64,000 nt of DNA from Moorella thermoacetica (lineage in GTDB: Bacteria; Bacillota; DSM-521; Neomoorellales; Neomoorellaceae). A model generated the notes under the pieces. The model ran no database searches and was not told the DNA's origin. It saw only the letters and a program-made list of their open reading frames with translations. Position numbers and translations under genes: made by a program. Below are positions 1 to 64,000 of the stretch, in pieces (position 1 is the stretch's first letter; each line of letters opens with the position of its first letter). The stretch spans positions 2,010,001 through 2,074,000 of the forward strand of contig NZ_CP012369.1 in assembly GCF_001267405.1 (NCBI RefSeq), written 5' to 3'.

Positions 1-713
1 CCTCCGCCTACCACCGGCGTTCCCGCCATTAGACCGGTGAGGGCAGCGGCCTCAGGGGTTATGCGTCCGGTTACTTCCGGCGATTCATATACCCGGGGCA
101 GCCATTCCTCCGGGAGGCCCATGGCGGCCAGTATCTCACCGGACCAGCACCGGTGGGTCATATCCAGGAGCAGGGTTCCGGAAGCGTCAGATACCTCGGT
201 AGCCAGTTCCCCTGTCAGGCGGAAGCGAATATAATCCTTGGGCAACAGGACATGGCGTATCCTGCTATAGGTTTCCGGTTCATGGCGCTTAAGCCAGACC
301 AGCTTGGGCGCCGTAAAGCCTGGCAGGACCGGGTTTCCCGTCCACCGGTAGAGTTTTTCTTGCCCTATTTCTTCGTACATCCAGGCGCACTCTGCTCCCG
401 TTCGCTGGTCGCACCAGAGGATAGCCGGCCGTAAAACCCTGTAATTAGCGTCAAGAACTACCGCCCCATGCATCTGGCCGGAAAGACCCACGCCGGCAAC
501 ATCGCCGCCTGCCAGACCGCTCCGGGCGAGGACTTCCCGGGCCGCCTCCACCACGGCCCGCCACCACTCCTCCGGATCCTGCTCGGCCCACCCCGGCCGG
601 GGCTGGCTCAAAGGATACTCTTTATAGGCAGAAGCTACAACCCTGCCGGTTTCCTCCACCAGGAGGGCTTTGGTGCCCGAAGTACCGATATCAATCCCGA
701 GAAGATACGGCAT
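1..713 (-). CDS. xylB: Xylulokinase (FGGY carbohydrate kinase), N-terminal part
   Basis: Phosphorylates xylulose to xylulose 5-phosphate with ATP, feeding the pentose phosphate route in the cytoplasm. The 237 visible residues begin with the FGGY phosphate-binding motif DIGTSGTKALL (about residues 8-18), followed by GLSGQMHG (about 77-84) and WCDQRTG, which are typical of xylulokinases. The ATG at 713 is preceded by a purine-rich AAAAGGA. The C-terminal half lies beyond the left edge, so substrate specificity within the FGGY family cannot be settled from sequence; the xylose-isomerase-like gene just upstream (78 bp gap, same strand) supports xylulose. Confidence 0.85.
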   Translation of the reverse strand, partial: MPYLLGIDIGTSGTKALLVEETGRVVASAYKEYPLSQPRPGWAEQDPEEWWRAVVEAAREVLARSGLAGGDVAGVGLSGQMHGAVVLDANYRVLRPAILWCDQRTGAECAWMYEEIGQEKLYRWTGNPVLPGFTAPKLVWLKRHEPETYSRIRHVLLPKDYIRFRLTGELATEVSDASGTLLLDMTHRCWSGEILAAMGLPEEWLPRVYESPEVTGRITPEAAALTGLMAGTPVVGG

Positions 714-791
714 AATTCCTTTTCCCTTCTGAAAACGTCTATGCTGAAATGGAAGTCGTCGTCCGGTAACTGTTTTAAAATTACTGGCGGA

Positions 792-1933
792 TTATACTCC
801 TTGGAGGCTTAAGGGGCTGAGGATCTCAGGGTTTCTAGCCCGGGCCCGGATAAGGAGAGCTTCTAAGTAACCGGTATAACGTTCCGGGTCCTGGACGCAG
901 GCAACTACCAGCTCGTGATCGAGATTGTTGATGCGGTCGTTCATGGCCCGGATGGCATCCATGCTATTAATAACCGCCCTTTCCACCGGCATCCGCTCCG
1001 GATTGATATCCAGACCGAACCACCCCTGATAACCGTGCATCTTCAAGACGTAAAGGGCGGCCTCGGCCTGTTCGGGCGCGATTACACCGACGTTTAGGTC
1101 CTGATCGTAATTACCCAGGGGCTGGCTGTTCCAATGGGTATGCACCAGGCGACCGTATTCCAGGGGCAGGCTCAAGGCATAGGGCAGGTCTTCATAACCC
1201 ATGATGACGTGGCCGATTTCCGGGTTGAGTCCCAGCAGGGTATAACCCTGCTGCAGCAGTTCTTTGTTAACAGGATTTTGTAACAATCCTTCTACTTTTT
1301 CCGCCAAGAGAATTCCTTCCGGTGTGGTGCCATAGATTATTCTGCCCCGGGGTTCGTAGGGCTTGGGCTCCATCGCCACCCTAATTCCCGGTACGGCGTC
1401 CATAGCTTCTGCCAGGCCGGCGGCGAACCGACGGCGCATCTCGCTGAAATCGATACCGAAAGGATTTTCGTAACCGTCGATACCCGGCCAGACAACATGG
1501 ACTCTGTCCCCAGTTCCTTATTTATTTCTAGCGTTTCTTTAACGCGCTGGATGGCGGACTGCCTGGCAGCCGGAAGGGGCGACGATAAAGAACCGTAGCA
1601 GTACTGTTCTTCATAGAAAAGGTTGGGTACAACGGTGACCACCTTCATGCCGGTGTCCCGGCAAAAATCCTTATAAAGCGGCAGGTTATGTTCGTTAATC
1701 TCATTGGGGTAATGGGCCTCGATACCCTCCAGCCCGTACTCCTTCAGGCTGGCGAATTTCTCCAAGCGTTCCTCAATGCTCATTTCTTGGCCGTAGCGGA
1801 TATGGAAGCGGCTGTTGCTGCCGGAAAAAAACCAAATTCCGGCTGAGAAGCGGAGGTTGAGCTCAAAGTTCTGCAAGTGCCTGATCAACTCTTCCGGCGA
1901 GCGGCGGGTGGCCTGGTAGCTTAAATCTTGCAT
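792..1933 (-). pseudogene. Xylose-isomerase-like TIM-barrel protein, broken by a 1-nt frameshift
   Basis: Two overlapping reading frames together give one TIM-barrel sugar isomerase of about 380 residues. The N-terminal part (start 1933) contains GIEAHYPNEI; the C-terminal part contains MEPKPYEPRG, LNPEIGH, HTHWNSQ and LDINPE, the acidic and histidine metal-ligand segments of xylose isomerase-type barrels. The frames join at about 1508-1511, where the coding strand has GGGG; one extra G would restore LGDRVHVVWPGIDGY and a continuous protein. The gene is either inactivated or carries a sequencing error in a homopolymer. It sits directly upstream of the xylulokinase gene, so a pentose isomerase role is likely, but the family also includes epimerases. 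Confidence 0.75.
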
Positions 1934-1970
1934 GGTTCCTCCTCTTTTCTAGCTTAAAAGAATGTCTTCT

Positions 1971-2053
1971 ACCGAAATCGGTTCTGGACAGATTTTGCAG
2001 TCATTTCAGTGCGTCATTAGATTGCTGGTGGGATATTTCCGAAATCGGTTCCG
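1971..2053 (-). promoter_or_regulatory. Pair of repeated operator-like sites upstream of the pentose genes
   Basis: The 13-mer CCGAAATCGGTTC occurs at 1972-1984 and again at 2039-2051, 67 bp apart, in the leader of the isomerase-like gene. Each contains CCGA-AA-TCGG, a short dyad of the kind bound by LacI/GalR-type sugar repressors. The spacing is between six and seven helical turns, which would suit looping or cooperative binding. The regulator is not in the window. Confidence 0.5.
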
Positions 2054-2130
2054 ATACGCCTATATATTTCTCCACTTTCAGTTAAATTCCTGCTGGTTCT
2101 TAATATTTTTTTAAAAAAATTTTACGGTAC

Positions 2131-2162
2131 AAAAAAAGAGACGACCGCGCCAACGGTCGTTT
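2131..2162 (-). terminator. Rho-independent terminator after the subtilisin-like protease
   Basis: On the minus strand a 7-bp stem ACGACCG/CGGTCGT (2141-2147 with 2154-2160) is followed by a CTC and a run of seven T. It lies 29 bp beyond the protease stop codon. Confidence 0.8.
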
Positions 2163-2190
2163 ACTCCAAAACCTAGAATTAGTAACTCTT

Positions 2191-3390
2191 TTAGCCGACC
2201 GACTCCTCGCCTGCCGTTCCCGTTTCCCCAATAAAGCGGGCTACGGCCGCCAGGGCGGTGGCGTTGACCAAACCGTCCCCCTGTTCCCGGGGTGACAGAT
2301 CGGGTAACTTAATGGCCGTGCGGCAGATTATCCTGGCCACCTGCCGGCCGGATAGGCGCCTATCCTGGGCCAGAATCAGGGCCGCCACCCCGGCGGCGTG
2401 GGGGCAGGCCATGGAAGTTCCGCTCATAGTCCGGTATTTGCCCCCCGGGTAAGTAGATAGGATATCGACTCCGGGAGCAGTGACCGTTACCTCCGTTCCC
2501 CGGCTGCTAAAGCTGGCCAGGTTATCCTTCTTATCGACGGCCGAAACGGCGATGACCCCCGGATAGCGGGCCGGATATAGAACACTATCGTCCCTGCCTT
2601 CGTTTCCGGCCGCCGCAACCAGCACCATTCCCGCCTGGACACATTTGCGGACGGCCTCCTCCAGGGCCTGGCTGGGTTGGCTGGTGCCAAAGCTCATGTT
2701 TACTACCTGCATCTTATTTTTTAGCGCCCAGTCCAGGCCGGCTACGATATCGGATATATAACCGTCACCTTGACGGTTAAAAATCTTTACTCCATAAATC
2801 TCGGCCCGGGGCGCAACCCCTACCACCCCGAAGCTGTTGTTCAGGGCGGCAATAATCCCTGCTACATGGGTACCGTGGCCGTTCCCGTCTCCGGCCCGCC
2901 AGCCGGGAAATTTTATATTCTGGGTACCGCGGACGTTGGCCGCCAGGTCGGGATGCCCGGCATCAAGGCCTGTGTCTAGGACCGCCACCTTCACCTTTTC
3001 CCCGGCAGCCACCTGCCAGGCCCTCGGAGCGCCGATGCGCTCAACGCCCCAAGGAACTATCTGTTTCTCCTGCCGTATCCGGGCGGCCGGCAACTCCACC
3101 GTGTGAACTTCAAAATCGTCTTCAATCAGGCGAATGTCAGGGTGTAAACCCAGTTCTTCAATTACTTTTCCCTTTGCAGGTAGTCGGGCCACAAGGGCAT
3201 GCACCAGGGGTAATTCCTTTAATACCTGGCCGCCCCTCTTTTGCAACAGGGCGCGGCAACTGGGTAGGGGTTTCTCCTGGTGAAAAAGGATAATCTTCCG
3301 CTTACCTACTTTTTTGTTGCCGGACCAGGCGATCATGGCACCTGCCGCCGTCGCTACGCCGGTATAATAAGCCAGTAAAACCGGCCACAC
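2191..3390 (-). CDS. S8 family subtilisin-like serine protease
   Basis: Subtilase with an intact catalytic triad: Asp in VAVLDTGLD (about residue 140), His in GNGHGTHVAG (about 173) and Ser in SGTSMACPH (about 327); the oxyanion Asn is in AAAGNEG. A short hydrophobic N-terminus (about residues 1-24) looks like a signal or anchor, and the stretch to about residue 110 resembles an I9-type inhibitor prodomain, so the enzyme is probably secreted or membrane-anchored and self-processed. I chose the GTG at 3390 because it is 7 nt after GGAGGG; a TTG two codons upstream sits too close to that site. It is monocistronic, with a terminator just downstream. Confidence 0.9.
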   Translation of the reverse strand: MWPVLLAYYTGVATAAGAMIAWSGNKKVGKRKIILFHQEKPLPSCRALLQKRGGQVLKELPLVHALVARLPAKGKVIEELGLHPDIRLIEDDFEVHTVELPAARIRQEKQIVPWGVERIGAPRAWQVAAGEKVKVAVLDTGLDAGHPDLAANVRGTQNIKFPGWRAGDGNGHGTHVAGIIAALNNSFGVVGVAPRAEIYGVKIFNRQGDGYISDIVAGLDWALKNKMQVVNMSFGTSQPSQALEEAVRKCVQAGMVLVAAAGNEGRDDSVLYPARYPGVIAVSAVDKKDNLASFSSRGTEVTVTAPGVDILSTYPGGKYRTMSGTSMACPHAAGVAALILAQDRRLSGRQVARIICRTAIKLPDLSPREQGDGLVNATALAAVARFIGETGTAGEESVG

Positions 3391-3564
3391 GGACAATCCC
3401 TCCAGGAATTAGATATCATGATTATGCTGCATCCTATGCAGGGGTTCTCCTGGAGGTACCTGGTCAACCGCAAGAATTTTTCTCCCTCCCTTTAACCACT
3501 ATCATCCAACCTGCATATGCTAGGTCTAGAAAGGGTTCCCCAAAAAGGAAAGGAGGCTATTCTA

Positions 3565-3669
3565 ATGACGCAAGAGTTCTTCTGGTGGTTTATTATCATC
3601 CTTATTCCCATCATCATTATTATCCCCTTCTTCTTCCTGTTCTTCCTCTTTCCGTTAAACGCTAAATAG
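3565..3669 (+). CDS. Very small hydrophobic membrane peptide (34 aa), first of a tandem pair
   Basis: ATG at 3565 follows a near-perfect Shine-Dalgarno AAAGGAGG by 8 nt. The product is almost entirely one helix: a start MTQEFFWWF, then a long run of I, P, F and L, ending FPLNAK. Only one or two charged residues are present at each end, so it should span the membrane once. The next gene encodes a clear paralogue 12 nt downstream. I do not recognise a family. Strong ribosome sites, similar ends (PLNA) and shared terminators argue that both are real genes. Confidence 0.65.
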   Translation: MTQEFFWWFIIILIPIIIIIPFFFLFFLFPLNAK

Positions 3670-3681
3670 GAGGGATTATTA

Positions 3682-3795
3682 GTGGGCAACCATGACTTTA
3701 ACTTTTGGTGGATATTTATTTTCATAATCCCGATTATCATCATCCCCATCTTCTTTATTTTCTTCCTAATCCCCCTCAATGCCGCCAATGCTTGA
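3682..3795 (+). CDS. Very small hydrophobic membrane peptide (37 aa), second of a tandem pair
   Basis: GTG at 3682 is preceded by TAGGAGGG, part of which overlaps the stop of the first peptide gene. The protein reads MGNHDFNFWW, then an I/F/P-rich helix, and ends IPLNAANA. It shares the aromatic FWW start, the IIIIP core and the PLNA tail with the upstream peptide, so the pair arose by tandem duplication. It is probably a single-pass membrane peptide; function is unknown. It could be a spore or stress membrane peptide or a type I toxin-like peptide, but nothing in the sequence decides this. Confidence 0.65.
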   Translation: MGNHDFNFWWIFIFIIPIIIIPIFFIFFLIPLNAANA

Positions 3796-3804
3796 GCGGG
3801 AAAA

Positions 3805-3826
3805 CCCCGGCCCCGCCGGGGTTTTT
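3805..3826 (+). terminator. Terminator after the tandem small peptides
   Basis: CCCCGGC/GCCGGGG stem with a CCC loop, followed by five T, 9 nt after the second peptide's stop codon. Confidence 0.85.
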
Positions 3827-3833
3827 ATATAAA

Positions 3834-3869
3834 GGTCCCGGGTCGGAAAGACCCGGGGCCGGTTTTTTT
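3834..3869 (+). terminator. Second, back-up terminator
   Basis: An 11-bp stem (3834-3844 with 3850-3860, one G-T wobble) closes a GGAAA loop and is followed by GG and seven T. Two strong terminators in series follow the small-peptide genes. Confidence 0.8.
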
Positions 3870-3911
3870 ATAAAAGAAACAGCTATTACTGCTTGAGCCA
3901 GGTAATAGCTG
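3870..3911 (-). terminator. Probable terminator for the minus-strand gene at 4.1-4.5 kb
   Basis: Perfect 10-bp inverted repeat CAGCTATTAC/GTAATAGCTG (3880-3889 with 3902-3911). Read on the minus strand it is followed by TTTCTTTTAT. The 228 bp between it and the next gene (3912-4139) hold no supported feature. Confidence 0.5.
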
Positions 3912-4139
3912 CTTCTTCATAACTCCTTAATCCTCAAACTATCAGTTGCCCGGTGGCATCGGCGTGGGAATAGCAAAGGCGAGGAGGGAAAACTCAGTAC
4001 GTTTGAAAAGTGAGATCAAAAGCAGGTTGCTACCTGGGCTCGACCCCGGGTTTGTCGCCGGGCCTGACCCACCCTCCCCGTCCTTCGGGGATAAGAAAAA
4101 TTCATGTATTAATGGGCGTGCTTTCTTGGGGCCTGCTTG

Positions 4140-4478
4140 CTAATCACTGTTACCCCATCCTTTAAGAAATTCTTCAACATCCGGCGGCAATGGCTGGCCG
4201 TTGTTTATTTCACTGGCCAGGCCGTGGATCACCTGGGAGAGCTGCTGTTTGACCTCGGGGCTCAGGTCTTTGGTCAGGTTGTTGACCATACCGGGCATAT
4301 CTACCTGGCCATCGGGAAAAAGGGTATTCAGGTCAAAACCGGCCTGGGCCATTAGGGCCTGCAGAACCTGAGGGTTGTCGGGTGTAATACCCAGTTCTTT
4401 AAATACCTGGCCGGGAGAAATTCCGTTCATGGCCGCTTCCATCAGGCGCTGGCGCAGGGTCTCCAGATCAACGCTCAT
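4140..4478 (-). CDS. Conserved-looking small acidic protein of unknown function (112 aa)
   Basis: I do not recognise this family. The protein starts MSVDLETLRQRLMEAAMNG and is soluble, acidic and probably all helical, with no signal peptide or membrane segment. I chose the ATG at 4478, which is 8 nt after GGGGTGA; an upstream in-frame ATG at 4517 has no ribosome site. Phrases such as GISPGQVFKELGITPDNPQVLQALM suggest repeated short helix-turn-helix-like hairpins. It stands alone between two terminators, downstream of the chemoreceptor gene but outside its transcript. Confidence 0.6.
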   Translation of the reverse strand: MSVDLETLRQRLMEAAMNGISPGQVFKELGITPDNPQVLQALMAQAGFDLNTLFPDGQVDMPGMVNNLTKDLSPEVKQQLSQVIHGLASEINNGQPLPPDVEEFLKGWGNSD

Positions 4479-4588
4479 CGGCTTCACCCCATCGATTAAA
4501 TTTAAACCTGTAATCATCTTATGCCCTGCCGCACCCTTTAGTGCTAAAAATTTTCGCTGCCGCCCTTAGGCCCAGCAGCCATGGGCGA

Positions 4589-4614
4589 TAAAAAAAGCCC
4601 CCTCAGGGGGGCGA
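4589..4614 (-). terminator. Terminator of the chemoreceptor gene
   Basis: On the minus strand GCCCCCCTGAGGGGGC forms a compact GC-rich hairpin followed by seven T, 33 bp after the chemoreceptor stop codon. Confidence 0.9.
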
Positions 4615-4647
4615 GAACGGCACCTACCGTACTGTGTTGCCGGAAGA

Positions 4648-6306
4648 TTATCTCCGCGCCGGGGCTATGTTGGCCGCCAGGACCCCGGCGATGCGGCCTT
4701 CATCACCGAAAATGGGTACAGAGATGGTAACGGCCACCCGGTTGGTGCACTGGGTCACGTAGGGCTCGCTAGCGTAGTTTTCACCCCTGACAGCCGCCTG
4801 AAACCATGGCCGGAAGGCCCAGTTTGTTATAGTCGACTCCGGCCGGTTATAGATAGCCGTACCATCAGGCAGGGCGGCAATCAATGTCTGGATAAAAGGT
4901 GATTTACTGAAGGTGTCATCCAGGATGGGTGCCAGGGTTGTCGCCTCCATTTTTTTAACTCCCGGGTCGGCGGCCAGCCTTGCCAGCACCTCCTGTCCCT
5001 GGCGAATGAGTTCCCGGCGCAGGTCCTCATCCCAGCCGTCCCTGGTAAAGGAGGCGACCATGGTAAAGAAATTCCGCGCCATATCCGTAAACTGGCGCGT
5101 ATGCTCCTCCACTACGGCCATGGTGGACTTATGCTCTTCGGTAGCCGCCGCTACTTCTTCAATGCTGGCGGCAGTCTCCTGAGCCACGGCGGCCATACGG
5201 CCGGCGGCCTCGCCGACTTCCTTTACCCTGGTCAGCTGGTTCTGGGCCTGGTGACTGATATTGGTCATGACTTCGGCGGCTTTTTTTATCGCCTCACTGA
5301 CAACGCTAAAGTTCTCCCGCACCTGGGCGCCGCGCTGGATGTTGCTCTGGACCAATTCCACATTCTTATCCACCTGGGCTGCCGTCTGGCGCGCTTCATC
5401 GCCAATGGAGGCAGCCAGGGAGGTTATATCCTGGGCGGCTGCCGCCGACTGTTCTGCGAGCTTGCGCACCTCTTCGGCCACCACAGCAAAACCTCGACCC
5501 TGCTCACCGGCGCGGGCGGCTTCAATGGCGGCATTCAGGGCCAGGAGGTTGGTCTGGTCGGCGATCTCCGTTACTGCCTGGACCAGGGTGTTGATCTGGT
5601 CCATTTTGGCTTCCAGCTGCCGCATCCGCCCGGCAGCTTCCTGGATGGAGGAGGCCCCGGCCTTTATCTCTTGGAGCAAATGCTCCAGGAGGTCCCGACC
5701 TTCCTTTTCTTTCCTATTGACTTCCTCCCCCATCTCCATCCCCAGGGCGGCCCGATCGTTAATATCTTCTGCTAAATTATGTAAAACATTGATATTCTCC
5801 GCTACCCGCTGGGCTGCACCGGCCTGTTCATCGGCTCCGCTGGTAATCCCCTGGATGGCTGCCGTTACTTCCTCCAGGTTACGGGAAGTGGTACTGGAAC
5901 TCTCCTCGAGGTTACGGGAAAAATGGGCCAGCTCATCGGCAGTTAATTGTAAGCGACCCACCAGGCGGTAAAAACTGTCCAGGACGGCAGTTACCGGCCC
6001 CTGGAAGCTCTCCCCCAGTCGCGCGTTCTGTAAAGACTTCTCGGCCTGGACCGGGTCGCCTTTGCCCAGTAAATTAAGGAACTGCAGGACCCGGTGCAGG
6101 GGCCGCATCCACTTTATGTACAGGTTAAGGAGGATACCCAGGCTTAAAATCAGCCCCAGGGCACCGGCGACGACAGCCGGCAAAAGGAGAATTTGCCAGC
6201 TAATACCCTGGATGGCCACCAGGGCCGTTCCCACAGTACCCGGCGCCAGAGCCAGGAGTAGTAGGAGGATAAAATACAGAAGTTTGGTTTGCCACTTGAG
6301 TACCAT
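4648..6306 (-). CDS. Methyl-accepting chemotaxis protein with a C-terminal PDC/Cache-like sensor
   Basis: Two hydrophobic helices (about residues 9-30 and 36-57 from the chosen start) are separated by only a few residues, so there is almost no extracellular domain. A HAMP-like linker follows, then a long coiled-coil signalling domain with the conserved hairpin tip ([40 protein letters not shown], about 265-305). After it, residues about 430-550 form a PDC/Cache-like segment ([50 protein letters not shown]). The sensor would therefore be cytoplasmic. The ATG at 6306 follows GGGGGTGGGGG; an upstream ATG at 6354 lacks a ribosome site. It probably senses an internal ligand and signals to CheA/CheW. 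Confidence 0.88.
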
Positions 6307-6407
6307 GATCCCCCACCCCCGGGCATTTTTCTCTATATTAACACAAATATTCAACTTTCACCAGGAAAAAATCTATAAGTTCCGTAACTGGCGTTCCCTG
6401 CCGGTAA

Positions 6408-6466
6408 CCTGCCGGCGGCAGGGGCAGCAGCACCGGACCTGGAGGGATCACCGGGCCGCCGGCAGG
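6408..6466. repeat. 12-bp perfect inverted repeat downstream of hisIE
   Basis: CCTGCCGGCGGC (6408-6419) and GCCGCCGGCAGG (6455-6466) enclose 35 nt, 13 bp past the hisIE stop. There is no adjacent T run, so it may be a weak terminator or an mRNA 3'-end stabiliser for the his transcript. Confidence 0.45.
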
Positions 6467-6478
6467 TCACTGGCGCCG

Positions 6479-7327
6479 TCAGCGGCGGGCGGCCAGCTCA
6501 GCCGCCAGTTGCTCAGGTTCCAGACCGTGGTAAGCCAGGAGGACCAGAGTATGGTAGTAAAGGTCGGCCATTTCGTATAGTATCTCGTGCCGGCTGTCGT
6601 TTTTAGAGGCAATAATGGTCTCGCCGGCCTCTTCGCCTATCTTCTTGAGGATCTTATCCTGGCCGTTATTAAAAAGGTAGGCTGTATAGGACCCTTCAGG
6701 TCGAGTCGCCTGGCGCTCCTTGATGACCTGGAAGACCTGGGACAGGATGGTTCCCAGGTCGGCATTAACCTGGCTGCTGGTGTTTCCCTCCCTACGGCCC
6801 TGCTTCTCTTGCCCGCTGGTGTGGTCGCAGTAAGAGCCGGCCTCCTGCTGCTCCCCGGCGGTTGTGGTTACGACCCGGCCGGCCTCTCCTTTATTTGCAG
6901 CTTTCCCCACCCCTTCCGGTAAGGGGAAAGCCGCCCCGCGGGGCGCGCCGGCTGCTTGAGCGTCGCCTCCCGCCCCGGTTTCCCTGGGCCGGCTGACTTG
7001 CAGGGGGAGGGGGTTGTGGAAGCAGGAGAACTCCCCTTCATGGCAGGCCACACCCACCTGGCGCACCTTAAAGAGCAGGGCGTCGGCGTCACAGTCGTAA
7101 CTGGCAGACTCAATATACTGGCGGTGACCGGAAGTGGCGCCCTTATGCCAGAGTTCGCGGCGGCTGCGGCTGTAAAACCATGTCTCGCCGGTAGCCAGGG
7201 ACCGGGCCAGGGACTCCCGGTTCATGTAGGCCAGCATCAAGACCTGGCCGCTGGCCGCGTCCTGGATGATGGCCGGGATCAGGCCCTCGGCGTTAAAGTG
7301 AATATCCTCAGGGATGGTGACACTCAT
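6479..7327 (-). CDS. hisIE: Bifunctional phosphoribosyl-AMP cyclohydrolase / phosphoribosyl-ATP pyrophosphatase
   Basis: Catalyses steps 2 and 3 of histidine synthesis. The N-terminal HisI domain (about 1-115) has SRSRRELWHKGATSGH and the metal-binding stretch YDCDADALLF ... ACHEGEFSCF. The C-terminal HisE domain (about 190-282) has GSYTAYLFNNGQDKILKKIGEEAGETIIASKN, the MazG-like pyrophosphatase helix pair. Between them lies an unusually long, Gly/Ala/Glu/Lys-rich linker of roughly 70 residues, making the protein 282 aa against the usual 200-230. The linker DNA carries a strong palindrome at 6901-6930, suggesting an inserted repeat. It is the last gene of the his operon, 12 bp after hisF. Confidence 0.93.
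   Translation of the reverse strand: MSVTIPEDIHFNAEGLIPAIIQDAASGQVLMLAYMNRESLARSLATGETWFYSRSRRELWHKGATSGHRQYIESASYDCDADALLFKVRQVGVACHEGEFSCFHNPLPLQVSRPRETGAGGDAQAAGAPRGAAFPLPEGVGKAANKGEAGRVVTTTAGEQQEAGSYCDHTSGQEKQGRREGNTSSQVNADLGTILSQVFQVIKERQATRPEGSYTAYLFNNGQDKILKKIGEEAGETIIASKNDSRHEILYEMADLYYHTLVLLAYHGLEPEQLAAELAARR
6901..6930. repeat. Palindromic repeat inside the hisIE linker
   Basis: CTTTCCCC (6901-6908) and GGGGAAAG (6923-6930) are perfect arms; a nested CCCCTT/AAGGGG pair gives a competing hairpin. A GC-rich dyad (GCCGCCCCGCGGGGCGCGCC) follows at once. All of it is translated as the low-complexity linker, which resembles an in-frame palindromic-element insertion. Confidence 0.5.
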
Positions 7328-7339
7328 GAGGTTTACCTC

Positions 7340-8098
7340 CTATAACCGCACCGGGACGCCGCGGGCCGCCAGGTAGTCCTTGGCCTCTTTGATGGTATAG
7401 GTGCCAAAATGGAAAATAGAAGCCGCCAGGACAGCGTCGGCCCTTCCTGCCGTCAAACCCTCATAAAGGTGTTCCAGCTTGCCCACCCCGCCGGAGGCGA
7501 TAACCGGGATATTCACGGCCTGGCTGACGGTGGCCGTCAGTTCCAGGTCGTAGCCGTCCAGGGTACCGTCGCAGTCCATGCTGGTCAGCAGGATCTCCCC
7601 GGCCCCCAGTTCCTCCACCTGCCGGGCCCAGGCCACGGCATCCCTGCCGGTCGGCCTCCGGCCGCCGTGGGTATAGACCTCCCAGCGACCCGGGCCGGTA
7701 CGCCGGGCGTCGATGGCCACCACCACGCACTGGCTGCCGAAACGTCGGGCCGCCGTGGCCACCAGGTCCGGGTCCAGGACGGCGGCCGTATTCAGGGAAA
7801 TTTTGTCCGCCCCGGCGGCCAGCATGGCCCGGATGTCCTCCAGGGAGCGCAAGCCGCCGCCGATGGTGAAGGGGATAAAGACCTGGGCCGCCGTGCGCCG
7901 GGCCACGTCGATCATAATATCCCGGCCCTCCACCGAGGCTGAAATATCCAAGAATACCAGCTCGTCGGCGCCCTCCCGGTCGTAGGCGGCCGCCAGCTCC
8001 ACCGGGTCGCCGGCGTCCCTCAAATTTAAAAAGTTAGTACCCTTGACCACCCGACCGTGGTCAACATCCAGGCAGGGAATAATTCTTTTGGTCAACAA
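7340..8098 (-). CDS. hisF: Imidazole glycerol phosphate synthase, cyclase subunit
   Basis: With HisH it converts PRFAR and glutamine-derived ammonia to imidazole glycerol phosphate and AICAR; the AICAR can enter the purine pathway encoded at 19-31 kb. It is a (beta/alpha)8 barrel with catalytic Asp in [15 protein letters not shown] and in VVAIDARR, and phosphate sites FTIGGGLRS and VIASGGVG. I chose the TTG at 8098, giving the family-typical start [12 protein letters not shown] and about 252 aa, with AGAGGCGG just upstream; an ATG at 8161 overlapping hisA would add 21 atypical residues and has no ribosome site. Confidence 0.95.
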
Positions 8099-8150
8099 CC
8101 TATACCGCCTCTTTCCGCTGGCTCTACAAAAGGCGAATTCACCCCGCCCT

Positions 8151-8882
8151 TTAATCTCCATCTGCGGCTACGGCCAGGGCCTCTTCCAGGGTGAAATTGC
8201 CGTTGTACAGGGAGCGACCCAGGATGGCCCCTTCCACTCCCTCGGCTGCCAGTTCCTTGAGCTTCCGGAGGTCGTCCAGGCTGGCAATACCCCCGGAGGC
8301 AATGATCTTTAGGCCGCCGCTGCGCGCCATCTCCCGGGTGGCGGCAATGTTGGGCCCCTGGAGGGTGCCGTCGCGGCCGATGTCGGTAAAAACGGCCCGC
8401 GTGACCCCCAGGGACGCCATTTGCCGGGCAAACTCCACTGCTCCCCTGGCTACCGTAGCTTCCCAGCCCTCGATGGCCACCTGGCCGTCAAGGCTGTCAA
8501 TACCGACAACCACCCGTTCGCCATAACGTTCCACCGCCGTGGCCACAACTTCCGGGTTGGTAATGGCTACCGTCCCCAGGACCACCCGGGAGGCCCCGGC
8601 TGCCAGGACACCCGCCAGGCTTTCCAGGCTGCGGATACCGCCGCCCACCTGGACCGGCACCCCGGCGGCCCTGATAATGGCTGCAATAACCTCCAGGTTC
8701 CGCGGCCGGCCGGCAAAGGCGCCGTCCAGGTCCACCACATGGAGCCAGCGGGCGCCCCGTTCCACCCAGCCCCGGGCAACGGCCACCGGATCCGTGGAAT
8801 AGACGGTCTCGGCTTCGATACGTCCCTGGTAGAGGCGCACGCATCGCCCCTCCCGCAAATCAATGGCCGGCATTACCAGCAT
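8151..8882 (-). CDS. hisA: Phosphoribosylformimino-AICAR-P isomerase
   Basis: Isomerises ProFAR to PRFAR in histidine synthesis. The 243-aa barrel has the two catalytic Asp motifs, [14 protein letters not shown] near residue 8 and [16 protein letters not shown] near residue 130, plus the phosphate loops [11 protein letters not shown] and IIASGGIAS. Length is typical. Its start overlaps the 3' end of hisH by 23 bp, so translation is probably coupled. It lies in the his operon between hisH and hisF, the usual order. Confidence 0.96.
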
Positions 8883-9492
8883 GGCGCACCAACTCCCCGA
8901 AATTCTTTAAAACTTCCAGGCCCCGGCGGCTGCTCTTCTCCGGGTGAAACTGGACCCCGAAGAGGTTGCCCCTCTGGATGCTGACGGCAAACTCCAGGCC
9001 GTATTCGGTGGTGCCGGTTACCACTTCTTCCTCCCGGGGTACAATATAATACGAATGGACAAAGTAAAAGTCTGTACCCCCGGGGATTCCCCGGAAGAGG
9101 GCCCCCGGCCGCGGGAAACGGACCTGGTTCCAGCCCATATGGGGAACTTTTATGCCGGCCGGTAACCTCTTGACCTCTCCCGGCAGGAGATCCAGGCCGG
9201 CTACCTGCCCCCCCTCCTCGCTGGTGGAGAAAAGGAGTTGTAGCCCCAGGCAGATGCCCAGCAAGGGCACGCCCCGCTCCGCAACCTCGCGGATGGCTGC
9301 CACCAGCCCCTTCTGCTGCAGGTTGGCCATAGCGTCGGCAAAGGCCCCCACCCCGGGCAGAATGACACCGGGAGCAGCGGTGATCTCTCCTGGGTCGTCG
9401 GTTACCTCGACCGGGTAACCAAGGCGGTCCAGGGCCTTCTGGACGCTTAAAAGGTTGCCCATACCATAGTCGATGATAGCAATCGGCCGCAC
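8860..9492 (-). CDS. hisH: Imidazole glycerol phosphate synthase, glutaminase subunit
   Basis: Class I glutamine amidotransferase that supplies ammonia to HisF. The nucleophile Cys is in LLGICLGLQLL (about residue 81), and the His-x-Glu partners are in GVQFHPEKS (about 188-196). The start MRPIAIIDYGMGNL and 210-aa length are typical. It is preceded by a 125-bp spacer after hisB and overlaps hisA downstream. Confidence 0.96.
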   Translation of the reverse strand: MRPIAIIDYGMGNLLSVQKALDRLGYPVEVTDDPGEITAAPGVILPGVGAFADAMANLQQKGLVAAIREVAERGVPLLGICLGLQLLFSTSEEGGQVAGLDLLPGEVKRLPAGIKVPHMGWNQVRFPRPGALFRGIPGGTDFYFVHSYYIVPREEEVVTGTTEYGLEFAVSIQRGNLFGVQFHPEKSSRRGLEVLKNFGELVRHAGNAGH

Positions 9493-9617
9493 TTCTTTAG
9501 TCCTCCGGAATTAACTCTTTCATTAGCCGGCTTGGTCTTCCTTCGCTCCCTGTTCCTCGCCTAAGCGGCCCGGGGTTCACTCCTGGCGCCTGGTGTCTTG
9601 CCGCCACGATGCCCTTC
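9493..9617 (-). other. hisB-hisH spacer with a possible fragment of the operon repeat family
   Basis: No gene is visible in these 125 bp. Just after the hisB stop the minus strand reads GAAGGGCATCGTGGCGGC, loosely like the boundary motif found after hisZ, purN, purF and within purS. The GGAGGACT near 9500 is the hisH ribosome site. Confidence 0.3.
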
Positions 9618-10208
9618 TTACGACAAGATACCTTTGGTGGAGGGTATCCCCTGCTCCCGCGGGTCCAGGGTGACGGCCTGCCTGATGGCCCGACCCAGGG
9701 CTTTGAACAGGGCTTCCGCCAGGTGGTGGGCGTTATGGCCGGCCAGTTGCCGGACGTGGAGGGTCAGCCCGCTGTTATTCACCATGGCCCGCAGGAACTC
9801 CTCCACCAGCTCCGTCTCCAGGCTGCCAATCCGGCCCGGGGGGAGTTCCAGGCCCCAGGCCAGGTAGGGACGGCCGCTGAAATCCAGGGCTACCAGCACC
9901 AGGGCCTCGTCCATGGGCACCAGGGCACTGCCGTAACGGCTAATCCCCTTCTTATCCCCCAGGGCCTTTTTTACGGCCTGTCCGAGGCAGATGCCGATAT
10001 CCTCGACGGTGTGATGGTTATCTACCTCCAGGTCTCCCTCGGCCCAGACCTTCAGGTCCAAGAGGCCGTGGCGGGCCATCTGGGCCAGGAGGTGATCAAA
10101 GAAGGGGATACCGCTGCTCCCCTGCCAGGTACCGCTCCCGTCCAGGGCAACCTTCAAGCGAATGTTTGTTTCCGTGGTCTGGCGCTCAATCAGGGCCTCG
10201 CGACTCAT
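9618..10208 (-). CDS. hisB: Imidazoleglycerol-phosphate dehydratase
   Basis: Removes water from imidazole glycerol phosphate to give imidazole acetol phosphate. The 196-aa protein has the manganese-binding motifs FFDHLLAQMARHG and DNHHTVEDIGICLG, then the second half-repeat with HVRQLAGHNAHHLAEALFKALGRA. It is the monofunctional dehydratase, with no histidinol-phosphatase domain. It follows hisD by 6 bp. The next enzyme in the pathway, aminotransferase HisC, is not encoded nearby. Confidence 0.96.
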   Translation of the reverse strand: MSREALIERQTTETNIRLKVALDGSGTWQGSSGIPFFDHLLAQMARHGLLDLKVWAEGDLEVDNHHTVEDIGICLGQAVKKALGDKKGISRYGSALVPMDEALVLVALDFSGRPYLAWGLELPPGRIGSLETELVEEFLRAMVNNSGLTLHVRQLAGHNAHHLAEALFKALGRAIRQAVTLDPREQGIPSTKGILS

Positions 10209-10214
10209 GACGGG

Positions 10215-11489
10215 TCATTCCTCCCGTAGCTCGATGGCCCGGGCGTGCCCCTCCAGGCCCTCGGCCCGGGCCAGAGCCTGGATATATCCCGCGGCAGCCC
10301 GGAAGCCCGCCCGGTTGCAGGCAATCAAGCTACTTTTCTTTAAAAAGGTGTCTACGCTCAGGGGTGAATAGAACCTGGCCGTGCCGCCGGTGGGTAGGAC
10401 GTGGCTGGGACCGGCCAGGTAATCGCCCAGGGGCTCGGAACTATAAGGCCCCAGGAAAATCGCCCCGGCATTCTCCACCCGGCCCAGCCATGACCAGGGT
10501 TCAGATACGTACAGCTCCAGGTGCTCCGGGGCCAGGGAGTTGGCCAGGTCCATGGCAGCGTCCAGGCCCGTCACCACTACGGCGGCGCCGTAATCGGCCA
10601 GGGAACGGCTGGCAATCTCCCGCCTGGGCAAGGCTTCGAGCTGGCGGGTAACTTCCTCCCCCACCGCCCGGGCCAGGCCGGCATCCGGCGTGATGAGGAC
10701 TGCCCCGGCCAGGGCGTCGTGTTCGGCCTGGGAGAGAAGGTCGGCCGCCACCCAGTCCGGCCGGGCCTTTCCATCGGCGATCACGACAATCTCACTGGGC
10801 CCGGCCAGCATGTCGATATCCACCTGGCCGTAGACTTCCTTCTTCGCCAGGGTAACGTAGATATTCCCCGGCCCGGCGATCTTATTCACCGGGGCCACTT
10901 TCTCCGTACCGTAGGCCAGGGCGGCCACGGCCTGGGCGCCCCCCATTTTGTAGATCTCTTCTACTCCGGCTTCCGCTGCCGCCACCAAGAGCAGGGGCGG
11001 TAGTGTCCCGTCCCGCCGCGGCGGTGTCGCTAGGGCAATCTCCCTGACCCCGGCCACCCGGGCCGGTACAGCGGTCATCAATACCGACGAAGGGTAAGCC
11101 GCCGTGCCACCTGGCACATAAAGCCCCACCCGTCCCAGGGGCCGGCAGATCTGGCCCAGGATGGTGCCGTCCGCTGCCGTCTCCATCCAGGAACCGCGGG
11201 GTTGGCGGCGGTGATAAGTGGCGATATTGTCCCTGGCGATCCTCAGGGCTTCCAGAAGGTCCGGGCTAACGGCCCTGTAAGCGGCCCCAATCTCTTCTCT
11301 GGTTACCCGGAAGCCAGCCTCCTTAAGGTCGACACCGTCCAGTTCCAGGGTATAGCGCTCCACCGCAGCCTGGCCTTCCCTCTTCACGGCGGCAATAATC
11401 TCCCGCACCCTGGCTGCCACCCCTTCCCGGGCCAGGAGACGCCCGGACCAGCGGCGCTTTACCTCTTTACCATCAATTAGTGGTAGCAA
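10215..11489 (-). CDS. hisD: Histidinol dehydrogenase
   Basis: Zinc enzyme that oxidises histidinol to histidine in two NAD-dependent steps. Family motifs include VGLYVPGGTAAYPSSVLM, KMGGAQAVAALAYGTE, DMLAGPSEIVVIAD, LLSQAEHDA and the C-terminal GPSHVLPTGGTARFYSPLSVDTFLKKSS. The 424-aa length is normal. The start is a TTG at 11489 with GGGGGGAGAAAAGA just upstream; it overlaps the end of hisG by 17 bp, implying coupling. Confidence 0.96.
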   Translation of the reverse strand: MLPLIDGKEVKRRWSGRLLAREGVAARVREIIAAVKREGQAAVERYTLELDGVDLKEAGFRVTREEIGAAYRAVSPDLLEALRIARDNIATYHRRQPRGSWMETAADGTILGQICRPLGRVGLYVPGGTAAYPSSVLMTAVPARVAGVREIALATPPRRDGTLPPLLLVAAAEAGVEEIYKMGGAQAVAALAYGTEKVAPVNKIAGPGNIYVTLAKKEVYGQVDIDMLAGPSEIVVIADGKARPDWVAADLLSQAEHDALAGAVLITPDAGLARAVGEEVTRQLEALPRREIASRSLADYGAAVVVTGLDAAMDLANSLAPEHLELYVSEPWSWLGRVENAGAIFLGPYSSEPLGDYLAGPSHVLPTGGTARFYSPLSVDTFLKKSSLIACNRAGFRAAAGYIQALARAEGLEGHARAIELREE

Positions 11490-12159
11490 TCTTTTCTCCC
11501 CCCTGGCCGGCCGCCCGCTTCAGGGCTTCCACCACCGATGTCAGGCGGCGGTAATTTATGCGGTAGCTGACCCGGTTGGCTATCAGGCGGGCGGTAGAAG
11601 AAAAAATGGGGGCTACCTCCACCAGGTCATTCTCCTTTAAGGTCCGGCCGGTAGATACAATATCGACAATCAGGTCCGCCAGTCCCGCCCGGGGCGCCAG
11701 CTCGATATTGCCGTGCAATTTAATGATTTCCACCGGGAGGCCCCGTTCCTGGAAAAAGGAAGCCGCCACCCGGGGGAACTTAGTGGCCACCCGCCGGCTG
11801 CCGGCCAGCAAGTTTTCCAGGGATCGCCCGGCCTCCTCCCAGCGCTCCCGGGGGGCGGCCACCACAAAGCGGCAGTAGCCGAAACCCAGGTCCACCAGTT
11901 CAAAGACATCGGCCCCGGCCTCGGCCAGGGTGTCCTTCCCCACGATGCCCAGGTCGGCGGCCCCGTATTCGACATAGGTCGGTACATCGGTGGGCCGGCA
12001 GATCAGATAGCGTATCCCCGGGGCGGGAAAAGTAAAGGTCAGCTGTCTGGCCTCGGTAGCTACCCCTTCTACCGGTAGCCCGGCTGCCTGTAATAATTGC
12101 AGGGCGTCCTGGCCCAGTTTACCCTTCGGCAGGGCCAGGGTGAGCAGGTTGGTTACCAT
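11473..12159 (-). CDS. hisG: ATP phosphoribosyltransferase, short form catalytic subunit
   Basis: First and committed step of histidine synthesis: ATP plus PRPP to phosphoribosyl-ATP. At about 228 aa it is the short HisG lacking the C-terminal histidine-binding domain, so it needs HisZ, encoded upstream. Typical motifs are LALPKGKLGQDALQLL, GAADLGIVGKDTLAE and the PRPP-binding LADLIVDIVSTGRTLKENDL. I chose the ATG at 12159, preceded by CGGAGGAAGT; an ATG at 12207 adds 16 residues without a ribosome site and runs toward the repeat in the spacer. Confidence 0.95.
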   Translation of the reverse strand: MVTNLLTLALPKGKLGQDALQLLQAAGLPVEGVATEARQLTFTFPAPGIRYLICRPTDVPTYVEYGAADLGIVGKDTLAEAGADVFELVDLGFGYCRFVVAAPRERWEEAGRSLENLLAGSRRVATKFPRVAASFFQERGLPVEIIKLHGNIELAPRAGLADLIVDIVSTGRTLKENDLVEVAPIFSSTARLIANRVSYRINYRRLTSVVEALKRAAGQGGEKIATTN

Positions 12160-12216
12160 TACTTCCTCCGAAAATAGACTTCTGGTAAAAATGGAAGTCA
12201 ATACCATCCAGCCTGG

Positions 12217-12456
12217 GGGCTGGAGGGTACAGCTCCGGCCTCCGGTGGTTCTCGGCTAGCAAACTTAGCGCTCAGCCTTGCTCGGCGTCGGGGGTGGCTC
12301 GGCTTTATCTCTTTGATCATTCATAACGGGGTGTGGTACTTCTCATTCCTCAAGCCACTTTGCGATCCCCATCCCGTTCACCGCCGCCTCGCTTCGGCTT
12401 CGCGTAAGTATCTGACGCCTCGAACCAAGTCGCCCTCCGCCTGTACCCTCCAGCCC
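12217..12456 (-). repeat. 240-bp structured repeat (copy A) with perfect 16-bp inverted ends, between hisZ and hisG
   Basis: GGGCTGGAGGGTACAG at 12217-12232 is the exact reverse complement of CTGTACCCTCCAGCCC at 12441-12456. Between them lie segments also present in a second copy in the purC-purB spacer: GTTCTCGGCTAGCAAACTT (here from 12249) and GGCTTCGCG..AAGTATC. This copy has roughly 95 bp more in its middle than copy B. No reading frame of note is present. It fills most of the 369-bp gap between hisZ and hisG and would be transcribed as part of the operon. Confidence 0.65.
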
Positions 12457-12520
12457 TCTGCCTCAGCCTACATTTTATGGTTCGCTGGCGGGGACGTCAG
12501 CCACCATGAAGGGCTCCTCC
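12434..12520 (-). repeat. Outer part of the operon repeat next to the hisZ 3' end
   Basis: 12434-12483 closely matches 28733-28783 at the end of purC (shared CCTCCGCCTGTA, GCCTCAGCCTACA and GGTTC blocks). 12501-12520 (CCACCATGAAGGGCTCCTCC) matches the boundary motif seen at 22136-22157, 23943-23962 and 28417-28446, each adjacent to a gene's 3' end. Confidence 0.5.
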
Positions 12521-12528
12521 AAAAATAC

Positions 12529-13698
12529 TTACTCCCCGATCCATTCCAGGTTCAAGCCGCGGGCGGCGGCCCGGGCTGCCGCCTCCTGGCGGCTCCGGCT
12601 CTCGCCGTCGAGAACTACCGCCGTTCCTTTGCTGCGCAATTCCCGCGCCCTTTTCAGGAGGGCAGCCAGGTCCCGCCCGGCCACCAGGTAGCCTCCCGCA
12701 AGCGAGGCCGGTGCCGTCTCTCCCCGGGCCAGGAGCAACCGCTCCAGGCCCAGGGCAAAACCCGTAGCCGGGCAGGGATAACCGAACTGGGCCAGCAGGC
12801 CGTCATAACGGCCGCCGCCGCAAACCGGGGCTCCCAGGCCCGGCACATAACCTTCAAAGACAATGCCCGTATAATAATCAAAGTCCCGCAGAATACCAAG
12901 GTCGATAAAAAGCCACTTCTCCAGGCCGGCGGCCCCCAGGGCCTCCCAGACCCGGGACAACTCTGCCAGGGAAGCGGCCGCAGCCGTCCGGCCGAAACAA
13001 GCCCGGGCTTCCTCCAGGGCTTCCCGGCCACCGTGGATGGTGGCCAGCAGCTCCAAGCGCCGCCGGCGTTCACCTTCCAGATGGTACTCATCATAGATCC
13101 GTTCCAGGGCTACCAGGTCCTTGCTGGCCAGGGCGGATTTGATACCGGCCACCGCTTCGGGCGGCAGAGCCAGATCCTGGAGAACGCCTTTGGTCACGGC
13201 CACCTGGCCCAGGCCCAGCCGGAAATCCTCCAGACCGGCCTGCGCCAGACTCTCCACCGCCAGGGCGATAATCTCGACATCTCCGGCCACTCCCCCGGCG
13301 CCAATAAGTTCGACGCCGGCCTGGTGAAACTCCCGCCGGCGGCCGGCCTGGGGCTCCTCATAGCGGAAGACCCGGGCGCTATACCCCAGGCGCAGGGGTA
13401 GTTCCCGGCGCCGCAGGGAGGTTGCCACCAGGCGGGCAATGGGGGCGGTCATTTCCGGCCGTAGGGCCAGGACCCGCCCCTGGCAGTCGATAAACTTGTA
13501 GAGGGCCCCTTCTTCCCCGGCCGGGGAGCCGGCCTGAAAGGTAGTGGCGAATTCAAAGGTCGGGGTCATTACTTCCTGGTAACCCCAGCTGCGAAAACAA
13601 TTTAACAGTCGCTGCTCCAGCTGCCGGAGGGCGGCCGCCTCCGGCGGTAGAAGATCACTTACCCCGGCCGGTAGCTGGAGGGGAAGGTTGCTGGCCAA
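12529..13698 (-). CDS. hisZ: ATP phosphoribosyltransferase regulatory subunit
   Basis: HisRS-like paralogue that assembles with short HisG and confers activity and histidine feedback. The 389-aa protein has class II synthetase-like motifs (LPAGVSDLLPPEA near the start, YQEVMTPTFEF, LRPEMTAPIARLVA, YSARVFRYEEPQAGRRREFHQAGVELIG) and PATGFALGLERL near residue 320. It lacks the anticodon-binding domain of HisS, and lies at the head of the his operon. The start is TTG at 13698, 8 nt after TAGGTG. Confidence 0.95.
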   Translation of the reverse strand: MASNLPLQLPAGVSDLLPPEAAALRQLEQRLLNCFRSWGYQEVMTPTFEFATTFQAGSPAGEEGALYKFIDCQGRVLALRPEMTAPIARLVATSLRRRELPLRLGYSARVFRYEEPQAGRRREFHQAGVELIGAGGVAGDVEIIALAVESLAQAGLEDFRLGLGQVAVTKGVLQDLALPPEAVAGIKSALASKDLVALERIYDEYHLEGERRRRLELLATIHGGREALEEARACFGRTAAAASLAELSRVWEALGAAGLEKWLFIDLGILRDFDYYTGIVFEGYVPGLGAPVCGGGRYDGLLAQFGYPCPATGFALGLERLLLARGETAPASLAGGYLVAGRDLAALLKRARELRSKGTAVVLDGESRSRQEAAARAAARGLNLEWIGE

Positions 13699-13722
13699 CC
13701 CGTTTGCACCTACTTTACTATG

Positions 13723-13767
13723 TTAACGTATTAACGTAATAATAGCACAAGCCGTCCCTCCGGGCAA
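13723..13767 (-). promoter_or_regulatory. his operon promoter with a tandem-repeat operator
   Basis: On the minus strand TTGCCC (13767-13762), a 17-bp spacer and TATTAT (13744-13739) make a good sigma-A promoter. Immediately downstream, over the expected start site, the octamer TTAACGTA is repeated twice in tandem (13723-13730 and 13731-13738, plus-strand reading). A protein bound there would block initiation. The neighbouring TrpR-like gene is the obvious candidate. The remaining 159 bp up to 13926 hold nothing I can support. Confidence 0.6.
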
Positions 13768-13926
13768 AGGCCCGTTGCCGCCATCCACAGCCCTCACTCC
13801 CGATTGGTACCCTTAAACGCAGTCGCATACAGAAAAGCTGCCATTTACACCCGGGCCTGCCGGCCACCTGTCAGTGCCCTCCGCCCAAACCCCGTCCCGG
13901 CCCGCTACCGGACGTCTACAGAGGTC

Positions 13927-14226
13927 CTACTTACCATTACCCTCCAGGCGCTCCAGGATTAATTTATAGCCATCAGCGCCGTAGTTTAAAAAGCGTTTGA
14001 CCCGGCTGATGGTGGCCGTGCTGGCCCCGGTGGCTTCGGCGATGGCCGTATAGGTCACTCCCCGGCGCAGGAGACGAGCTACGGCCAGGCGCTGGGCCAT
14101 GGCTTTGATTTCGGCGGTAGTACAGAGGTCTTCAAAGAAGCGGTAACACTCATCAATATCTTCCAGGGCCAGGATGGCCCGGAAGAGATCATCAACCTGA
14201 GGATCGCGCAACTTATCGCTTACCAT
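13927..14226 (-). CDS. TrpR-like transcriptional regulator of the YerC/HisR type
   Basis: A 99-aa DNA-binding protein of the TrpR superfamily (YerC/YecD group). The helix-turn-helix is GVTYTAIAEATGASTATISRVKRFL (about residues 59-83), preceded by the helical DLFRAILALEDIDECYRFFEDLCT core. I chose the ATG at 14226, 5 nt after GGGGGAGGGTG; an upstream ATG at 14271 has no ribosome site. Members of this group have been proposed to repress histidine biosynthesis (HisR) in Gram-positive bacteria. Its position directly upstream of hisZ and the repeat at the hisZ promoter fit that role. Confidence 0.85.
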   Translation of the reverse strand: MVSDKLRDPQVDDLFRAILALEDIDECYRFFEDLCTTAEIKAMAQRLAVARLLRRGVTYTAIAEATGASTATISRVKRFLNYGADGYKLILERLEGNGK

Positions 14227-14369
14227 AAAGCACCCTCCCCCGTATAAACGGCAGCATGACCACGGCAGCAATCAAGTCCCTGATAAAATTCCCGAGAGAT
14301 ACTCTATAAACCCCAGCAACTACTTTTCGCTACCAGCCTGAATTTTTCCTCCTAACAGCCCCTGTCCCT

Positions 14370-14597
14370 TCAACCAATCAACCTGGTCAGCCATGAGGTT
14401 ACCGGGCCAAAAAAACGGGCCAGCATTTTAGCCGGGCTGGGAACTGGTAAATGGAAAGCCAGGCCCAGGCTCAGGGCCAGGCCGAGGGACCAGACAATGC
14501 CCATAACAGCCAGCTCCCGCCACTCTTTTTTTTGCCAGAGGGCCGGAGCGTCCAGGTAGGCGATGACCAGGAAAGCCAGGATAATTAAAGCGATCAT
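14370..14597 (-). CDS. Small two-helix membrane protein of the ger cluster (75 aa)
   Basis: Not assigned to a named family. The chosen ATG at 14597 follows GGGGGTATTACTA and gives MIALIILAFLVIAYLDAP, a first membrane helix, then AVMGIVWSLGLALSLGLAF, a second, and an amphipathic tail ending SWLTRLIG. A longer frame to 14732 exists but lacks a start signal. It lies 150 bp downstream of gerC on the same strand, so it may be a fourth member of the germinant receptor operon; small two-helix accessory subunits are known for some ger operons. Confidence 0.6.
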   Translation of the reverse strand: MIALIILAFLVIAYLDAPALWQKKEWRELAVMGIVWSLGLALSLGLAFHLPVPSPAKMLARFFGPVTSWLTRLIG

Positions 14598-14747
14598 TAG
14601 TAATACCCCCAGCGCAGTTTTATCTTTACGCCTGTACCTGAAAACAGCCTGCTGGTGCCGTGCCGGCGGTAGGAAACACTCATCCGGCCGGGAGACACCC
14701 GCAATGGTCAAACACGGCCGACAGCCTGCCAAGGCTCTTAAAAAAGT

Positions 14748-16172
14748 CTATCTCGTCATGCCCTGGGTGGAGACTTTACCGCCCACGGCCCCCACTCTAC
14801 CAGGGGTCCTGTTGGTCATGCCCGTCCTTCGTAGCTGTAACTCCACCTGCACCTGTACTCGCGCCCGGGTAAATTCTTCGTTCCAATGATCCTGGACCTG
14901 GTGCCAGTAACGGGGGTTGCTCCGGTGCAGGATCTCGCCGAAACCGAAGATATCCGTCTGGAACTCCTGCTGGGCTTTACGCAGGGCGAGAAGAACGCGT
15001 TCCTCGATGGCCTTGTTGACGGCCTCCTGGAGAGAGAGCAACTGTTCCTGGTTATCGGGATTAAAGTTACCCGTCACCTCTATCAAGTCTCCTTGACCAC
15101 GGATCCCCACCATAAAGGTAACCTGCTGGCCCTGAACCTGGGCCTTGGTTTTGGCGCTAACGCGGTGAAAGACGACGGAAACCTGAGCCGGCGCGGAGAG
15201 GGTGGTTTGCGCCAGGGGCAGATCCCGGTTACCCCCCTTCTCCGCGCCGGGGGTCTGTCCCTGACCGGGACTGCCTCCCTTACCCGTGGTTGAACTTAGG
15301 CCACCAGCCGTACCCTGCCCCGTTCCCGTGGCTCCGGCGGGCAGGGGTACCGTAACAACCCCCTCCGTTACCTCTCCCCGCAGCCACATCAGCCCGTTAG
15401 CCTCCTTTTCGTCGAGCCAGCCAGCCAGGCGGTCGTAACGGAAGGCGCCGGCGCCTTTAATTACCACAGCCTCGGGTTGTGTTTTCCCTTTCCCTCCTCC
15501 TTCGTTGCCGCCTCCTTTAGCGTCCCGACCCTCGCCGCCTGTTTCCTTGCTCTCCTGCTCCGGTGTCGGCGTCATAACCACCTCCGGCAGGGCCGGGTTG
15601 TCTCCGGGCGCCTCCCACATAGCCAGGAGGTCCTTTAACTCCACTTTAAACGTGGTGCGATTACGCAAGATCCCCGTCAGGATGGTACCGGGATTCAGCT
15701 CGATCCCCGGCGGCAGGTCCAGCACCTTACGCGCTTCGCCCTTGGTGATTAAAATAGGCGTTGTCAGGCGCATCTGGCGATCACGGAGGAAGAGGTCTAA
15801 GTAATTGAGGCCGCGCCGGGCCAGGTCCTCGCCTATAATTATCACCCTGTTCTGGGCCCAAAAGAGGCGCCGCGGCACCTGTCCTTCCAGGCGCCTGGTC
15901 GCCTGGGCAAAGTCGCTACCAACGGCGCTGACGACCTCGCCCGCTTTTTTGGGTTCACCGCCACCACCGCCGCCCATGGAGGGGCCGCCGCCTACGGCCC
16001 TGGGGATAACTACAAAGGTAGTCAGGCGTACCTGGCCCCCGGGAGCACTATCCAGGGCTACCGCCATGATAATAGCCAGTTCCTCAATCTCATGCCGGCT
16101 CCAACAACCAGATAGGGTGGGCAGGCCCAGGATCAGCAAGACAGCAGCCAGTACCCGCCGGCACCAGATCAT
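14748..16172 (-). CDS. Ger(x)C family spore germination lipoprotein
   Basis: C subunit of a germinant receptor, anchored by lipid to the outer face of the spore inner membrane. The ATG at 16172 overlaps the gerB-type stop codon by one base (TGATG) and gives MIWCRRVLAAVLLILGLPTLSGC, a lipoprotein signal peptide with lipobox LSGC at Cys23. The Ger(x)C fold follows, with TRRLEGQVPRRLFWAQNRVIIIGEDLARRG and a C-terminal domain ending in VQVQVELQLRRTG. The 474-aa protein is longer than usual because of Gly/Lys/Thr-rich low-complexity insertions near residues 62-72, 205-235 and 275-320. Confidence 0.9.
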   Translation of the reverse strand: MIWCRRVLAAVLLILGLPTLSGCWSRHEIEELAIIMAVALDSAPGGQVRLTTFVVIPRAVGGGPSMGGGGGGEPKKAGEVVSAVGSDFAQATRRLEGQVPRRLFWAQNRVIIIGEDLARRGLNYLDLFLRDRQMRLTTPILITKGEARKVLDLPPGIELNPGTILTGILRNRTTFKVELKDLLAMWEAPGDNPALPEVVMTPTPEQESKETGGEGRDAKGGGNEGGGKGKTQPEAVVIKGAGAFRYDRLAGWLDEKEANGLMWLRGEVTEGVVTVPLPAGATGTGQGTAGGLSSTTGKGGSPGQGQTPGAEKGGNRDLPLAQTTLSAPAQVSVVFHRVSAKTKAQVQGQQVTFMVGIRGQGDLIEVTGNFNPDNQEQLLSLQEAVNKAIEERVLLALRKAQQEFQTDIFGFGEILHRSNPRYWHQVQDHWNEEFTRARVQVQVELQLRRTGMTNRTPGRVGAVGGKVSTQGMTR

Positions 16173-17269
16173 CAAGCGCCAGTCCTCCTTTGCCCTCGCA
16201 CCCAGGCTACCAGCAGCAACAGCAGGGGTAGAATAAATTGCCAGGTCAAGGTCCAACCAGGTTCTACCATCAATAAATCCTGCCGGATCTCGCTGATGTT
16301 TCTATACATAAATGCTGCTAGAGCCGTATTTAAGGCCCCTAGGGGCGCCACCAGGGGCCGGTACTCTTTCAGACCGGTAACAGTAGCCAGGCCCAGGGCG
16401 ACCACATAGAAGTTCAAGGTTATTTTAATAAAGACACCGGCGACCCAGATAGCCAGGAAAAGGACCTCTATCCTCTCCAAAAACTGGCCCAGGGAGACAA
16501 CCCTGGCCAGGTTATAACCGGCAAAGGTCAGGCTGCTGGCTTCGCAGGCACCAAAGACGAGGATTACGCCCATAGTAACTAGACCGAGGAAAAAGGCGAT
16601 CCCCACCAGACCGCTAATGAGGCTCCACCCCAGGGACCGGGGTGGGTTGACGAAGGCACCATAAGTGGCCAGGATAATCACCTGGCCCAGGAAGGGCCAG
16701 GTGATTAGGGTTCCTCCCAGGACCGGCCGGATGCCGTTTTCTAGAAAAGGAAAGATATTCCTTAAAGACATTTCCGGAGTCGAAAAGAGAAGGATCACAA
16801 AAATAAAAGCGACCAGCAGGGGCATGATAAAATCTGTGCAGCGGGCGATAACCTCCAGGCCGTTGCGGGCGGCATAAATAGCCACGGCGACAATACTGAA
16901 GGCAAAGAATAAACACGGCGTCTCCGGCATTACCGCGGTCGTTAGAAACTCGCTGAACTCCCGGATGACCACGGCGTTGAGTAAGAAAAAACCCAGGACA
17001 AACACCATGGCCACCATTTTGCCGGCCAAGCGTCCTAAAATCAACTCGCAGTATTGAAACAGGGTATAATGGGGAAAGCGCTGGGCCAGCAGGTAAATAC
17101 CCAGTGCCGGCACTCCGGCGGCCATTGTAGCCAGGATAACCGCCAACCAGGCGTCCTGACGGGCACGTAAAGCCAGAAGGGCCGGCAAAAAGAGGATGGC
17201 CGTGGGCAGGATGGCAAACCATAGCAGAACGCTTGCCTGGCGGGGGCTGATATAACCCTCTTCCCGCAA
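16172..17269 (-). CDS. GerAB/ArcD-family spore germination permease
   Basis: B subunit of a germinant receptor, a member of the APC superfamily. The 365-aa protein is almost entirely hydrophobic with about ten membrane helices, beginning SPRQASVLLWFAILPTAILFLP and ending FILPLLLLLVAWVRGQRRTG. The TTG at 17269 immediately follows the stop codon of the A-subunit gene with no gap, so translation is probably coupled. It likely binds the nutrient germinant. Confidence 0.9.
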   Translation of the reverse strand: MREEGYISPRQASVLLWFAILPTAILFLPALLALRARQDAWLAVILATMAAGVPALGIYLLAQRFPHYTLFQYCELILGRLAGKMVAMVFVLGFFLLNAVVIREFSEFLTTAVMPETPCLFFAFSIVAVAIYAARNGLEVIARCTDFIMPLLVAFIFVILLFSTPEMSLRNIFPFLENGIRPVLGGTLITWPFLGQVIILATYGAFVNPPRSLGWSLISGLVGIAFFLGLVTMGVILVFGACEASSLTFAGYNLARVVSLGQFLERIEVLFLAIWVAGVFIKITLNFYVVALGLATVTGLKEYRPLVAPLGALNTALAAFMYRNISEIRQDLLMVEPGWTLTWQFILPLLLLLVAWVRGQRRTGA

Positions 17270-18952
17270 TTAAGACTCGCCCCTTTCAGGCGCAGGATTA
17301 GAACTGGCCGGCGGCGTAGGCTTCAGACCTGCCCCCTGGCGGACGGGGTCGCGGTAGCCGATTTGGCTGGGCCGGGAGTTCATGGCCCAGCGGGGCACCC
17401 GGACCACGACATCTTTAAAGTCACTAAAATTCCAGGGTGCCACCGGCGCCAGGTAGGGTACGCCGAAGGAGCGCAAGGTATTGAGGTGTACAAGGATGGC
17501 CAGCAGGCCGAGCATGATACCGTAAAAGCCAAGGGTTCCCGCCAGGATAAGCATGATGAAACGGAGCAGGCGCAAAGTAATGGCCATGGAGTAAGAGGGT
17601 GTGGCAAAGGAGCTGATCCCCGTCATAGCCACGACAATGACCATGGCCGGGGAAACCAGGCTAGCGCTGACTGCCGCCTCGCCGATGACCAAGGCGCCGA
17701 CAATGCTCACCGCCTGGCCCACCGGACGCGGCAGGCGCACGCCGGCCTCCCGCAGGAGTTCAAAGGTCAGCTCTATCAACAGGGCCTCCACCAAGGCAGG
17801 GAAGGGAATCCCTTCTCGCTGGGAAGCCACCTTCACCAGCAGGTTAGTAGGCAGCATCTCCTGGTGAAAGGTAGTGACGGCCACGTACACAGCCGGCAGT
17901 AAGAGGGCGATATTCAGGGCTACGAATCGGGCTAAACGTAAGAAACTGGAAAGATAATAGCGTTCATAGTAATCCTCGCTGGCCTGAAGGAACTGGACAA
18001 AAACGGTGGGCACAATGAGGGCGAAGGGCGTGCCGTCAATAAGGATGCCCACCCGCCCCTCCAACAGGGCGGCAGCCACTTTGTCCGGTCGCTCCGTGTG
18101 GTCGATCTGGGGAAAAGGGGAATCCGGGTTGTCTTCGATCAGTTCCTCAATATAGGCGCTCTCCAGGACGCCGTCAATTTGAATGCGCTCCAGGCGCCGG
18201 CGCACCTCCCGCACCACCGCCGGGTCAGCCAGGTCCTCTATGTAAGTAATGACAATGTTGGTCATGGTGTAGCGACCCAGGCAGACAGTCTCCATCTTCA
18301 GGGACGGGGTTTTCAGGCGCCGGCGGATAAGGGAGGTGTTGGTGCGCAGGCTCTCGATAAAACTCTCCCTGGGGCCACGAACTACGCTTTCGGTAATGGG
18401 TTCTTCGACGGCACGGTGCTCCCAGGCCCTGGTGCTCAAGGCCAGGCCCTTGTTAAACCCGTCTAGGATCAAGACTGTATCACCGTTGAGGACGTGCTTA
18501 ACCAAACTCCCCATGTTGTCAACCACGGCCACGTCCGTCATAGGCATGACCATCTCCATAACCGCCGTCAGGTCCCGGGTTCTTTCCGCCAGGGAGCGGG
18601 CCAGTTCCGCAGGTGCCTGCTGCAGAGTCCGCACCAGAGTGTCCTCGATCAGCTTTTTATCAGCCAGGCCGTCGATATAAAAAAGGGCTACCTTGACGGC
18701 CTGGCCCAGGTAAAAATCGCGACGGACCACATCGCTGCACTTGGCGAATATATTTTGTAGCTGCTCCAGGTTGAGCTTGAGCTCGGCCGTAAGCCGGTAC
18801 TCTTCCAGGGGCGGGTAAGGCGCCGTGTGTTTATTCCCGCTGCCAGGCTGGCCCTGTTTATCTTTATTGTTATCTTGCTTGCCCTGTTGGGTCGGCTTTT
18901 GCCGGCGGCGGAAAAGGGCCGCCCGCAGGGGTCTACGGTAAGGACCGGGCAA
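17270..18952 (-). CDS. GerA-family spore germination receptor subunit
   Basis: A subunit of the germinant receptor. After a basic, Gln/Lys/Asn-rich N-terminus (to about residue 45) comes the large soluble GerA domain (RRDFYLGQAVKVALFYIDGLADKKLIED, VLILDGFNKGLALSTRAWEHRAVEEPITESVVRGPRESFIESLRTNTSLIRRRLK) and then about five membrane helices from roughly residue 300 to 510. The length of 560 aa is normal. The start is TTG at 18952 after AGGAGGGAGAAACT. It heads a minus-strand gerA-gerB-gerC operon, expected to be expressed in the forespore, though I cannot assign a convincing sigma-G promoter. Confidence 0.92.
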   Translation of the reverse strand: MPGPYRRPLRAALFRRRQKPTQQGKQDNNKDKQGQPGSGNKHTAPYPPLEEYRLTAELKLNLEQLQNIFAKCSDVVRRDFYLGQAVKVALFYIDGLADKKLIEDTLVRTLQQAPAELARSLAERTRDLTAVMEMVMPMTDVAVVDNMGSLVKHVLNGDTVLILDGFNKGLALSTRAWEHRAVEEPITESVVRGPRESFIESLRTNTSLIRRRLKTPSLKMETVCLGRYTMTNIVITYIEDLADPAVVREVRRRLERIQIDGVLESAYIEELIEDNPDSPFPQIDHTERPDKVAAALLEGRVGILIDGTPFALIVPTVFVQFLQASEDYYERYYLSSFLRLARFVALNIALLLPAVYVAVTTFHQEMLPTNLLVKVASQREGIPFPALVEALLIELTFELLREAGVRLPRPVGQAVSIVGALVIGEAAVSASLVSPAMVIVVAMTGISSFATPSYSMAITLRLLRFIMLILAGTLGFYGIMLGLLAILVHLNTLRSFGVPYLAPVAPWNFSDFKDVVVRVPRWAMNSRPSQIGYRDPVRQGAGLKPTPPASSNPAPERGES

Positions 18953-19086
18953 AGTTTCTCCCTCCTGTACGCGGGATAACAGTAGTAAACCCGAAGTCAG
19001 TTCTTTTCATATAAGTTATCCTTGGCCGGGAGAGGAGAAATTATGCGCCCGGGGAAGAGCAGGGGGGCTCGAAAATGACTTTTCGT

Positions 19087-19122
19087 AAAAGCCCCTTTCG
19101 CTTTCTGCCGAAAGGGGCTTTT
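19087..19122. terminator. Bidirectional terminator between the purine and ger operons
   Basis: A 14-bp stem AAAAGCCCCTTTCG/CGAAAGGGGCTTTT (19087-19100 with 19109-19122) with an 8-nt loop. It lies 18 bp after the purD stop codon and ends the purine operon on the minus strand. Confidence 0.85.
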
Positions 19123-19140
19123 ATCTTAAATTTAAATTAT

Positions 19141-20406
19141 TTAAGTTGCCTCCAAGGCCCAACGGCCGATATCCCGGCGGTAGTGCATTCCCTGGAAGTG
19201 GATGGCCCTGATACTGTCATAAACGCGGTCCAAAGCGGCCCGTAAATCTTTACCCCGGGCGGTTACACACACCACCCGGCCCCCGGACGTTACGACCTGG
19301 CCGTCCACCAGGGCGGTGCCGGCGTGGAAGACTTCCACCCCCGGTGCCACTGCCTCCAATCCCGTAATAAAATCACCCTTGGCGTACGGGCCCGGATAAC
19401 CGCCCGCCGCCAGGACCACCCCGGCGGCGGCACCGGGGTACCAGGCGATCCTCGTTTCCGCCAGCTCACCGTTGACGGCAGCTAGCATCAGCTCCACCAG
19501 GTCGCTTGCCAAAAGGAGCATCAGGGGCTGGGTTTCCGGGTCGCCGAAGCGACAGTTGAACTCCAGGACTTTGGGACCTTCCCGGGTAAGCATCAGCCCG
19601 GCGTAAAGGACGCCCCGGTAGGGGTGCCCGGCTGCGGCCATGGTCCGGATAACCGGCCGGAGAACCCTTTCTTCCACCTGGGCGGCAATCTCCGGGGTAT
19701 AGAAGGGCACCGGCGCGTAGGCGCCCATGCCGCCGGTATTGGGGCCGGTATCCCCTTCCCCCACCCGCTTATGGTCCTGGGAAGGGAGGAGGGGAATAGC
19801 TGTTTTCCCATCGCACAGGGCCAGGATGCTGACTTCTTCCCCTTCCAGGCGTTCTTCGAGGATTACCCTCCGGCCGGCGGGACCAAATTTGCCTCCAAAC
19901 ATATCCCGGACCGCTGCTCGGGCCGTAGCCGCGTCCGGGGCCACCACCACGCCCTTGCCGGCTGCCAGGCCGTCGGCCTTGACCACCACCGGTCCGGGGT
20001 GTTCCTCCAGGTAGGCCAGGGCCGGACCGGGCTCCGTAAAGGTAGCGTGGGCAGCCGTGGGGATGCCTGCTTCCTGCATCAACTCTTTGGCGAAAATCTT
20101 GCTTCCTTCCAGCCGGGCCGCTCCCCGGGAGGGGCCAAAGATTGGCAGGCCGGCCGCCTGGAAGGCGTCGACGATACCGGCCACCAGGGGGGCCTCGGGA
20201 CCGACGACGGTGAGATCTATGGCAGCCCGACGGGCGAAGTCCAGCAGGCCGGTAATATCATCGGCAGCAATGGGCACACAGTAGGCCAGGCCGGCGATGC
20301 CGGCGTTGCCCGGGGCGCAGTAGATTTCCGTAACCCTGGGACTCCGGGCAATCTTCCAGACCAGGGCGTGTTCCCGGCCGCCGCCGCCAACTACCAGGAT
20401 ACGCAT
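19141..20406 (-). CDS. purD: Phosphoribosylamine-glycine ligase
   Basis: GAR synthetase, ATP-grasp enzyme for step 2 of purine synthesis. The start MRILVVGGGGREHALVWKI, VGPEAPLVAGIVD, PVVVKADGLAAGKGVVVA and VLEFNCRFGDPETQPLM are hallmark motifs. The 421-aa length is typical. It is the last gene of the purine operon, 16 bp after purH, followed by a strong terminator. Confidence 0.97.
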   Translation of the reverse strand: MRILVVGGGGREHALVWKIARSPRVTEIYCAPGNAGIAGLAYCVPIAADDITGLLDFARRAAIDLTVVGPEAPLVAGIVDAFQAAGLPIFGPSRGAARLEGSKIFAKELMQEAGIPTAAHATFTEPGPALAYLEEHPGPVVVKADGLAAGKGVVVAPDAATARAAVRDMFGGKFGPAGRRVILEERLEGEEVSILALCDGKTAIPLLPSQDHKRVGEGDTGPNTGGMGAYAPVPFYTPEIAAQVEERVLRPVIRTMAAAGHPYRGVLYAGLMLTREGPKVLEFNCRFGDPETQPLMLLLASDLVELMLAAVNGELAETRIAWYPGAAAGVVLAAGGYPGPYAKGDFITGLEAVAPGVEVFHAGTALVDGQVVTSGGRVVCVTARGKDLRAALDRVYDSIRAIHFQGMHYRRDIGRWALEAT

Positions 20407-20422
20407 CTTCCAGTGCCCTCCT

Positions 20423-21964
20423 TTAATGCCGGAAGTGGCGGATGCCGGTGAAAACCATGGCTATACCCGCGGCATCGGCAGCCCTGATCGACTCCTCGTC
20501 GCGGATAGAGCCGCCGGGCTGGATGATGGCTGTGATCCCGGCCCCGGCCGCCAGTTCCACGGTGTCGCCGAAGGGGAAGAAGGCGTCGGAAGCCAGAACG
20601 GCGCCTTTAGCCCGGGCCCCGGCCTGCTCCAGGGCGATGCGAGCCGCCCCCACCCGGTTCATCTGGCCGGCGCCGATACCCAGGGTGACGCCGTCCCTGG
20701 CCACCACGATGGCGTTGGACTTGACGTGTTTGACTACCTGCCAGGCGAAGAGCAGGTCGGCCATCTCTTTGGCTTCAGGTTTACGGGCGGTTACCATCTT
20801 GAGGCTCTCCGGCTCGAGGACATGGTAGTCCGGCTCCTGGACCAGGAAGCCGCCGCTGACGGGCCTTATCTGGTATTCCCGGGTACGGCAACCCGCCCTC
20901 TCACCCGCGGCCAGAAGGCGCAGGTTGGATTTGCTTTTCAGGATCGCCATGGCTTCCGGGGTAAAAGACGGGGCGATGACTGCTTCCAGGAATATCTCCG
21001 TCATGGCCCCGGCCATTTCGCCGTCCACCGGCCGGTTGCAGGCGACGATGCCGCCAAAGGCGGAAACGGGGTCGGCAGCGTAAGCCAGGCGGTAGGCCGC
21101 AGCCGGGGTACTTGCCCGGGCGACCCCGCAGGGGTTGGTATGTTTGATGATCGCCACCACCGGTTCTTTGAAGTCACAGGCCAGGTTCCAGGCGGCGTCC
21201 AGGTCCATGAGGTTATTATATGAAAGCTCCTTGCCCTGGAGCTGCCGGGCCCCGGCCAGGGTGCCGGGGGGTGGGGCGGGCAAGCGGTAGAAAGCGGCCC
21301 CCTGGTGGGGGTTCTCGCCGTAGCGCAGGTCCTGGACCTTTTCACCGCTTAAGACGAAGCTGGCCGGGAAGGGTTCTTCATTGCGCATGAGGCGCTGGAA
21401 ATAGGCCGCAATGGCCGCGTCGTAGGCGGCGGTATGGGCGAAGGCCGCCGCCGCCAGGCGGCGCCTGGTCTCCGGGCTCAAGCTTCCTTTCTCCCTCAGT
21501 TCCGTTAACACCTCATTGTAACTGGCCGGGTCGACGATAATACCCACCCTCTCGTGGTTCTTGGCCGCCGCCCTGACCATGGCCGGGCCGCCGATGTCGA
21601 TGTTTTCAATGGCCTCCGCCGGCGTCACTCCGGGCCGGGCGATAGTTTCCCGGAAGGGGTAGAGGTTGACCACCACCAGGTCGATGGGCTGGATGCCCTG
21701 CTCCTGGAGCTGGGCCAGGTGTTCGGGGGTCGGCCGGGCCAGGATGCCGCCGTGGATCTTCGGGTGCAGGGTCTTGACCCGGCCGTCAAGGATCTCGGGA
21801 AAGCCGGTGACGGCTGCCACTTCGGTCACAGGCAGGCCGGCTGCGATTAAGGTGCGGGCCGTGCCGCCGGTGGAAAGGAGTTCCCAGCCCAGTTCCACCA
21901 GGCCGCGGGCCAGTTCCACCAGACCGGTTTTGTCGGAGACGCTGATTAGAGCCCTTTTAGACAT
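20423..21964 (-). CDS. purH: AICAR formyltransferase / IMP cyclohydrolase
   Basis: Bifunctional enzyme for the last two steps to IMP. The N-terminal cyclohydrolase domain has [29 protein letters not shown] and [19 protein letters not shown]; the C-terminal formyltransferase has [72 protein letters not shown] and [14 protein letters not shown]. At 513 aa it is full length. It uses 10-formyl-tetrahydrofolate, which in an acetogen comes from the Wood-Ljungdahl methyl branch. Confidence 0.97.
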
Positions 21965-22153
21965 ATGTTTTAAACCTGCCTCCCTTTCAATTGCTGAAAC
22001 ATCCCTAACTCTACCATGCCACTAAAGGTTCCCCTCAAGCGCTGGTTGCGCCCAATTCCAAGGCCTTCGCTCCGCAGGCCTTGGGCCGGATAAAATCGAC
22101 GCACCACCATGGCGTAACATCAAATTTTCCTGTTCGATGGTAGAGCGGCTCCT
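21965..22153 (-). repeat. purN-purH spacer with operon repeat fragment
   Basis: No gene. The end nearest purN (22136-22157) carries the boundary motif GAAGGAGCCGCTC (minus-strand reading), matching those after hisZ and purF. A CCAAGGCCT...AGGCCTTGG hairpin lies at about 22058-22084. The last 20 bp hold the purH ribosome site. Confidence 0.4.
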
Positions 22154-22771
22154 TCAAATTCTTACTATTACCCGCCGGCCCCGGAGTTCTACCCGGCCTT
22201 CGGCCAACCACTTGATCACCCGGGGGTAGAGGCGATGCTCCTCCGCCAGGATGCGGGCGGCCAGGGTTTCCGGGGTATCATCGTTCCGGACCGGTACTAC
22301 GGCCTGGGCGATGATGGGGCCGGTGTCCATGCCGGCGTCGACAAAGTGGACGGTGCAGCCGGAAAACTTGACGCCGTACTCCAGGGCCTGACGCTGGGCG
22401 TTAAGCCCCGGGAAAGCAGGCAACAGGGCCGGGTGGATGTTGATGACCGCTCCCGGGAACTGTTCCAGAAACTCCCGGCCCAGGAGGCGCATAAAACCGG
22501 CCAGGGCTACCAGTTCCACCCCCTCTTTTTTCAGGGCCGTCGCCAGGGCCAGGTCATAGGCCTGCCGTGAAGGATATTCCCCGGGCGCGAGGCAGAAGGC
22601 TTTCAACCCCCGTTCCCGGGCCAGCTCCAGGGCGCGGGCCTCCGGCCGGTCGCTTATGACCGCCTGGATGCGGGCCGGCACCTCCCCAGCCTCTATAGCA
22701 GCGGCAATGGCCTCCATGTTGCTGCCGCGGCCGGAAACCAGAATGCCAATGGGTAAAGTTGACGCAACCAT
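22154..22771 (-). CDS. purN: Phosphoribosylglycinamide formyltransferase
   Basis: GAR transformylase using 10-formyl-tetrahydrofolate (purine step 3). Motifs: IGILVSGRGSNMEAI, catalytic region GFMRLLGREFLEQFPGAVINIHPALLPAFPG with the Asn and His, and GCTVHFVDAGMDTGPIIAQAVVPV with the Asp. The ATG at 22771 follows GGGGGAGGAAGGGCTC, giving 205 aa, the usual length; a longer frame to 22849 would overlap purM and is rejected. The gap to purM is 16 bp. Confidence 0.96.
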   Translation of the reverse strand: MVASTLPIGILVSGRGSNMEAIAAAIEAGEVPARIQAVISDRPEARALELARERGLKAFCLAPGEYPSRQAYDLALATALKKEGVELVALAGFMRLLGREFLEQFPGAVINIHPALLPAFPGLNAQRQALEYGVKFSGCTVHFVDAGMDTGPIIAQAVVPVRNDDTPETLAARILAEEHRLYPRVIKWLAEGRVELRGRRVIVRI

Positions 22772-22787
22772 GAGCCCTTCCTCCCCC

Positions 22788-23840
22788 TTATTGCAAACCG
22801 GGCACAAATTCCACTTCCCGCCGGCCGGGAATAACCTCACCAACGACAAAAACCTTCTCGCCTGCGGCCTCCAACCGGGACTTTACCCTGCCGGCGTCGC
22901 TTTCCTCAACCACCACCAGCATCCCCAGACCCATATTGAAGGTGCGGTACATTTCTTCCTCAGGCACCCTGCCGGTAGCCTGGATGAGCCGGAAAGCGGG
23001 CGGCACCGGCCAGCTGCGCCGATCCAGGCGCAGGCTGCAACCCGGCGGCAGGATGCGCGGCGGGTTCTCAATCAGCCCACCGCCGGTGATGTGGGCCAGG
23101 CCCTTTATAAGTCCTTCTTTCAGCAAGGGTAAAATACTGGCCACATAAATCCGCGTCGGTTCCAGGAGTTCTTCTCCCAGGGTTCGGCCCAGTTCCGGCA
23201 GTTTCCGTTCCAGGGTATAACCGGCTTCCACCAACAAAACCCGCCGGGCCAGGGAAAAGCCATTGGAATGCAGGCCACTGGATGCCAGTCCCAGGACTAC
23301 CTGCCCGGGCCGGATGCGGCTACCGTCCAAAAGCTCCTCCCGTTCCACAACACCGACGGCAAATCCGGCCAGGTCGTATTCATCCTCCCGGTAAAAGCCG
23401 GGCATCTCGGCCGTCTCGCCGCCGATGAGGGCGCAACCAGCCCGGCGGCACCCTTCGGCCACCCCGGCGACAATCCGGGCCACCCTTTCCGGCACCATTT
23501 TGCCCACGGCCAGGTAGTCCAGGAAAAAGAGGGGTTCGGCCCCCTGGACCAGGATGTCGTTGACGCACATGGCCACGGCGTCGATGCCGATGGTGTCGTG
23601 CCGGTCCAGGCTAAAGGCTATCTTCAGCTTCGTCCCCACCCCGTCGGTCCCGGCCACCAGCACCGGCTGCCGGTAACGCCCCGCCTCCAGGGCAAAGAGG
23701 CCGCCGAAGCCACCCAGGTCCCCCAGCACCCCCGGCCGGAAGGTCCGGCGGACATGCTCTTTCATTAATTCGACGGCGCGGTTGCCGGCGGCGATATCCA
23801 CGCCGGCGGCAGCATAGGTGAAGCCTTCCCCAGCTACCAT
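22788..23840 (-). CDS. purM: Phosphoribosylformylglycinamidine cyclo-ligase
   Basis: AIR synthetase, purine step 5. It starts with [25 protein letters not shown] and contains [56 protein letters not shown] and [17 protein letters not shown], all diagnostic of PurM. Length 350 aa is standard. It follows purF after a 171-bp spacer containing a repeat fragment. Confidence 0.97.
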
Positions 23841-24011
23841 AATGTCCCCCTCCGAAAATAACTCTATCGCCGGTTGGCATTGTCTCCCTCGCTTCCGACA
23901 AATGCCAACCAGGCATTTTCATGCCCTCGTTGGTGGCGGCGTGCCGCCATGAGCGGCTCTTCAGTAAAGTTAGTCCTGCAAACCAAAAGCCAGCCTGTTA
24001 AACCTTGACCC
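23841..24011 (-). repeat. purM-purF spacer with operon repeat fragment
   Basis: No gene. Reading on the minus strand after the purF stop there is GAAGAGCCGCTCATGGCGGC (23943-23962), the boundary motif, then a series of short hairpins including GGCATGAAAATGCC and an imperfect pair around GGTTGGCATTTGTC and GACAATGCCAACC (about 23872-23922). GGAGGGGG ahead of 23840 is the purM ribosome site. Confidence 0.45.
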
Positions 24012-25448
24012 CTACCCTTCCAGGCTGTACTTGGTAGCCTCCTCCGGGGAAGGGATGGGGATGGGGTAGCGGCCGGTGAAGCAGGCGGCGCAGAAGTCTT
24101 CCATCCCCCTCTGCACGGAACGAAACAACCCTTCCAGGCTGAGGTAGTGGAGACTGTCGGCATCCACATGGCGGCGGATGTCCTCCAGGGGATACCGGGC
24201 GGCAATGAGCTCTCCCCGGGCGCTGGTATCAATGCCGTAGTAACAGGGATACAGGACCGGCGGCGAGGCCACCAGCAGGTGCACCTCCCGGACCCCGGCC
24301 TGGCGCAGCATGGCTACTATCCTCCGGCTGGTGGTTCCCCGGACCAGGGAGTCATCAATTATAATAACCCTTTTATCCTTTAAGATGGGCTTGATAGGGT
24401 TGAGCTTCAAGCGCACCCCCAGGTCCCGCATCTCCTGGGTGGGCTGGATGAAGGTCCGGCCGACGTAGCGGTTTTTCATCAACCCCTCCACAAAGGGCAG
24501 GCCGGCCACCTCGGCATAGCCGGCGGCGGCGGCAATACCGGAGTCGGGTACCGGAATGACGGCGTCGGCCGCCACCCGGTATTCCCGGGCTAGATTCCGG
24601 CCCAGTTCCCGCCGCACCAGGTTGACGGTCTCGCCGTCCAGGATGCTATCCGGCCGGGCAAAGTAGACATATTCAAAAATGCAGTGGGCCCGGTGGGCCG
24701 CCCGGGGTCCCTGGAGGGAACGCACCCCCCGGCTGTCGATAATGACAATCTCCCCGGGTTCCAGATCGCGGACAAAATCGGCCCCCAGGGTATCCAGGGC
24801 GCAGGACTCCGAGGCCAGGATCCAGGCCCCATCCATCCTGCCCAGGCACAGGGGCCGGACACCATGGGGATCACGGACGCCGATGAGTTGTTCCTCGGTC
24901 ATGACCACCAGGGAATAAGCACCGCGAAGCTCTTCCTGGCAATGGAGCAAGGCTGCTTCGACGGGCTCCTGGCTGTGGCGGGCGATAAGGTTAACGATGA
25001 TTTCACTATCGGTGGAGGACTGGAAGATAGACCCGCTGGCTCCAAGCTCCCGCCGCAGCTCGCTGGCGTTGGTCAGGTTACCGTTATGGGCGATGGCCAC
25101 CATGCCCCTGAGGTAGCGGAAGACCAGGGGCTGGGCGTTGACCAGGGAACTGGCACCAGTGGTGGAGTAACGCACGTGGCCGATGGCCACGTCACCATGT
25201 AAAGCCCGAAGGTTGTCCCGGTTAAAGACCTCCGCCACCAGCCCCATACCCTTGTGGACGGCGATATGGCGGCCGTTGGCCACGGCGATACCAGCGCTCT
25301 CCTGGCCGCGGTGCTGGAGGGCAAAGAGTCCGTAGTAGGCCAGCCGGGCCACGTCCTGGCCCGGAGCGTAGATGCCAAAGACACCGCACTCCTCGTGCCA
25401 GGATGACATCCTTACCGGGCCATCAGCACCGGTATGCTCTCCCGCCAT
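24012..25448 (-). CDS. purF: Amidophosphoribosyltransferase
   Basis: Commits PRPP to purine synthesis by glutamine-dependent formation of phosphoribosylamine. It is of the Bacillus type: an N-terminal nucleophile Cys in [12 protein letters not shown] preceded by a short propeptide, [12 protein letters not shown], and the PRPP-binding stretch [19 protein letters not shown]. Cysteines in [15 protein letters not shown] and [14 protein letters not shown] fit the [4Fe-4S]-containing class. The ATG at 25448 has GAGGAGATGGGG upstream; another ATG at 25409, after the purL stop, would give a shorter propeptide. It overlaps purL by 37 bp with the longer start. Confidence 0.96.
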
Positions 25449-27613
25449 TGTTTCCCCATCTCCTCAAGGCTTAGATTGAACAATGTCCTGCCGTTTATCC
25501 TTACCACCAGGCTGTGGCCCCCGCACCGGCCAATGACCGATGCCCGCACGCCCTTTTCTCGGGCCAGATCCAGCACCCTGTCCCTGGCCTCAGGTGCTAC
25601 CGCCAGCAGTATCCTGGACTGGCTCTCACTGAAGAGGAGAAAATCGGGCCGCAGGTCGCTCGCCAGTTCCACCTCCGCCCCCAGGCCTCCGGCCAGGGCG
25701 CTTTCTGCCAGGGCCACGGCCAGACCCCCTTCGGCGCAGTCATGGGCTGCTGTTGCTAGCCCGGCGGCGATAACCTCCCGGACCAGGGCCTGGACGGCCT
25801 TTTCCCGCTCCAGGTCCAGGGCAGGCGGTTCTCCGGCCACCAGGCCATGGAATGTGGCCAGGTACTCGCTGCCGCCTATCTCCGGGTAAGTCTCGCCCAT
25901 AAGGATCAACAGGTCGCCTTCCCGGCGGAAACCAATGCCACAGCGTTTTTCTATATCCGGCAGCAGGCCGACCATGCCCACCACCGGGGTGGGGTAGATA
26001 GCTCCGCTTTCGGTTTCGTTATAAAAGCTGACGTTACCGCCGGTTACCGGGGTCCGCAAAACCTCACAGGCCCGGCTCATGCCGCTCACGGCCTGATAGA
26101 ACTGCCAGGCCACCTCGGGCTTTTCGGGATTACCGAAGTTCAGGCAATCGGTGATGGCCAGGGGCCGCGCCCCCACACAGGCGAGGTTCCGGGCCGCCTC
26201 GGCAACGGCGATGGCCCCGCCCCGCTCCGGGTCCAGGTAACAGTAGCGACCATTGCCGTCCACCGTCAGGGCCAGGCCTTTGCTCGTGCCTTTAACCCTT
26301 AAGATCGCGGCGTCTCCCCCGGGCCCGGCCACCGTATCCGTCCGGACCATATAATCATACTGGCGGTAAACCCACTCTTTACTGGCCAGGTTCGGCGCCG
26401 CCAGCAGCCCCAGGAGCACCCGGCCGTAATCCTCCGGTTCCGGCAGGCGGCTTAAGTCCCTTTGCCGTACTTCATCCAGGTAGGCCGGCCGGCGGCGTTC
26501 CCGTTCATAGACCGGGCACTGGTCCGTCAGGGCCTTGGCCGGCACCTCGGCCACCACCCGGCCGTTCTCCATGATGCGCATCAGGCCGTCGCCCGTTACC
26601 CGGCCGATGATTACCGCTTCCAGGCCCCAGCGCCGGCAGATGGCCCGGATCCTCTCTTCAGCGCCTTTTTTGGGTACCAAGAGCATCCGTTCCTGGGATT
26701 CCGACAGCATGACCTCGTAGGGGGTCATACCTTCTTCCCGCCGCGGCACCAGGGCGATGTCAATCTCCATGCCGGTGCCGGCCCGGGCCGCCATCTCGCA
26801 GGAGGAGCTGGTAATACCGGCGGCGCCCATATCCTGCATGCCGATGATTAAATCTTCATTTATTATTTCCAGGCAGGCTTCGATGAGGAGCTTTTCCCGG
26901 AAGGGGTCGCCTACCTGGACGGAGGGCCGTCGCTCCTCGGAAGCCTCGCTCAATTCCTCGGAGGCGAAGGTGGCCCCGTGGATGCCGTCGCGGCCGGTGC
27001 GAGCACCTATTAGCATGACGGCGTTGCCCACTCCGGCAGCCGTACCCCGGCGGATATTCTTTTGCTCGATTAAGCCCACGGCCATGACGTTGACCAGGGG
27101 GTTACAGGCATACGAGGGTTCAAAATAAACCTCCCCGGCCACCGTGGGCAGGCCCAGGCAGTTGCCGTAAAAGGCGATGCCGCCCACCACCCCGCCCATG
27201 AGGTACCGGGTGCGGGAGTCGTCCAGGGGTCCGAAACGTAAGGAATTGAGGACGGCAATGGGCCGCGCCCCCATGGCAAAGATGTCGCGGACGATGCCCC
27301 CCACCCCGGTGGCCGCCCCCTGGAAGGGTTCTATGGCCGAGGGATGGTTGTGGCTTTCGATTTTAAAGACCACGGCCTGGCCGTCACCGATGTCCACGAT
27401 GCCGGCGTTCTCCCCCGGGCCCTGGAGGACCCAGGGGGCCTTCGTCGGGAACAGCTTCAGTACCGAACGGGAGCTTTTATAGCCGCAGTGCTCTGACCAC
27501 ATAACGGCAAACATGCCCAGTTCGACGTAGTTGGGTTCCCGGCCCAGGATGGCCTTAACTTTCTCAAATTCTGCATCAGTGAGGCCCATTCTCCGGTAGA
27601 TTTCAGGCTCCAA
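25412..27613 (-). CDS. purL: Phosphoribosylformylglycinamidine synthase, large subunit
   Basis: Small-type PurL that works with PurQ and PurS to make FGAM (purine step 4). Motifs: [19 protein letters not shown] with the catalytic His, [63 protein letters not shown] and [18 protein letters not shown] chose the TTG at 27613 ([16 protein letters not shown]), which follows GGGAGAGGGGAGAGCGCC and overlaps the purQ stop; longer frames to 27694 are within purQ and unlikely. About 733 aa. Confidence 0.96.
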
Positions 27614-28313
27614 GGCGCTCTCCCCTCTCCCACCAGTCAACAATGGACGCCAGCAGTTCCCGGCCGTCGCTACCACCCAGGATCCCTTCGGCACAACGTT
27701 CCGGATGGGGCATCATTCCCAGAACGTTGCCTTCCCGGTTGATGATGCCGGCGATATTGCCCACCGAACCATTGGGATTGGCCGCCGGCGTCACCTCACC
27801 GTCCGGGGAGCAGTAGCGAAAGATAATTTGCCGGTTGGCTTCCAGTTGGGCCAGGGTGGCTGCGTCGGCGTAGTAATTGCCTTCACCATGGGCGATGGGG
27901 ATACGGACGACCTGCCCCTCCCGGAAGCGATTGGTAAAGGGTGTAGCGTTATTATCCACTTTTAAACAGGTCCACTGGCAGCGAAACTGGAGGCAGGCGT
28001 TACGCATCATGGCACCCGGTAGGAGGCCGGCCTCCAGGAGGATCTGGAAACCGTTGCAGATACCCAGGACCAGACCCCCGGAGCGAGCGAAATCAATGAC
28101 TGCCGGCATAATGGGGGCAAAGCGGGCAATGGCCCCGGCCCGCAGGTAGTCGCCGTAGGAGAAGCCGCCGGGCAGGATCAGGCAGTCGTAGCCGGAAACG
28201 CTGGTGTCGCCGTGCCATAGATAGTCAACGTTCTGGCCCAGGACGCTACCCAGGGCGTAGTGGACGTCCTGGTCGCAGTTGGAGCCGGGAAAGACGATAA
28301 CGCCGAATTTCAT
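27603..28313 (-). CDS. purQ: Phosphoribosylformylglycinamidine synthase, glutaminase subunit
   Basis: Class I glutaminase that supplies ammonia to PurL. It begins [21 protein letters not shown], has the nucleophile elbow [22 protein letters not shown] and the C-terminal [10 protein letters not shown] with His and Glu. Length 236 aa is normal. It follows purS by an 83-bp spacer and overlaps purL. Confidence 0.97.
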
Positions 28314-28396
28314 AGCTGTTCCTCCATAAATTTTCAGGGTTCTTGGAGAGGGCAGGGTCCCTCATGAGGGATCCTGCAAAAATATCACCATTCCGT
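28314..28396 (-). repeat. purQ-purS spacer with palindromic repeat
   Basis: Minus strand: GCAGGATCCCTCATGAGGGACCCTGC contains the palindrome TCCCTCATGAGGGA (28359-28372), with outer arms GCAGG/CCTGC. GCGGTGAACGG(A/G)ATGG at about 28393-28408 also occurs inside copy A near 12374-12388. GGAGGAACAGCT ahead of 28313 is the purQ ribosome site. Confidence 0.5.
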
Positions 28397-28702
28397 TCAC
28401 CGCTGCGATGCTTTCGTGGCGTCCCTCATGAGCGGCCCCTCTGTGGAAACGCCGGCAACATCTTCGAGGGAATAGCGATACTCCTCGATTACCGGATTAG
28501 CCAGGAGGCGCCGGCACATCTCCTCTACCAGCCGCCCGGCCTCTTCCCGGTCGTCCAGGTTCAGCATGATTTCGAGGTATTTACCAACGCGCACTGCGGC
28601 GACGCCACCATAGCCCATGGCCTTGAGGCCCTTACCTACGGCCTCGCCCTGGGGATCAAGGACACCTGGCTTTAAGGTAACGTGAATCTTGGCCAGTAAC
28701 AT
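28397..28702 (-). CDS. purS: Phosphoribosylformylglycinamidine synthase, PurS subunit
   Basis: Small scaffold subunit joining PurL and PurQ. The sequence AKIHVTLKPGVLDPQGEAVGKGLKAMGY and IEEYRYSLEDV is typical, but the family normally ends near residue 82. Here the protein continues as AGVSTEGPLMRDATKASQR to 101 aa. That extra tail is encoded by the boundary motif of the operon repeat family (28417-28446), so the repeat has replaced the original 3' end and provides a new stop codon. Confidence 0.94.
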   Translation of the reverse strand: MLLAKIHVTLKPGVLDPQGEAVGKGLKAMGYGGVAAVRVGKYLEIMLNLDDREEAGRLVEEMCRRLLANPVIEEYRYSLEDVAGVSTEGPLMRDATKASQR

Positions 28703-28732
28703 AGATGACGCTCCTTTGAAAATAGGTTCTAC

Positions 28733-28783
28733 CCTCCGCCTGTATCTGCCAGCCCCTTGCCTCAGCCTACACTTTCAAGGTTC
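28733..28783 (-). repeat. Operon repeat fragment running into the purC 3' end
   Basis: Near match to 12434-12483 beside copy A (CCTCCGCCTGTA, GCC, CTTGCCTCAGCCTACA and GGTTC blocks). The purC stop codon (28762-28764) and its last six or so codons lie in the repeat. Confidence 0.55.
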
Positions 28784-29496
28784 AGGCACAATCTCTCCAC
28801 CCGGCGCAGAACTTCCTCGTAGGCGTCTTCTACCCCGCCCAGGTCGCGGCGGAAGCGGTCCTTGTCCAGCTTTTCTCCGCTGGTGCTGTCCCAGAAGCGG
28901 CAGGTGTCGGGGGAGATCTCGTCCGCCAAAAGGACCTGGCCGTGGTGCAGGCCAAACTCCAGCTTAAAGTCCACCAGGACCAAGTTGGCCGGTTTTAAAA
29001 ATTCCGTCAGCAATTCGTTTACCTTCCACGCGTAACCTTCCATTGCTTCTACCTGGTCGCCGGCGGCCAGTTCCAGGGCGGCGATGTGGTAGTTGTTAAT
29101 CATTGGGTCGTGGAGCTCGTCGGATTTGTAGTAAAACTCCAGGACCGGTCGTTTGAGGGGCTCGCCCTCAGCCAGGCCCAGGCGTTTAGCCAGGCTGCCG
29201 GCGGCAATGTTGCGGGCGACCACTTCCACCGGGATAATGTCTACCGCTCGGACCAGCATCTCCCGGGGGCCGGTCTGCTCGATAAAGTGGGTGGGGATAC
29301 CCCGGCCGGCCAGCATTTGAAAGAACAGGGCCGATAGCCGGGTGTTAATCTCTCCTTTGCGGGCTATGGTGCCCTTTTTCAAGCCGTCAAAAGCGGTGGC
29401 CTCGTCCTTGAATTCCACCAGGTAATGGTCGGGGTCGTCCGTCCGGTAAACCCGTTTGGCTTTACCTTCATACAGTAGTTCGCCTTTAACAGGCAT
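28762..29496 (-). CDS. purC: Phosphoribosylaminoimidazole-succinocarboxamide synthase
   Basis: SAICAR synthetase, ATP-dependent ligation of aspartate to CAIR. Motifs: [77 protein letters not shown] and [30 protein letters not shown]. At 244 aa it is full length. The last residues, NLESVG, are encoded by a repeat block shared with the hisZ-hisG spacer. Confidence 0.97.
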
Positions 29497-29555
29497 GTCA
29501 TCCCTCTCCTTTGAAATAATCTATACCAAATAAGGAAATTATTGGTCGGCTTCCT

Positions 29556-29710
29556 GGAGGCGGGAGGGTAAGTCTCCGCCCTCCGGTTGGTTCTCGGCTA
29601 GCAAACTTTGGTGCTGGAGCCTTGCTTGGCGGCGGGGGTGAGCTTTCGGCTTCGCGGAAGTATCAGATGTTTTAAACCGAGTCGACCTTCGACTGTAACC
29701 CCCAGCCCCT
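29556..29710 (-). repeat. Structured repeat (copy B) between purB and purC
   Basis: About 155 bp aligned end to end with copy A at 12217-12456: both have an outer inverted pair (here imperfect, GGGAGGGTAAGTC with GACTGTAACCCCC), then GGTTCTCGGCTAGCAAACTT (from 29590), a GCCTTGCT.GGCG.CGGGGGTG block and GGCTTCGCG.AAGTATC. The middle of copy A is missing here. No coding capacity. It has the same orientation relative to transcription as copy A. Confidence 0.65.
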
Positions 29711-29740
29711 TGCATCGGTCCGGACGTTGTCCGCCCGCCG

Positions 29741-31036
29741 CTACTCCAAACCGGCGCGGCGGAAGATATAATCTACGTGGCGCAGGTGGTAGTCGTAATC
29801 AAAGAGGGCCTCTACTTCCTTCGGATCCAGGCGAGACATGATATCCTGGTCCTTAAGGACCAGTTCTTTAAATGGCTGGCGGGTCTGCCAGGCCTTGAGG
29901 GCGTTGCGCTGCACCCAGGCGTAGGCCGTTTCCCGCAGGACGCCCTTATTCACCAGGGCCAGGAGGACCCGCTGGGAAAAGACCAGGCCGTGGGTGGCCT
30001 CGAGATTCCGGCGCATGTTCTCCGGGTAGACGTTAAGGCCGGCGATAATCCCGGTAAACTTTACCAGCATATAGTCCAGCAGGATGGTGCTGTCGGGGAT
30101 AATCACCCGCTCAACGGAGGAATGGGTGAGATCCCGCTCGTGCCAGAGGGCGATGTCCTCCATGGCGGCCAGGGCGTTGCCCCGCAACACTCGCGAAAGG
30201 CCGGCCACCCGTTCCGATATAATGGGGTTTCGTTTGTGGGGCATAGCCGAAGACCCTTTTTGACCTTTAGCGAAGGGCTCCTCCACCTCCAGGATGTCGG
30301 TGCGCTGGAGGTTGCGGATCTCTGTGGCCATTTTCTCCAGGGAGCTGCCGATGATGGCCAGGGTGGCCAGGAACTGGGCGTGACGGTCCCGTTGGATTAT
30401 CTGGGTGGAGACGCTGGCGGGCTTGAGCCCCAGGCGACGGCAGACGTGCTCCTCCACCCGGGGGTTGATATTGGCGAAAGTACCCACGGCGCCGGAGATT
30501 TTGCCGACGCTGATCATCTCTTTAGCCTGTTCCAGCCGGATGAGGTGCCGATCAACCTCCATAACCCACAGGGCCATCTTGAGGCCAAAAGTGGTGGGCT
30601 CGGCGTGGACGCCGTGGGTGCGGCCGATCATCAAAGTATATTTATGCTCCATGGCCTTTTTCACCAGTTCGGCCCGCAGATCCCGGAGGCGCTTAAGGAG
30701 CAGGTCGGCGGCGTCCCGCATCTGTACGGCCAGGGCCGTATCCAGGACGTCTGAGGATGTCATACCAAGATGAATATACTTGGAGGCATCACCGACCTTC
30801 TCCGCAACGGCAGTGAGGAAAGCCAGGACGTCATGGCGGGTGGTGGCTTCAATTTCATTGATCCGGTCAATGTCGAAATCGGCCCTGGCCTTGATCTCTT
30901 CCAGGGCGGCCGGCGGAATCCGGCCGAGCTCCGCCCAGGCCTCGCAGGCATAGATCTCAATGGCCAGCCAGGTGCGGAACTTGTGCTCCGGTTCCCAAAT
31001 TTTACCCATTTCCGGCAGGGTATAGCGCTCGATCAT
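29741..31036 (-). CDS. purB: Adenylosuccinate lyase
   Basis: Cleaves SAICAR to AICAR and adenylosuccinate to AMP. The 431-aa protein begins MIERYTLPEMGKIWEPEHKFRTWLAIE and carries the fumarase/aspartase-superfamily loop KGSSAMPHKRNPIISERVAGL with the catalytic Ser, plus GMTSSDVLDTALA and GRTHGVHAEPTTFG. It overlaps the purE stop by 4 bp (ATGA), so translation is coupled. Confidence 0.97.
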   Translation of the reverse strand: MIERYTLPEMGKIWEPEHKFRTWLAIEIYACEAWAELGRIPPAALEEIKARADFDIDRINEIEATTRHDVLAFLTAVAEKVGDASKYIHLGMTSSDVLDTALAVQMRDAADLLLKRLRDLRAELVKKAMEHKYTLMIGRTHGVHAEPTTFGLKMALWVMEVDRHLIRLEQAKEMISVGKISGAVGTFANINPRVEEHVCRRLGLKPASVSTQIIQRDRHAQFLATLAIIGSSLEKMATEIRNLQRTDILEVEEPFAKGQKGSSAMPHKRNPIISERVAGLSRVLRGNALAAMEDIALWHERDLTHSSVERVIIPDSTILLDYMLVKFTGIIAGLNVYPENMRRNLEATHGLVFSQRVLLALVNKGVLRETAYAWVQRNALKAWQTRQPFKELVLKDQDIMSRLDPKEVEALFDYDYHLRHVDYIFRRAGLE

Positions 31037-31557
31037 TTTTTCTCCTCCCCCAGATAACCTTCAATACCCAGTTGCGCCAGCCGGGCATCTTTGACCGCCA
31101 CTTCCTGGGCCAGTTCCTGCTTATAGGCCGCCAGCCGCTCCTGAAGGGCGTCATTGTGGACGGCCAGGATCTGGGCCGCGAGTATGGCGGCGTTGGTTGC
31201 GCCGTCAATGGCCACCGTGGCCACCGGGATGCCCCGGGGCATCTGGACCATGGCATAGAGGGAATCGACGCCGCCCAGGGCCGCCGTGCGGATGGGGACG
31301 CCGATTACCGGTAGGGTGGTGACTGCGGCCAGGACGCCGGCCAGGTGGGCCGCGCCCCCGGCGCCGGCGATAATGACTTTGAGCCCCCGGCCGGCAGCAT
31401 TGCGGGCGTAATCCAGGGCGGCGTCCGGGGAACGGTGGGCCGAGAGGATTCTTACTTCATAAGGAATCTGGAAACGGTCCAGCATGGCCGCTGCCCGGGC
31501 CATAATTGGCAGGTCGGAGTCGCTGCCCATAACAATACCAACATGTGCCAGGTTCAT
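31033..31557 (-). CDS. purE: 5-(carboxyamino)imidazole ribonucleotide mutase / AIR carboxylase
   Basis: First gene of the purine operon. The sequence VGIVMGSDSDLPIM, ILSAHRSPD, VIIAGAGGAAHLAGVLAAVTTLPVIGVP and GGVDSLYAMVQMPRGIPVATVAIDGATNAA is typical of PurE of about 170 aa. No purK gene is in the operon; the sequence looks class I, so either PurK is elsewhere or the organism, living at high CO2, relies on direct carboxylation. The ATG at 31557 is preceded by an AAGGAGAAG ribosome site (a TTG one codon earlier is possible). Confidence 0.95.
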   Translation of the reverse strand: MNLAHVGIVMGSDSDLPIMARAAAMLDRFQIPYEVRILSAHRSPDAALDYARNAAGRGLKVIIAGAGGAAHLAGVLAAVTTLPVIGVPIRTAALGGVDSLYAMVQMPRGIPVATVAIDGATNAAILAAQILAVHNDALQERLAAYKQELAQEVAVKDARLAQLGIEGYLGEEKK

Positions 31558-31560
31558 CAA

Positions 31561-32031
31561 ATTTCTTCTCCTTCCCTATATTTTAGCATCTATTTGATCA
31601 GCCCCCTCTATCCTTTTTGCTACCACCCTGTATTTAAATATAATTTAACTCTCACCGCCGGTTCCTTTCCGCTTTCTCTCCGCTTCCAATCCGATTTCTG
31701 GACATAAAGATCATAAAGCACAGTTTAAATCCCTCTCACCAGCCGGCAAACTAAAGAACCCAGGCCGGGGTAGGTCACGCAACACTGAAACCTACCCGCC
31801 TGGGTTTTTATCCCTCCGGTGTAGCACAAAAGTGCCTGTACCACTCGGACCTAGCCGCGAAATAACCTTCGCGCGGAACCCTGAGGTACACTTTCAGGCT
31901 GTAGCCAGGGCAATTTACGGTTGCCCGGTAGAAACTTGGGAGCCCTATTCCCCCAATTATACAGGCCATTGCCATATTTATTTTTCGCCCCCATAATAGC
32001 AAAAGGGGCAACAACTGTCAATATAAAAGCC
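31561..32031. other. Purine operon leader and gene-poor region
   Basis: Apart from a strong hairpin at 31757-31809 no feature is well supported. The purine operon promoter must be here, but I found neither a purine or PRPP riboswitch core nor a clear PurR box. Two short overlapping minus-strand frames at about 31808-32033 have no ribosome site or recognisable homologue and I do not call them. Confidence 0.4.
31757..31809. terminator. Long bidirectional terminator-like hairpin upstream of purE
   Basis: AACCCAGGC and GCCTGGGTT arms plus an inner GGGTAGGT/ACCTACCC pair make a stem of about 17 bp (interrupted once), followed by TTTTTA on the plus strand and TTCTTT on the minus strand. On the minus strand it could end transcription coming from the cyanase side, or act as an attenuator of the purine leader. 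Confidence 0.6.
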
Positions 32032-32067
32032 ATAAGAAAGCGATGGCTTGATCCATCGCTTTCTTAT
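32032..32067 (-). terminator. Perfect 15-bp hairpin after the cyanase fragment
   Basis: ATAAGAAAGCGATGG (32032-32046) pairs perfectly with CCATCGCTTTCTTAT (32053-32067) across a 6-nt loop. On the minus strand GGCTTTTATA follows, a weak T tract, so it probably ends the cyanase remnant's transcript. Confidence 0.55.
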
Positions 32068-32116
32068 AGAAAGTTAGATGTCGGGAGAAATGATAGTGGG
32101 AGCTGCCCTATGTTGT

Positions 32117-32395
32117 TTAAAACCTTCTATATGGCAGCCATTTACCATTAAAGGTGAATTCCGCCCTTTCGGCCCCATGTTCTTCAACCTTTTTGAGATC
32201 CAGCTTCATATCTATGGCGCTCATAATTCCATCCCCAAACATCTCGTGGGCCACATCTTTAATTACCGGCCCGTAAAGCATTACGACCTCATAAAACCGG
32301 TAGACAAAAGGATCCGTCGGGGGCCATGGCTGAACATTCCTCAACGCTTTCAGGGACAAAAGACCGTCCGGCAGGCTTAGGTCGTCTGTGAAAAA
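32117..32395 (-). pseudogene. cynS: Cyanate hydratase (cyanase), C-terminal fragment
   Basis: The C-terminal catalytic domain of cyanase is well preserved: DPFVYRFYEVVMLYG, KDVAHEMFGDGIMSAIDMKLDLKKVE and ERAEFTFNGKWLPYRRF, including the Arg and Glu of YRFYE and the Ser of SAI that form the active site. The helix-turn-helix-like N-terminal half (about 70 residues of 150) is missing; in-frame similarity extends only to about 32395 (LSLPDG) and then meets a TGA. I take it as a decaying gene for cyanate plus bicarbonate detoxification, though a short product from the ATG at 32359 is possible. Confidence 0.8.
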
Positions 32396-32589
32396 GCATC
32401 ACATCACCATTTTCAGCCAGCAGCTTCCCCTTATAGCTGGTAGCTACTGTAGGACTTTCCTCCGCCGGTAAAAATTACGCTGGTGAAACTAATACTTTTT
32501 TAATCTTTCACCGCCGCTTTTATGTTTTAATATTTATATGGGACAATCCCGGTCCCGATTCTTCCCTATTATCCTCAGGAGGTGCTTTG

Positions 32590-33591
32590 ATGTTCCGACG
32601 CATTAAGTTCAAGTTTCTTTTTCTGGCCGGCGCCCTGGCAATTATCGTAGCCTTTCCCATGGCGGCCTGGGCCTTAAATTACCAGGTTCAACCCGGCGAT
32701 ACCCTGTGGTATATCGCCCAGCGCTTCGGTACCAGCATCACCGACTTGAAGGCCGGCAATAATCTTAGTAGCGATGTTATTTATCCCGGCCAAAATCTCA
32801 CCATTCCCGGCGGCGCCTCTCCTCAAGCCCCTGATTATACGAGCCTGCAGCAGCAGATCCAGAACTATTTGGCGGACAAGCCCGGGACCTATGGTATCTA
32901 CTTTAAAGACCTGGCCTCCGGCCAGTCCTTCGGCATCAATGCTGACACTCCCCTGCCGGCAGCGAGCACGGTGAAACTACCGGCCGTCCTCTTCATCAAT
33001 AGCCTGGTGGACCAGGGTGTCCTGGACTGGCAGCAAAAGCTGACTTACAACAGTGCCACTGATTACCAGGGCGGTAGCGGCATCCTGCAGTTCAGCGTCA
33101 AGGACGGGGATCAATTCACCCTGCGTACCTTGACGACCCTGGCCATTACCGCCAGCGACAACATTGCTTATAATATGCTGCGCAATTTCGTAGGCAAAGG
33201 GAGCATCGCCAATTATATGCAAAGCCTTGGTGGCCAGACAGTCTTCCCGGGCGGGCAAAACCTGAGTACCGCCCGGGATATGGCTATCTATGTCCAGGCA
33301 GCTTTGAACTCTGCCAATACCAGCGCCAACGGCCGCCGGCTGCTGGACGATATGGCCAACGGTATTTATAACGAAGGTATACCCTTAAAAATACCCGCCG
33401 GTGTTACTGTAGCCCACAAGGAGGGCTTCGTCTGGGGCAGCCCCGGTGACGTCGGCGTGGTCTTCGGTTCCCGGCCTTTCATTATCACTGTCCTTTCCCA
33501 GAATGTCCCCGACCCTGACCAGGGTTTCGCCAATATCGCTACGATCACCCGGATGATCTATGACTACCAGGAAAACCTGGCCGGCAAATAA
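32590..33591 (+). CDS. Secreted LysM protein with class A beta-lactamase-like serine hydrolase domain
   Basis: The signal peptide (LFLAGALAIIVAFPMAAWA, about residues 10-29) is followed by one LysM domain (NYQVQPGDTLWYIAQRFGTSITDLKAGNN...IYPGQNLTIP, about 31-73) for peptidoglycan binding, then a beta-lactamase/transpeptidase fold: S-x-x-K in AASTVKLP (about 126-129), SDN in TASDNIAYN, and HKEG near residue 275 in place of the K-T/S-G triad. It could be a cell-wall peptidase or a beta-lactamase relative. AGGAGGTG precedes the ATG by 5 nt. It is monocistronic. Confidence 0.88.
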   Translation: MFRRIKFKFLFLAGALAIIVAFPMAAWALNYQVQPGDTLWYIAQRFGTSITDLKAGNNLSSDVIYPGQNLTIPGGASPQAPDYTSLQQQIQNYLADKPGTYGIYFKDLASGQSFGINADTPLPAASTVKLPAVLFINSLVDQGVLDWQQKLTYNSATDYQGGSGILQFSVKDGDQFTLRTLTTLAITASDNIAYNMLRNFVGKGSIANYMQSLGGQTVFPGGQNLSTARDMAIYVQAALNSANTSANGRRLLDDMANGIYNEGIPLKIPAGVTVAHKEGFVWGSPGDVGVVFGSRPFIITVLSQNVPDPDQGFANIATITRMIYDYQENLAGK

Positions 33592-33630
33592 ACAAGCAGC
33601 GGAGTTGTTTATCGGTGCCGGTTGGTAAAA

Positions 33631-33680
33631 GGAAAGAGGCTCCCGGCGACGCCTGCAGGCGACGCCAGGGGCCTCTTTCC
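33631..33680. terminator. Hairpin after the LysM gene
   Basis: GGAAAGAGGC/GCCTCTTTCC arms (33631-33640, 33671-33680), with an inner GGCGACGCC.TGCA.GGCGACGCC block. No T run follows, so termination is uncertain. Confidence 0.5.
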
Positions 33681-33762
33681 AGTTAAACACCTATAGCGGC
33701 GCCATGCCTTTATTAGCGCCGGCGACTGGGGTTAGCAGGGTGAAATCGGGGCTCTCCGCCAT

Positions 33763-35769
33763 CTAAATCCCTCGCCCTACCTCATAACCCTCCCAGATGG
33801 CCGCCAGGATATTCCGGGGCTCCCGGGAGTCGCCGATGAGGTACAGGTTGGGGATTTTATCCCGCAAGGCGTTATAGAGCCGCTGATCGGCGGCAAAGCC
33901 CACAGCCAGGATAACGGTATCGGCCGGCAGGGGGCTGCGCTGGTAGGTTTTACCGATGAGGGTCACCCCGTCGTCGGTTACCTCCAGGACGCTGGTCTCA
34001 GTCAGCCATTTGACGCCGTTCATTTTTAGCAAATCCAGGAGCATCATCCGGTTCATATAGGGAACGGGGATGCCGGCCCGCATCAGGTCATCCAGGATCT
34101 CAATGATGGTGACGTCCTTGCCCTGCTGGGCGAGCCAGAGGGCCGTTTCACACCCGGCCAGCCCGCCGCCGATAATAACAACCCTGTCCCCGGCCTGCTT
34201 TTTACCCAGGAGGAGGTCGGAAACCGTTGTCACCTTATCTTTATTCACGCCCGGTATATCGGGAATGGCCGGCGTGGAACCGGTGGCCACGACGACTACA
34301 TCAGGGTTTTTCTCCTCTACGAACTCCGGCGTTACCTCCTGGTTCAGGTGGATCTCCACCTGTAGCTCGCCGAGTTCAGTCTTGTACCACTCCAGCAGGC
34401 GTCCGTCATCAGCCTTGAAATCCGGTACCGCAGCCTCGACGACATGGCCCCCCAGGCGGTCGCTTTTCTCGTAAAGGCTTACCCTGTGCCCCCGCAAGGC
34501 GGCCACCCGGGCCGCCTCCATACCGGCCACTCCGCCGCCGATAACCATGACCTGTTTGGCTTCCGGCGCCCGGTCGATGGCGTACTCCTCTTCCCGGCCG
34601 CAGGCCGGGTTCACCGTACAGGAAAGGGGCCGGCCCAGGAAGCCCCGTCCCAGGCAACCGTCGTGGCAACCGATGCAGGGCCGGATATTCTTGCTCCTCC
34701 CGGTCATGACCTTGTTAACCCAATAAGGGTCCGTGAGAAGGCCGCGGCCGATGGCGATCATATCGGCCTGGCCCTTGACCAGGGCCTCTTCTGCCAGCTC
34801 CGGTATCTCCAGCCTGCCGGCCACGATCACCGGTACCTTCACCACTTCCTTTAACCTCTGAGTGAGGGGCAAGTAGCAGCCATGCTTCTGGTAAACCGGC
34901 GGGTGGGCCCAGTACCAGGCATCGTAGGAGCCGGCATCGGCATCAAAGCCGTCATAACCCGCTCCTTCAAGGATCTTTGCTGCCGCCAGGGCTTCTTCCA
35001 CGTCCCGGCCCTTTTCCTGGAAGTTCTCACCGGGCAAACCGCCCTGGCGCCAGTCCTTGATGTAGTTCTTGATACTGAAACGCAACACCACGGGAAAATC
35101 TTTGCCCACTCTGTCTTTAATAGCGCGGACGATTTCAATGGGAAAGGTCAGCCTGTCCTCTAAAGCGCCGCCGTATTTATCCCCCCTCCTGTTAAACAGG
35201 GCGATAGTGAACTGGTCGAGGAGGTAGCCTTCGTGCATGGCATGGATCTCCACCCCGTCAAAGCCGGCTTCCACAGCGATCTCCGCCGCTTCACTTGCCC
35301 GCTGGACCAGGGTCTCGACCTCCGCCGTGGTCAACTCCCGGCAGGTTATGGATGGATCCCAGAAGTTAGGGAGGGCTGACGGCGCCACAGGATGGCTTTC
35401 TAGGAGAATGGGCGCTGCCACCCGGCCGAAGCCCATACCTAACTGTAAAAAAATCTTAGTACCATAGGCATGAACCCGCTCCGTCAATTCACCCGCCGTG
35501 GCGATAAAGTGCAGGGGGTTCGCCGTGGCCACCGGCACCGCACCGGCTTTGAACCTCTCGATTTCGTTATCGACTTTGGTGACGCTGGTGATGATCAGCC
35601 CGGTGCCGCCTTTAGCCCTCTCCACGTAGTAGTCAACCACTCGCTTGGAGAAACAGCCGTCCTGGGTGGCCAGGCCCAGGACACCCATGGGGGCCATGGC
35701 AATCTTGTTCTTAATCTCCACCTTGCCGATCTTTATCGGCTCAAAAAGTCTGGTATAGGCTACCACCAC
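33763..35769 (-). CDS. Enoate-reductase-like NADH:flavin oxidoreductase with Fe-S cluster
   Basis: The 668-aa, three-part enzyme of the 2,4-dienoyl-CoA reductase/2-enoate reductase family begins with an FMN-binding old-yellow-enzyme barrel (residues about 1-370: TRLFEPIKIGKVEIKNKIAMAPMG, GFDGVEIHAMHEGYLLDQF), then a [4Fe-4S] motif IRPCIGCHDGCLGR...LSCTVNPACG (about 365-395), then FAD and NAD(P) Rossmann motifs VMVIGGGVAGMEAARVAALRG and VVIIGGGLAGCETALWLA. It probably reduces a C=C bond of an enoate or enoyl substrate with NADH. The start is GTG at 35769 after GGGAGG. Monocistronic in view. Confidence 0.9.
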   Translation of the reverse strand: MVVAYTRLFEPIKIGKVEIKNKIAMAPMGVLGLATQDGCFSKRVVDYYVERAKGGTGLIITSVTKVDNEIERFKAGAVPVATANPLHFIATAGELTERVHAYGTKIFLQLGMGFGRVAAPILLESHPVAPSALPNFWDPSITCRELTTAEVETLVQRASEAAEIAVEAGFDGVEIHAMHEGYLLDQFTIALFNRRGDKYGGALEDRLTFPIEIVRAIKDRVGKDFPVVLRFSIKNYIKDWRQGGLPGENFQEKGRDVEEALAAAKILEGAGYDGFDADAGSYDAWYWAHPPVYQKHGCYLPLTQRLKEVVKVPVIVAGRLEIPELAEEALVKGQADMIAIGRGLLTDPYWVNKVMTGRSKNIRPCIGCHDGCLGRGFLGRPLSCTVNPACGREEEYAIDRAPEAKQVMVIGGGVAGMEAARVAALRGHRVSLYEKSDRLGGHVVEAAVPDFKADDGRLLEWYKTELGELQVEIHLNQEVTPEFVEEKNPDVVVVATGSTPAIPDIPGVNKDKVTTVSDLLLGKKQAGDRVVIIGGGLAGCETALWLAQQGKDVTIIEILDDLMRAGIPVPYMNRMMLLDLLKMNGVKWLTETSVLEVTDDGVTLIGKTYQRSPLPADTVILAVGFAADQRLYNALRDKIPNLYLIGDSREPRNILAAIWEGYEVGRGI

Positions 35770-35855
35770 AGTTAACCTCCCGTTTTTCCTGGTATTAGGT
35801 ATTTACTAAATTTATTGTGCACCAATACCAGCCAATTATTAGTACCCTTATATTT

Positions 35856-36017
35856 TTATTCCCGCAGCTCCCTGTCCCAGCGCAGGCCCCGGTAAGCGGG
35901 ATGGCACAGGCGCCCGTCCGGAGGCTGCTTCAGGCAGTCCACGGTACAGAGCGGGCCATACCCCCCTCCAGGCCCTGCCCGACACAGGCGGCAAAAAAGT
36001 TGGGACTGTTGCCTCAC
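35856..36017 (-). CDS. Possible small cysteine-rich protein (53 aa)
   Basis: A GTG-started frame encodes a basic peptide with five cysteines: CRLC near the N-terminus, then LCTVDCLKQPPDG and LCHP, ending RWDRELRE. The spacing hints at a metal-binding knuckle. A purine stretch ATAGGTGAGG overlaps rather than precedes the start, so initiation is doubtful, and I do not recognise a family. It lies in the otherwise empty 370 bp between the oxidoreductase gene and the ECF transporter genes. Confidence 0.3.
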   Translation of the reverse strand: MRQQSQLFCRLCRAGPGGGYGPLCTVDCLKQPPDGRLCHPAYRGLRWDRELRE

Positions 36018-36141
36018 CTATGACGGTTCAACGACACATATAACAAAGTTTTATTTTACAGATTACACATGCGAATATATAATAGCATTGGCGGTGCAGA
36101 CAGGCAAAGCCGTACCACATTTTGGTTTGGGAGGAGATATT

Positions 36142-36696
36142 GTGAACAAACCTGTAAAGCTGGCTATTATTTCTACAGGCATTGCCATCAATATTATTGG
36201 CAGTATGGTATCTTCCACGGTTAAACTCCCGATTTTTCTGGACAGCGTCGGCACTATGCTTGCGGCGGTGCTCCTGGGTCCCTGGCCGGGGGCTTTGACC
36301 GGGCTTCTTGGCAATATTATCCAGGGTGTATTAACTGATCCGGCAAGCATACCTTTTGGTGTTGTCAATGCAGTCATCGGTCTAGTTGTAGGCTACCTGT
36401 CGCTAAAACGCGGCTTTGAAGATTATGTTACCCCTTTGCTGGCCGGATTGATCCTGGCAATACTTTGCCCGGTGGTAGGCACGCCCATCGCGGTGTACCT
36501 TTTCGGAGGTGTTACCGGTGGCGGTGTGGATATTTTGTATGCTATTTTTCTAAAAAAAGAAATGGGAATATTTACATCTGCTTTTCTGGCCCGTATTCCA
36601 GCGAACCTTGTCGATAAACTTTTGAGCGCTTATATGGTCATGCTGGTAATACGTAAGTTTCCTCCCGCCATGAAAATGAAAAGGGCTAGTGTTTAA
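36142..36696 (+). CDS. ECF transporter substrate-binding S component (CD3073-like)
   Basis: Membrane protein with about six helices: LAIISTGIAINIIGSMVSS, FLDSVGTMLAAVLLGPWPGALTGLLGNIIQG, FGVVNAVIGLVVGYL, LLAGLILAILCPVVGTPIAVYLFGG and a C-terminal helix. The layout and the GxLTGxLGN segment fit S components, and it resembles the group NCBI names after C. difficile CD3073. The GTG at 36142 follows GGGAGGAGATATT; an upstream ATG at 36088 has no ribosome site. It is first in a plus-strand S-T-AA operon followed by a desulfidase-like gene. Its ligand is unknown; a thio-compound is my inference from that neighbour. Confidence 0.8.
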   Translation: MNKPVKLAIISTGIAINIIGSMVSSTVKLPIFLDSVGTMLAAVLLGPWPGALTGLLGNIIQGVLTDPASIPFGVVNAVIGLVVGYLSLKRGFEDYVTPLLAGLILAILCPVVGTPIAVYLFGGVTGGGVDILYAIFLKKEMGIFTSAFLARIPANLVDKLLSAYMVMLVIRKFPPAMKMKRASV

Positions 36697-36711
36697 CTTC
36701 AGATAAGGATA

Positions 36712-37428
36712 GTGAATCGACCTAATATGACAATCAGGGTTGAGACACGCGCGATAATGGCAATTATCGCGCTTTTGGCAGTTACTATAATCCCCACCTG
36801 GAAGCAACTGGCTGCCAATCTCGTCGCCCTTTTGATTTTTGCTACGTTTACCGGTGTTTTTAAAGAGGTAGTAAAGCGCCTATGGCCATGTGCCTCTTTG
36901 TTGGCGGCAATGCTTATAATTCATAGTCTCTTTAATCCTGCCAACCAGCATTACTGGTGGGTGTTCGACCTGGAGGGGACAGTATATGCCCTGAGGTTGG
37001 CATTGCGTTTATTGTGTATTTTAATTATTTTGCATTACCTAATCTCTACTACCCCGCCTTTTGAGTTCGTAAAATTGTTCAACAAAATTCATCCGGATCT
37101 GGGAATGATAGTCAGCATGTTCCTTGCAATAATGCCCGCTTTGCAGAAACAGTTTATTACCACTCTGGAAATTCAGGAAGTGCGGGGGTTGATTAAGACC
37201 AATTCGCTCCCGGCGCGGCTAAGGGCTTACCTGGCAGTTTTGGTCCCAATAGTCATCCACTCTATTAATCATGCGTATAGCCTGGCCCAGCTTCTATATC
37301 TGCGCGGTTACAGCGGGCGCCACATCGGGCTGGCCCGGGAGCCGGCTAAACGAAGCGAAAAGGTGGCCATCGGGCTGTCCGCCGTATACCTGCTGGCCAA
37401 TGTGCTTGTGGCATACAGGTGGTATTAG
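36712..37428 (+). CDS. ecfT: ECF transporter transmembrane T component
   Basis: The 238-aa membrane protein has four or five helices and the coupling-helix motifs of EcfT: EIQEVRGL (about 159-166, the first x-R-G motif) and LLYLRGYSGRH (about 200-210, the second). It links the S component to the ATPase. The GTG at 36712 begins 15 bp after the S gene; an AAGGATA lies just ahead. The gene abuts the ATPase gene without a gap. Confidence 0.85.
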   Translation: MNRPNMTIRVETRAIMAIIALLAVTIIPTWKQLAANLVALLIFATFTGVFKEVVKRLWPCASLLAAMLIIHSLFNPANQHYWWVFDLEGTVYALRLALRLLCILIILHYLISTTPPFEFVKLFNKIHPDLGMIVSMFLAIMPALQKQFITTLEIQEVRGLIKTNSLPARLRAYLAVLVPIVIHSINHAYSLAQLLYLRGYSGRHIGLAREPAKRSEKVAIGLSAVYLLANVLVAYRWY

Positions 37429-38949
37429 ATGAAAGAGGCAGGCATCCAAGTTGAGTCTTTGAGCCTTTTTTATCCCGGGAACCCCAGACCGGCTTTGCAA
37501 GGTGTCAATTTAACCGTATATCAGGGGGAGATAGCCTTTTTAGTTGGCGGCAATTTAAGCGGCAAGACCTCCCTCCTGCGGTGCCTTGCTGGTTTAATTC
37601 CCGGAGTGCTGCCCGGTAAATGGCGGGGCCGGATCCTGGTGGCCAACAAAAGCCTGAACGCGGAGGGCAACGAGCGTGCGCCTGCAGGCGTGATCCTCCA
37701 GAATTCCGATTTATATCTCTTGCCTCGGGTATACGACGAATTGGCGCTCCCTTTGGTAAATTCCGGGTTGACATCCCGGGAGGTCGAAAAGAGGATCGTA
37801 CTCCTGGCGGAAGAACTAGGAATATGTCATCTACTGAACAGGCAGATGAGCAGCCTGTCCGGAGGCGAGCGTCAAAAGGTGGCTTTTGCCGCCGCCATTG
37901 CGGTTGATTATCCAGTTATACTGTGCGATGAGCCTTTTGAACAGGCGGATGCGGAAGCGGCTGAGGCGATGCTTTCCCTTTTAAGAAGGAAAGCAGCTTC
38001 AGGGGGTACGGTTCTCATTGCAACTCGCTATTTTGAGTATGCCCGTTATTTTGCTGACCGGATCATACTAATCAGGGACGGGGCCGTGATTGCGCAGGAC
38101 AGGTCCGGCAATGCTGAAAAAATCGCTGGAATGGTGCCGGAGTGTCGAATCAGCTGGCGGCAGCGATCTCAGGCTCCTATTTTGACCGTCTCCGGTTCCA
38201 GGGAGCTCTTTTTTGAAGGCGTCACGCATCTTTTTGACAGCGGGCATGGTATCAAAAATGTTTCTTTAGAAGTCTGTAAGGGCGAAGTAGTGGCAATTAT
38301 GGGCCCCAACGGGTCGGGCAAAACTACTCTGCTCAAGCATACGGTCGGCCTTTTAAGACCCCAGGAGGGGCGGGTTTGGTTGCGCGAGACAGAAACCTCG
38401 CGGCTACCCGTAGGCCTGCTGGCTCAGAAAATCGGCATGTTATTTCAAAATCCCGACGACCAGATATTTAATGAAAGAGTGGACCGCGAAATAGCCTGTA
38501 GCTTAAGGGCGCGTGGCGCACGGTGGAATGAAGCTCTCAAGGAAGCAGCCCATTGGCTTGCCAAAATTGGGCAGGCCCAAATAGCCGCTAGCCACCCGCA
38601 TTCCTTACCTTATTCGCTGCGGCAAATAGTATCCTTAGTGTCGGTTTTGATCAACCGGCCAGAGATAATAGTGCTTGATGAACCCTTCAAATCCCTGGAC
38701 TATCGGAATGTAGAAATACTCATGTCAATTATACTTGAGCTACGGCAAGAAAAGGACAACCCCATAATCCTAGTGGCTCATGATCCAACTGTAACCCTGC
38801 TTTACGCCAATCGAGTAGCTTTCTTTGATCATGGCGAAATAGTTCTGCAGGGGGTCCCGCAAGATATTTTCTTTTCTACCCAGTTCCGGAATTTAAGCTT
38901 GAGCAGACACCCGTTTATAAGGGGGCTCCTAAATAACAATAACCACTAA
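37429..38949 (+). CDS. ECF transporter ATPase with two fused ABC domains
   Basis: The single 506-aa chain replaces the usual EcfA-EcfA' pair. Domain 1 has Walker A GGNLSGKTS, signature SLSGGERQKV and Walker B VILCDEPFEQAD. Domain 2 (from about residue 255) has Walker A GPNGSGKTT, Q-loop QNPDDQIF and Walker B IIVLDEPFKSLD, but its signature reads SLPYSLRQ instead of LSGGQ. The nucleotide site that pairs domain 1 Walker A with domain 2 signature is therefore degenerate, as in other asymmetric ABC proteins. The ATG directly follows the ecfT stop codon. Confidence 0.9.
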   Translation: MKEAGIQVESLSLFYPGNPRPALQGVNLTVYQGEIAFLVGGNLSGKTSLLRCLAGLIPGVLPGKWRGRILVANKSLNAEGNERAPAGVILQNSDLYLLPRVYDELALPLVNSGLTSREVEKRIVLLAEELGICHLLNRQMSSLSGGERQKVAFAAAIAVDYPVILCDEPFEQADAEAAEAMLSLLRRKAASGGTVLIATRYFEYARYFADRIILIRDGAVIAQDRSGNAEKIAGMVPECRISWRQRSQAPILTVSGSRELFFEGVTHLFDSGHGIKNVSLEVCKGEVVAIMGPNGSGKTTLLKHTVGLLRPQEGRVWLRETETSRLPVGLLAQKIGMLFQNPDDQIFNERVDREIACSLRARGARWNEALKEAAHWLAKIGQAQIAASHPHSLPYSLRQIVSLVSVLINRPEIIVLDEPFKSLDYRNVEILMSIILELRQEKDNPIILVAHDPTVTLLYANRVAFFDHGEIVLQGVPQDIFFSTQFRNLSLSRHPFIRGLLNNNNH

Positions 38950-39031
38950 CCATAGTAAATAATAAGGGAATGGCTTTCTTTTTATCACTTGCAGCAACCT
39001 TCTCATGACATCCTGGCTTAGACTGGAGGTG

Positions 39032-39586
39032 ATGAAAATTAGGCGTAGCCGCAAAATAGCTTTGGTGAGCCATTGTATCCTCAACACCAACGCCAAAATC
39101 GAGGGAACAGCTAGCTATCCTGCCGCGCTGCAGCAGGTTGTCGGGCTTCTCCTCGCCCACCATTATGGGATTATCCAGCTCCCCTGCCCGGAGCTGAGGG
39201 CAATGGGACTGAGAAGGTGGGGGCAGGTAGTCGAACAATATGCAAACCCCTTTTTTACCGAAGCTGTCCGCTCTATGCTGGTTCCTACCCTGAGGGAGAT
39301 CCAGGAATATGTCCGCAACGGGTACAGGGTGGACCTCCTTATAGGTATTGACAAGAGCCCGTCTTGCGGGGTGAATTTGACCTGCTCGGGGGACTGAGGA
39401 GGTGAAATAGGAATAAAGAAGCTTACTGAAAGCATGGTGGTTAAAGGTGAAGGGGTAATGATTAGGGTTCTGCGCCAGGAGATGGAAAAACTGGGCATAC
39501 CCCTTACAATGGTAGGTGTGGATGAAGATAACCTTGATTTATCAATCGAAGCAATAAAACAGGCTATGCTGAGGGCGGGATCTTAA
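39032..39586 (+). pseudogene. TudS-related (CD3072-like) putative desulfidase, interrupted by an in-frame TGA
   Basis: The frame encodes KIALVSHCILNTNAKIEG, QLPCPELRAMGLRRWGQV and GIDKSPSCGVNLTCSGD, the cysteine-bearing motifs of DUF523/TudS-like proteins that hold an Fe-S cluster and remove sulfur from thio-nucleobases. At codon 122 (39395-39397) there is TGA; the same frame continues GGEIGIKKLTESMVVKGEGVMIRVLRQEMEKLGIP to a TAA at 39584, matching the family's C-terminus. It is thus either a nonsense mutation (TGG or CGA to TGA), a truncated but working protein, or a selenocysteine codon. It lies 82 bp after the ECF ATPase gene. The start ATG has GGAGGTG very close by. Confidence 0.7.
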
Positions 39587-39772
39587 AACCCTTGCCCGGC
39601 CCGCAGTCCTCGATATGGGCCAGGGCTCACCTCCTGCCCGGGCTTTACCTGTAGTATCTCAGCCCGGCAGCAGGCAATCGCCGGTGTGAGCCAGTTCCAT
39701 GGCTGCCAGCACCGTGCTCAAAATAAAAATCCGGCCCCCGGGCCGTTATACGAAGTCTGTACCAGGATAAAT

Positions 39773-40336
39773 TTAGAAGATACTTTCTACCTGTACCTCA
39801 AAGCCAACTATCACCCGCGACTTAACCGTCCCCTGCTGCTCTGCTTCCTGATCGAGGACAAATTTTCCTTCCTGCCGGCAAAAAACCTGCACTGATTTAT
39901 GTTGGGGATCGACAATCCAATATTCCCTGACGCCTTTCTTTTCATAGACCTTGTACTTGCTGCGCAGGTCGTAATAACCCGTACTGGGGGAGAGTATCTC
40001 CGCCACCAGGTCCGGGGCGCCGTTGATACGTTTTTCATCTATAATAGGTAGCTTTTCGTTAGAAATAAAAATTATGTCCGGTTGATAGGTTTCCGTATCG
40101 TCTAGGTAGACGTCCAAGGGAGCATGCAACACAATGCCCAGCCCTTTGTCCAGGACAAAGCCCGCCATTTTTAATTCCAACTTCATGGATACCATTTGGT
40201 GATAGGGTGTAGGCGAAGGTGTCATTACCAGTTCCCCCCCGATAAGCTGATAGGGTGACCCCTCCGGGAGGCGGCAATAGTCTTCATAAGTATACCGTTC
40301 TCGACCCACCGCTAGTTCTGCCAGACTAACTCCCAT
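39773..40336 (-). CDS. Uma2-family (DUF820) PD-(D/E)XK putative nuclease
   Basis: Typical 187-aa Uma2 protein: YTYEDYCRLPEGSPYQLIGGELVMTPSPTPYHQ at the N-terminus, then the nuclease core with YQPDIIFIS, APDLVAEILSPSTGYYDLRSKYKVYEKKGVREYWIVDPQHKSVQVF, where Asp, Glu and Lys form the PD-(D/E)XK site. Such genes are common in several copies in cyanobacteria and Moorella-like genomes; their role is unclear, perhaps linked to mobile DNA. It lies next to an IS4-family insertion. The ATG follows GGAGGTGTAG. Confidence 0.88.
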   Translation of the reverse strand: MGVSLAELAVGRERYTYEDYCRLPEGSPYQLIGGELVMTPSPTPYHQMVSMKLELKMAGFVLDKGLGIVLHAPLDVYLDDTETYQPDIIFISNEKLPIIDEKRINGAPDLVAEILSPSTGYYDLRSKYKVYEKKGVREYWIVDPQHKSVQVFCRQEGKFVLDQEAEQQGTVKSRVIVGFEVQVESIF

Positions 40337-40797
40337 TTTCCTACACCTCCGTTCCCTTGGTTCTGCTTTTTACCGGCAGTTTTTTCTTTATTCTATCTCA
40401 CTAGCGTTGCATAAAGAAAATATTAACATGTCAATGGCAATAACGCCCTAAAAACGGCCAAATTCCTAAAATAACCTGGCCTTGCAAGAAAAAACTCCTT
40501 ATACTAGAGACTAAGGGTAGTCCTTGCCCCAACCTCTAATATAAGGAGGCCAAAATGCAAGGCAAGGATACCACATTATCCACATTTCATCAACTGTTTG
40601 CTCCGATTTCCGACAACTTTTTTTGGCATTTAACCGAGGGCCTGGAGGTGGATAAATACGTAAAGAAGTTAACAACCCTTCAACTCATTGCGGATTAACC
40701 CCCGCAGATTGGACATATGCACCCGACATTAAGCTCTCTTGCAATTTTTCTTCAAGCTTTTAAGGGGCAAAGGCTTCCGGATACGCACCAATTTACG

Positions 40798-41754
40798 TCA
40801 CACCCTCACGGGATATCTGGGCTGCAATCCTGTCTCGATATGACGACGGTAAAACTTGGCCGGCGACAGGTAGTGTAAACTAGAGTGCAATCGGCGGTTG
40901 TTATAACGGCTAACGAATTCCACGACCGCCTGATATGCCTCCGCGTAGGTCCCAAACTCGCCCATCGACAAGCATTCATCCTCAAGAAGCCGATGGTACG
41001 ATTCGATATATGCGTTCATATTCGGTGTCTTGGGCGGTATTCTCTCGTGTAGGACATTCCATCGCTCACATTCCGATTCAAACAGATGGCTTACAAACTG
41101 GGGTCCATTATCCGAACGGATGATGGGTAATGGTAAATTCCTTTGAAGAATCTGACGTTTCCACAATGCTGCTCGAAAAGTTTCAACGGCATGTCTGGCT
41201 TCACAGGTTAGACCAATATGATAGCCCACAATCTGCCTGTCATAGACGTCAATGTACGACAGCACAAAGAAAAACCGGTCTTCTCCTGCAATGTATCCGT
41301 ACTTGACATCGACCTCCCAGAGCTGGTTTGGCGCTGTGATAGTGCGGTTCTGGGCCAAATTCCGCGGGTGTTTCCGACGGAGGTTCCGTTGTGGCCGCAG
41401 AATATCCAGTTCCTTACACAAGCGGTATACCTTTTTCTCGTTCACCACCAGCTCATGATCTTGTCGAAGCATATGAGTGAGCTTACGGTACCCGTAGGCG
41501 TAACCATCACCGGAAATAGACTCCATAATCCATTCCTTAATCTGTTCATCACTGACCTTGCGGCCGCCCACAGTCAGTGAATGACCAGGAAACGGACGTC
41601 CACCCGTCGTGGTATGCGGCTTGGGTTCATGTGTTAATTGATAATAATAGGTGGATCGAGAAACCCCCACTATGCGCAGCACGAGAGTAGCGTTGTACCC
41701 GGCTGTGATCCACTTGTGCGCAATGGCTACTTTATCTGCAAGTGAGGGTTGGCT
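40798..41754 (-). CDS. IS3-family transposase OrfB (integrase core)
   Basis: DDE integrase-core protein produced as the C-terminal part of an OrfAB fusion. Catalytic residues are in LWEVDVKYGYI (Asp), IIRSDNGPQF (Asp) and MNAYIESYHRLLEDECL (Glu). The frame is open from the slippery heptamer A7 at 41754-41760, in the -1 frame relative to orfA, reading KKSQPSLADKVAIAHKWITAGYNATLVL before a possible GTG at 41682. Programmed -1 frameshifting at A-run plus G is the rule in this family. It appears intact. Confidence 0.92.
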   Translation of the reverse strand, partial: SQPSLADKVAIAHKWITAGYNATLVLRIVGVSRSTYYYQLTHEPKPHTTTGGRPFPGHSLTVGGRKVSDEQIKEWIMESISGDGYAYGYRKLTHMLRQDHELVVNEKKVYRLCKELDILRPQRNLRRKHPRNLAQNRTITAPNQLWEVDVKYGYIAGEDRFFFVLSYIDVYDRQIVGYHIGLTCEARHAVETFRAALWKRQILQRNLPLPIIRSDNGPQFVSHLFESECERWNVLHERIPPKTPNMNAYIESYHRLLEDECLSMGEFGTYAEAYQAVVEFVSRYNNRRLHSSLHYLSPAKFYRRHIETGLQPRYPVRV

Positions 41755-42068
41755 TTTTTTAATAGGTCACGCAATATAGCAATTTCAAGGTCTTTTTCGC
41801 CCAGAAGTTGCTTTAGATGGGTATTCTGTTTGTCTAACTCACGGTTCTCTGCAACGAGTCGGGCGTGTTCCTGCTGAGTAACGTGGGTGGCGTTTCCCTT
41901 TGGGCTACTGCCTTGCATGGGTTGGCCGGCTTTGTACTGACGAACCCATCGGCTGACAATATTCGGCCGGATATCATACTTCCGAGCAACGACGGAATTA
42001 TTTCCGGCAGCGATGGCCTGTTCGACGACCTGGCGCTTGAACTCTAGGGTAAATTTCCGACGTTCCAC
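41727..42068 (-). CDS. IS3-family transposase OrfA (helix-turn-helix)
   Basis: The 113-aa DNA-binding protein starts MERRKFTLEFKRQVVEQAIAAGNNSVVARKYDIRPNIVSRWVRQYK, the usual OrfA helix-turn-helix, followed by a leucine-zipper-like coiled coil (ENRELDKQNTHLKQLLGEKDLEIAILRDLLKK). Its 3' end overlaps orfB at the A7 slippery site, so both OrfA alone and the OrfAB fusion can be made. Confidence 0.92.
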   Translation of the reverse strand: MERRKFTLEFKRQVVEQAIAAGNNSVVARKYDIRPNIVSRWVRQYKAGQPMQGSSPKGNATHVTQQEHARLVAENRELDKQNTHLKQLLGEKDLEIAILRDLLKKANPHLQIK

Positions 42069-43614
42069 TTGAACAACCTCCTGACCTTATAGTCTCATGA
42101 ATTTGGAAGATTGTCCAATCTAATTTCGGGGCTTAAGAGATTGAACTGATAGCCTTCGCCCAGCTTAAACAACTAGATGGCCTACGGGATATCAGCTACA
42201 GTCTCCACGACCCACAATGTAGCCAGGCTATCAACCTGAAGAGCATTAGTTTTTCCCAGATATCCCGCCGTTTAAGGGATTTATCCCCGGAATTTATCCG
42301 GCTATTATTCAGTTATCTCACCACCCAGGTAGGCAAAGAAATCGGCTTAGTAAACTTAAGGAACGCAGTAGGCCGTATTTACCTCATTGATTCCACCACC
42401 ATTAGCCTCTGCCTGACCCAGTACCGCTGGGCCGAGTTCCGCAAGACTAAAGGCGGTGTCAAGCTCCACCTGCGCTTAAGGTTCTTTGAAGAAGAAGTTC
42501 TACCTGATAAAGCAGTCATCACCCCGGCCCGGCCGGCAGATAAAACCCAGATGGATATTCTCGTAGTCGAGGAAAAAGATGCTTTAAACGTCTTTGACCG
42601 TGGCTACGTTGACTACAAAAAGTTTGACAGGTACTGTGAAGAAGGCATCCGCTTTGCCAGCCGCTTAAAGGGTAATGCCATAGTGGAAGTGATTGCCGAC
42701 TTGCCGGTAAACTCTTATAGCAAGGTTAAAAAGGATCAGATCGTTTACCTGGGCAAAGACGGCGTTACCAAAATGAAGCATCCCCTGCGGCTGATAACGA
42801 CCGAAGATACCCAAGGGCAACCGGTAGTGATCGTCACCAATGATTTTCAACTAAAGGCGGAAGAATTAAGCGAGATTTACCGTAACCGCTGGCAGATAGA
42901 ACTCTTCTTCAAATGGATCAAGCAACACCTCCAGGTAAAACACTTTTATGGCAAAAGCGAACAAGCTGTAGAAAACCAGCTCTTCATAGCGCTAATAACC
43001 TACTGTTTGATGGTCATGCTGCAGTTAAAAGCCGGTTACCGGGGCCCATTGCTAACCATTAAACGTTTAATTCGTACCTGTCTCTACGAACCCTTTACAT
43101 TCTTCGTCCAAGCCCTACATCGTAAGCCTCAACATAGTACCCGGGATCGACGAAGGGTAGATTACGAAAGAATCTACCAGGAAACCGTAAGGCAGGTTTT
43201 GGCGGGCGAAGCAGGCTATCTTAACGACGTAACTTGTGACCCTTTAGTTCTCTAGCAAGTTTGATACTGGCAATATGTGGATAAGGACTACCCCTGATGC
43301 CCTAAGTCCTTTGACCAGGCAAGGGAAAATATCATGGTTGTATACACCATTATTGTTGTTATATTACATTTAATCAACTACCATATATTGCCTTGCAATG
43401 GGTTAAAGATTTTTATGCAACGCTAGTGATTCTATCTGAAAGTTACCGGGTGAGCAAGCATAAGGAGTACCCGCTCCCGGCAGCTCGGTTAGCTAAGACC
43501 ACTTCTTCAACATAGGAGTAAATTCGGTTTGCCGGTCTTTCTTTTGCCGCCTACGATGTCGGTAAAATCAACCTGGTCGACCTTAATAAGGAGCCTATCC
43601 AAGTCTCCTCTTAA

Positions 43615-44841
43615 TTATATCGTTCTATCGGGTTTATTTATCTCTTTCCAGGCAGGCCAACCAAAGATGTGAGCCAGTTGGTTGTATATCCATTTAGATT
43701 CTTTCGTAAGTAAAGGACCCAGAATAGCCATAAGCAACACATACAGGGCTGCGAAGGGTTGTAGCACCGGCAGTAATCCGCCGGTCTTCGCCAGATTGGC
43801 GAGGATGATAGAAAATTCTCCGCGGGGAGTAATAGTAAGCCCGATATTGGTACACCCCCGGTACGAATAACCGGCCATTCGTCCGGCAAGAATACCAGCA
43901 AGAAAATTGCCTGTTAATGTTGCCGCTACGGCAGTCAAAACCGGCCCGACGGCCCCTCCCAAGGTTAAAGGGTCGATGCTCAAACCGAAGCTGAAAAAAA
44001 ACAGGGCCCCGAAAAAATCACGGAACGGCACGACAATATGCTCGATGCGGTCGAGATGGTCTGTCTCGGCTAAAATTAAACCCACCAGCAAGGCGCCAAT
44101 AGCTTCCGCCACATGGATAGTCTCTGAAAAACCGGCTACCAGGGTGAGGAAAGCAAAGACTATGAGCATAAAAACTTCATCGAAAGGAACGTTAAGCAGC
44201 CTGTTAATTAACGGTGCCAGTTTGCGGCCGGCGAGAATTAAGCCCAGCATAAATCCCAGGGCAAGGGAGGTAGATTTCAACACGCTCGCCGGTGAGGCCG
44301 AACCTGTAAGGACCAGACCGGAAATGATGGATAGATACACTGCTACGAATACGTCCTGGAATAACATAAGCCCCAGGATCATCTCGGTTTCCGGCCGTGC
44401 CGTTCGCTTTAGGTCAACCAGAACCTTGGCAACAATGGCGCTTGAGGAAATAGAAATAAGCCCGGCTACCACCAGGGTTTCCCGCAACGGCCAACCCCAA
44501 ATTATAGGTAGAACCATGCCCAGGGTAAAATTTATGGCCATATAGATGGACCCGCCCACCAGTATAGAACGGCCTGCCTTTAATAATCTCCCGACGGAAA
44601 ACTCCAGGCCGAGGCTGAAAAGGAGAAAGAGTATCCCTACCCGCCCCATAAAATCTATTAAAGGCGCGCTTTTAATAAAGCGAAAATCCAGGATACCAAT
44701 TACCGGCGCATGAGGGCCGACAACCATACCGGCAAGGATCAAGAGCGGTACAATAGAAACGCGGAACCTGGCGGCAAGGATCCCGGCAAAAGCTACGATA
44801 GCTAATGCTAGCCCGATTTCAAGGAGCACCTGTTCGGGCAT
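43615..44841 (-). CDS. khtU: CPA2-family K+/H+ antiporter membrane subunit (KhtU-like)
   Basis: Cation:proton antiporter of the CPA2/Kef group, 408 aa, with 12-13 membrane helices. Conserved stretches are GILFLLFSLGLEFSVGRLL, ISSSAIVAKVL, MLFQDVFVAVYLS and ITPRGEFSIILANLA. It has no C-terminal RCK domain; instead the upstream gene encodes a separate TrkA-C protein, as in the Bacillus KhtTU system for K+ efflux. The two genes are separated by 2 bp. Confidence 0.88.
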   Translation of the reverse strand: MPEQVLLEIGLALAIVAFAGILAARFRVSIVPLLILAGMVVGPHAPVIGILDFRFIKSAPLIDFMGRVGILFLLFSLGLEFSVGRLLKAGRSILVGGSIYMAINFTLGMVLPIIWGWPLRETLVVAGLISISSSAIVAKVLVDLKRTARPETEMILGLMLFQDVFVAVYLSIISGLVLTGSASPASVLKSTSLALGFMLGLILAGRKLAPLINRLLNVPFDEVFMLIVFAFLTLVAGFSETIHVAEAIGALLVGLILAETDHLDRIEHIVVPFRDFFGALFFFSFGLSIDPLTLGGAVGPVLTAVAATLTGNFLAGILAGRMAGYSYRGCTNIGLTITPRGEFSIILANLAKTGGLLPVLQPFAALYVLLMAILGPLLTKESKWIYNQLAHIFGWPAWKEINKPDRTI

Positions 44842-44843
44842 AA

Positions 44844-45335
44844 CTATATCCCCCCGTGCAAAATCAGCTCTTTACAAGCCTTTACCTGCTTCCTGTCCCC
44901 TAAAACCACAATTGTTGCTCCCGGGGTGATGATTTCTTCCGGTCCCGGGTTGAGGACTTTTTCGTCTTTTTTAATTATAGCTATAATGGCAGCGCCAGTT
45001 TTCTTGCGGATTTCTAAATCCCCGATAGTTTTCCCTATTGCTTGGGCATCCTTCTCCACTTTATACCATTCAAAAACCATGTCATCCAGGGCCATTTCAA
45101 CCGTTTCCAGTGCTTTTGGCACGTAGGCCATACCGCCGAGAATACCTGCCACACGGCGCGCTTCCGCGTCATCCAGAGTGACCATGGAGATGCTTTCCTC
45201 CGGGTCATTACTGTCAAAATGATAAATTTCCCGTCGGCCATCATCGTGTACGACAATTACCATCTTATCCCCGCTGCGGGTTTCAATTTGGAATTTTTTC
45301 CCGATACCGGGAAGCTCGGTTTCTTTTATCAACAT
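44844..45335 (-). CDS. khtT: K+/H+ antiporter regulatory subunit with TrkA-C domain (KhtT-like)
   Basis: The 163-aa cytoplasmic protein has an N-terminal domain (IKETELPGIGKKFQIETRSGDKMVIVVHDDGRREIYHF) typical of KhtT and a C-terminal TrkA-C/RCK-C domain (KTIGDLEIRKKTGAAIIAIIKKDEKVLNPGPEEIITPGATIVVLGDRKQV, about 100-155). In Bacillus KhtT gates KhtU and its TrkA-C domain binds c-di-AMP; the same is likely here. The ATG follows GGGGGAAGTTAG. It is first of the two-gene operon. Confidence 0.88.
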   Translation of the reverse strand: MLIKETELPGIGKKFQIETRSGDKMVIVVHDDGRREIYHFDSNDPEESISMVTLDDAEARRVAGILGGMAYVPKALETVEMALDDMVFEWYKVEKDAQAIGKTIGDLEIRKKTGAAIIAIIKKDEKVLNPGPEEIITPGATIVVLGDRKQVKACKELILHGGI

Positions 45336-45425
45336 CTAACTTCCCCCTTGCTTATAATTCACCGCGGCTTTATTTCATTTTAACATAAACCTACCGGTTG
45401 CCAAAGCTAAGCATACCCTGCTGCT

Positions 45426-46364
45426 TTATATGGCCAGCTCTAACAGGGGTGTTAAATCATTGGGGTGCTCCAGGAGTTCCCGGTACAAGTCGCCCCATTC
45501 TTCCAGGCGGCGCCTGATGATATTGAAATCTCCGGGATAAATCTTTTTCGCCGCCACTTCTTCCCAGGTCAAGGGGGCGGAAACCGGGGCCCCGGGCAGG
45601 GGCCGTAGGCTGTAGGGAAAGGTCATGGACCGCCCCTGTACATTTTGCAGGTAATCCAGGTAGACTTTGCCCCGGCGCCTGTGGATAAGGTGCTCGGTGG
45701 TGGCTTTGCGGGGGTAAACCTGCACAATGAGATGCGCCAGGTATCCCATGGCAGCCGTAACTTCCCGGAAGGTCCAGCGGGGATAAAGGGGGATGAAAAT
45801 ATGCAGGCCCCTGGCGCCTGAATTTTTGGGGTAGCCGGTGAGGTGGAGTTCCTTTAAAGCCCGGTTGACCAAGAGGGCGATTTCCAGCACATCGACAAGG
45901 GTAGTGCCGTCCGCAGGGTCGAGGTCCATGACAACGATATCCGGGTATTCCAGGCGACCGGCCCGGGAGAGCCAGGCATGGACCTCGATGCACCCCTGGT
46001 TGGCCAGCCAGGCCAGGGTTGCTTCGTTATTGCAGAGAACGTAATTGATGGTTTTATCGCTATCGGTGTGATAGACAGGCAGGGTCGCCACCCACTCTGG
46101 GGCATAGGCAGGGCACTCTTTCTGGTAAAAGGCCTCCCCTGTAATGCCGTCCGGGTAGCGCTTCAGGACCAGGGGACGTTCCCGCAGGTAAGGTAGGATG
46201 CCGGGGGCCATGTCGACATAATATTCGACGAGATCAAACTTGGTCAGCCCCTCCGGCCAGAAGACCTTGTCCAGGTTGGTCAGCCGGAGCTGCTGTCCCG
46301 GCAACCGGGGCAGCATATAGGGCTCCCCGTTAACCTGCTGTCCTGTTGTCATTTCCCGGTCCAT
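45426..46364 (-). CDS. LigD-type DNA/RNA polymerase domain protein (copy 1)
   Basis: Stand-alone archaeo-eukaryotic primase-type polymerase domain of bacterial NHEJ, 312 aa. Motifs: LTNLDKVFWPEGLTKFDLVEYY, FYQKECPAYAPEWV, the metal-binding D-x-D in VVMDLDPADG, the nucleotide-binding SGARGLHIFIPL, and DYLQNVQGRSMTFPYSLRPLPGAPVSAPLTWEEV. Neither ligase nor nuclease domains are fused, and no Ku gene is in the window. A diverged second copy is at 59.1-60.0 kb; both have the same neighbour on their upstream side, showing a block duplication. Confidence 0.9.
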   Translation of the reverse strand: MDREMTTGQQVNGEPYMLPRLPGQQLRLTNLDKVFWPEGLTKFDLVEYYVDMAPGILPYLRERPLVLKRYPDGITGEAFYQKECPAYAPEWVATLPVYHTDSDKTINYVLCNNEATLAWLANQGCIEVHAWLSRAGRLEYPDIVVMDLDPADGTTLVDVLEIALLVNRALKELHLTGYPKNSGARGLHIFIPLYPRWTFREVTAAMGYLAHLIVQVYPRKATTEHLIHRRRGKVYLDYLQNVQGRSMTFPYSLRPLPGAPVSAPLTWEEVAAKKIYPGDFNIIRRRLEEWGDLYRELLEHPNDLTPLLELAI

Positions 46365-46375
46365 TTCCCTGCCAC

Positions 46376-46775
46376 CACCCCCTGTCCTGCCGGCCTGCCG
46401 GTAGTATCCCCAACCCCCGGTTAAAGTTCATACGCCGGGTCGTATCAGGGGGCTTTTTAATATCGCGGTTATCCCATGGACATGCTAGAGCCTGGGTAAA
46501 AATTTGCCATAAAGACGGGAACCAATGCCTCCCTTCCGGCGTCTGTAAAATCAGGATAAAAACGAGAGAAAGATTATCAACTCCTGGGCCAGGCCAGCAA
46601 ACAATCGGAAGATAAGGGCCAACAGATCTGGACCTCCCCTATTCCCCAGAAAACCATCCTGGCCGCCGCGATCTTCGCCAATGGCTCTGATGACCAGGGC
46701 CGGGAGGCCGGCAGGGTATCCCTGCCCTTCACGGGCGTTACCGAACTGAACAAAGCCCTGGGTATAACTGATTAG
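46376..46775 (+). pseudogene. Decayed copy of the secreted beta-propeller gene, 3' fragment
   Basis: The last 70 codons (about 46566-46775: EKDYQLLGQASKQSEDKGQQIW, GREAGRVSLPFTGVTELNKALGITD) match the C-terminus of the intact gene at 60.3-62.6 kb. Upstream, 46400-46550 resembles the intergenic sequence at 60015-60140 (shared GCC..TAGTATC, CCGGTTAAAG, CATACGCC and GGCGTCTG blocks). The whole propeller has been deleted between the two, leaving promoter region and tail. Confidence 0.75.
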
Positions 46776-46781
46776 CCAATC

Positions 46782-46820
46782 AAAAAGGTGGCGGCCTTTA
46801 CCCCGGGCCGTCACCTTTTT
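46782..46820. terminator. Bidirectional terminator after the propeller remnant
   Basis: AAAAAGGTGGCGGCC pairs with GGCCGTCACCTTTTT (46782-46796 with 46806-46820, one mismatch) and ends in T runs on both strands. It separates the remnant from the convergent toxin gene. Confidence 0.8.
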
Positions 46821-46829
46821 CCCAATTAA

Positions 46830-47261
46830 TTATTTCAACCATAACAAAGGGAAGCCCAATTCATTGCTGGCTTCCTTTATTTCCGGATCACCGGTGACAA
46901 CTGTGGCTTTATATTGTAAGGCAGCACCTATGGCAAAGGCATCAGCATAGGAAAGGAGATGTAAAGCCTTTACTTTCGCAGCAGCAAGGGTCAATTCTTC
47001 ATCACCCACGAGGAATTCCACAGGCCATTTTTTTACGGTCTCTAACACTTTTTTAGCTTCTATTTCTCCATTTCTACGATATACTCGATAATATACTTCG
47101 TCTAAATTTACCCAGGTCAACAAAAGCTTGATCAGTTTTTCCCGAGCTTTTTGTAATAATTCGGCCACCTTTTCGGCACCAGTCTCATCTTCCAGGTAGC
47201 AAATAACGGCATAGGCATCCAGGATATAATCCCCGGCGCTTTCAGGGTAGTCGCTGCTCAT
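46830..47261 (-). CDS. PIN-domain ribonuclease toxin (VapC-like)
   Basis: Probable RNase toxin of a type II pair. The PIN acidic residues are visible: Asp in YILDAYAVICYLE, Glu in VNLDEVYYRV, Asp in SYADAFAIGAAL and Asp in VVTGDPEIKE. The ATG at 47261 gives MSSDYPESAGDYILDAY, 143 aa; a longer frame to 47303 lies deep in the antitoxin gene. It overlaps the antitoxin 3' end by 20 bp, the usual arrangement for coupled translation. Confidence 0.85.
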   Translation of the reverse strand: MSSDYPESAGDYILDAYAVICYLEDETGAEKVAELLQKAREKLIKLLLTWVNLDEVYYRVYRRNGEIEAKKVLETVKKWPVEFLVGDEELTLAAAKVKALHLLSYADAFAIGAALQYKATVVTGDPEIKEASNELGFPLLWLK

Positions 47262-47499
47262 GTTTTTCCTCCAACCGGCGTTCCTCCTGCTTATAGGACG
47301 CATAAGTACTGGTAAGTGATCGTTTTCCTTTCAACATACCTCTGGCCTCAATTACCGGGTCAGAGGGAGCAGGAGTAATGATGATTTGCCCTTCCTTTTC
47401 GATAATTAAAGCGCGCCCCGGAGCCTGGAGGCCGTATTTGCGGCGCAACAGGGCCGGAATTACTAATTGCCCTTTTGCAGAAATCTTTACCATAGGCAT
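47242..47499 (-). CDS. AbrB/MazE-type antitoxin
   Basis: SpoVT-AbrB fold DNA-binding antitoxin, 85 aa: MPMVKISAKGQLVIPALLRRKYGLQAPGRALIIEKEGQIIITPAP forms the swapped-hairpin domain, and the charged tail KQEERRLEEKHEQR is the likely toxin-neutralising segment. The ATG at 47499 follows AAGGTGG by 9 nt. It probably represses its own promoter and binds the PIN toxin encoded just downstream. Confidence 0.85.
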   Translation of the reverse strand: MPMVKISAKGQLVIPALLRRKYGLQAPGRALIIEKEGQIIITPAPSDPVIEARGMLKGKRSLTSTYASYKQEERRLEEKHEQRLP

Positions 47500-47647
47500 T
47501 GCGATATCCCACCTTTGTTTTACCATTATAATAATTGTAAAACATCCGCTGAAAAGATACAACATCTCCTTAAAGGGAAAAAATAGCGTTGCCGCTGCCA
47601 GCCAGGTTTTGGAGGCAGAAGTTATGGCTACCTGGCGCCAGCGCAGA

Positions 47648-47750
47648 CCTGGCTGGCCCTGCTAATCACCATCTTGAAAATAAACCTGCGCAACACGGCC
47701 GGGAAAAGGCAGTTACCGGGTAAAGGTCTGGTCCGGCTCCTGGCTGCATT
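47648..47750 (+). pseudogene. 5' fragment of a membrane protein, probably an ABC-2-type permease
   Basis: The frame reads QTWLALLITILKINLRNTAGKRQLPGKGLVRLLAAF and then runs into IS21-like sequence at about 47751. The C-terminal tail of a membrane protein resumes at about 48365, so one permease gene may have been split by the IS with loss of its middle. The assignment to ABC-2 permeases is by general resemblance only. Confidence 0.3.
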
Positions 47751-48365
47751 TGTCAATCCAAAAATGATCAACTATGACAAAGTAAATCTGATCCACTTAT
47801 GATAAAAAAGTGATCCACTCAATGTGGAAAAGTTGAGATGGAGAGATGGTGCCTACCCCTTCCCTAGGGAGGGGGTAGGCCGCGCGAACGACGAACAGCT
47901 GTCCTAGCTGGCCCTGGCTTTTTGGAGCTGTTTCAGGCGATAGGATTCAGCGTTCATGTTCAAGATGTGGGACTTAAAGGTAACCCGGTCTACCAGGGCT
48001 GCTGCCAACATACGGTCCCCAAAGATTTCCTCCCATTTGGAGAAATCCAGGTTGGTGTTAATAATTATGCTCCCACGCTCACTCCTTTCGGAAATAACTT
48101 GAAAGAGCAACTCTGCACCCTGACGGGGAAGGGAGATATAAGAGAGCTCATCCACGATTAACAGGTTAACCCGGGAGAGTTCTTTGAGCATGCGGCCCAG
48201 CCTTTTTTCGTCCTGGGCTTCAGCCAGTTTGGTCACCAGGCCGGCGGCGGTAAAGAAGCGGACCGAGTAGCCGTGGACACAGGCTTTAAGGCCCAGAGCG
48301 ATACTTAAATGGGTTTTCCTGGTTCCGGGGTTACCAATCATGACAATATCTGCTTTCCTCCTGTC
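47751..48365 (-). mobile_element. Remnant of an IS21-family element
   Basis: One terminus is present: TGTCAATCC at 47751 followed by repeated TGATCaACTaTGAC / TGATCCACTTATGA / TGATCCACTCA blocks (47766-47822), typical of IS21 ends. istB follows in minus orientation and is cut at about 48365; istA and the other terminus are gone. Confidence 0.7.
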
Positions 48366-48392
48366 CCGCTTGGGCCAGGGGTATAACAGCAT
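47904..48392 (-). pseudogene. IstB-like ATPase of IS21, N-terminally truncated
   Basis: Transposition helper ATPase fragment: IVMIGNPGTRKTHLSIALGLKA (Walker A, but with Arg replacing the final Gly of GxxxxGK), NLLIVDELSYISLPRQGAELLFQVISERSERGSIIINTNLDFSKWEEIFGD (Walker B and sensor) and AALVDRVTFKSHILNMNAESYRL. The first 80 or so residues are missing and the P-loop is damaged, so it is not functional. Confidence 0.85.
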
Positions 48393-48492
48393 AGTGATCC
48401 TGCTGGCCCTGGAGCTGGTGCTTGTCGGCCTGGCGGCAACTCACTTTCTGGAGGGTATGGCCGAAAAACGCTTCCGCGGGATAGAGCAATGA
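48362..48492 (+). pseudogene. 3' fragment of a membrane transporter, probably an ABC-2-type permease
   Basis: The frame LSRLGQGYNSIVILLALELVLVGLAATHFLEGMAEKRFRGIEQ ends at a TGA (48490-48492): a last membrane helix and a charged tail as in ABC-2 permeases. It begins at the IS21 junction. Together with 47648-47750 it brackets the IS remnant. Confidence 0.4.
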
Positions 48493-48597
48493 GGTTTATA
48501 CCCCAGCGGGAGCAGAGAACACGGTGAGCTGTAAACCATCATAAAGATTTCCGAACAGACTTGCCCCGGCAATAATTCATTGATAAACTTAAGGCAG

Positions 48598-49530
48598 GTG
48601 GTGGTTTATTTGCAGCCGAAAAGTGGTAACAGGTATGATATCACCATCAAGGACCTTTTCGCCGATGAAACCCAGGAACTCATCAACTACTTTGGCCACC
48701 TTGAGGCCAGGGTAACAGGCGACTTAAAAATCGAGTTTCCCCAGGTAGAAACCAGGGTTTCCGACCTGGTAATGAAGGCTGAAAGCCAGCAGGGTCCTTT
48801 GGCCATCCACCTGGAATTCCAGAGCCGTAATGATGATGAGATGCCCTACCGTATGTTGCGCTACGCCCTGGAAATCCACAAAACCTACCACCTGCCGGTC
48901 TACCAAATAGTCATCTACTTTGGCCAGTGGCAAATGAACATGACCAGTCAACTCGAGTATCGACTGGGCGACCAAAACTTGTTGGATTATCGTTACCACC
49001 TTATCGATGTGGGTAATATAACCTATGAAGAATTAAAAAACAGCCCCCACCAGCGATTGCTTTCCTTGCTACCTGTAGTGGACAGGGAAAAGCGCCAAAA
49101 AGGTGGTAAGGAATTCCTCCGGCGCTGCGCGGAGGATATTATCAACAGCGACCTGGACCTGGAAACTAAAAAAACCGTGCTGTTGCGGGCGGAGATATTC
49201 GCCGGCCTGGTTTTCGACAAAAAAGCAATTGACCTTGTTTTCCGGGAGGTGGAACAAATGCTTAGCATCGAGGAATCCGCCGGCTACCAGCGGATATTTG
49301 AAAAGGGCATGGAAAAGGGCATAGAAAAAGGCATGGAAAAGGGTATGGAAAAAGGCCAGCAGGAATCCTTGCTGAACGTGACCATCAGGCTCTTAAGCAA
49401 GAAGTTCCGCAAAATACCACGGGAGTACATGGCCAGAATAAAGAAGCAGGACGTTTATGTCCTGCAGCAGATTATCGACAATATTTTTGATATCAACGAC
49501 CTGAAGGAACTGGAGGATTACCTGCAGTAA
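48598..49530 (+). CDS. Rpn-family recombination-promoting nuclease / PD-(D/E)XK protein (copy 1)
   Basis: 310 aa. The N-terminal nuclease-like domain includes DITIKDLFADETQELINYFG, PQVETRVSDLVMKAE and LAIHLEFQSRNDDEMPYRMLRYALEIH, where Asp/Glu-x-Gln fits the PD-(D/E)XK active site of Rpn/YhgA-type proteins. Near residues 240-260 there is a tetrapeptide tandem repeat (EKGM/EKGI), then a conserved tail LRELEDYLQ-like (DLKELEDYLQ). GTG starts cluster at 48598-48603 after AAGGCAG. A near-identical copy is at 51.7 kb and a broken one at 58.3 kb; about 70 bp of upstream DNA is duplicated too. Confidence 0.85.
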   Translation: MVVYLQPKSGNRYDITIKDLFADETQELINYFGHLEARVTGDLKIEFPQVETRVSDLVMKAESQQGPLAIHLEFQSRNDDEMPYRMLRYALEIHKTYHLPVYQIVIYFGQWQMNMTSQLEYRLGDQNLLDYRYHLIDVGNITYEELKNSPHQRLLSLLPVVDREKRQKGGKEFLRRCAEDIINSDLDLETKKTVLLRAEIFAGLVFDKKAIDLVFREVEQMLSIEESAGYQRIFEKGMEKGIEKGMEKGMEKGQQESLLNVTIRLLSKKFRKIPREYMARIKKQDVYVLQQIIDNIFDINDLKELEDYLQ

Positions 49531-49538
49531 AGATCAGA

Positions 49539-49582
49539 AGCCCCCGGAGTGCGTTACTGACGGAGCCCGGAGGCTTATTTGC
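49539..49582 (+). terminator. Terminator after Rpn copy 1
   Basis: AAGCCcCCGG and CCGGaGGCTT arms with a loop of about 20 nt, followed by ATTTG. The same structure follows copy 3 at 58803-58845, but not copy 2. Confidence 0.55.
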
Positions 49583-49627
49583 CTCAACCGGCAATTACAT
49601 CATTTATGGAATTATAAGCTAGTATTA

Positions 49628-51586
49628 TTATTCCCGGATTACCAGCACCTGCTGCCGGGCCGGGGACCAGGTGACCCGGTACCCCAGGGCTTCGGCGACA
49701 TAGCGGGCCGGAAGGAAAACCCGGCTGGCGCGGTTCAGGGGAGCTACATCCAGGGCTTGCCGGCGGCCGTCGCGTTCCATTTCCGCCCGGCCGGGATAAA
49801 ACTTCAGGATATGGCCGGCGCTGCTCAAAGTCACCGTTTGGCTGGAGGGATCCCAGCCAATCCCCTCCTCGGGAACACCCAGGCCCAGAGCCAGGTAGCG
49901 CAGGGGGACGTAGGTGCGGCCGTTTTCGATAAAGGGAGCGACATCCATCTCCTGCGCCTGGCCATTAATGGTGTAGCCCTTCTGCCCGGGGGTAAAAGTG
50001 GCCACTGGAATGGCGCTGCCGAATACGGTAAAGGTGTGGCTAATGGCTTCCCGGCCCTGGCTGTCATAGGCCTTAACTACGAGGCTGCCTTCTCCGGGCA
50101 GGCGGTTGAAGTCAACGGTCAACTGGTAGGGCGGGCTGGCAGGGCTACTCAGAAGCTCACCATTTAAGTAATACTCCACCCTGCTGATGAAGGGGTCGTA
50201 GAGCTTGACGGCGGCCCCCAGGGTAATTTCCCCCTGGATGGCCATACCGTCCTCAAGTTCCCGGTAAGTCCCTGGGGCCTCCTGGCCGACCTGCTCCAGG
50301 TAGTGGGGGCCGGCGATGGCCTCCCGGTAGGCGGTCAACACCTCCTGGTTGTCATCCAGGCGATAATCGCTCACCTTCGCCTGGGTGTAGAGGGGGTCGC
50401 TTTCGTTGAGATCAAAGTAGACCACCGCCTTGACCCGCGGGTAGAGAAGGGGCAGGGTGCGGTAGAATTTACGAATATTGAAGGCGGCCCAGCGGCTGAC
50501 ATCGGCCCTGCCGGGGCTCAACACCGTGTGGGCGATGGCGAACTCGCCCACCATTAGGGGCTTGCGGCCGGCGAAAATGCGGTACCAGTAGTCCAGGCGT
50601 TGCAGGGGATCCAGACCCGCCCCCGGCTGGTCGGCGCGGCCGCTCAGGTAGTAGTCGCTGTAGAAGTTGACGCCCACCCAGTCGACATAGTCATCGCCGG
50701 GGTAATATTCCAGGGCCGTGGCTTTGACCCCCTCCGGCTGGACGATATCAAAAGGGTTCCAGACCAGGGCCACGTTGGGGGCTTCCCGGCGCATGATGGT
50801 CGCCGCCCGGCGAAACCAGGTGACGTAGGTAGCGGGGTCGCCATGCCAGGCGTTGGTGCCCTCCATGTTCATTTCCGAGGCGAAACGGAGAAAAACCGGG
50901 ATTTTAAAGGCGGCGAGCTCCCGGGCGATAGCCACCAAATCCCCCTCTCGCAGGCCCTCCAGGCCGCCGTTGGGCTCCAGGGCCAGGACCAGGCCCGCGC
51001 CGGGGACCTGCCGGGCCTTCTCCATGGCATCCCGGGGCAAAACAAAGTTGCCCGGCCCGTAGATGTGGCCGTAGCCTAAAAAGAGGGCGTGCTGCCGGCC
51101 GTAAAGGTCTTTGACCCGGTTGTAGTCGTTCCCGGCAGGCCCCCGCTCTTCGTAAAGGCCCAGGTAGGTGCCGGCAGCCGGCTCAAATTTAGCCAGGGTT
51201 ATCCGCCCGGGGTCCGGCACCGGGAAAAAGAGACGCAGTACCGATTTCAGGCTCTCGCCCCGGGCTGTATCCCCCCAGGCCCAGTCGGGTACCCCAGCCT
51301 GCTGGAAGAGGGCGGCCTCCTTCACGTAGGCGGCCCCGGCTTCGGCCAATTTCCCCTGGCGGTCGCAGAGGTGAAAGATCTTCTGCCAGGCCAGGCCGGC
51401 GTTCTTCAGGTCGCCGCTGGCCTCAAAAGCAGCGGCGGCGCTGCGGTAGAGGCTTTCGGCCGTGACCGGGTCACCGGCCTCCAATTCCCCGGCACGCCGG
51501 TAGTCCTGCCAGGGGTCGGCCCAGGCGGCTGCGGGCGGGAGCAGCAATAAGAATAAAAGAATGACAACTATACGCGATACCTTCAT
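49628..51586 (-). CDS. Secreted GH26-like glycoside hydrolase with C-terminal copper-amine-oxidase-N-like domain
   Basis: 652 aa. The signal peptide (VVILLFLLLLPPAAAWA) is followed by a TPR-like helical region (about 25-100), then a GH26/mannanase-type barrel with the acid/base Glu in FLRFASEMNMEG (about residue 238) and the nucleophile Glu in PLMVGEFAIAH (about 347), then an Ig-like segment (AVKLYDPFISRVEYYLNGE...VVKAYDSQGREA) and a stalk domain YTINGQAQEMDVAPFIENGRTYVPLRYLALGLG of the Cu_amine_oxidN1 type, which serves as a surface-attachment module. It probably cuts a beta-mannan or related polymer outside the cell. The promoter-side DNA is duplicated at 58.9 kb. Confidence 0.85.
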   Translation of the reverse strand: MKVSRIVVILLFLLLLPPAAAWADPWQDYRRAGELEAGDPVTAESLYRSAAAAFEASGDLKNAGLAWQKIFHLCDRQGKLAEAGAAYVKEAALFQQAGVPDWAWGDTARGESLKSVLRLFFPVPDPGRITLAKFEPAAGTYLGLYEERGPAGNDYNRVKDLYGRQHALFLGYGHIYGPGNFVLPRDAMEKARQVPGAGLVLALEPNGGLEGLREGDLVAIARELAAFKIPVFLRFASEMNMEGTNAWHGDPATYVTWFRRAATIMRREAPNVALVWNPFDIVQPEGVKATALEYYPGDDYVDWVGVNFYSDYYLSGRADQPGAGLDPLQRLDYWYRIFAGRKPLMVGEFAIAHTVLSPGRADVSRWAAFNIRKFYRTLPLLYPRVKAVVYFDLNESDPLYTQAKVSDYRLDDNQEVLTAYREAIAGPHYLEQVGQEAPGTYRELEDGMAIQGEITLGAAVKLYDPFISRVEYYLNGELLSSPASPPYQLTVDFNRLPGEGSLVVKAYDSQGREAISHTFTVFGSAIPVATFTPGQKGYTINGQAQEMDVAPFIENGRTYVPLRYLALGLGVPEEGIGWDPSSQTVTLSSAGHILKFYPGRAEMERDGRRQALDVAPLNRASRVFLPARYVAEALGYRVTWSPARQQVLVIRE

Positions 51587-51736
51587 ACCGGACCATCACC
51601 TGCTCCTTTTTTATGGTAATTCGTTCCTAATTTTAACACAGAAGCAGGGAGCAGAAAACACGGTGAGCTGTAAACCATCATAAAGATTTCCGAACAGACT
51701 TGCCCCGGCAATAATTCATTAATAAACTTAAGGCAG

Positions 51737-52681
51737 GTGGTGGTTTATTTGCAGCCGAAAAGTGGTAACAGGTATGATATCACCATCAAGGACCTTTTCG
51801 CCGATGAAACCCAGGAACTCATCAACTACTTTGGCCACTTTGAGGCCAGGGTAACAGGCGACTTAAAAATCGAGTTTCCCCAGGTAGAAACCAGGGTTTC
51901 CGACCTGGTAATGAAGGCTGAAAGCCAGCAGGGTCCTTTGGCCATCCACCTGGAATTCCAGAGCCGTAATGATGATGAGATGCCCTACCGTATGTTGCGC
52001 TACGCCCTGGAAATCCACAAAACCTACCACCTGCCGGTCTACCAAATAGTCATCTACTTTGGCCAGTGGCAAATGAACATGACCAGTCAACTTGAGTATC
52101 GACTGGGCGACCAAAACTTGTTGGATTATCGTTACCACCTTATCGATGTGGGTAATATAACCTATGAAGAATTAAAAAACAGCCCCCACCAGCGATTGCT
52201 TTCCTTGCTACCTGTAGTGGACAGGGAAAAGCGCCAAAAAGGTGGTAAGGAATTCCTCCGGCGCTGCGCGGAGGATATTATCAACAGCGACCTGGACCTG
52301 GAAACTAAAAAAACCATGCTGTTGCGGGCGGAGATATTCGCCGGCCTGGTTTTCGACAAAAAAGCAATTGACCTTGTTTTCCGGGAGGTGGAACAAATGC
52401 TTAGCATCGAGGAATCCGCCGGCTACCAGCGGATATTTGAAAAGGGCATGGAAAAGGGCATAGAAAAAGGCATGGAAAAGGGTATGGAAAAGGGTATAGA
52501 AAAGGGACAGCAGGAATCCTTACTGGACGTGACCATCAGGCTCTTAAGAAAGAAGTTCCGCAAAATACCCCGGGAGTATCTGGCCAGAATCAAAGAGCAG
52601 GACGTTTATGTCCTGCAACAGATTATCGATAGCATTTTTGATATCAACGACCTGAAGGAACTGGAAGATTACCTGCAGTAA
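51737..52681 (+). CDS. Rpn-family recombination-promoting nuclease / PD-(D/E)XK protein (copy 2)
   Basis: 314 aa, nearly identical to the protein at 48.6-49.5 kb through the nuclease-like domain (only scattered changes such as HLEARV to HFEARV). The C-terminal part differs more: one extra tetrapeptide (six EKG units instead of five), then SLLDVTIRLLRKKFRKIPREYLARIKEQ instead of SLLNVTIRLLSKKFRKIPREYMARIKKQ. The duplication includes about 70 bp upstream from CACGGTGAGCTGTAAACC, but not the downstream terminator. Confidence 0.85.
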   Translation: MVVYLQPKSGNRYDITIKDLFADETQELINYFGHFEARVTGDLKIEFPQVETRVSDLVMKAESQQGPLAIHLEFQSRNDDEMPYRMLRYALEIHKTYHLPVYQIVIYFGQWQMNMTSQLEYRLGDQNLLDYRYHLIDVGNITYEELKNSPHQRLLSLLPVVDREKRQKGGKEFLRRCAEDIINSDLDLETKKTMLLRAEIFAGLVFDKKAIDLVFREVEQMLSIEESAGYQRIFEKGMEKGIEKGMEKGMEKGIEKGQQESLLDVTIRLLRKKFRKIPREYLARIKEQDVYVLQQIIDSIFDINDLKELEDYLQ

Positions 52682-52737
52682 AGATCAATCGGATCATGTG
52701 CATAGCATGCCGGTGTCTGATCCGGGAAGAAACAAAA

Positions 52738-52774
52738 CCGCCACAGGGGGTTATTCCCCGGTGGCCTTTTTTTA
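52738..52774 (+). terminator. Terminator after Rpn copy 2
   Basis: GCCAC-AGGGG with CCCC-GGTGGC arms around a GTTATT loop, followed by seven T. Confidence 0.8.
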
Positions 52775-52831
52775 CTCAACACTTTAGACCGTCTGCACAG
52801 GAACTGCTTCCAACTTCCGCCGGGCTACCGG

Positions 52832-53746
52832 TCAATTCTGGATCTCCCCCGGTGAAAGGCGTCGCAAGCGAATTTTAAGGGCATCCTGGATAAGCTGATA
52901 CACCCGCTCCATCTGTTGGGTGGTGTCGAGCAAGTCTGCAGCTTGGGCCATGCGGCGGATGACGGGCCGGTTTATGTTGTCCAGCAGCCGTTTAACCGTA
53001 GTTGCGGTTAAAGGCCCGCTTAATCGAATATACTCTTCCACCGCTGCTTGTACCAGAGGATCGTCCGGAGCTGCGTCGACAAGGGCGCGGAAGCGGCCAA
53101 AAATCTCCCTTACACGTGTTAGCCATTCATCGTAACTCATATGATGATGGTCTTTGGTCCACCGCTCTACAGTGTTGGCAACGTAGGTTTCTTTTCTACC
53201 CTCCTGGGCCGCCAGTATAAAATCCTCTTCGGCTTCGGTAGGTTCGGCCGTGATGCTATTTTGAATATCCTGGACAAACCCTTGCACGAATTCTTCCGGC
53301 AAGGGGGAGTCGGCCAAGCGCTTACGCCACCACTCACCCCACCATTGCGCTCTTTCTTCCTGTGTCATCTTAATCACCCCCATTAAATTACGGAGGTAGT
53401 GCCATGGTTGCTCCTGGTGACGGAGCCCTTCACTGGCCCGGGTGATAATGCTTCGTAGCCTGCGCCAGCGTTCAATCTCGGCATCCACAGCTGCAATCTG
53501 GGCGGTCAAAAGGTCGGGCAAAGCTAACTCCTGGGCCAATACCGCCTTAACCTGCTTGAGGGAAGCGCCAAGAAAGCGCAGGATGGTGATCTGCTGTAAG
53601 CGCAGCAATTCCCGGTCACTGTACAGCCGGTAGCCTGCCCCGGTAACCTCGACGGGTGGGAGCAGTCCCATATTGCTGTAGTAACGGATAGTTTTTACAG
53701 ATACGCCGCTTTTACGGGCTAACGTCCCGATAGGATACTTTTCCAT
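52832..53746 (-). CDS. MerR-family transcriptional regulator
   Basis: The N-terminal MerR winged helix-turn-helix is YPIGTLARKSGVSVKTIRYYSNMGLLPPVEVTGAGYRLYSDRELLRLQQI (residues 4-53), followed by the dimerisation helix and a C-terminal helical domain of about 180 residues rich in Trp and His (QWWGEWWRKR, TKDHHHMSYDEWL), which probably binds an effector. 304 aa. The ATG at 53746 follows GCTGGAGGCC. Its own promoter has the long spacer and dyad of MerR targets, so it is likely autoregulated. No obvious separate target gene lies beside it. Confidence 0.88.
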   Translation of the reverse strand: MEKYPIGTLARKSGVSVKTIRYYSNMGLLPPVEVTGAGYRLYSDRELLRLQQITILRFLGASLKQVKAVLAQELALPDLLTAQIAAVDAEIERWRRLRSIITRASEGLRHQEQPWHYLRNLMGVIKMTQEERAQWWGEWWRKRLADSPLPEEFVQGFVQDIQNSITAEPTEAEEDFILAAQEGRKETYVANTVERWTKDHHHMSYDEWLTRVREIFGRFRALVDAAPDDPLVQAAVEEYIRLSGPLTATTVKRLLDNINRPVIRRMAQAADLLDTTQQMERVYQLIQDALKIRLRRLSPGEIQN

Positions 53747-53763
53747 GGCTGGCCTCCAGCTTT

Positions 53764-53795
53764 ATTCTACAAGATTCCCCTTGGGGGAGAGTCAA
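53764..53795 (-). promoter_or_regulatory. MerR-type promoter with 20-bp spacer and dyad operator
   Basis: On the minus strand TTGACT (53795-53790) and TAGAAT (53769-53764) are 20 bp apart, longer than the optimal 17. The spacer holds the dyad TCTCCCCCAAGGGGAAT. Overlong spacer plus dyad is the hallmark of MerR-activated promoters. Confidence 0.7.
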
Positions 53796-53985
53796 GGGGC
53801 CCGTGCTTATTTAGGCGTTTGTTTTGGCGAGAAGCTTTAAATGGTAAAGCCACCGAAAGAAAGCCCCAGAATTTAAGGAATATCATTTGTTTCTGCTCCT
53901 TTTCTGCTTGGCCTGCCCGGCTAGATTGCTCACGTTTTTAAAGCACTGGTGCAGGCAGATAATTTGTTAGATTGACTACTGCCCA

Positions 53986-54740
53986 TCAGATCGGGTCGTT
54001 CCCCCCACCGTCCGGGATAAGTGCCCGGCCGGACTGCCTGGCGGTGATGTTCAAGGCCAGGGCCACCAAGCAGAAATCCAGGGCCAGGAAAGAAGGGCCA
54101 TAGCTGACAAAAGGCAGGCCGATACCGGCCACCGGTAAAAGGCCGAAGATCATGGCCGTATTCCAGGCAAAGCGGATTCCTAGAAAAGCGGTAATCCCGT
54201 ACCCCAGGACGCGGCCATAGAGGTCGTCGGTCCGGTTGAAGGCCCGGAATATATAGAGAAGCAGAGCCAGTAGGAAGGTCATCAGAATTAGGCCGCCGGG
54301 CCAGCCCGTTTGTTGCATCACGGGAGCCAGGATGAGTTCCCGGGAGGCTTCCGGCAACGGCGGGAGCAAGGCGGCCTGGTCGTTGCCTATCCCGGCGCCG
54401 AAGGTCCCCCCGGCAGCGAGATGCTGGCGAATGGTAAGTAGTAGATACCCCGCACCCGTGGGATCGGCCAGGGGTTTTAGCCAGCCATATAACAGGCGGG
54501 TCGTAATATAGGGGGGAGCCAGGGTCGCCAGGTAGAGAAAGGCGGCCAGGAGGCCAGCTACGAAGCCGGCTATTATTTTTATCCGGGAAAAACCGGCTCC
54601 CAGGAACATGACCAGCAGAGTTCCGCCCAGTACCACAGCCCAGACAACGGTATGGCCAATAAGGAGCACTACCGGCAGGAGACATAAGCCCCAAGTTTTA
54701 ACCCGCAGCGCCCAGGATGGCTCTTTTTCCAGTAACACCA
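53986..54740 (-). pseudogene. FtsW/RodA/SpoVE-family protein, N-terminally truncated
   Basis: About 250 residues of the C-terminal half of a SEDS peptidoglycan polymerase: membrane helices VVLLIGHTVVWAVVLGGTLLVMFLG and GLILMTFLLALLLYIF, the extracellular loop with GAGYLLLTIRQHLAAGGTFGAGIG and the last-helix motif LLPVAGIGLPFVSYGPSFLA. The first half of the protein, including the helix 1-6 region, is absent. The frame ends at about 54740, where a fragment of the beta-propeller gene begins on the opposite strand, so a deletion or recombination joined the two. Confidence 0.8.
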
Positions 54741-55604
54741 CCAGGGAGGAGCGACCAGCGCATCTGGCTGGCGGCAAATAGCGGCCAGGCCCGTCCCCTG
54801 ACAGCCGGACCGCCCGAAAACGCCGACTGCTACCCCTCCGTCTCCCCGGACGGGCAGGACCTCTACTTCCTGCGCCTGGACAGCGCCGGCAGCGGCTCTC
54901 TATGCCTGCAGTCCCTGGCCGGCAGTCCGGCGGTGGAGCTGGTACGAAACATAAACGGCTGGGCGGGTTACTACGGCAACTATTACCCGGCCTGGGTAAG
55001 CATTTACTACTTGAATAAAACCATGGCCACCGGTAAGCTGGTGGTGAGCAACGTCAAAAGCCGTCACTTTGAACTGTAAACCGGCCGGGGCCGCCTGGTG
55101 CTGCTGCCGGAAGAGGGTTCCACCGGCGTGGCTAAAGACCTCGAGAAATACGCCGGCAAGGTGGTGATGGTGGTCGGGACCCTCACCAGCGAGCCCAATA
55201 TCTACATGCGGGGGCCCCTTATGCGGGTAAACTCCGTCAGTCTGGTCCAGTCCCCTACCCCGGCGGGTAGCGACGAGGAAAGCTCCGCTGCTGGTATCGC
55301 CTCCTTTACCATTGCCTGGCCCTACCTGGTGGTCCAGGTAAAAAACCTGGCCCGGGTGGAGATCTGGGCCGTTCCCACCGGGACGGGGATAACCGAGAAG
55401 GATTATCAACTCCTGGGTCAGGCCGTAAAAAAGTCGGAAATAGCAGGTCAGCAGCTCTGGACCTTCCCTATTCCTGACAAACCCATCCTGGCCACAGAGA
55501 TTTTCGCTAAAGGCTTCAATACGCAGGGCCTGGAGATCGAGAGGGTTTCCCTGCCCTTCACCGGGGCCACCAGCCTTAATCATACCCTGGGTACGGCCGA
55601 TTAA
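54741..55604 (+). pseudogene. Secreted beta-propeller gene, truncated copy with an in-frame stop
   Basis: Corresponds to the last 40% of the intact gene at 60.3-62.6 kb: a propeller blade (CYPSVSPDGQDLYFLRLDSAGSGSLCLQSLAGSPAVELVRNINGWAGYYGNYYPAW), then TAA at 55077-55079 where the intact gene has ETARG, then VAKDLEKYAGKVVMVVG, YMRGPLMRVNSVS and GTGITEKDYQLLGQAVKKSE to a TAA at 55602. The 5' end is lost at the junction with the FtsW/RodA fragment. This is the third copy of this gene in the window. Confidence 0.85.
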
Positions 55605-55710
55605 GCTGTTCAAAGTAGTGTAAACTTCTGCAGCCTGCATTCGGGCCGGGGACTATTGCAGGACAGGTGTACCACACCGTATCCGGGACAATGGAGGAAG
55701 GTAGACTGCC

Positions 55711-56259
55711 ATGTTTAAATTATATGAGACCGCCTGTCGCAGCGCCCTCAACCGTTCCCGCATCCCTGGCATTGATTATTGTTTGAACCCATATAGCGGC
55801 TGCTCCCATGGATGTATTTATTGTTACGCCAGCTGCATGGCGCACTTCAGCAACCGCCAGGAAAAATGGGGCTCCTTCGTCCAGGTCAAGACCAACTTCA
55901 CTGCCGTACTGGCCAGCCAGTTACGGCGGCCTAAAAAGGGCAGGGTTATGCTCGCCAGCGTTACCGATGCCTACCAGGCAATAGAAAAGAAATATAGCCT
56001 AACGCAAAGCTGCCTGAAATTGTTAACCAAAAGCGGATTAAAGGTCTCCATCCTTACCAAATCCGACCTGGTCCTAAGAGATGCAGAGCTTTTAAAATCA
56101 ATGCCTGCTGCCGAGGTCAGCTTTACCATTACTACCCTGGATGAAAAACTGGCCCGTATGCTGGAGCCCGGCGCGCCTTCTCCCTCCCGGCGCCTGGCGG
56201 CCCTAGAAAGTCTGGCCGGGGCCGGCATCAAAACCTGGGTTCAACTCAAACCAACTTAA
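55711..56259 (+). CDS. Truncated SPL-type radical SAM protein
   Basis: The N-terminal 182 residues of a radical SAM protein related to spore photoproduct lyase-like/Rv2578c-type enzymes: YETACRSALNRSRIPGIDYCLNPYSGCSHGCIYCYASCM holds the CxxxCxxC cluster motif (about 31-38), then VTDAYQAIEKKYSLTQSCLKLL and VSFTITTLDEKLARMLEPGAPSPSRRLAALESLAGAGIKTWV. Full-length relatives are near 290 aa; here the frame stops soon after GIKTWVQLKPT, before the end of the barrel, so activity is doubtful. The ATG follows GGAGGAAGGTAGACTGCC. Confidence 0.8.
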   Translation: MFKLYETACRSALNRSRIPGIDYCLNPYSGCSHGCIYCYASCMAHFSNRQEKWGSFVQVKTNFTAVLASQLRRPKKGRVMLASVTDAYQAIEKKYSLTQSCLKLLTKSGLKVSILTKSDLVLRDAELLKSMPAAEVSFTITTLDEKLARMLEPGAPSPSRRLAALESLAGAGIKTWVQLKPT

Positions 56260-56265
56260 TCCATC

Positions 56266-56299
56266 AAAAGGCCCGGCCGTTCAGGCCGAGCCTTTTTTT
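56266..56299 (+). terminator. Terminator after the radical SAM gene
   Basis: AGGCCCGGCC and GGCCGAGCCT arms around GTTCA with seven T following. Confidence 0.8.
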
Positions 56300-56323
56300 G
56301 CCCAAAGTAGAGAGGGCTAAATA

Positions 56324-56373
56324 TTGATTCAGGTTTCCATTTATGTTAGAATTCTTACTGTAATAATTCTAAC
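56324..56373 (+). promoter_or_regulatory. marR-MATE promoter with a MarR-type operator
   Basis: TTGATT (56324-56329), 17-bp spacer and TAGAAT (56347-56352). A perfect 9-bp inverted repeat GTTAGAATT/AATTCTAAC (56345-56353 and 56365-56373) covers the -10 box and start region, as expected for autorepression by the MarR protein encoded next. Confidence 0.8.
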
Positions 56374-56422
56374 TAAAAGAAGTTGAGAAGAACAGCCGAA
56401 AATGAAGAGGGAGGCCAGAGCT

Positions 56423-56893
56423 GTGGAACCAGATCCAGGAGAAGGTGTAGATAAGGAATTGGCCGGGGAGTTACACAGCACCCTTATAAGGTTTATGGGG
56501 CTTAATAATAAGAAGTTTCTTTGTGCTTTTAGAGCTGGCGGGAGCCGGGGTACGAAGCTAAAGAAGAACCAGGAAAAGTTAATCTCCTTGCTTTACTTCG
56601 AAGGAGAAGCCACTCCAAGCGAACTTAGCAGGAAGCTTGATCTAGAGAAGGGAAGCCTTACTACACTTTTGGATTCTCTTGAAGAGATGGGGTTTGTTGC
56701 CCGTGTGGATACACCCAGCGACCGGCGGAAAACCCCGGTCTTGCTCACCGACCGGGGCAAAGCTCACATGGAAAGGGTTATGGCCGAACATCAAGAAATA
56801 CTCCTCAATATCCTGAAGAAGCTTGACAGACCGGAGGTGGAGGAATTGATAGCGAACTTGAGAAGGGCAGTAGAAATAATCGAACACCTGTGA
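56423..56893 (+). CDS. MarR-family transcriptional regulator
   Basis: 156 aa with the MarR winged helix: KKNQEKLISLLYFEGEATPSELSRKLDLEKGSLTTLLDSLEEMGFVARVDTPSDRRKTPVLLTDRGKAHME (about 50-120). It is followed by a helical dimerisation tail. I chose the GTG at 56423, 8 nt after GGGAGG; the ATG at 56402 has only a weak site. It overlaps the next gene's region and lies behind a perfect palindrome over its promoter, so it probably represses itself and the efflux pump until an inducer binds. Confidence 0.9.
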   Translation: MEPDPGEGVDKELAGELHSTLIRFMGLNNKKFLCAFRAGGSRGTKLKKNQEKLISLLYFEGEATPSELSRKLDLEKGSLTTLLDSLEEMGFVARVDTPSDRRKTPVLLTDRGKAHMERVMAEHQEILLNILKKLDRPEVEELIANLRRAVEIIEHL

Positions 56894-56907
56894 AAGGAAG
56901 ATGTTTC

Positions 56908-58272
56908 TTGACAGTCGAACGTTCTCAGGAACTCGAGTCTGGTCCTGTCGGGCGCCTATTGTGGCAGTTTTCCTGGCCGGCTATTGTAGGAATGATGTGC
57001 AATGCTCTCTATAACATTGTAGACCGGGCATTCGTGGGACGCGGGGTCGGTACTCTGGCAATCGCCGCTACCACCGTAGCCTTCCCCTTGATGATAATAC
57101 TACTGGCGTTGTCCCTTTTGATAGGGGTAGGAGCTACTGCCTTGATTTCCATCCGGTTGGGGGAACAAAAAAAGGAAGAGGCGGAAGTGGTAGCAGCCAA
57201 CGCTACCTCATTACTGGTATTATTACCTCTCTGTTTTTCGATTATCTATCTGTTATTTCCAGAACCTATTTTAAGACTGTTCGGGGCCAGTTCCGAGGTT
57301 TTGCCTTATGCCCGTGATTTTATGCATATTATTATGCTGGGTTCGGTATTTGGAGGCCTTAGCATGGGCATGAACAATTTTATCCGAGCGGAAGGCAATC
57401 CCGTGATGGCCATGTCCACCCAGGTACTGGGTGCTCTAATCAACGGGGTTTTAAATTATACATTCGTTTTTCAAGTAGGAATGGGGATCAAAGGCTCGGC
57501 TCTGGCGACCGTACTAGGTCAATTATTCTCTACGATATGGGTGTTAAGCTATTATTTAACCGGCCGCAGCCTGATCAAATTAAAGTTAAGAAACTTTCGG
57601 CCACGGCTGCCAATTCTCTTAAGCATTGTTTCCATAGGCTTTGCCCCGTTTGCAATGGAACTAGCCACTTGCCTGCAACAGGTAATCTTGAATAAATCCG
57701 TCTTGACATATGGCGGTGATTTAGGTTTGTCCGCGGTTGGAATACTTATGAGCATTATCACTTTATTGTTCATGCCCATTCTGGGCATCAGCCAGGGTGC
57801 GCAACCACTTATCGGGTTTAATTATGGCGCCCGCCGGTTTGACCGGGTTAAGGCAACCTTAAAAAAGGCGATATTTGCCGGTAGCTGCGTTTCCGTAACA
57901 GGTTATCTGGTTATGCGTATCTGGCCAGTCGAGATCGCAGGAATATTCACCAAAGGCGACATCGCTCTTACCAGAATGACTGCCGACGCGATGCTCGTGT
58001 TTTTCTGCATGATCTTTATGCTCGGTTTTCAAATCGTATGTTCGCAATATTTCCAGGCCGTGGGCAAAGCGGTACAGGCGGCAATACTCAGCCTGTCGCG
58101 GCAGGTTCTGTTTTTCATCCCGTTGCTGCTTATCCTTCCTCACTTCTGGGGCATAAACGGCGTTTGGCGAACGGCTCCCATTGCCGATGGCCTTTCGGTC
58201 ATAATTACGGCCGTCTTCATTTTAAATGAAATGAAATCTCTAGCTACAGAAGCTAAAGAAGCATCTCCCTAA
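56908..58272 (+). CDS. MATE-family multidrug efflux transporter
   Basis: About 454 aa with twelve membrane helices in two related halves: PVGRLLWQFSWPAIVGMMCNALYNIVDRAFVGRGVGTLAIAATTVAFP in the first, and SVGIGFAPFAMELATCLQQVILNK-type sequence and GISQGAQPLIGFNYGARRFDRVK in the second, characteristic of NorM/DinF-type MATE proteins. I chose the TTG at 56908, 7 nt after AAAGGAAG; a GTG at 56890 overlapping the marR stop has no ribosome site. Probable Na+ or H+-driven drug exporter controlled by the adjacent MarR. Confidence 0.92.
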   Translation: MTVERSQELESGPVGRLLWQFSWPAIVGMMCNALYNIVDRAFVGRGVGTLAIAATTVAFPLMIILLALSLLIGVGATALISIRLGEQKKEEAEVVAANATSLLVLLPLCFSIIYLLFPEPILRLFGASSEVLPYARDFMHIIMLGSVFGGLSMGMNNFIRAEGNPVMAMSTQVLGALINGVLNYTFVFQVGMGIKGSALATVLGQLFSTIWVLSYYLTGRSLIKLKLRNFRPRLPILLSIVSIGFAPFAMELATCLQQVILNKSVLTYGGDLGLSAVGILMSIITLLFMPILGISQGAQPLIGFNYGARRFDRVKATLKKAIFAGSCVSVTGYLVMRIWPVEIAGIFTKGDIALTRMTADAMLVFFCMIFMLGFQIVCSQYFQAVGKAVQAAILSLSRQVLFFIPLLLILPHFWGINGVWRTAPIADGLSVIITAVFILNEMKSLATEAKEASP

Positions 58273-58313
58273 AGCACAGACATTAACCGCAGGGAGAAAA
58301 ACAGGGTTTCCAA

Positions 58314-58796
58314 TGCTTTCCTTGCTACCTGTAGTGGACAGGGAAAAGCGCCAAAAAGGTGGTAAGGAATTCCTCCGGCGCTGCGCGGAGGATATTATCA
58401 ACAGCGACCTGGACCTGGAAACTAAAAAACCGTGCTGTTGCGGGCGGAGATATTCGCCGGCCTGGTTTTCGACAAAAAAGCAATTGACCTTGTTTTCCGG
58501 GAGTGGAACAAATGCTTAGCATCGAGGAATCCGCCGGCTACCAGCGGATATTTGAAAAGGGCATGGAAAAGGGCATAGAAAAAGGCATGGAAAAGGGTAT
58601 GGAAAAGGGTATAGAAAAGGGACAGCAGGAATCCTTACTGGACGTGACCATCAGGCTCTTAAGAAAGAAGTTCCGCAAAATACCCCGGGAGTATCTGGCC
58701 AGAATCAAAGAGCAGGACGTTTATGTCCTGCAACAGATTATCGATAGCATTTTTGATATCAACGACCTGAAGGAACTGGAAGATTACCTGCAGTAA
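58314..58796 (+). pseudogene. Rpn-family gene, truncated mosaic copy 3
   Basis: Starts abruptly at the codons for LSLLPVVDREKRQKGG of the full gene, so the nuclease domain is missing. Relative to copies 1 and 2 it has lost one A in the run after GAAACT (58422-58431 region) and one G in GGGAGGTGG (58499-58505), giving two frameshifts. Its first part matches copy 1 (ACCGTG), its tail with the extra EKG unit and LRKKFRKIPREYLARIKEQ matches copy 2, and its downstream terminator matches copy 1. Confidence 0.88.
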
Positions 58797-58802
58797 AAAT
58801 CA

Positions 58803-58845
58803 GAAGCCCCCGGAGTGCATTACTGACGGAGCCCGGGGGCTTATT
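58803..58845 (+). terminator. Terminator after Rpn copy 3
   Basis: Same AAGCCCCCGG...CCCGGGGGCTT hairpin as after copy 1, with a better-paired stem, followed by ATTTG. Beyond it, 58879-58940 is homologous to the leader of the GH26-like gene (51590-51650), but no such gene follows. Confidence 0.55.
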
Positions 58846-59064
58846 TGCCTCAAGCGGCAATTACAACCTTTACGTCAGGTGACCATCACCTGCTCCTTTT
58901 TTGTGGTAATACGTTTCTAAATTTTAACAAGGAGCAGGAGATAAGAAAGGTAATTTTGCCTCTTCGCCTGTCTTCAAGTCTTCTCTGTTTCCCGGTTTGC
59001 CAATAACGTTAATGGATATAGTTCTGCTCCGAGAGGTTGGCTGATAGGGACATCCGTCCGAAGT

Positions 59065-59985
59065 TTAAACCCCGGCCAGTTTAAGCAGCGGTTCCAGATC
59101 GTTTGGTTGCGCCAGAAAACCCCGATAAAGGTCGCCATACGCCTGCAGGCGCTCCCGGGCGGTGTGGATGTTGAAGTCTTTGGGGCTGAACATCCCCCTC
59201 TTTACCTCCTCCCAGGTCAGGGGCGTTGAAACCGGCGCCCCGGGTAAGGGTCGCAGGCTGTAGGGGAAGGCCATGGACCGTCCGCGGACGTTCTGCAGGT
59301 AGTCCAGGTAGACCCGATCTTTACGCTTCGGGATCGACCGTTCGGTGGTGGCCTTGCGGGGGTAAACCCCGGCGACCAGCCGCGCCAGGTACCCCATGGC
59401 GGCTGTCACCTGGTGAAAGGTCCAGCGAGGTTCAAGGGGGATAAAGATATGCAACCCAGTAGCACCGGAGGTTTTAGGATAGCCGCTGAGGTTAAACTCC
59501 TTTAAAGCCTGGTGGACCAGGAGGGCGATATCCAAGACATCTTTAAAAGTTGCCCCCGCACTTGGGTCCAGATCCATGACGGCGATATCGGGGTATTCCA
59601 GGCGGCCGGCCCTGGAGAGCCAGGCATGGACCTCGATACACCCCTGATTGGCCAGCCAGATCAGGGTTTCTTCATTATTACAGAGAACATAATTAATAGT
59701 CTTGCTGCTATCAGCATGATAGACAGGCAGGGTCGTAACCCAGTCCGGGGCATAGGCAGGGCACTCTTTCTGGTAAAAGGCCTCCCCTGTTATGCCATCC
59801 GGGTAGCGCTTAAGGACCAGGGGGCGATCCCGGAGGTAGGGCAAGAGAAAGGGAGCCATGTCGACATAATACTTGATAAGATCAAACTTGGTCAGACCTT
59901 CCGGCCAGAAAACCTTGTCCAGGTTGGTCAAGTGGAGCTGTCGCTTCAGCAATTGGGACCGTATATATTGCCGGCCCTGGCCCAT
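59065..59985 (-). CDS. LigD-type DNA/RNA polymerase domain protein (copy 2)
   Basis: Paralogue of the protein at 45.4-46.4 kb with the same motifs: LTNLDKVFWPEGLTKFDLIKYYVDMAP, AVMDLDPSAG (metal-binding D-x-D), SGATGLHIFIPL and DYLQNVRGRSMAFPYSLRPLPGAPVSTPLTWEEV. I chose the ATG at 59985 (MGQGRQYIRSQLLKRQLHLTNLD), about 306 aa, matching copy 1; the longer frame to 60210 has a non-homologous N-terminus within the duplicated intergenic region. It is divergent from the intact propeller gene. No Ku or ligase gene is visible. Confidence 0.88.
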   Translation of the reverse strand: MGQGRQYIRSQLLKRQLHLTNLDKVFWPEGLTKFDLIKYYVDMAPFLLPYLRDRPLVLKRYPDGITGEAFYQKECPAYAPDWVTTLPVYHADSSKTINYVLCNNEETLIWLANQGCIEVHAWLSRAGRLEYPDIAVMDLDPSAGATFKDVLDIALLVHQALKEFNLSGYPKTSGATGLHIFIPLEPRWTFHQVTAAMGYLARLVAGVYPRKATTERSIPKRKDRVYLDYLQNVRGRSMAFPYSLRPLPGAPVSTPLTWEEVKRGMFSPKDFNIHTARERLQAYGDLYRGFLAQPNDLEPLLKLAGV

Positions 59986-60288
59986 TTTTATGCCGCAACC
60001 CCCTATTATTCCTGGCTTGCCACTAGTATCTCCCACCCCGGTTAAAGCCCATACGCCAGGCGCAAGGAAGTAGACCTGCGGCGTTCCACCGGAAAATATC
60101 ACTAAAAACTGGAACCATTTCCCCTCTCCTGGCGTCTGGGTATCATGGAAGCAAAAAAAGGCAGAGAGGGGTAATGGCGGTGCCAGGTAAAAATCCCGGC
60201 CGGTCACCACCGGCGATCGTCAGGGCTTACCCTAACAGGACTGTTTTTGCCAGGCTAAATCTCAATGTAGATAACAGGAGGCTCTTCC
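59986..60288 (+). other. Divergent leader between LigD-like copy 2 and the propeller gene
   Basis: No gene. 60015-60140 is homologous to 46390-46540. Closer to the propeller gene, 60165-60250 contains hairpins GCCGGT/ACCGGC (60199-60204, 60209-60214) and AGGGCTTACCCT (about 60221-60232), suggesting a structured 5' leader; I could not match it to a known riboswitch. ACAGGAGGCTC is the ribosome site. Confidence 0.4.
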
Positions 60289-62580
60289 ATGCATTACGCT
60301 AAAGAACCCTTTAAGTCCCTGGTCCTGCTGGCCTTATTCTTCCTGCTGGCGGGGTTCTTCCCCGCCCCAGGCCTGGCCGGGACGGGAGGTATCACTATTT
60401 TTGTCGACGGCCAGGAACTCAACCTGGAGGAGCCGGCCATAATCCAGGACGGCTACGTCCTGGCACCCGTGCGGGCCCTGGCGGAAGCCCTCCAAGCCCG
60501 GGTGACTTGGAACGAAGGGACCAATGAGGTAATAATAACAGGGCCGCAAACGACCATCAAAATGGTGGCCGGCAGCAAAGATGTATACAAGAATGAGGAA
60601 CGGCTATCCTTGTCCGTACCCGTGCAGGTACGTAACGGCCGTGTCCTGGCGCCGGCACGCTTCCTGGCGGAATCCCTGGGCGCCGGGGTCTCCTGGAACG
60701 CCCTGACCTTGACGGTCGCCATCACCACCCCGCCGCCCGCAGTGCCGGAGCGGGTATACGCAGCACCCTTCCCGGCCCGGGTGGCCTTCACCGCCAACAA
60801 TCACCTCTGGCTCCTGGACGGCAGCCAGGCCGGGGCCGGGCCGGTGACGAAGGACGGCGCCGTGCAAATTCTGGGCTGGTCCCCCGACGGCCAGTGGCTG
60901 GCCTACCTGCAATGGGAGACGTCGGAGTTCCGGGCCGGCAAGCCCTACCTGTGGGTAGTGAGGGCCGACGGTAGCGGCGCCTTCCAGGTAGACCAGCGGC
61001 CGGTGCTGGCAAAGGCGTCCTGGTCGCCGGTGGCCAGCATCCTGGCCTACAGTACCCAGGGGCCGGGTGGCGGTTACGCCCCGGATATGAACCTGAAGCT
61101 CGCCGCTATAGAAAGCGGCCAGGCTAGAGTAACGACGCTGATACCGGACAAAGGTGAGCTGGTGGAAGACTTCGCCTGGGCCCCGGACGGTCAGAGCCTA
61201 GCCGTCTCCCTGCCGCGCACGCAGGATGAACCCCTGCGCATTGACCGCCTGACCTTGAAGGGCGAACGCAGCAACATTCTAACCCTGGGCGAGGCCGGCA
61301 CCCCCATAGGTGAGGTCTACCCCTCCTTTGCTTATGGTTTTAGCTGGTCGCCCGGCGGCCGCTACCTGGCCTATCACCTGCACCCCAACTCGGCGTCCCT
61401 GCCCGCCGACGCCGTTGACCTTCAGGTCCTGGATCTGGAGCAGCCCGGCAAGCCCCTGGACCTGGGGGTAACCCTTAATTACTCCGGGTGGCTGGCCTGG
61501 TCCCCGGACGGCAGCCGGCTGGCCTATATCCGGGGCGGCGGCCGGGATGCCACTATTGGAAAGCGACTAACCATCGTCGACCTGAAGGCCGGGGGGAAGA
61601 GCACCGATTACGGCCAGACCGGCCAGGTAGATACTATGCCGGTGTGGCTGCCAGCCGCAGATAGCGGCGTCCTCTACTGCCGCGGCCCGGAAAATAAGTA
61701 TTGGGAGGGCAACCGGCAAAACGACGCCCGGGTCCTGGTGCCCGGCCAGCGCATTTGGTGGCAGAAGCTCGATGGTAAAGCCGTGCCCGTAACCTCCGGC
61801 CCGGCTGGCACCGCCGACTACTACCCCTCCGTCTCCCCGGACGGCCAGAATCTCACCTACCTGCGCCTGGACCGCCGCGACAGCGGTTCCCTTTACCGGC
61901 AGCCCCTGGCCGGCGGCCCGGCGGTAGAACTGGTACGGAACCTGAACGGCTCGCCCGGCTACTACGGCAACTACTACCCCGCCTGGATAAGCATCTACTA
62001 CCTGGACCAAACCACCCGGGTAAGCGGGAAAATCGTAGTCAGCGACGTGGAAGGCCGTCACTATGAGCTGGAAACCGCCCGGGGGCGCCTGGTCCTGGTT
62101 CCGGATAAGGGCTATCCTGTCGCAGCCCAGGATCTAGAAAAATACGCCGGCCGGGAGGTAATCGTAGCCGGGGTAATAAGCGGGGAACCCAGCATGTATA
62201 TGCGCGGTCCCTTGCTGCGGGTCCGGTCCGTCACCCCGGCCGGTGGCATACCGGCCCCTGCCACCCAGCTTACCAGCTTTACCATTGCCAGGCCCAACCT
62301 GGTGGTTAAGGGCCAGCATCTGGCCTGGGTGGAGATCTGGGCTATACCGACAGGAACGGGGATAACGGAGAAGGATTATACCCTTCTCGGCCAGGCCGGC
62401 AAGCAAGCGGAAACCAGCGGTGAACAGGTCTGGATCTTCCCCATCCCTAAAGAAACCATCCTGGCTACCGCGCTCTTCGCCCGGGGCTATGATGAACAAG
62501 GCCGCGATGCCGGCAGGGTTTCCCTGCCTGTCGAAGGCGTCACTGCATTGAATAAAGCCCTGGGGACTGTGAGCAATTAA
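60289..62580 (+). CDS. Secreted beta-propeller protein with copper-amine-oxidase-N-like domain
   Basis: 763 aa. Signal peptide (LVLLALFFLLAGFFPAPGLA), then a Cu_amine_oxidN1-type stalk domain (IFVDGQELNLEEPAIIQDGYVLAPVRALAEAL and VQVRNGRVLAPARFLAESLGAGVSW, about 35-150), then a TolB/WD40-like propeller with repeated PD40 blades: WSPDGQWLAYLQ, WAPDGQSLAVSL, WSPGGRYLAYHL, WSPDGSRLAYIR and VSPDGQNLTYLR. A C-terminal domain (EKYAGREVIVAGVISGE...GTGITEKDYTLLGQ) of unknown fold follows and is the part retained in two decayed copies elsewhere. Probably a cell-surface protein; ligand unknown. ATG follows AGGAGG. Confidence 0.85.
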   Translation: MHYAKEPFKSLVLLALFFLLAGFFPAPGLAGTGGITIFVDGQELNLEEPAIIQDGYVLAPVRALAEALQARVTWNEGTNEVIITGPQTTIKMVAGSKDVYKNEERLSLSVPVQVRNGRVLAPARFLAESLGAGVSWNALTLTVAITTPPPAVPERVYAAPFPARVAFTANNHLWLLDGSQAGAGPVTKDGAVQILGWSPDGQWLAYLQWETSEFRAGKPYLWVVRADGSGAFQVDQRPVLAKASWSPVASILAYSTQGPGGGYAPDMNLKLAAIESGQARVTTLIPDKGELVEDFAWAPDGQSLAVSLPRTQDEPLRIDRLTLKGERSNILTLGEAGTPIGEVYPSFAYGFSWSPGGRYLAYHLHPNSASLPADAVDLQVLDLEQPGKPLDLGVTLNYSGWLAWSPDGSRLAYIRGGGRDATIGKRLTIVDLKAGGKSTDYGQTGQVDTMPVWLPAADSGVLYCRGPENKYWEGNRQNDARVLVPGQRIWWQKLDGKAVPVTSGPAGTADYYPSVSPDGQNLTYLRLDRRDSGSLYRQPLAGGPAVELVRNLNGSPGYYGNYYPAWISIYYLDQTTRVSGKIVVSDVEGRHYELETARGRLVLVPDKGYPVAAQDLEKYAGREVIVAGVISGEPSMYMRGPLLRVRSVTPAGGIPAPATQLTSFTIARPNLVVKGQHLAWVEIWAIPTGTGITEKDYTLLGQAGKQAETSGEQVWIFPIPKETILATALFARGYDEQGRDAGRVSLPVEGVTALNKALGTVSN

Positions 62581-62593
62581 CCATCTGGCTACT

Positions 62594-62631
62594 AAAGCTT
62601 TAGCTCCGGTCAACCGGAGCTGAAGCTTTTT
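62594..62631 (+). terminator. Terminator after the propeller gene
   Basis: AAAGCTT-AGCTCCGGT pairs with ACCGGAGCT-AAGCTTT across CA, with one bulge, and ends in five T. From here to 62815 I see no gene. Confidence 0.85.
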
Positions 62632-62815
62632 AGTTAACATGTTTGGCGGCGGCCTTGCCAGACAGATTCGCTGATAATACTTGAGCCCTTTACCCCTTTT
62701 AACCGCCGTGCCGGTATAGTACAAAAACGCCAGGAAACAATCCGCAATAACTTTGCCAATTTAATAACATTTGTGCAATCGTTTTAAGGCAAAATAATTC
62801 CTGGAAGGTGAAGCC

Positions 62816-63070
62816 TTGCCTGCCTTTAAATTGTTAACCGTTTTCGTCTTGATGATGGTGCTTCTCTGGCTGCTGGCCCCGCTGGCACCGGTAATTTTCG
62901 GGAGTTCATGCCTCCTCGCTATCATTTACCGTCTCAGCCCGGCCGCCTTCGAATTATTTTATCGCCACATATGGGAGTACTGCCTGCCCCTCTACCCGAG
63001 TCTTTTAATAATCGCCGGTGTTTGCGGGATACCCCTGGCGCAATTAATCCTTGACCGTCGACTTCTTTAA
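62816..63070 (+). CDS. Small membrane protein of unknown function (84 aa)
   Basis: Not recognised. Two hydrophobic segments, LLTVFVLMMVLLWLLAPLAPVIFGSSCLLAIIY and PLYPSLLIIAGVCGIPLAQLIL, flank a short aromatic loop ELFYRHIWEYCL. The TTG at 62816 is 7 nt after GGAAGGTG. It stands alone ahead of the sdpR-type gene, and a separate promoter precedes that gene. Confidence 0.6.
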   Translation: MPAFKLLTVFVLMMVLLWLLAPLAPVIFGSSCLLAIIYRLSPAAFELFYRHIWEYCLPLYPSLLIIAGVCGIPLAQLILDRRLL

Positions 63071-63137
63071 AGGAGGAGTGGCCGGTTAGACCACTAGCGC
63101 GCCCCCCTCTTTGTTGTTTTTCTAATAGCCATTTCCC

Positions 63138-63190
63138 TTGACAAACAAGCTGGCGAAAGTTATATTGTGGTTAATTAGATTTGTTTCTAA
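63138..63190 (+). promoter_or_regulatory. Promoter and operator of the sdpR-sdpI-like operon
   Basis: TTGACA (63138-63143), 17-bp spacer, TATATT (63161-63166), then a dyad TTAGA-N6-TCTAA (63175-63190) right at the expected start site. ArsR-type repressors bind such sites, so autorepression is likely. Confidence 0.75.
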
Positions 63191-63218
63191 ATATCCCGGA
63201 AGGGAAGGATGAAAGGCC

Positions 63219-63530
63219 ATGGGGTTAAACACCCTCTTCAAGGCCCTGGGCGATGACACCCGCCGGGAAATCCTGCGCCGGCTGGCCCGGGGGGATATGG
63301 CCGCCGGAGAGATTGCCGCAGCCTTCGACCTCTCCTGGCCGACCATTTCCCACCACCTCAATGTCCTTAAGGAGGCGGGGCTGGTGCAGGATGAGAAAAA
63401 GGGCCAGTACGTCATCTATTCCCTGAACACCACTGTTTTTCAGGACATTGCAGGATGGCTCTTCGACATGCTGGGGATAATAACGGAGCGACAGCCAGCC
63501 AGAAAAGGGGGAGTTAAAGATGGAAAATAA
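63219..63530 (+). CDS. ArsR-family autorepressor (SdpR-like)
   Basis: 103-aa winged-helix repressor: LFKALGDDTRREILRRLARGDMAAGEIAAAFDLSWPTISHHLNVLKEAGLVQDEKKGQYVIYSLNTTVFQDIAGWLF. It lacks the metal-binding cysteines of ArsR/SmtB and matches the SdpR subgroup, in which the membrane protein SdpI senses toxin and sequesters the repressor. Its 3' end overlaps the sdpI-type gene by 11 bp. Confidence 0.88.
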   Translation: MGLNTLFKALGDDTRREILRRLARGDMAAGEIAAAFDLSWPTISHHLNVLKEAGLVQDEKKGQYVIYSLNTTVFQDIAGWLFDMLGIITERQPARKGGVKDGK

Positions 63531-64000
63531 GTACCGCGTTAGCAAGGAAATGATAACCCGTGACTGGCCCGCCCTGATGGTCCTGGTGGCCATGCTGGTC
63601 GCCGGCATCCTGGTCTACCCCCATCTCCCGGACCTGGTCCCGTCCCACTGGAACTTCCGGGGTGAAGTGGATAATTACTTCAACCGCTTCTGGGGCGCCT
63701 TCGCCCTGCCCCTGATGACCGGGGGCATTTACCTGCTCCTGCTTTTTGTCCCTTACCTGGATCCCAAGCGGGAAAACTATCCCCGCTTTGACCGGGCCTA
63801 CCAGGTAGTGCGCCTGGGGATGGTCTTCTTTATGGGGGGGATTTATGCCACCACCCTGGTCGTGGCCCTGGGCGGCCCGGCCAACCTGGTCGGCCGGGTA
63901 GTACCCTTGGCGATAGGATTGCTCTTTATCCTGATCGGCAACTACCTGCCCCAGGCGCGTCTCAATTACTTCTTCGGTATCCGTACACCCTGGACCCTGG
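63520..64000 (+). CDS. SdpI/YhfL-family membrane protein, N-terminal part
   Basis: 160 residues before the right edge: ITRDWPALMVLVAMLVAGILVYPHLPDLVPSHWNFRGEVDNYFNRFWGAFALPLM is the DUF1648 start of SdpI proteins, followed by further helices (LLLLFVPYLDP, VVPLAIGLLFILIGNYLPQARLNYFFGIRTPWTL, the conserved SdpI segment). In Bacillus SdpI gives immunity to the SdpC killing factor and controls SdpR. No sdpC-type gene is visible. The ATG at 63520 lies inside the sdpR-type gene after GGGGGAG. Confidence 0.88.
   Translation, partial: MENKYRVSKEMITRDWPALMVLVAMLVAGILVYPHLPDLVPSHWNFRGEVDNYFNRFWGAFALPLMTGGIYLLLLFVPYLDPKRENYPRFDRAYQVVRLGMVFFMGGIYATTLVVALGGPANLVGRVVPLAIGLLFILIGNYLPQARLNYFFGIRTPWTL

Follow-up and report, generated by a model that had tools for sequence, protein, structure and literature searches.

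An IS200/IS605 insertion sequence has a target tetranucleotide next to its left end, and an equivalent tetranucleotide forms the last letters of its right end (PMC6006769). Short repeats such as RUP, BOX, SPRITE, Correia, and Nezha are thought to be non-autonomous mobile parasites, and the defining features of MITEs are terminal inverted repeats and a duplication of the target (PMC3049150). We examined a repeat in a 64,000-nucleotide stretch of the Moorella thermoacetica genome (the window, to which all coordinates without a locus label refer) and compared it with copies in related genomes. Our results indicate that the repeat very probably belongs to a superfamily of non-autonomous mobile elements, confined to one bacterial genus among those searched, for which the Shine-Dalgarno sequence (SD) is the insertion target.

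The preliminary description had placed a 240-bp block, closed by an exact 16-bp inverted repeat, in the hisZ-hisG spacer. Reading the sequence confirmed the inverted repeat (12217-12232 and 12441-12456), and the block itself stands, but it is not the whole unit. Copies aligned with their flanks in the same orientation revealed conserved ends 40 to 60 bp beyond 12217-12456, and the true unit is ∼355 bp long (12163-12517, minus strand), including the GGAG of the 5' junction and the SD at the 3' end; these bounds come from a 34-copy alignment and from orthologous empty sites. The minus strand is the gene direction for this element, and hisG, hisZ, purC, purB, purS, purH, and purN (identified by NCBIfam) all lie on it. 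On this strand, a remnant of the native spacer and SD, GTATTTTTGGAGGAG (12514-12528), directly follows the hisZ stop codon at the 5' junction; relatives without the his element read stop-..ATTTTCGGAGGAAC..-ATG at its position. The remnant is followed by the 5' terminal hairpin region (CCCTTCATGGTGGCTGACGTCCCC..; 12486-12513), whose stem is kept with other letters elsewhere, by the internal palindromic core with its 16-bp inverted ends (12217-12456), which is the 240-bp block, and by the 3' end of the element, CTATTTTCGGAGGAA (12163-12177), which is the SD now preceding hisG (ATG, 12159-12157). In gene direction, a full copy begins immediately after GGAG and consists of CCCCTCATGGGGGCTGACGCCCCCGCC..AATGAAAATG.., the inverted-repeat core, and ..CCATTTTTGG.AGAA..CTATTTTCGGAGGAG, followed by a few bases and the start codon.

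At 12470-12520 (minus strand), the leftover native SD precedes an ATG within the 5' hairpin and gives a short leader frame, MVADVPASEP at his and MGADAPASEQ and MGANSTSEREK in genome G005; these frames are not conserved. A conserved leader peptide from the 5' hairpin was considered and rejected as a coding sequence, as alignments showed that the frames differ among subfamilies. At 12160-12207 (minus strand), the reading frame of hisG continues upstream, still open, into the element, with an ATG at 12207, so that an automated annotation might place the hisG start within the repeat.

Further copies were abundant in this genome and its relatives (all genome-wide counts given here rest on sequence searches and retrieved stretches). 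The 240-bp block had 41 matches in the complete genome, G000, and is therefore no chance feature; with flanks added there were 44, and 44 matches were also found in its closest relative, G010. A first look at G005 gave 165 candidates for this kind of element (type A), most of the scored ones full length, and well over 75 copies of the superfamily are present there. The 16-bp 5' end, with at most 1 mismatch, occurred 75 times in G005 (reversed control, 0), 16 times in G000, and 12 times in G010, and the 3' end had 162 matches in G005 versus 20 in the control. Searches across the order found type A in the one genus only, and collections of plasmids, phages, and viral contigs gave no match to the element. 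The genes that copies precede are unrelated (by sequence, rplL, efp, glyA, and others). Of the two options raised in the preliminary description, the non-autonomous mobile repeat is supported by the many dispersed copies, their species-specific presence, and orthologous empty sites.

The empty sites were found by using the joined flanks of ten G005 elements as queries against sister genomes. For eight of the ten insertions, sister species had orthologous empty sites, which are uninterrupted stop-SD-ATG spacers whose native SD, with its GGAG, marks the junction, and in all eight cases the element lies directly after the GGAG of that SD. For instance, the empty rplJ-rplL spacer of G003 reads ..TTATTTTCAAAGGAG/TGACTC..ATG (the slash marks the junction), and the filled spacer of G005 reads ..CTATTTTCAAAGGAG, the element (CCCCTCATGGGG...CTATTTTCAAAGGAG), and then GAATTTCC..ATG. 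The hisZ-hisG spacer holds the element only in G000 and G010 among ten species; it is missing in eight, in four of which the spacer is bare (e.g., ..TTTCGGAGGAAC..ATG and ATACGATTTTCGGAGGAACATTTAAATG). When full-length A copies were gathered solely by similarity, GGAG stood at the 5' junction in 27 of 30 (exceptions, L167, L168, and L174).

At the opposite end, the element terminus, ..TATTTTCGGAGGAG, supplies a new SD before the start codon. A start codon opening an ORF lay 4 to 15 nt past the 3' end in 52 of 76 elements. Among the 451 AGGAG sites of these loci, taken as a control, 87 had such a start codon; because genuine SDs and those of the elements are counted in the control, the contrast is a lower bound. 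About a third of the copies have no obvious start codon 4 to 15 nt downstream; in some the start is at 3 nt or a second element follows. The elements are mostly between genes of operons and in the direction of translation, since 52 of the 76 precede start codons and 49 have a reading frame on the same strand that ends no more than 150 bp upstream of them. Tandem elements occur in G005 (L161, L163, L169, L203, L204, and L205), with the second element directly at the SD of the first, which suggests that the element-borne SD itself serves as a target.

The empty and filled sites show that insertion takes place immediately 3' of the GGAG in a native SD and in gene direction, and that the rest of the native spacer stays intact. 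Because the element has ..ATTTTCGGAGGAG as its own end, the downstream start codon keeps a strong SD at normal spacing. Judging from the sequence, translation should be able to start at the replacement SD, which would render the insertion nearly harmless, so that copies could accumulate in operons, even before ribosomal-protein genes. Since each element carries its own SD, an operon could take up many copies with translation kept.

The pur genes of the window carry copies in various stages of decay. A shorter relative had been described in the purB-purC spacer on the same strand; we found it to be a decayed, internally deleted A-type copy (29503-29716, minus strand) with the purC SD on its 3' side. 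It has the same orientation relative to transcription as the his copy, as had been noted, because the SD target is directional. Also on the minus strand are a relic of part of the left arm (28732-28783), after which come ..CCTATTTTCAAAGGAG and the start codon of purS, and a rearranged relic at the purH SD in the purN-purH spacer (approximately 21985-22148), where G010 has a full A-type element. With further traces in the window and dozens of copies elsewhere, the his and pur operons are thus in no way special.

The other option of the preliminary description was an undescribed RNA through which histidine synthesis would be tied to purine synthesis. Control of biosynthetic operons by a structured RNA acting in cis, be it riboswitch-like or a processing element, would agree with the strong folding of the element transcript (-159.8 kcal/mol; z, -7.3 versus shuffles), with an orientation that is nearly always sense and ahead of a gene, and with the few double-sided changes in stems. 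However, the his spacer of eight species is without the element, the target genes are unrelated, and ahead of other genes this position is taken by two further element types whose interiors differ. Most paired columns show no covariation: among 34 copies, 5 of 53 pairs had a double change (covariation term, -0.92). Compensatory variants are clear in the 5' hairpin stem (GGGGGC/GCCCCC, GGTGGC/GCCACC, and GGCGGC/GCCGCC); these fit recognition of the hairpin as DNA or RNA and are by themselves no argument for regulation. Rfam covariance models at the gathering score matched the window only at a purine riboswitch apart from the elements and gave nothing credible at the element loci, in agreement with the earlier statement that no known riboswitch is matched. 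That riboswitch (RF00167, 74.9 bits; 31882-31984, minus strand) lies ahead of the pur operon, which therefore already has a known purine sensor. We consider a regulatory RNA of this kind highly implausible. With the his copy missing in eight of ten species, unrelated genes downstream, and little covariation, the link between histidine and purine synthesis was not upheld, and there is no fixed association with the his and pur operons across species, the hisZ-hisG copy being limited to G000 and G010.

The letters around the junctions bear on how the elements move. Movement as a classical MITE by means of a DDE transposase, with a target duplication of ∼5 to 7 bp (AGGAG or slightly more) and a parent insertion sequence lost or unrecognized, would fit the presence of GGAG at both junctions, as well as the agreement between the two sides in the letters before GGAG, which is above chance. 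Across all 58 copies, a sample chosen for GGAG at both junctions and thus uninformative on how often GGAG is absent, this agreement exceeded every one of 5,000 shuffles; it was weaker in the 30 non-tandem copies (P about 0.01 to 0.03). Some copies repeat 6 to 8 native letters (L148, L152, and L176), and among copies with variant 3' ends, 7 of 15, several of them in tandem arrays, repeat the native three letters upstream of the 5' GGAG. Yet of the 22 clean copies that have the consensus 3' end, CGGAGGAG, 12 carry other letters in the three positions preceding the 5' GGAG than on the 3' side, which matches the element consensus exactly. The 3' SD of these copies is therefore element-borne, with no duplication beyond (A)GGAG; no more than (A)GGAG recurs in nearly all copies, with longer identity in a minority. 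The inverted repeats, furthermore, lie 40 to 60 bp inside the true ends, at which there are none, and no parent insertion sequence with the same ends was present among the G005 end matches inspected. The elements show no clear target duplication of fixed length, and we regard this origin as unlikely.

The junction class with the element-borne 3' SD corresponds to the behavior of IS200/IS605 elements. The class with native letters needs a copying of those letters, by duplication, gene conversion, or target priming. A single scheme would cover both classes if a reverse transcriptase copied a transcript ending in ..UUUUCGGAGGAG into SD sites and the extent of pairing between the target and the RNA end fixed the 3' junction. 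The sense orientation of the elements is consistent with such a retro-element, and a related group II intron reverse transcriptase is present in G000 and G005. On the other hand, the elements contain no group II intron domain, and G010, which has many copies, carries a different intron type; we therefore hold a retro-element to be quite improbable. The group II intron of G005 is ∼95% identical to that of G000 (L308:1916-3880 and L309:1830-5521), where its two matching parts are split by a ∼1.7-kb insert. Derivation of the elements from group II introns was rejected, the introns lying elsewhere in the genomes and having no sequence in common with the elements.

The SD-targeting superfamily comprises at least three element types (∼359, ∼137, and ∼415 bp) with unrelated interiors but common ends and target. 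Type B (∼137 bp; L188:601-737 and L203:1880-2016 in G005) has the same SD target and ends as type A, and it contains an interior hairpin, AAACTGGC-GCA-GCCAGTTT, and a 3' arm rich in CCTCC that might base-pair with the element's own SD. It is abundant in G005, G004, and G007, and at the threshold applied G000 and G010 yielded no copy. Within G005, some B copies at separate sites are identical, which points to recent movement. Type C (∼415 bp; L189:601-1014 and L204:3426-3840 in G005) combines the common ends with another interior, a different 200-bp palindrome (GGGTGAGGCAGGTTCCC..GGGAACCTGCCTCACCCC). Type C-like sequence was also seen beside L157 and in the purH spacer of the window.

These interiors raise the question of whether the 240-bp core was once an inverted-repeat element of its own that hopped into an older SD-targeting element, an origin compatible with SD-directed insertion. 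The core without the outer ends occurs in one other genus (G014) and apparently in G007, an A-type element of G005 (L204:601-957) has its core flipped relative to the outer ends, and types B and C have other interiors. Still, no clear target duplication surrounds the core, and full-length copies within the genus pair it with the same outer ends. We give such a nested origin a little less than even weight.

As to the enzyme, integration of the SD-targeting elements might be guided by the tetranucleotide at the hairpin end, as in the single-strand transposition of IS200/IS605, a part of the mechanism that we propose with less assurance than the rest. A Y1 transposase (Y1_Tnp, PF01797) was not found in G000 or G005, and G010 had fragments only; the Y1 insertion sequences of G006 and G004 have unrelated ends, and we rejected this enzyme as the present-day mobilizer. 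In G005, inspection of the matches to either end of the element gave short elements only, with no autonomous carrier or ORF-bearing copy among them. Group II intron reverse transcriptases and IS110 recombinases are present, and nothing ties either to the elements; DEDD recombinases of the IS110 type were present in 9 of 11 genomes, which makes their presence uninformative. We suggest tentatively, and with some doubt, that a new integration system, DNA or RNA guided, uses the SD motif as a genome-wide safe harbor for several unrelated cassettes with common ends, each of which rebuilds the ribosome-binding site that it hits.

In a literature search largely confined to papers free of subscription, we came across no account of repeats directed to SDs, whether in general, in this genus, or for the present family. 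Mobile elements persist given harmless targets; here the target motif precedes most genes and the element brings a replacement. If confirmed, SD-directed insertion would be a bacterial counterpart of safe-harbor targeting, would account for scores of insertions before genes, including rplL, in one genome, and may offer a route to place cassettes at ribosome-binding sites.

Compared with known systems, group II introns are found in the same genomes and are likewise directional and target specific in their insertion, but the element-bearing loci gave no match to intron domain V or D1-D4 at E values up to 1. IS200/IS605-derived elements and REPs, which depend on a Y1 HUH enzyme (PMC6006769), are similar in geometry: they too have a left-end hairpin beside a tetranucleotide, insertion 3' of a fixed tetranucleotide with the right end closing with the same one (here seen in the empty sites and the majority of junctions), and a high copy number between genes. 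They differ in that the tetranucleotide here is the GGAG of a functional SD, whereas that of REPs is GT[AG]G (PMC6006769), and in that the elements are 137 to 415 bp long with unrelated interiors. Further, the Y1 transposase was not found in G000 or G005 and the Y1 insertion sequence of G006 has other ends, and a minority of 3' junctions with native letters is unexplained by a pure IS200/IS605 scheme. With MITEs and the RUP, BOX, SPRITE, Correia, and Nezha repeats (PMC3049150), the elements have in common that they are short, non-coding, strongly folding, and dispersed within a narrow host group. Unlike MITEs (PMC3049150), they have internal inverted repeats and a junction fixed at the SD, and the SD is restored by the element.
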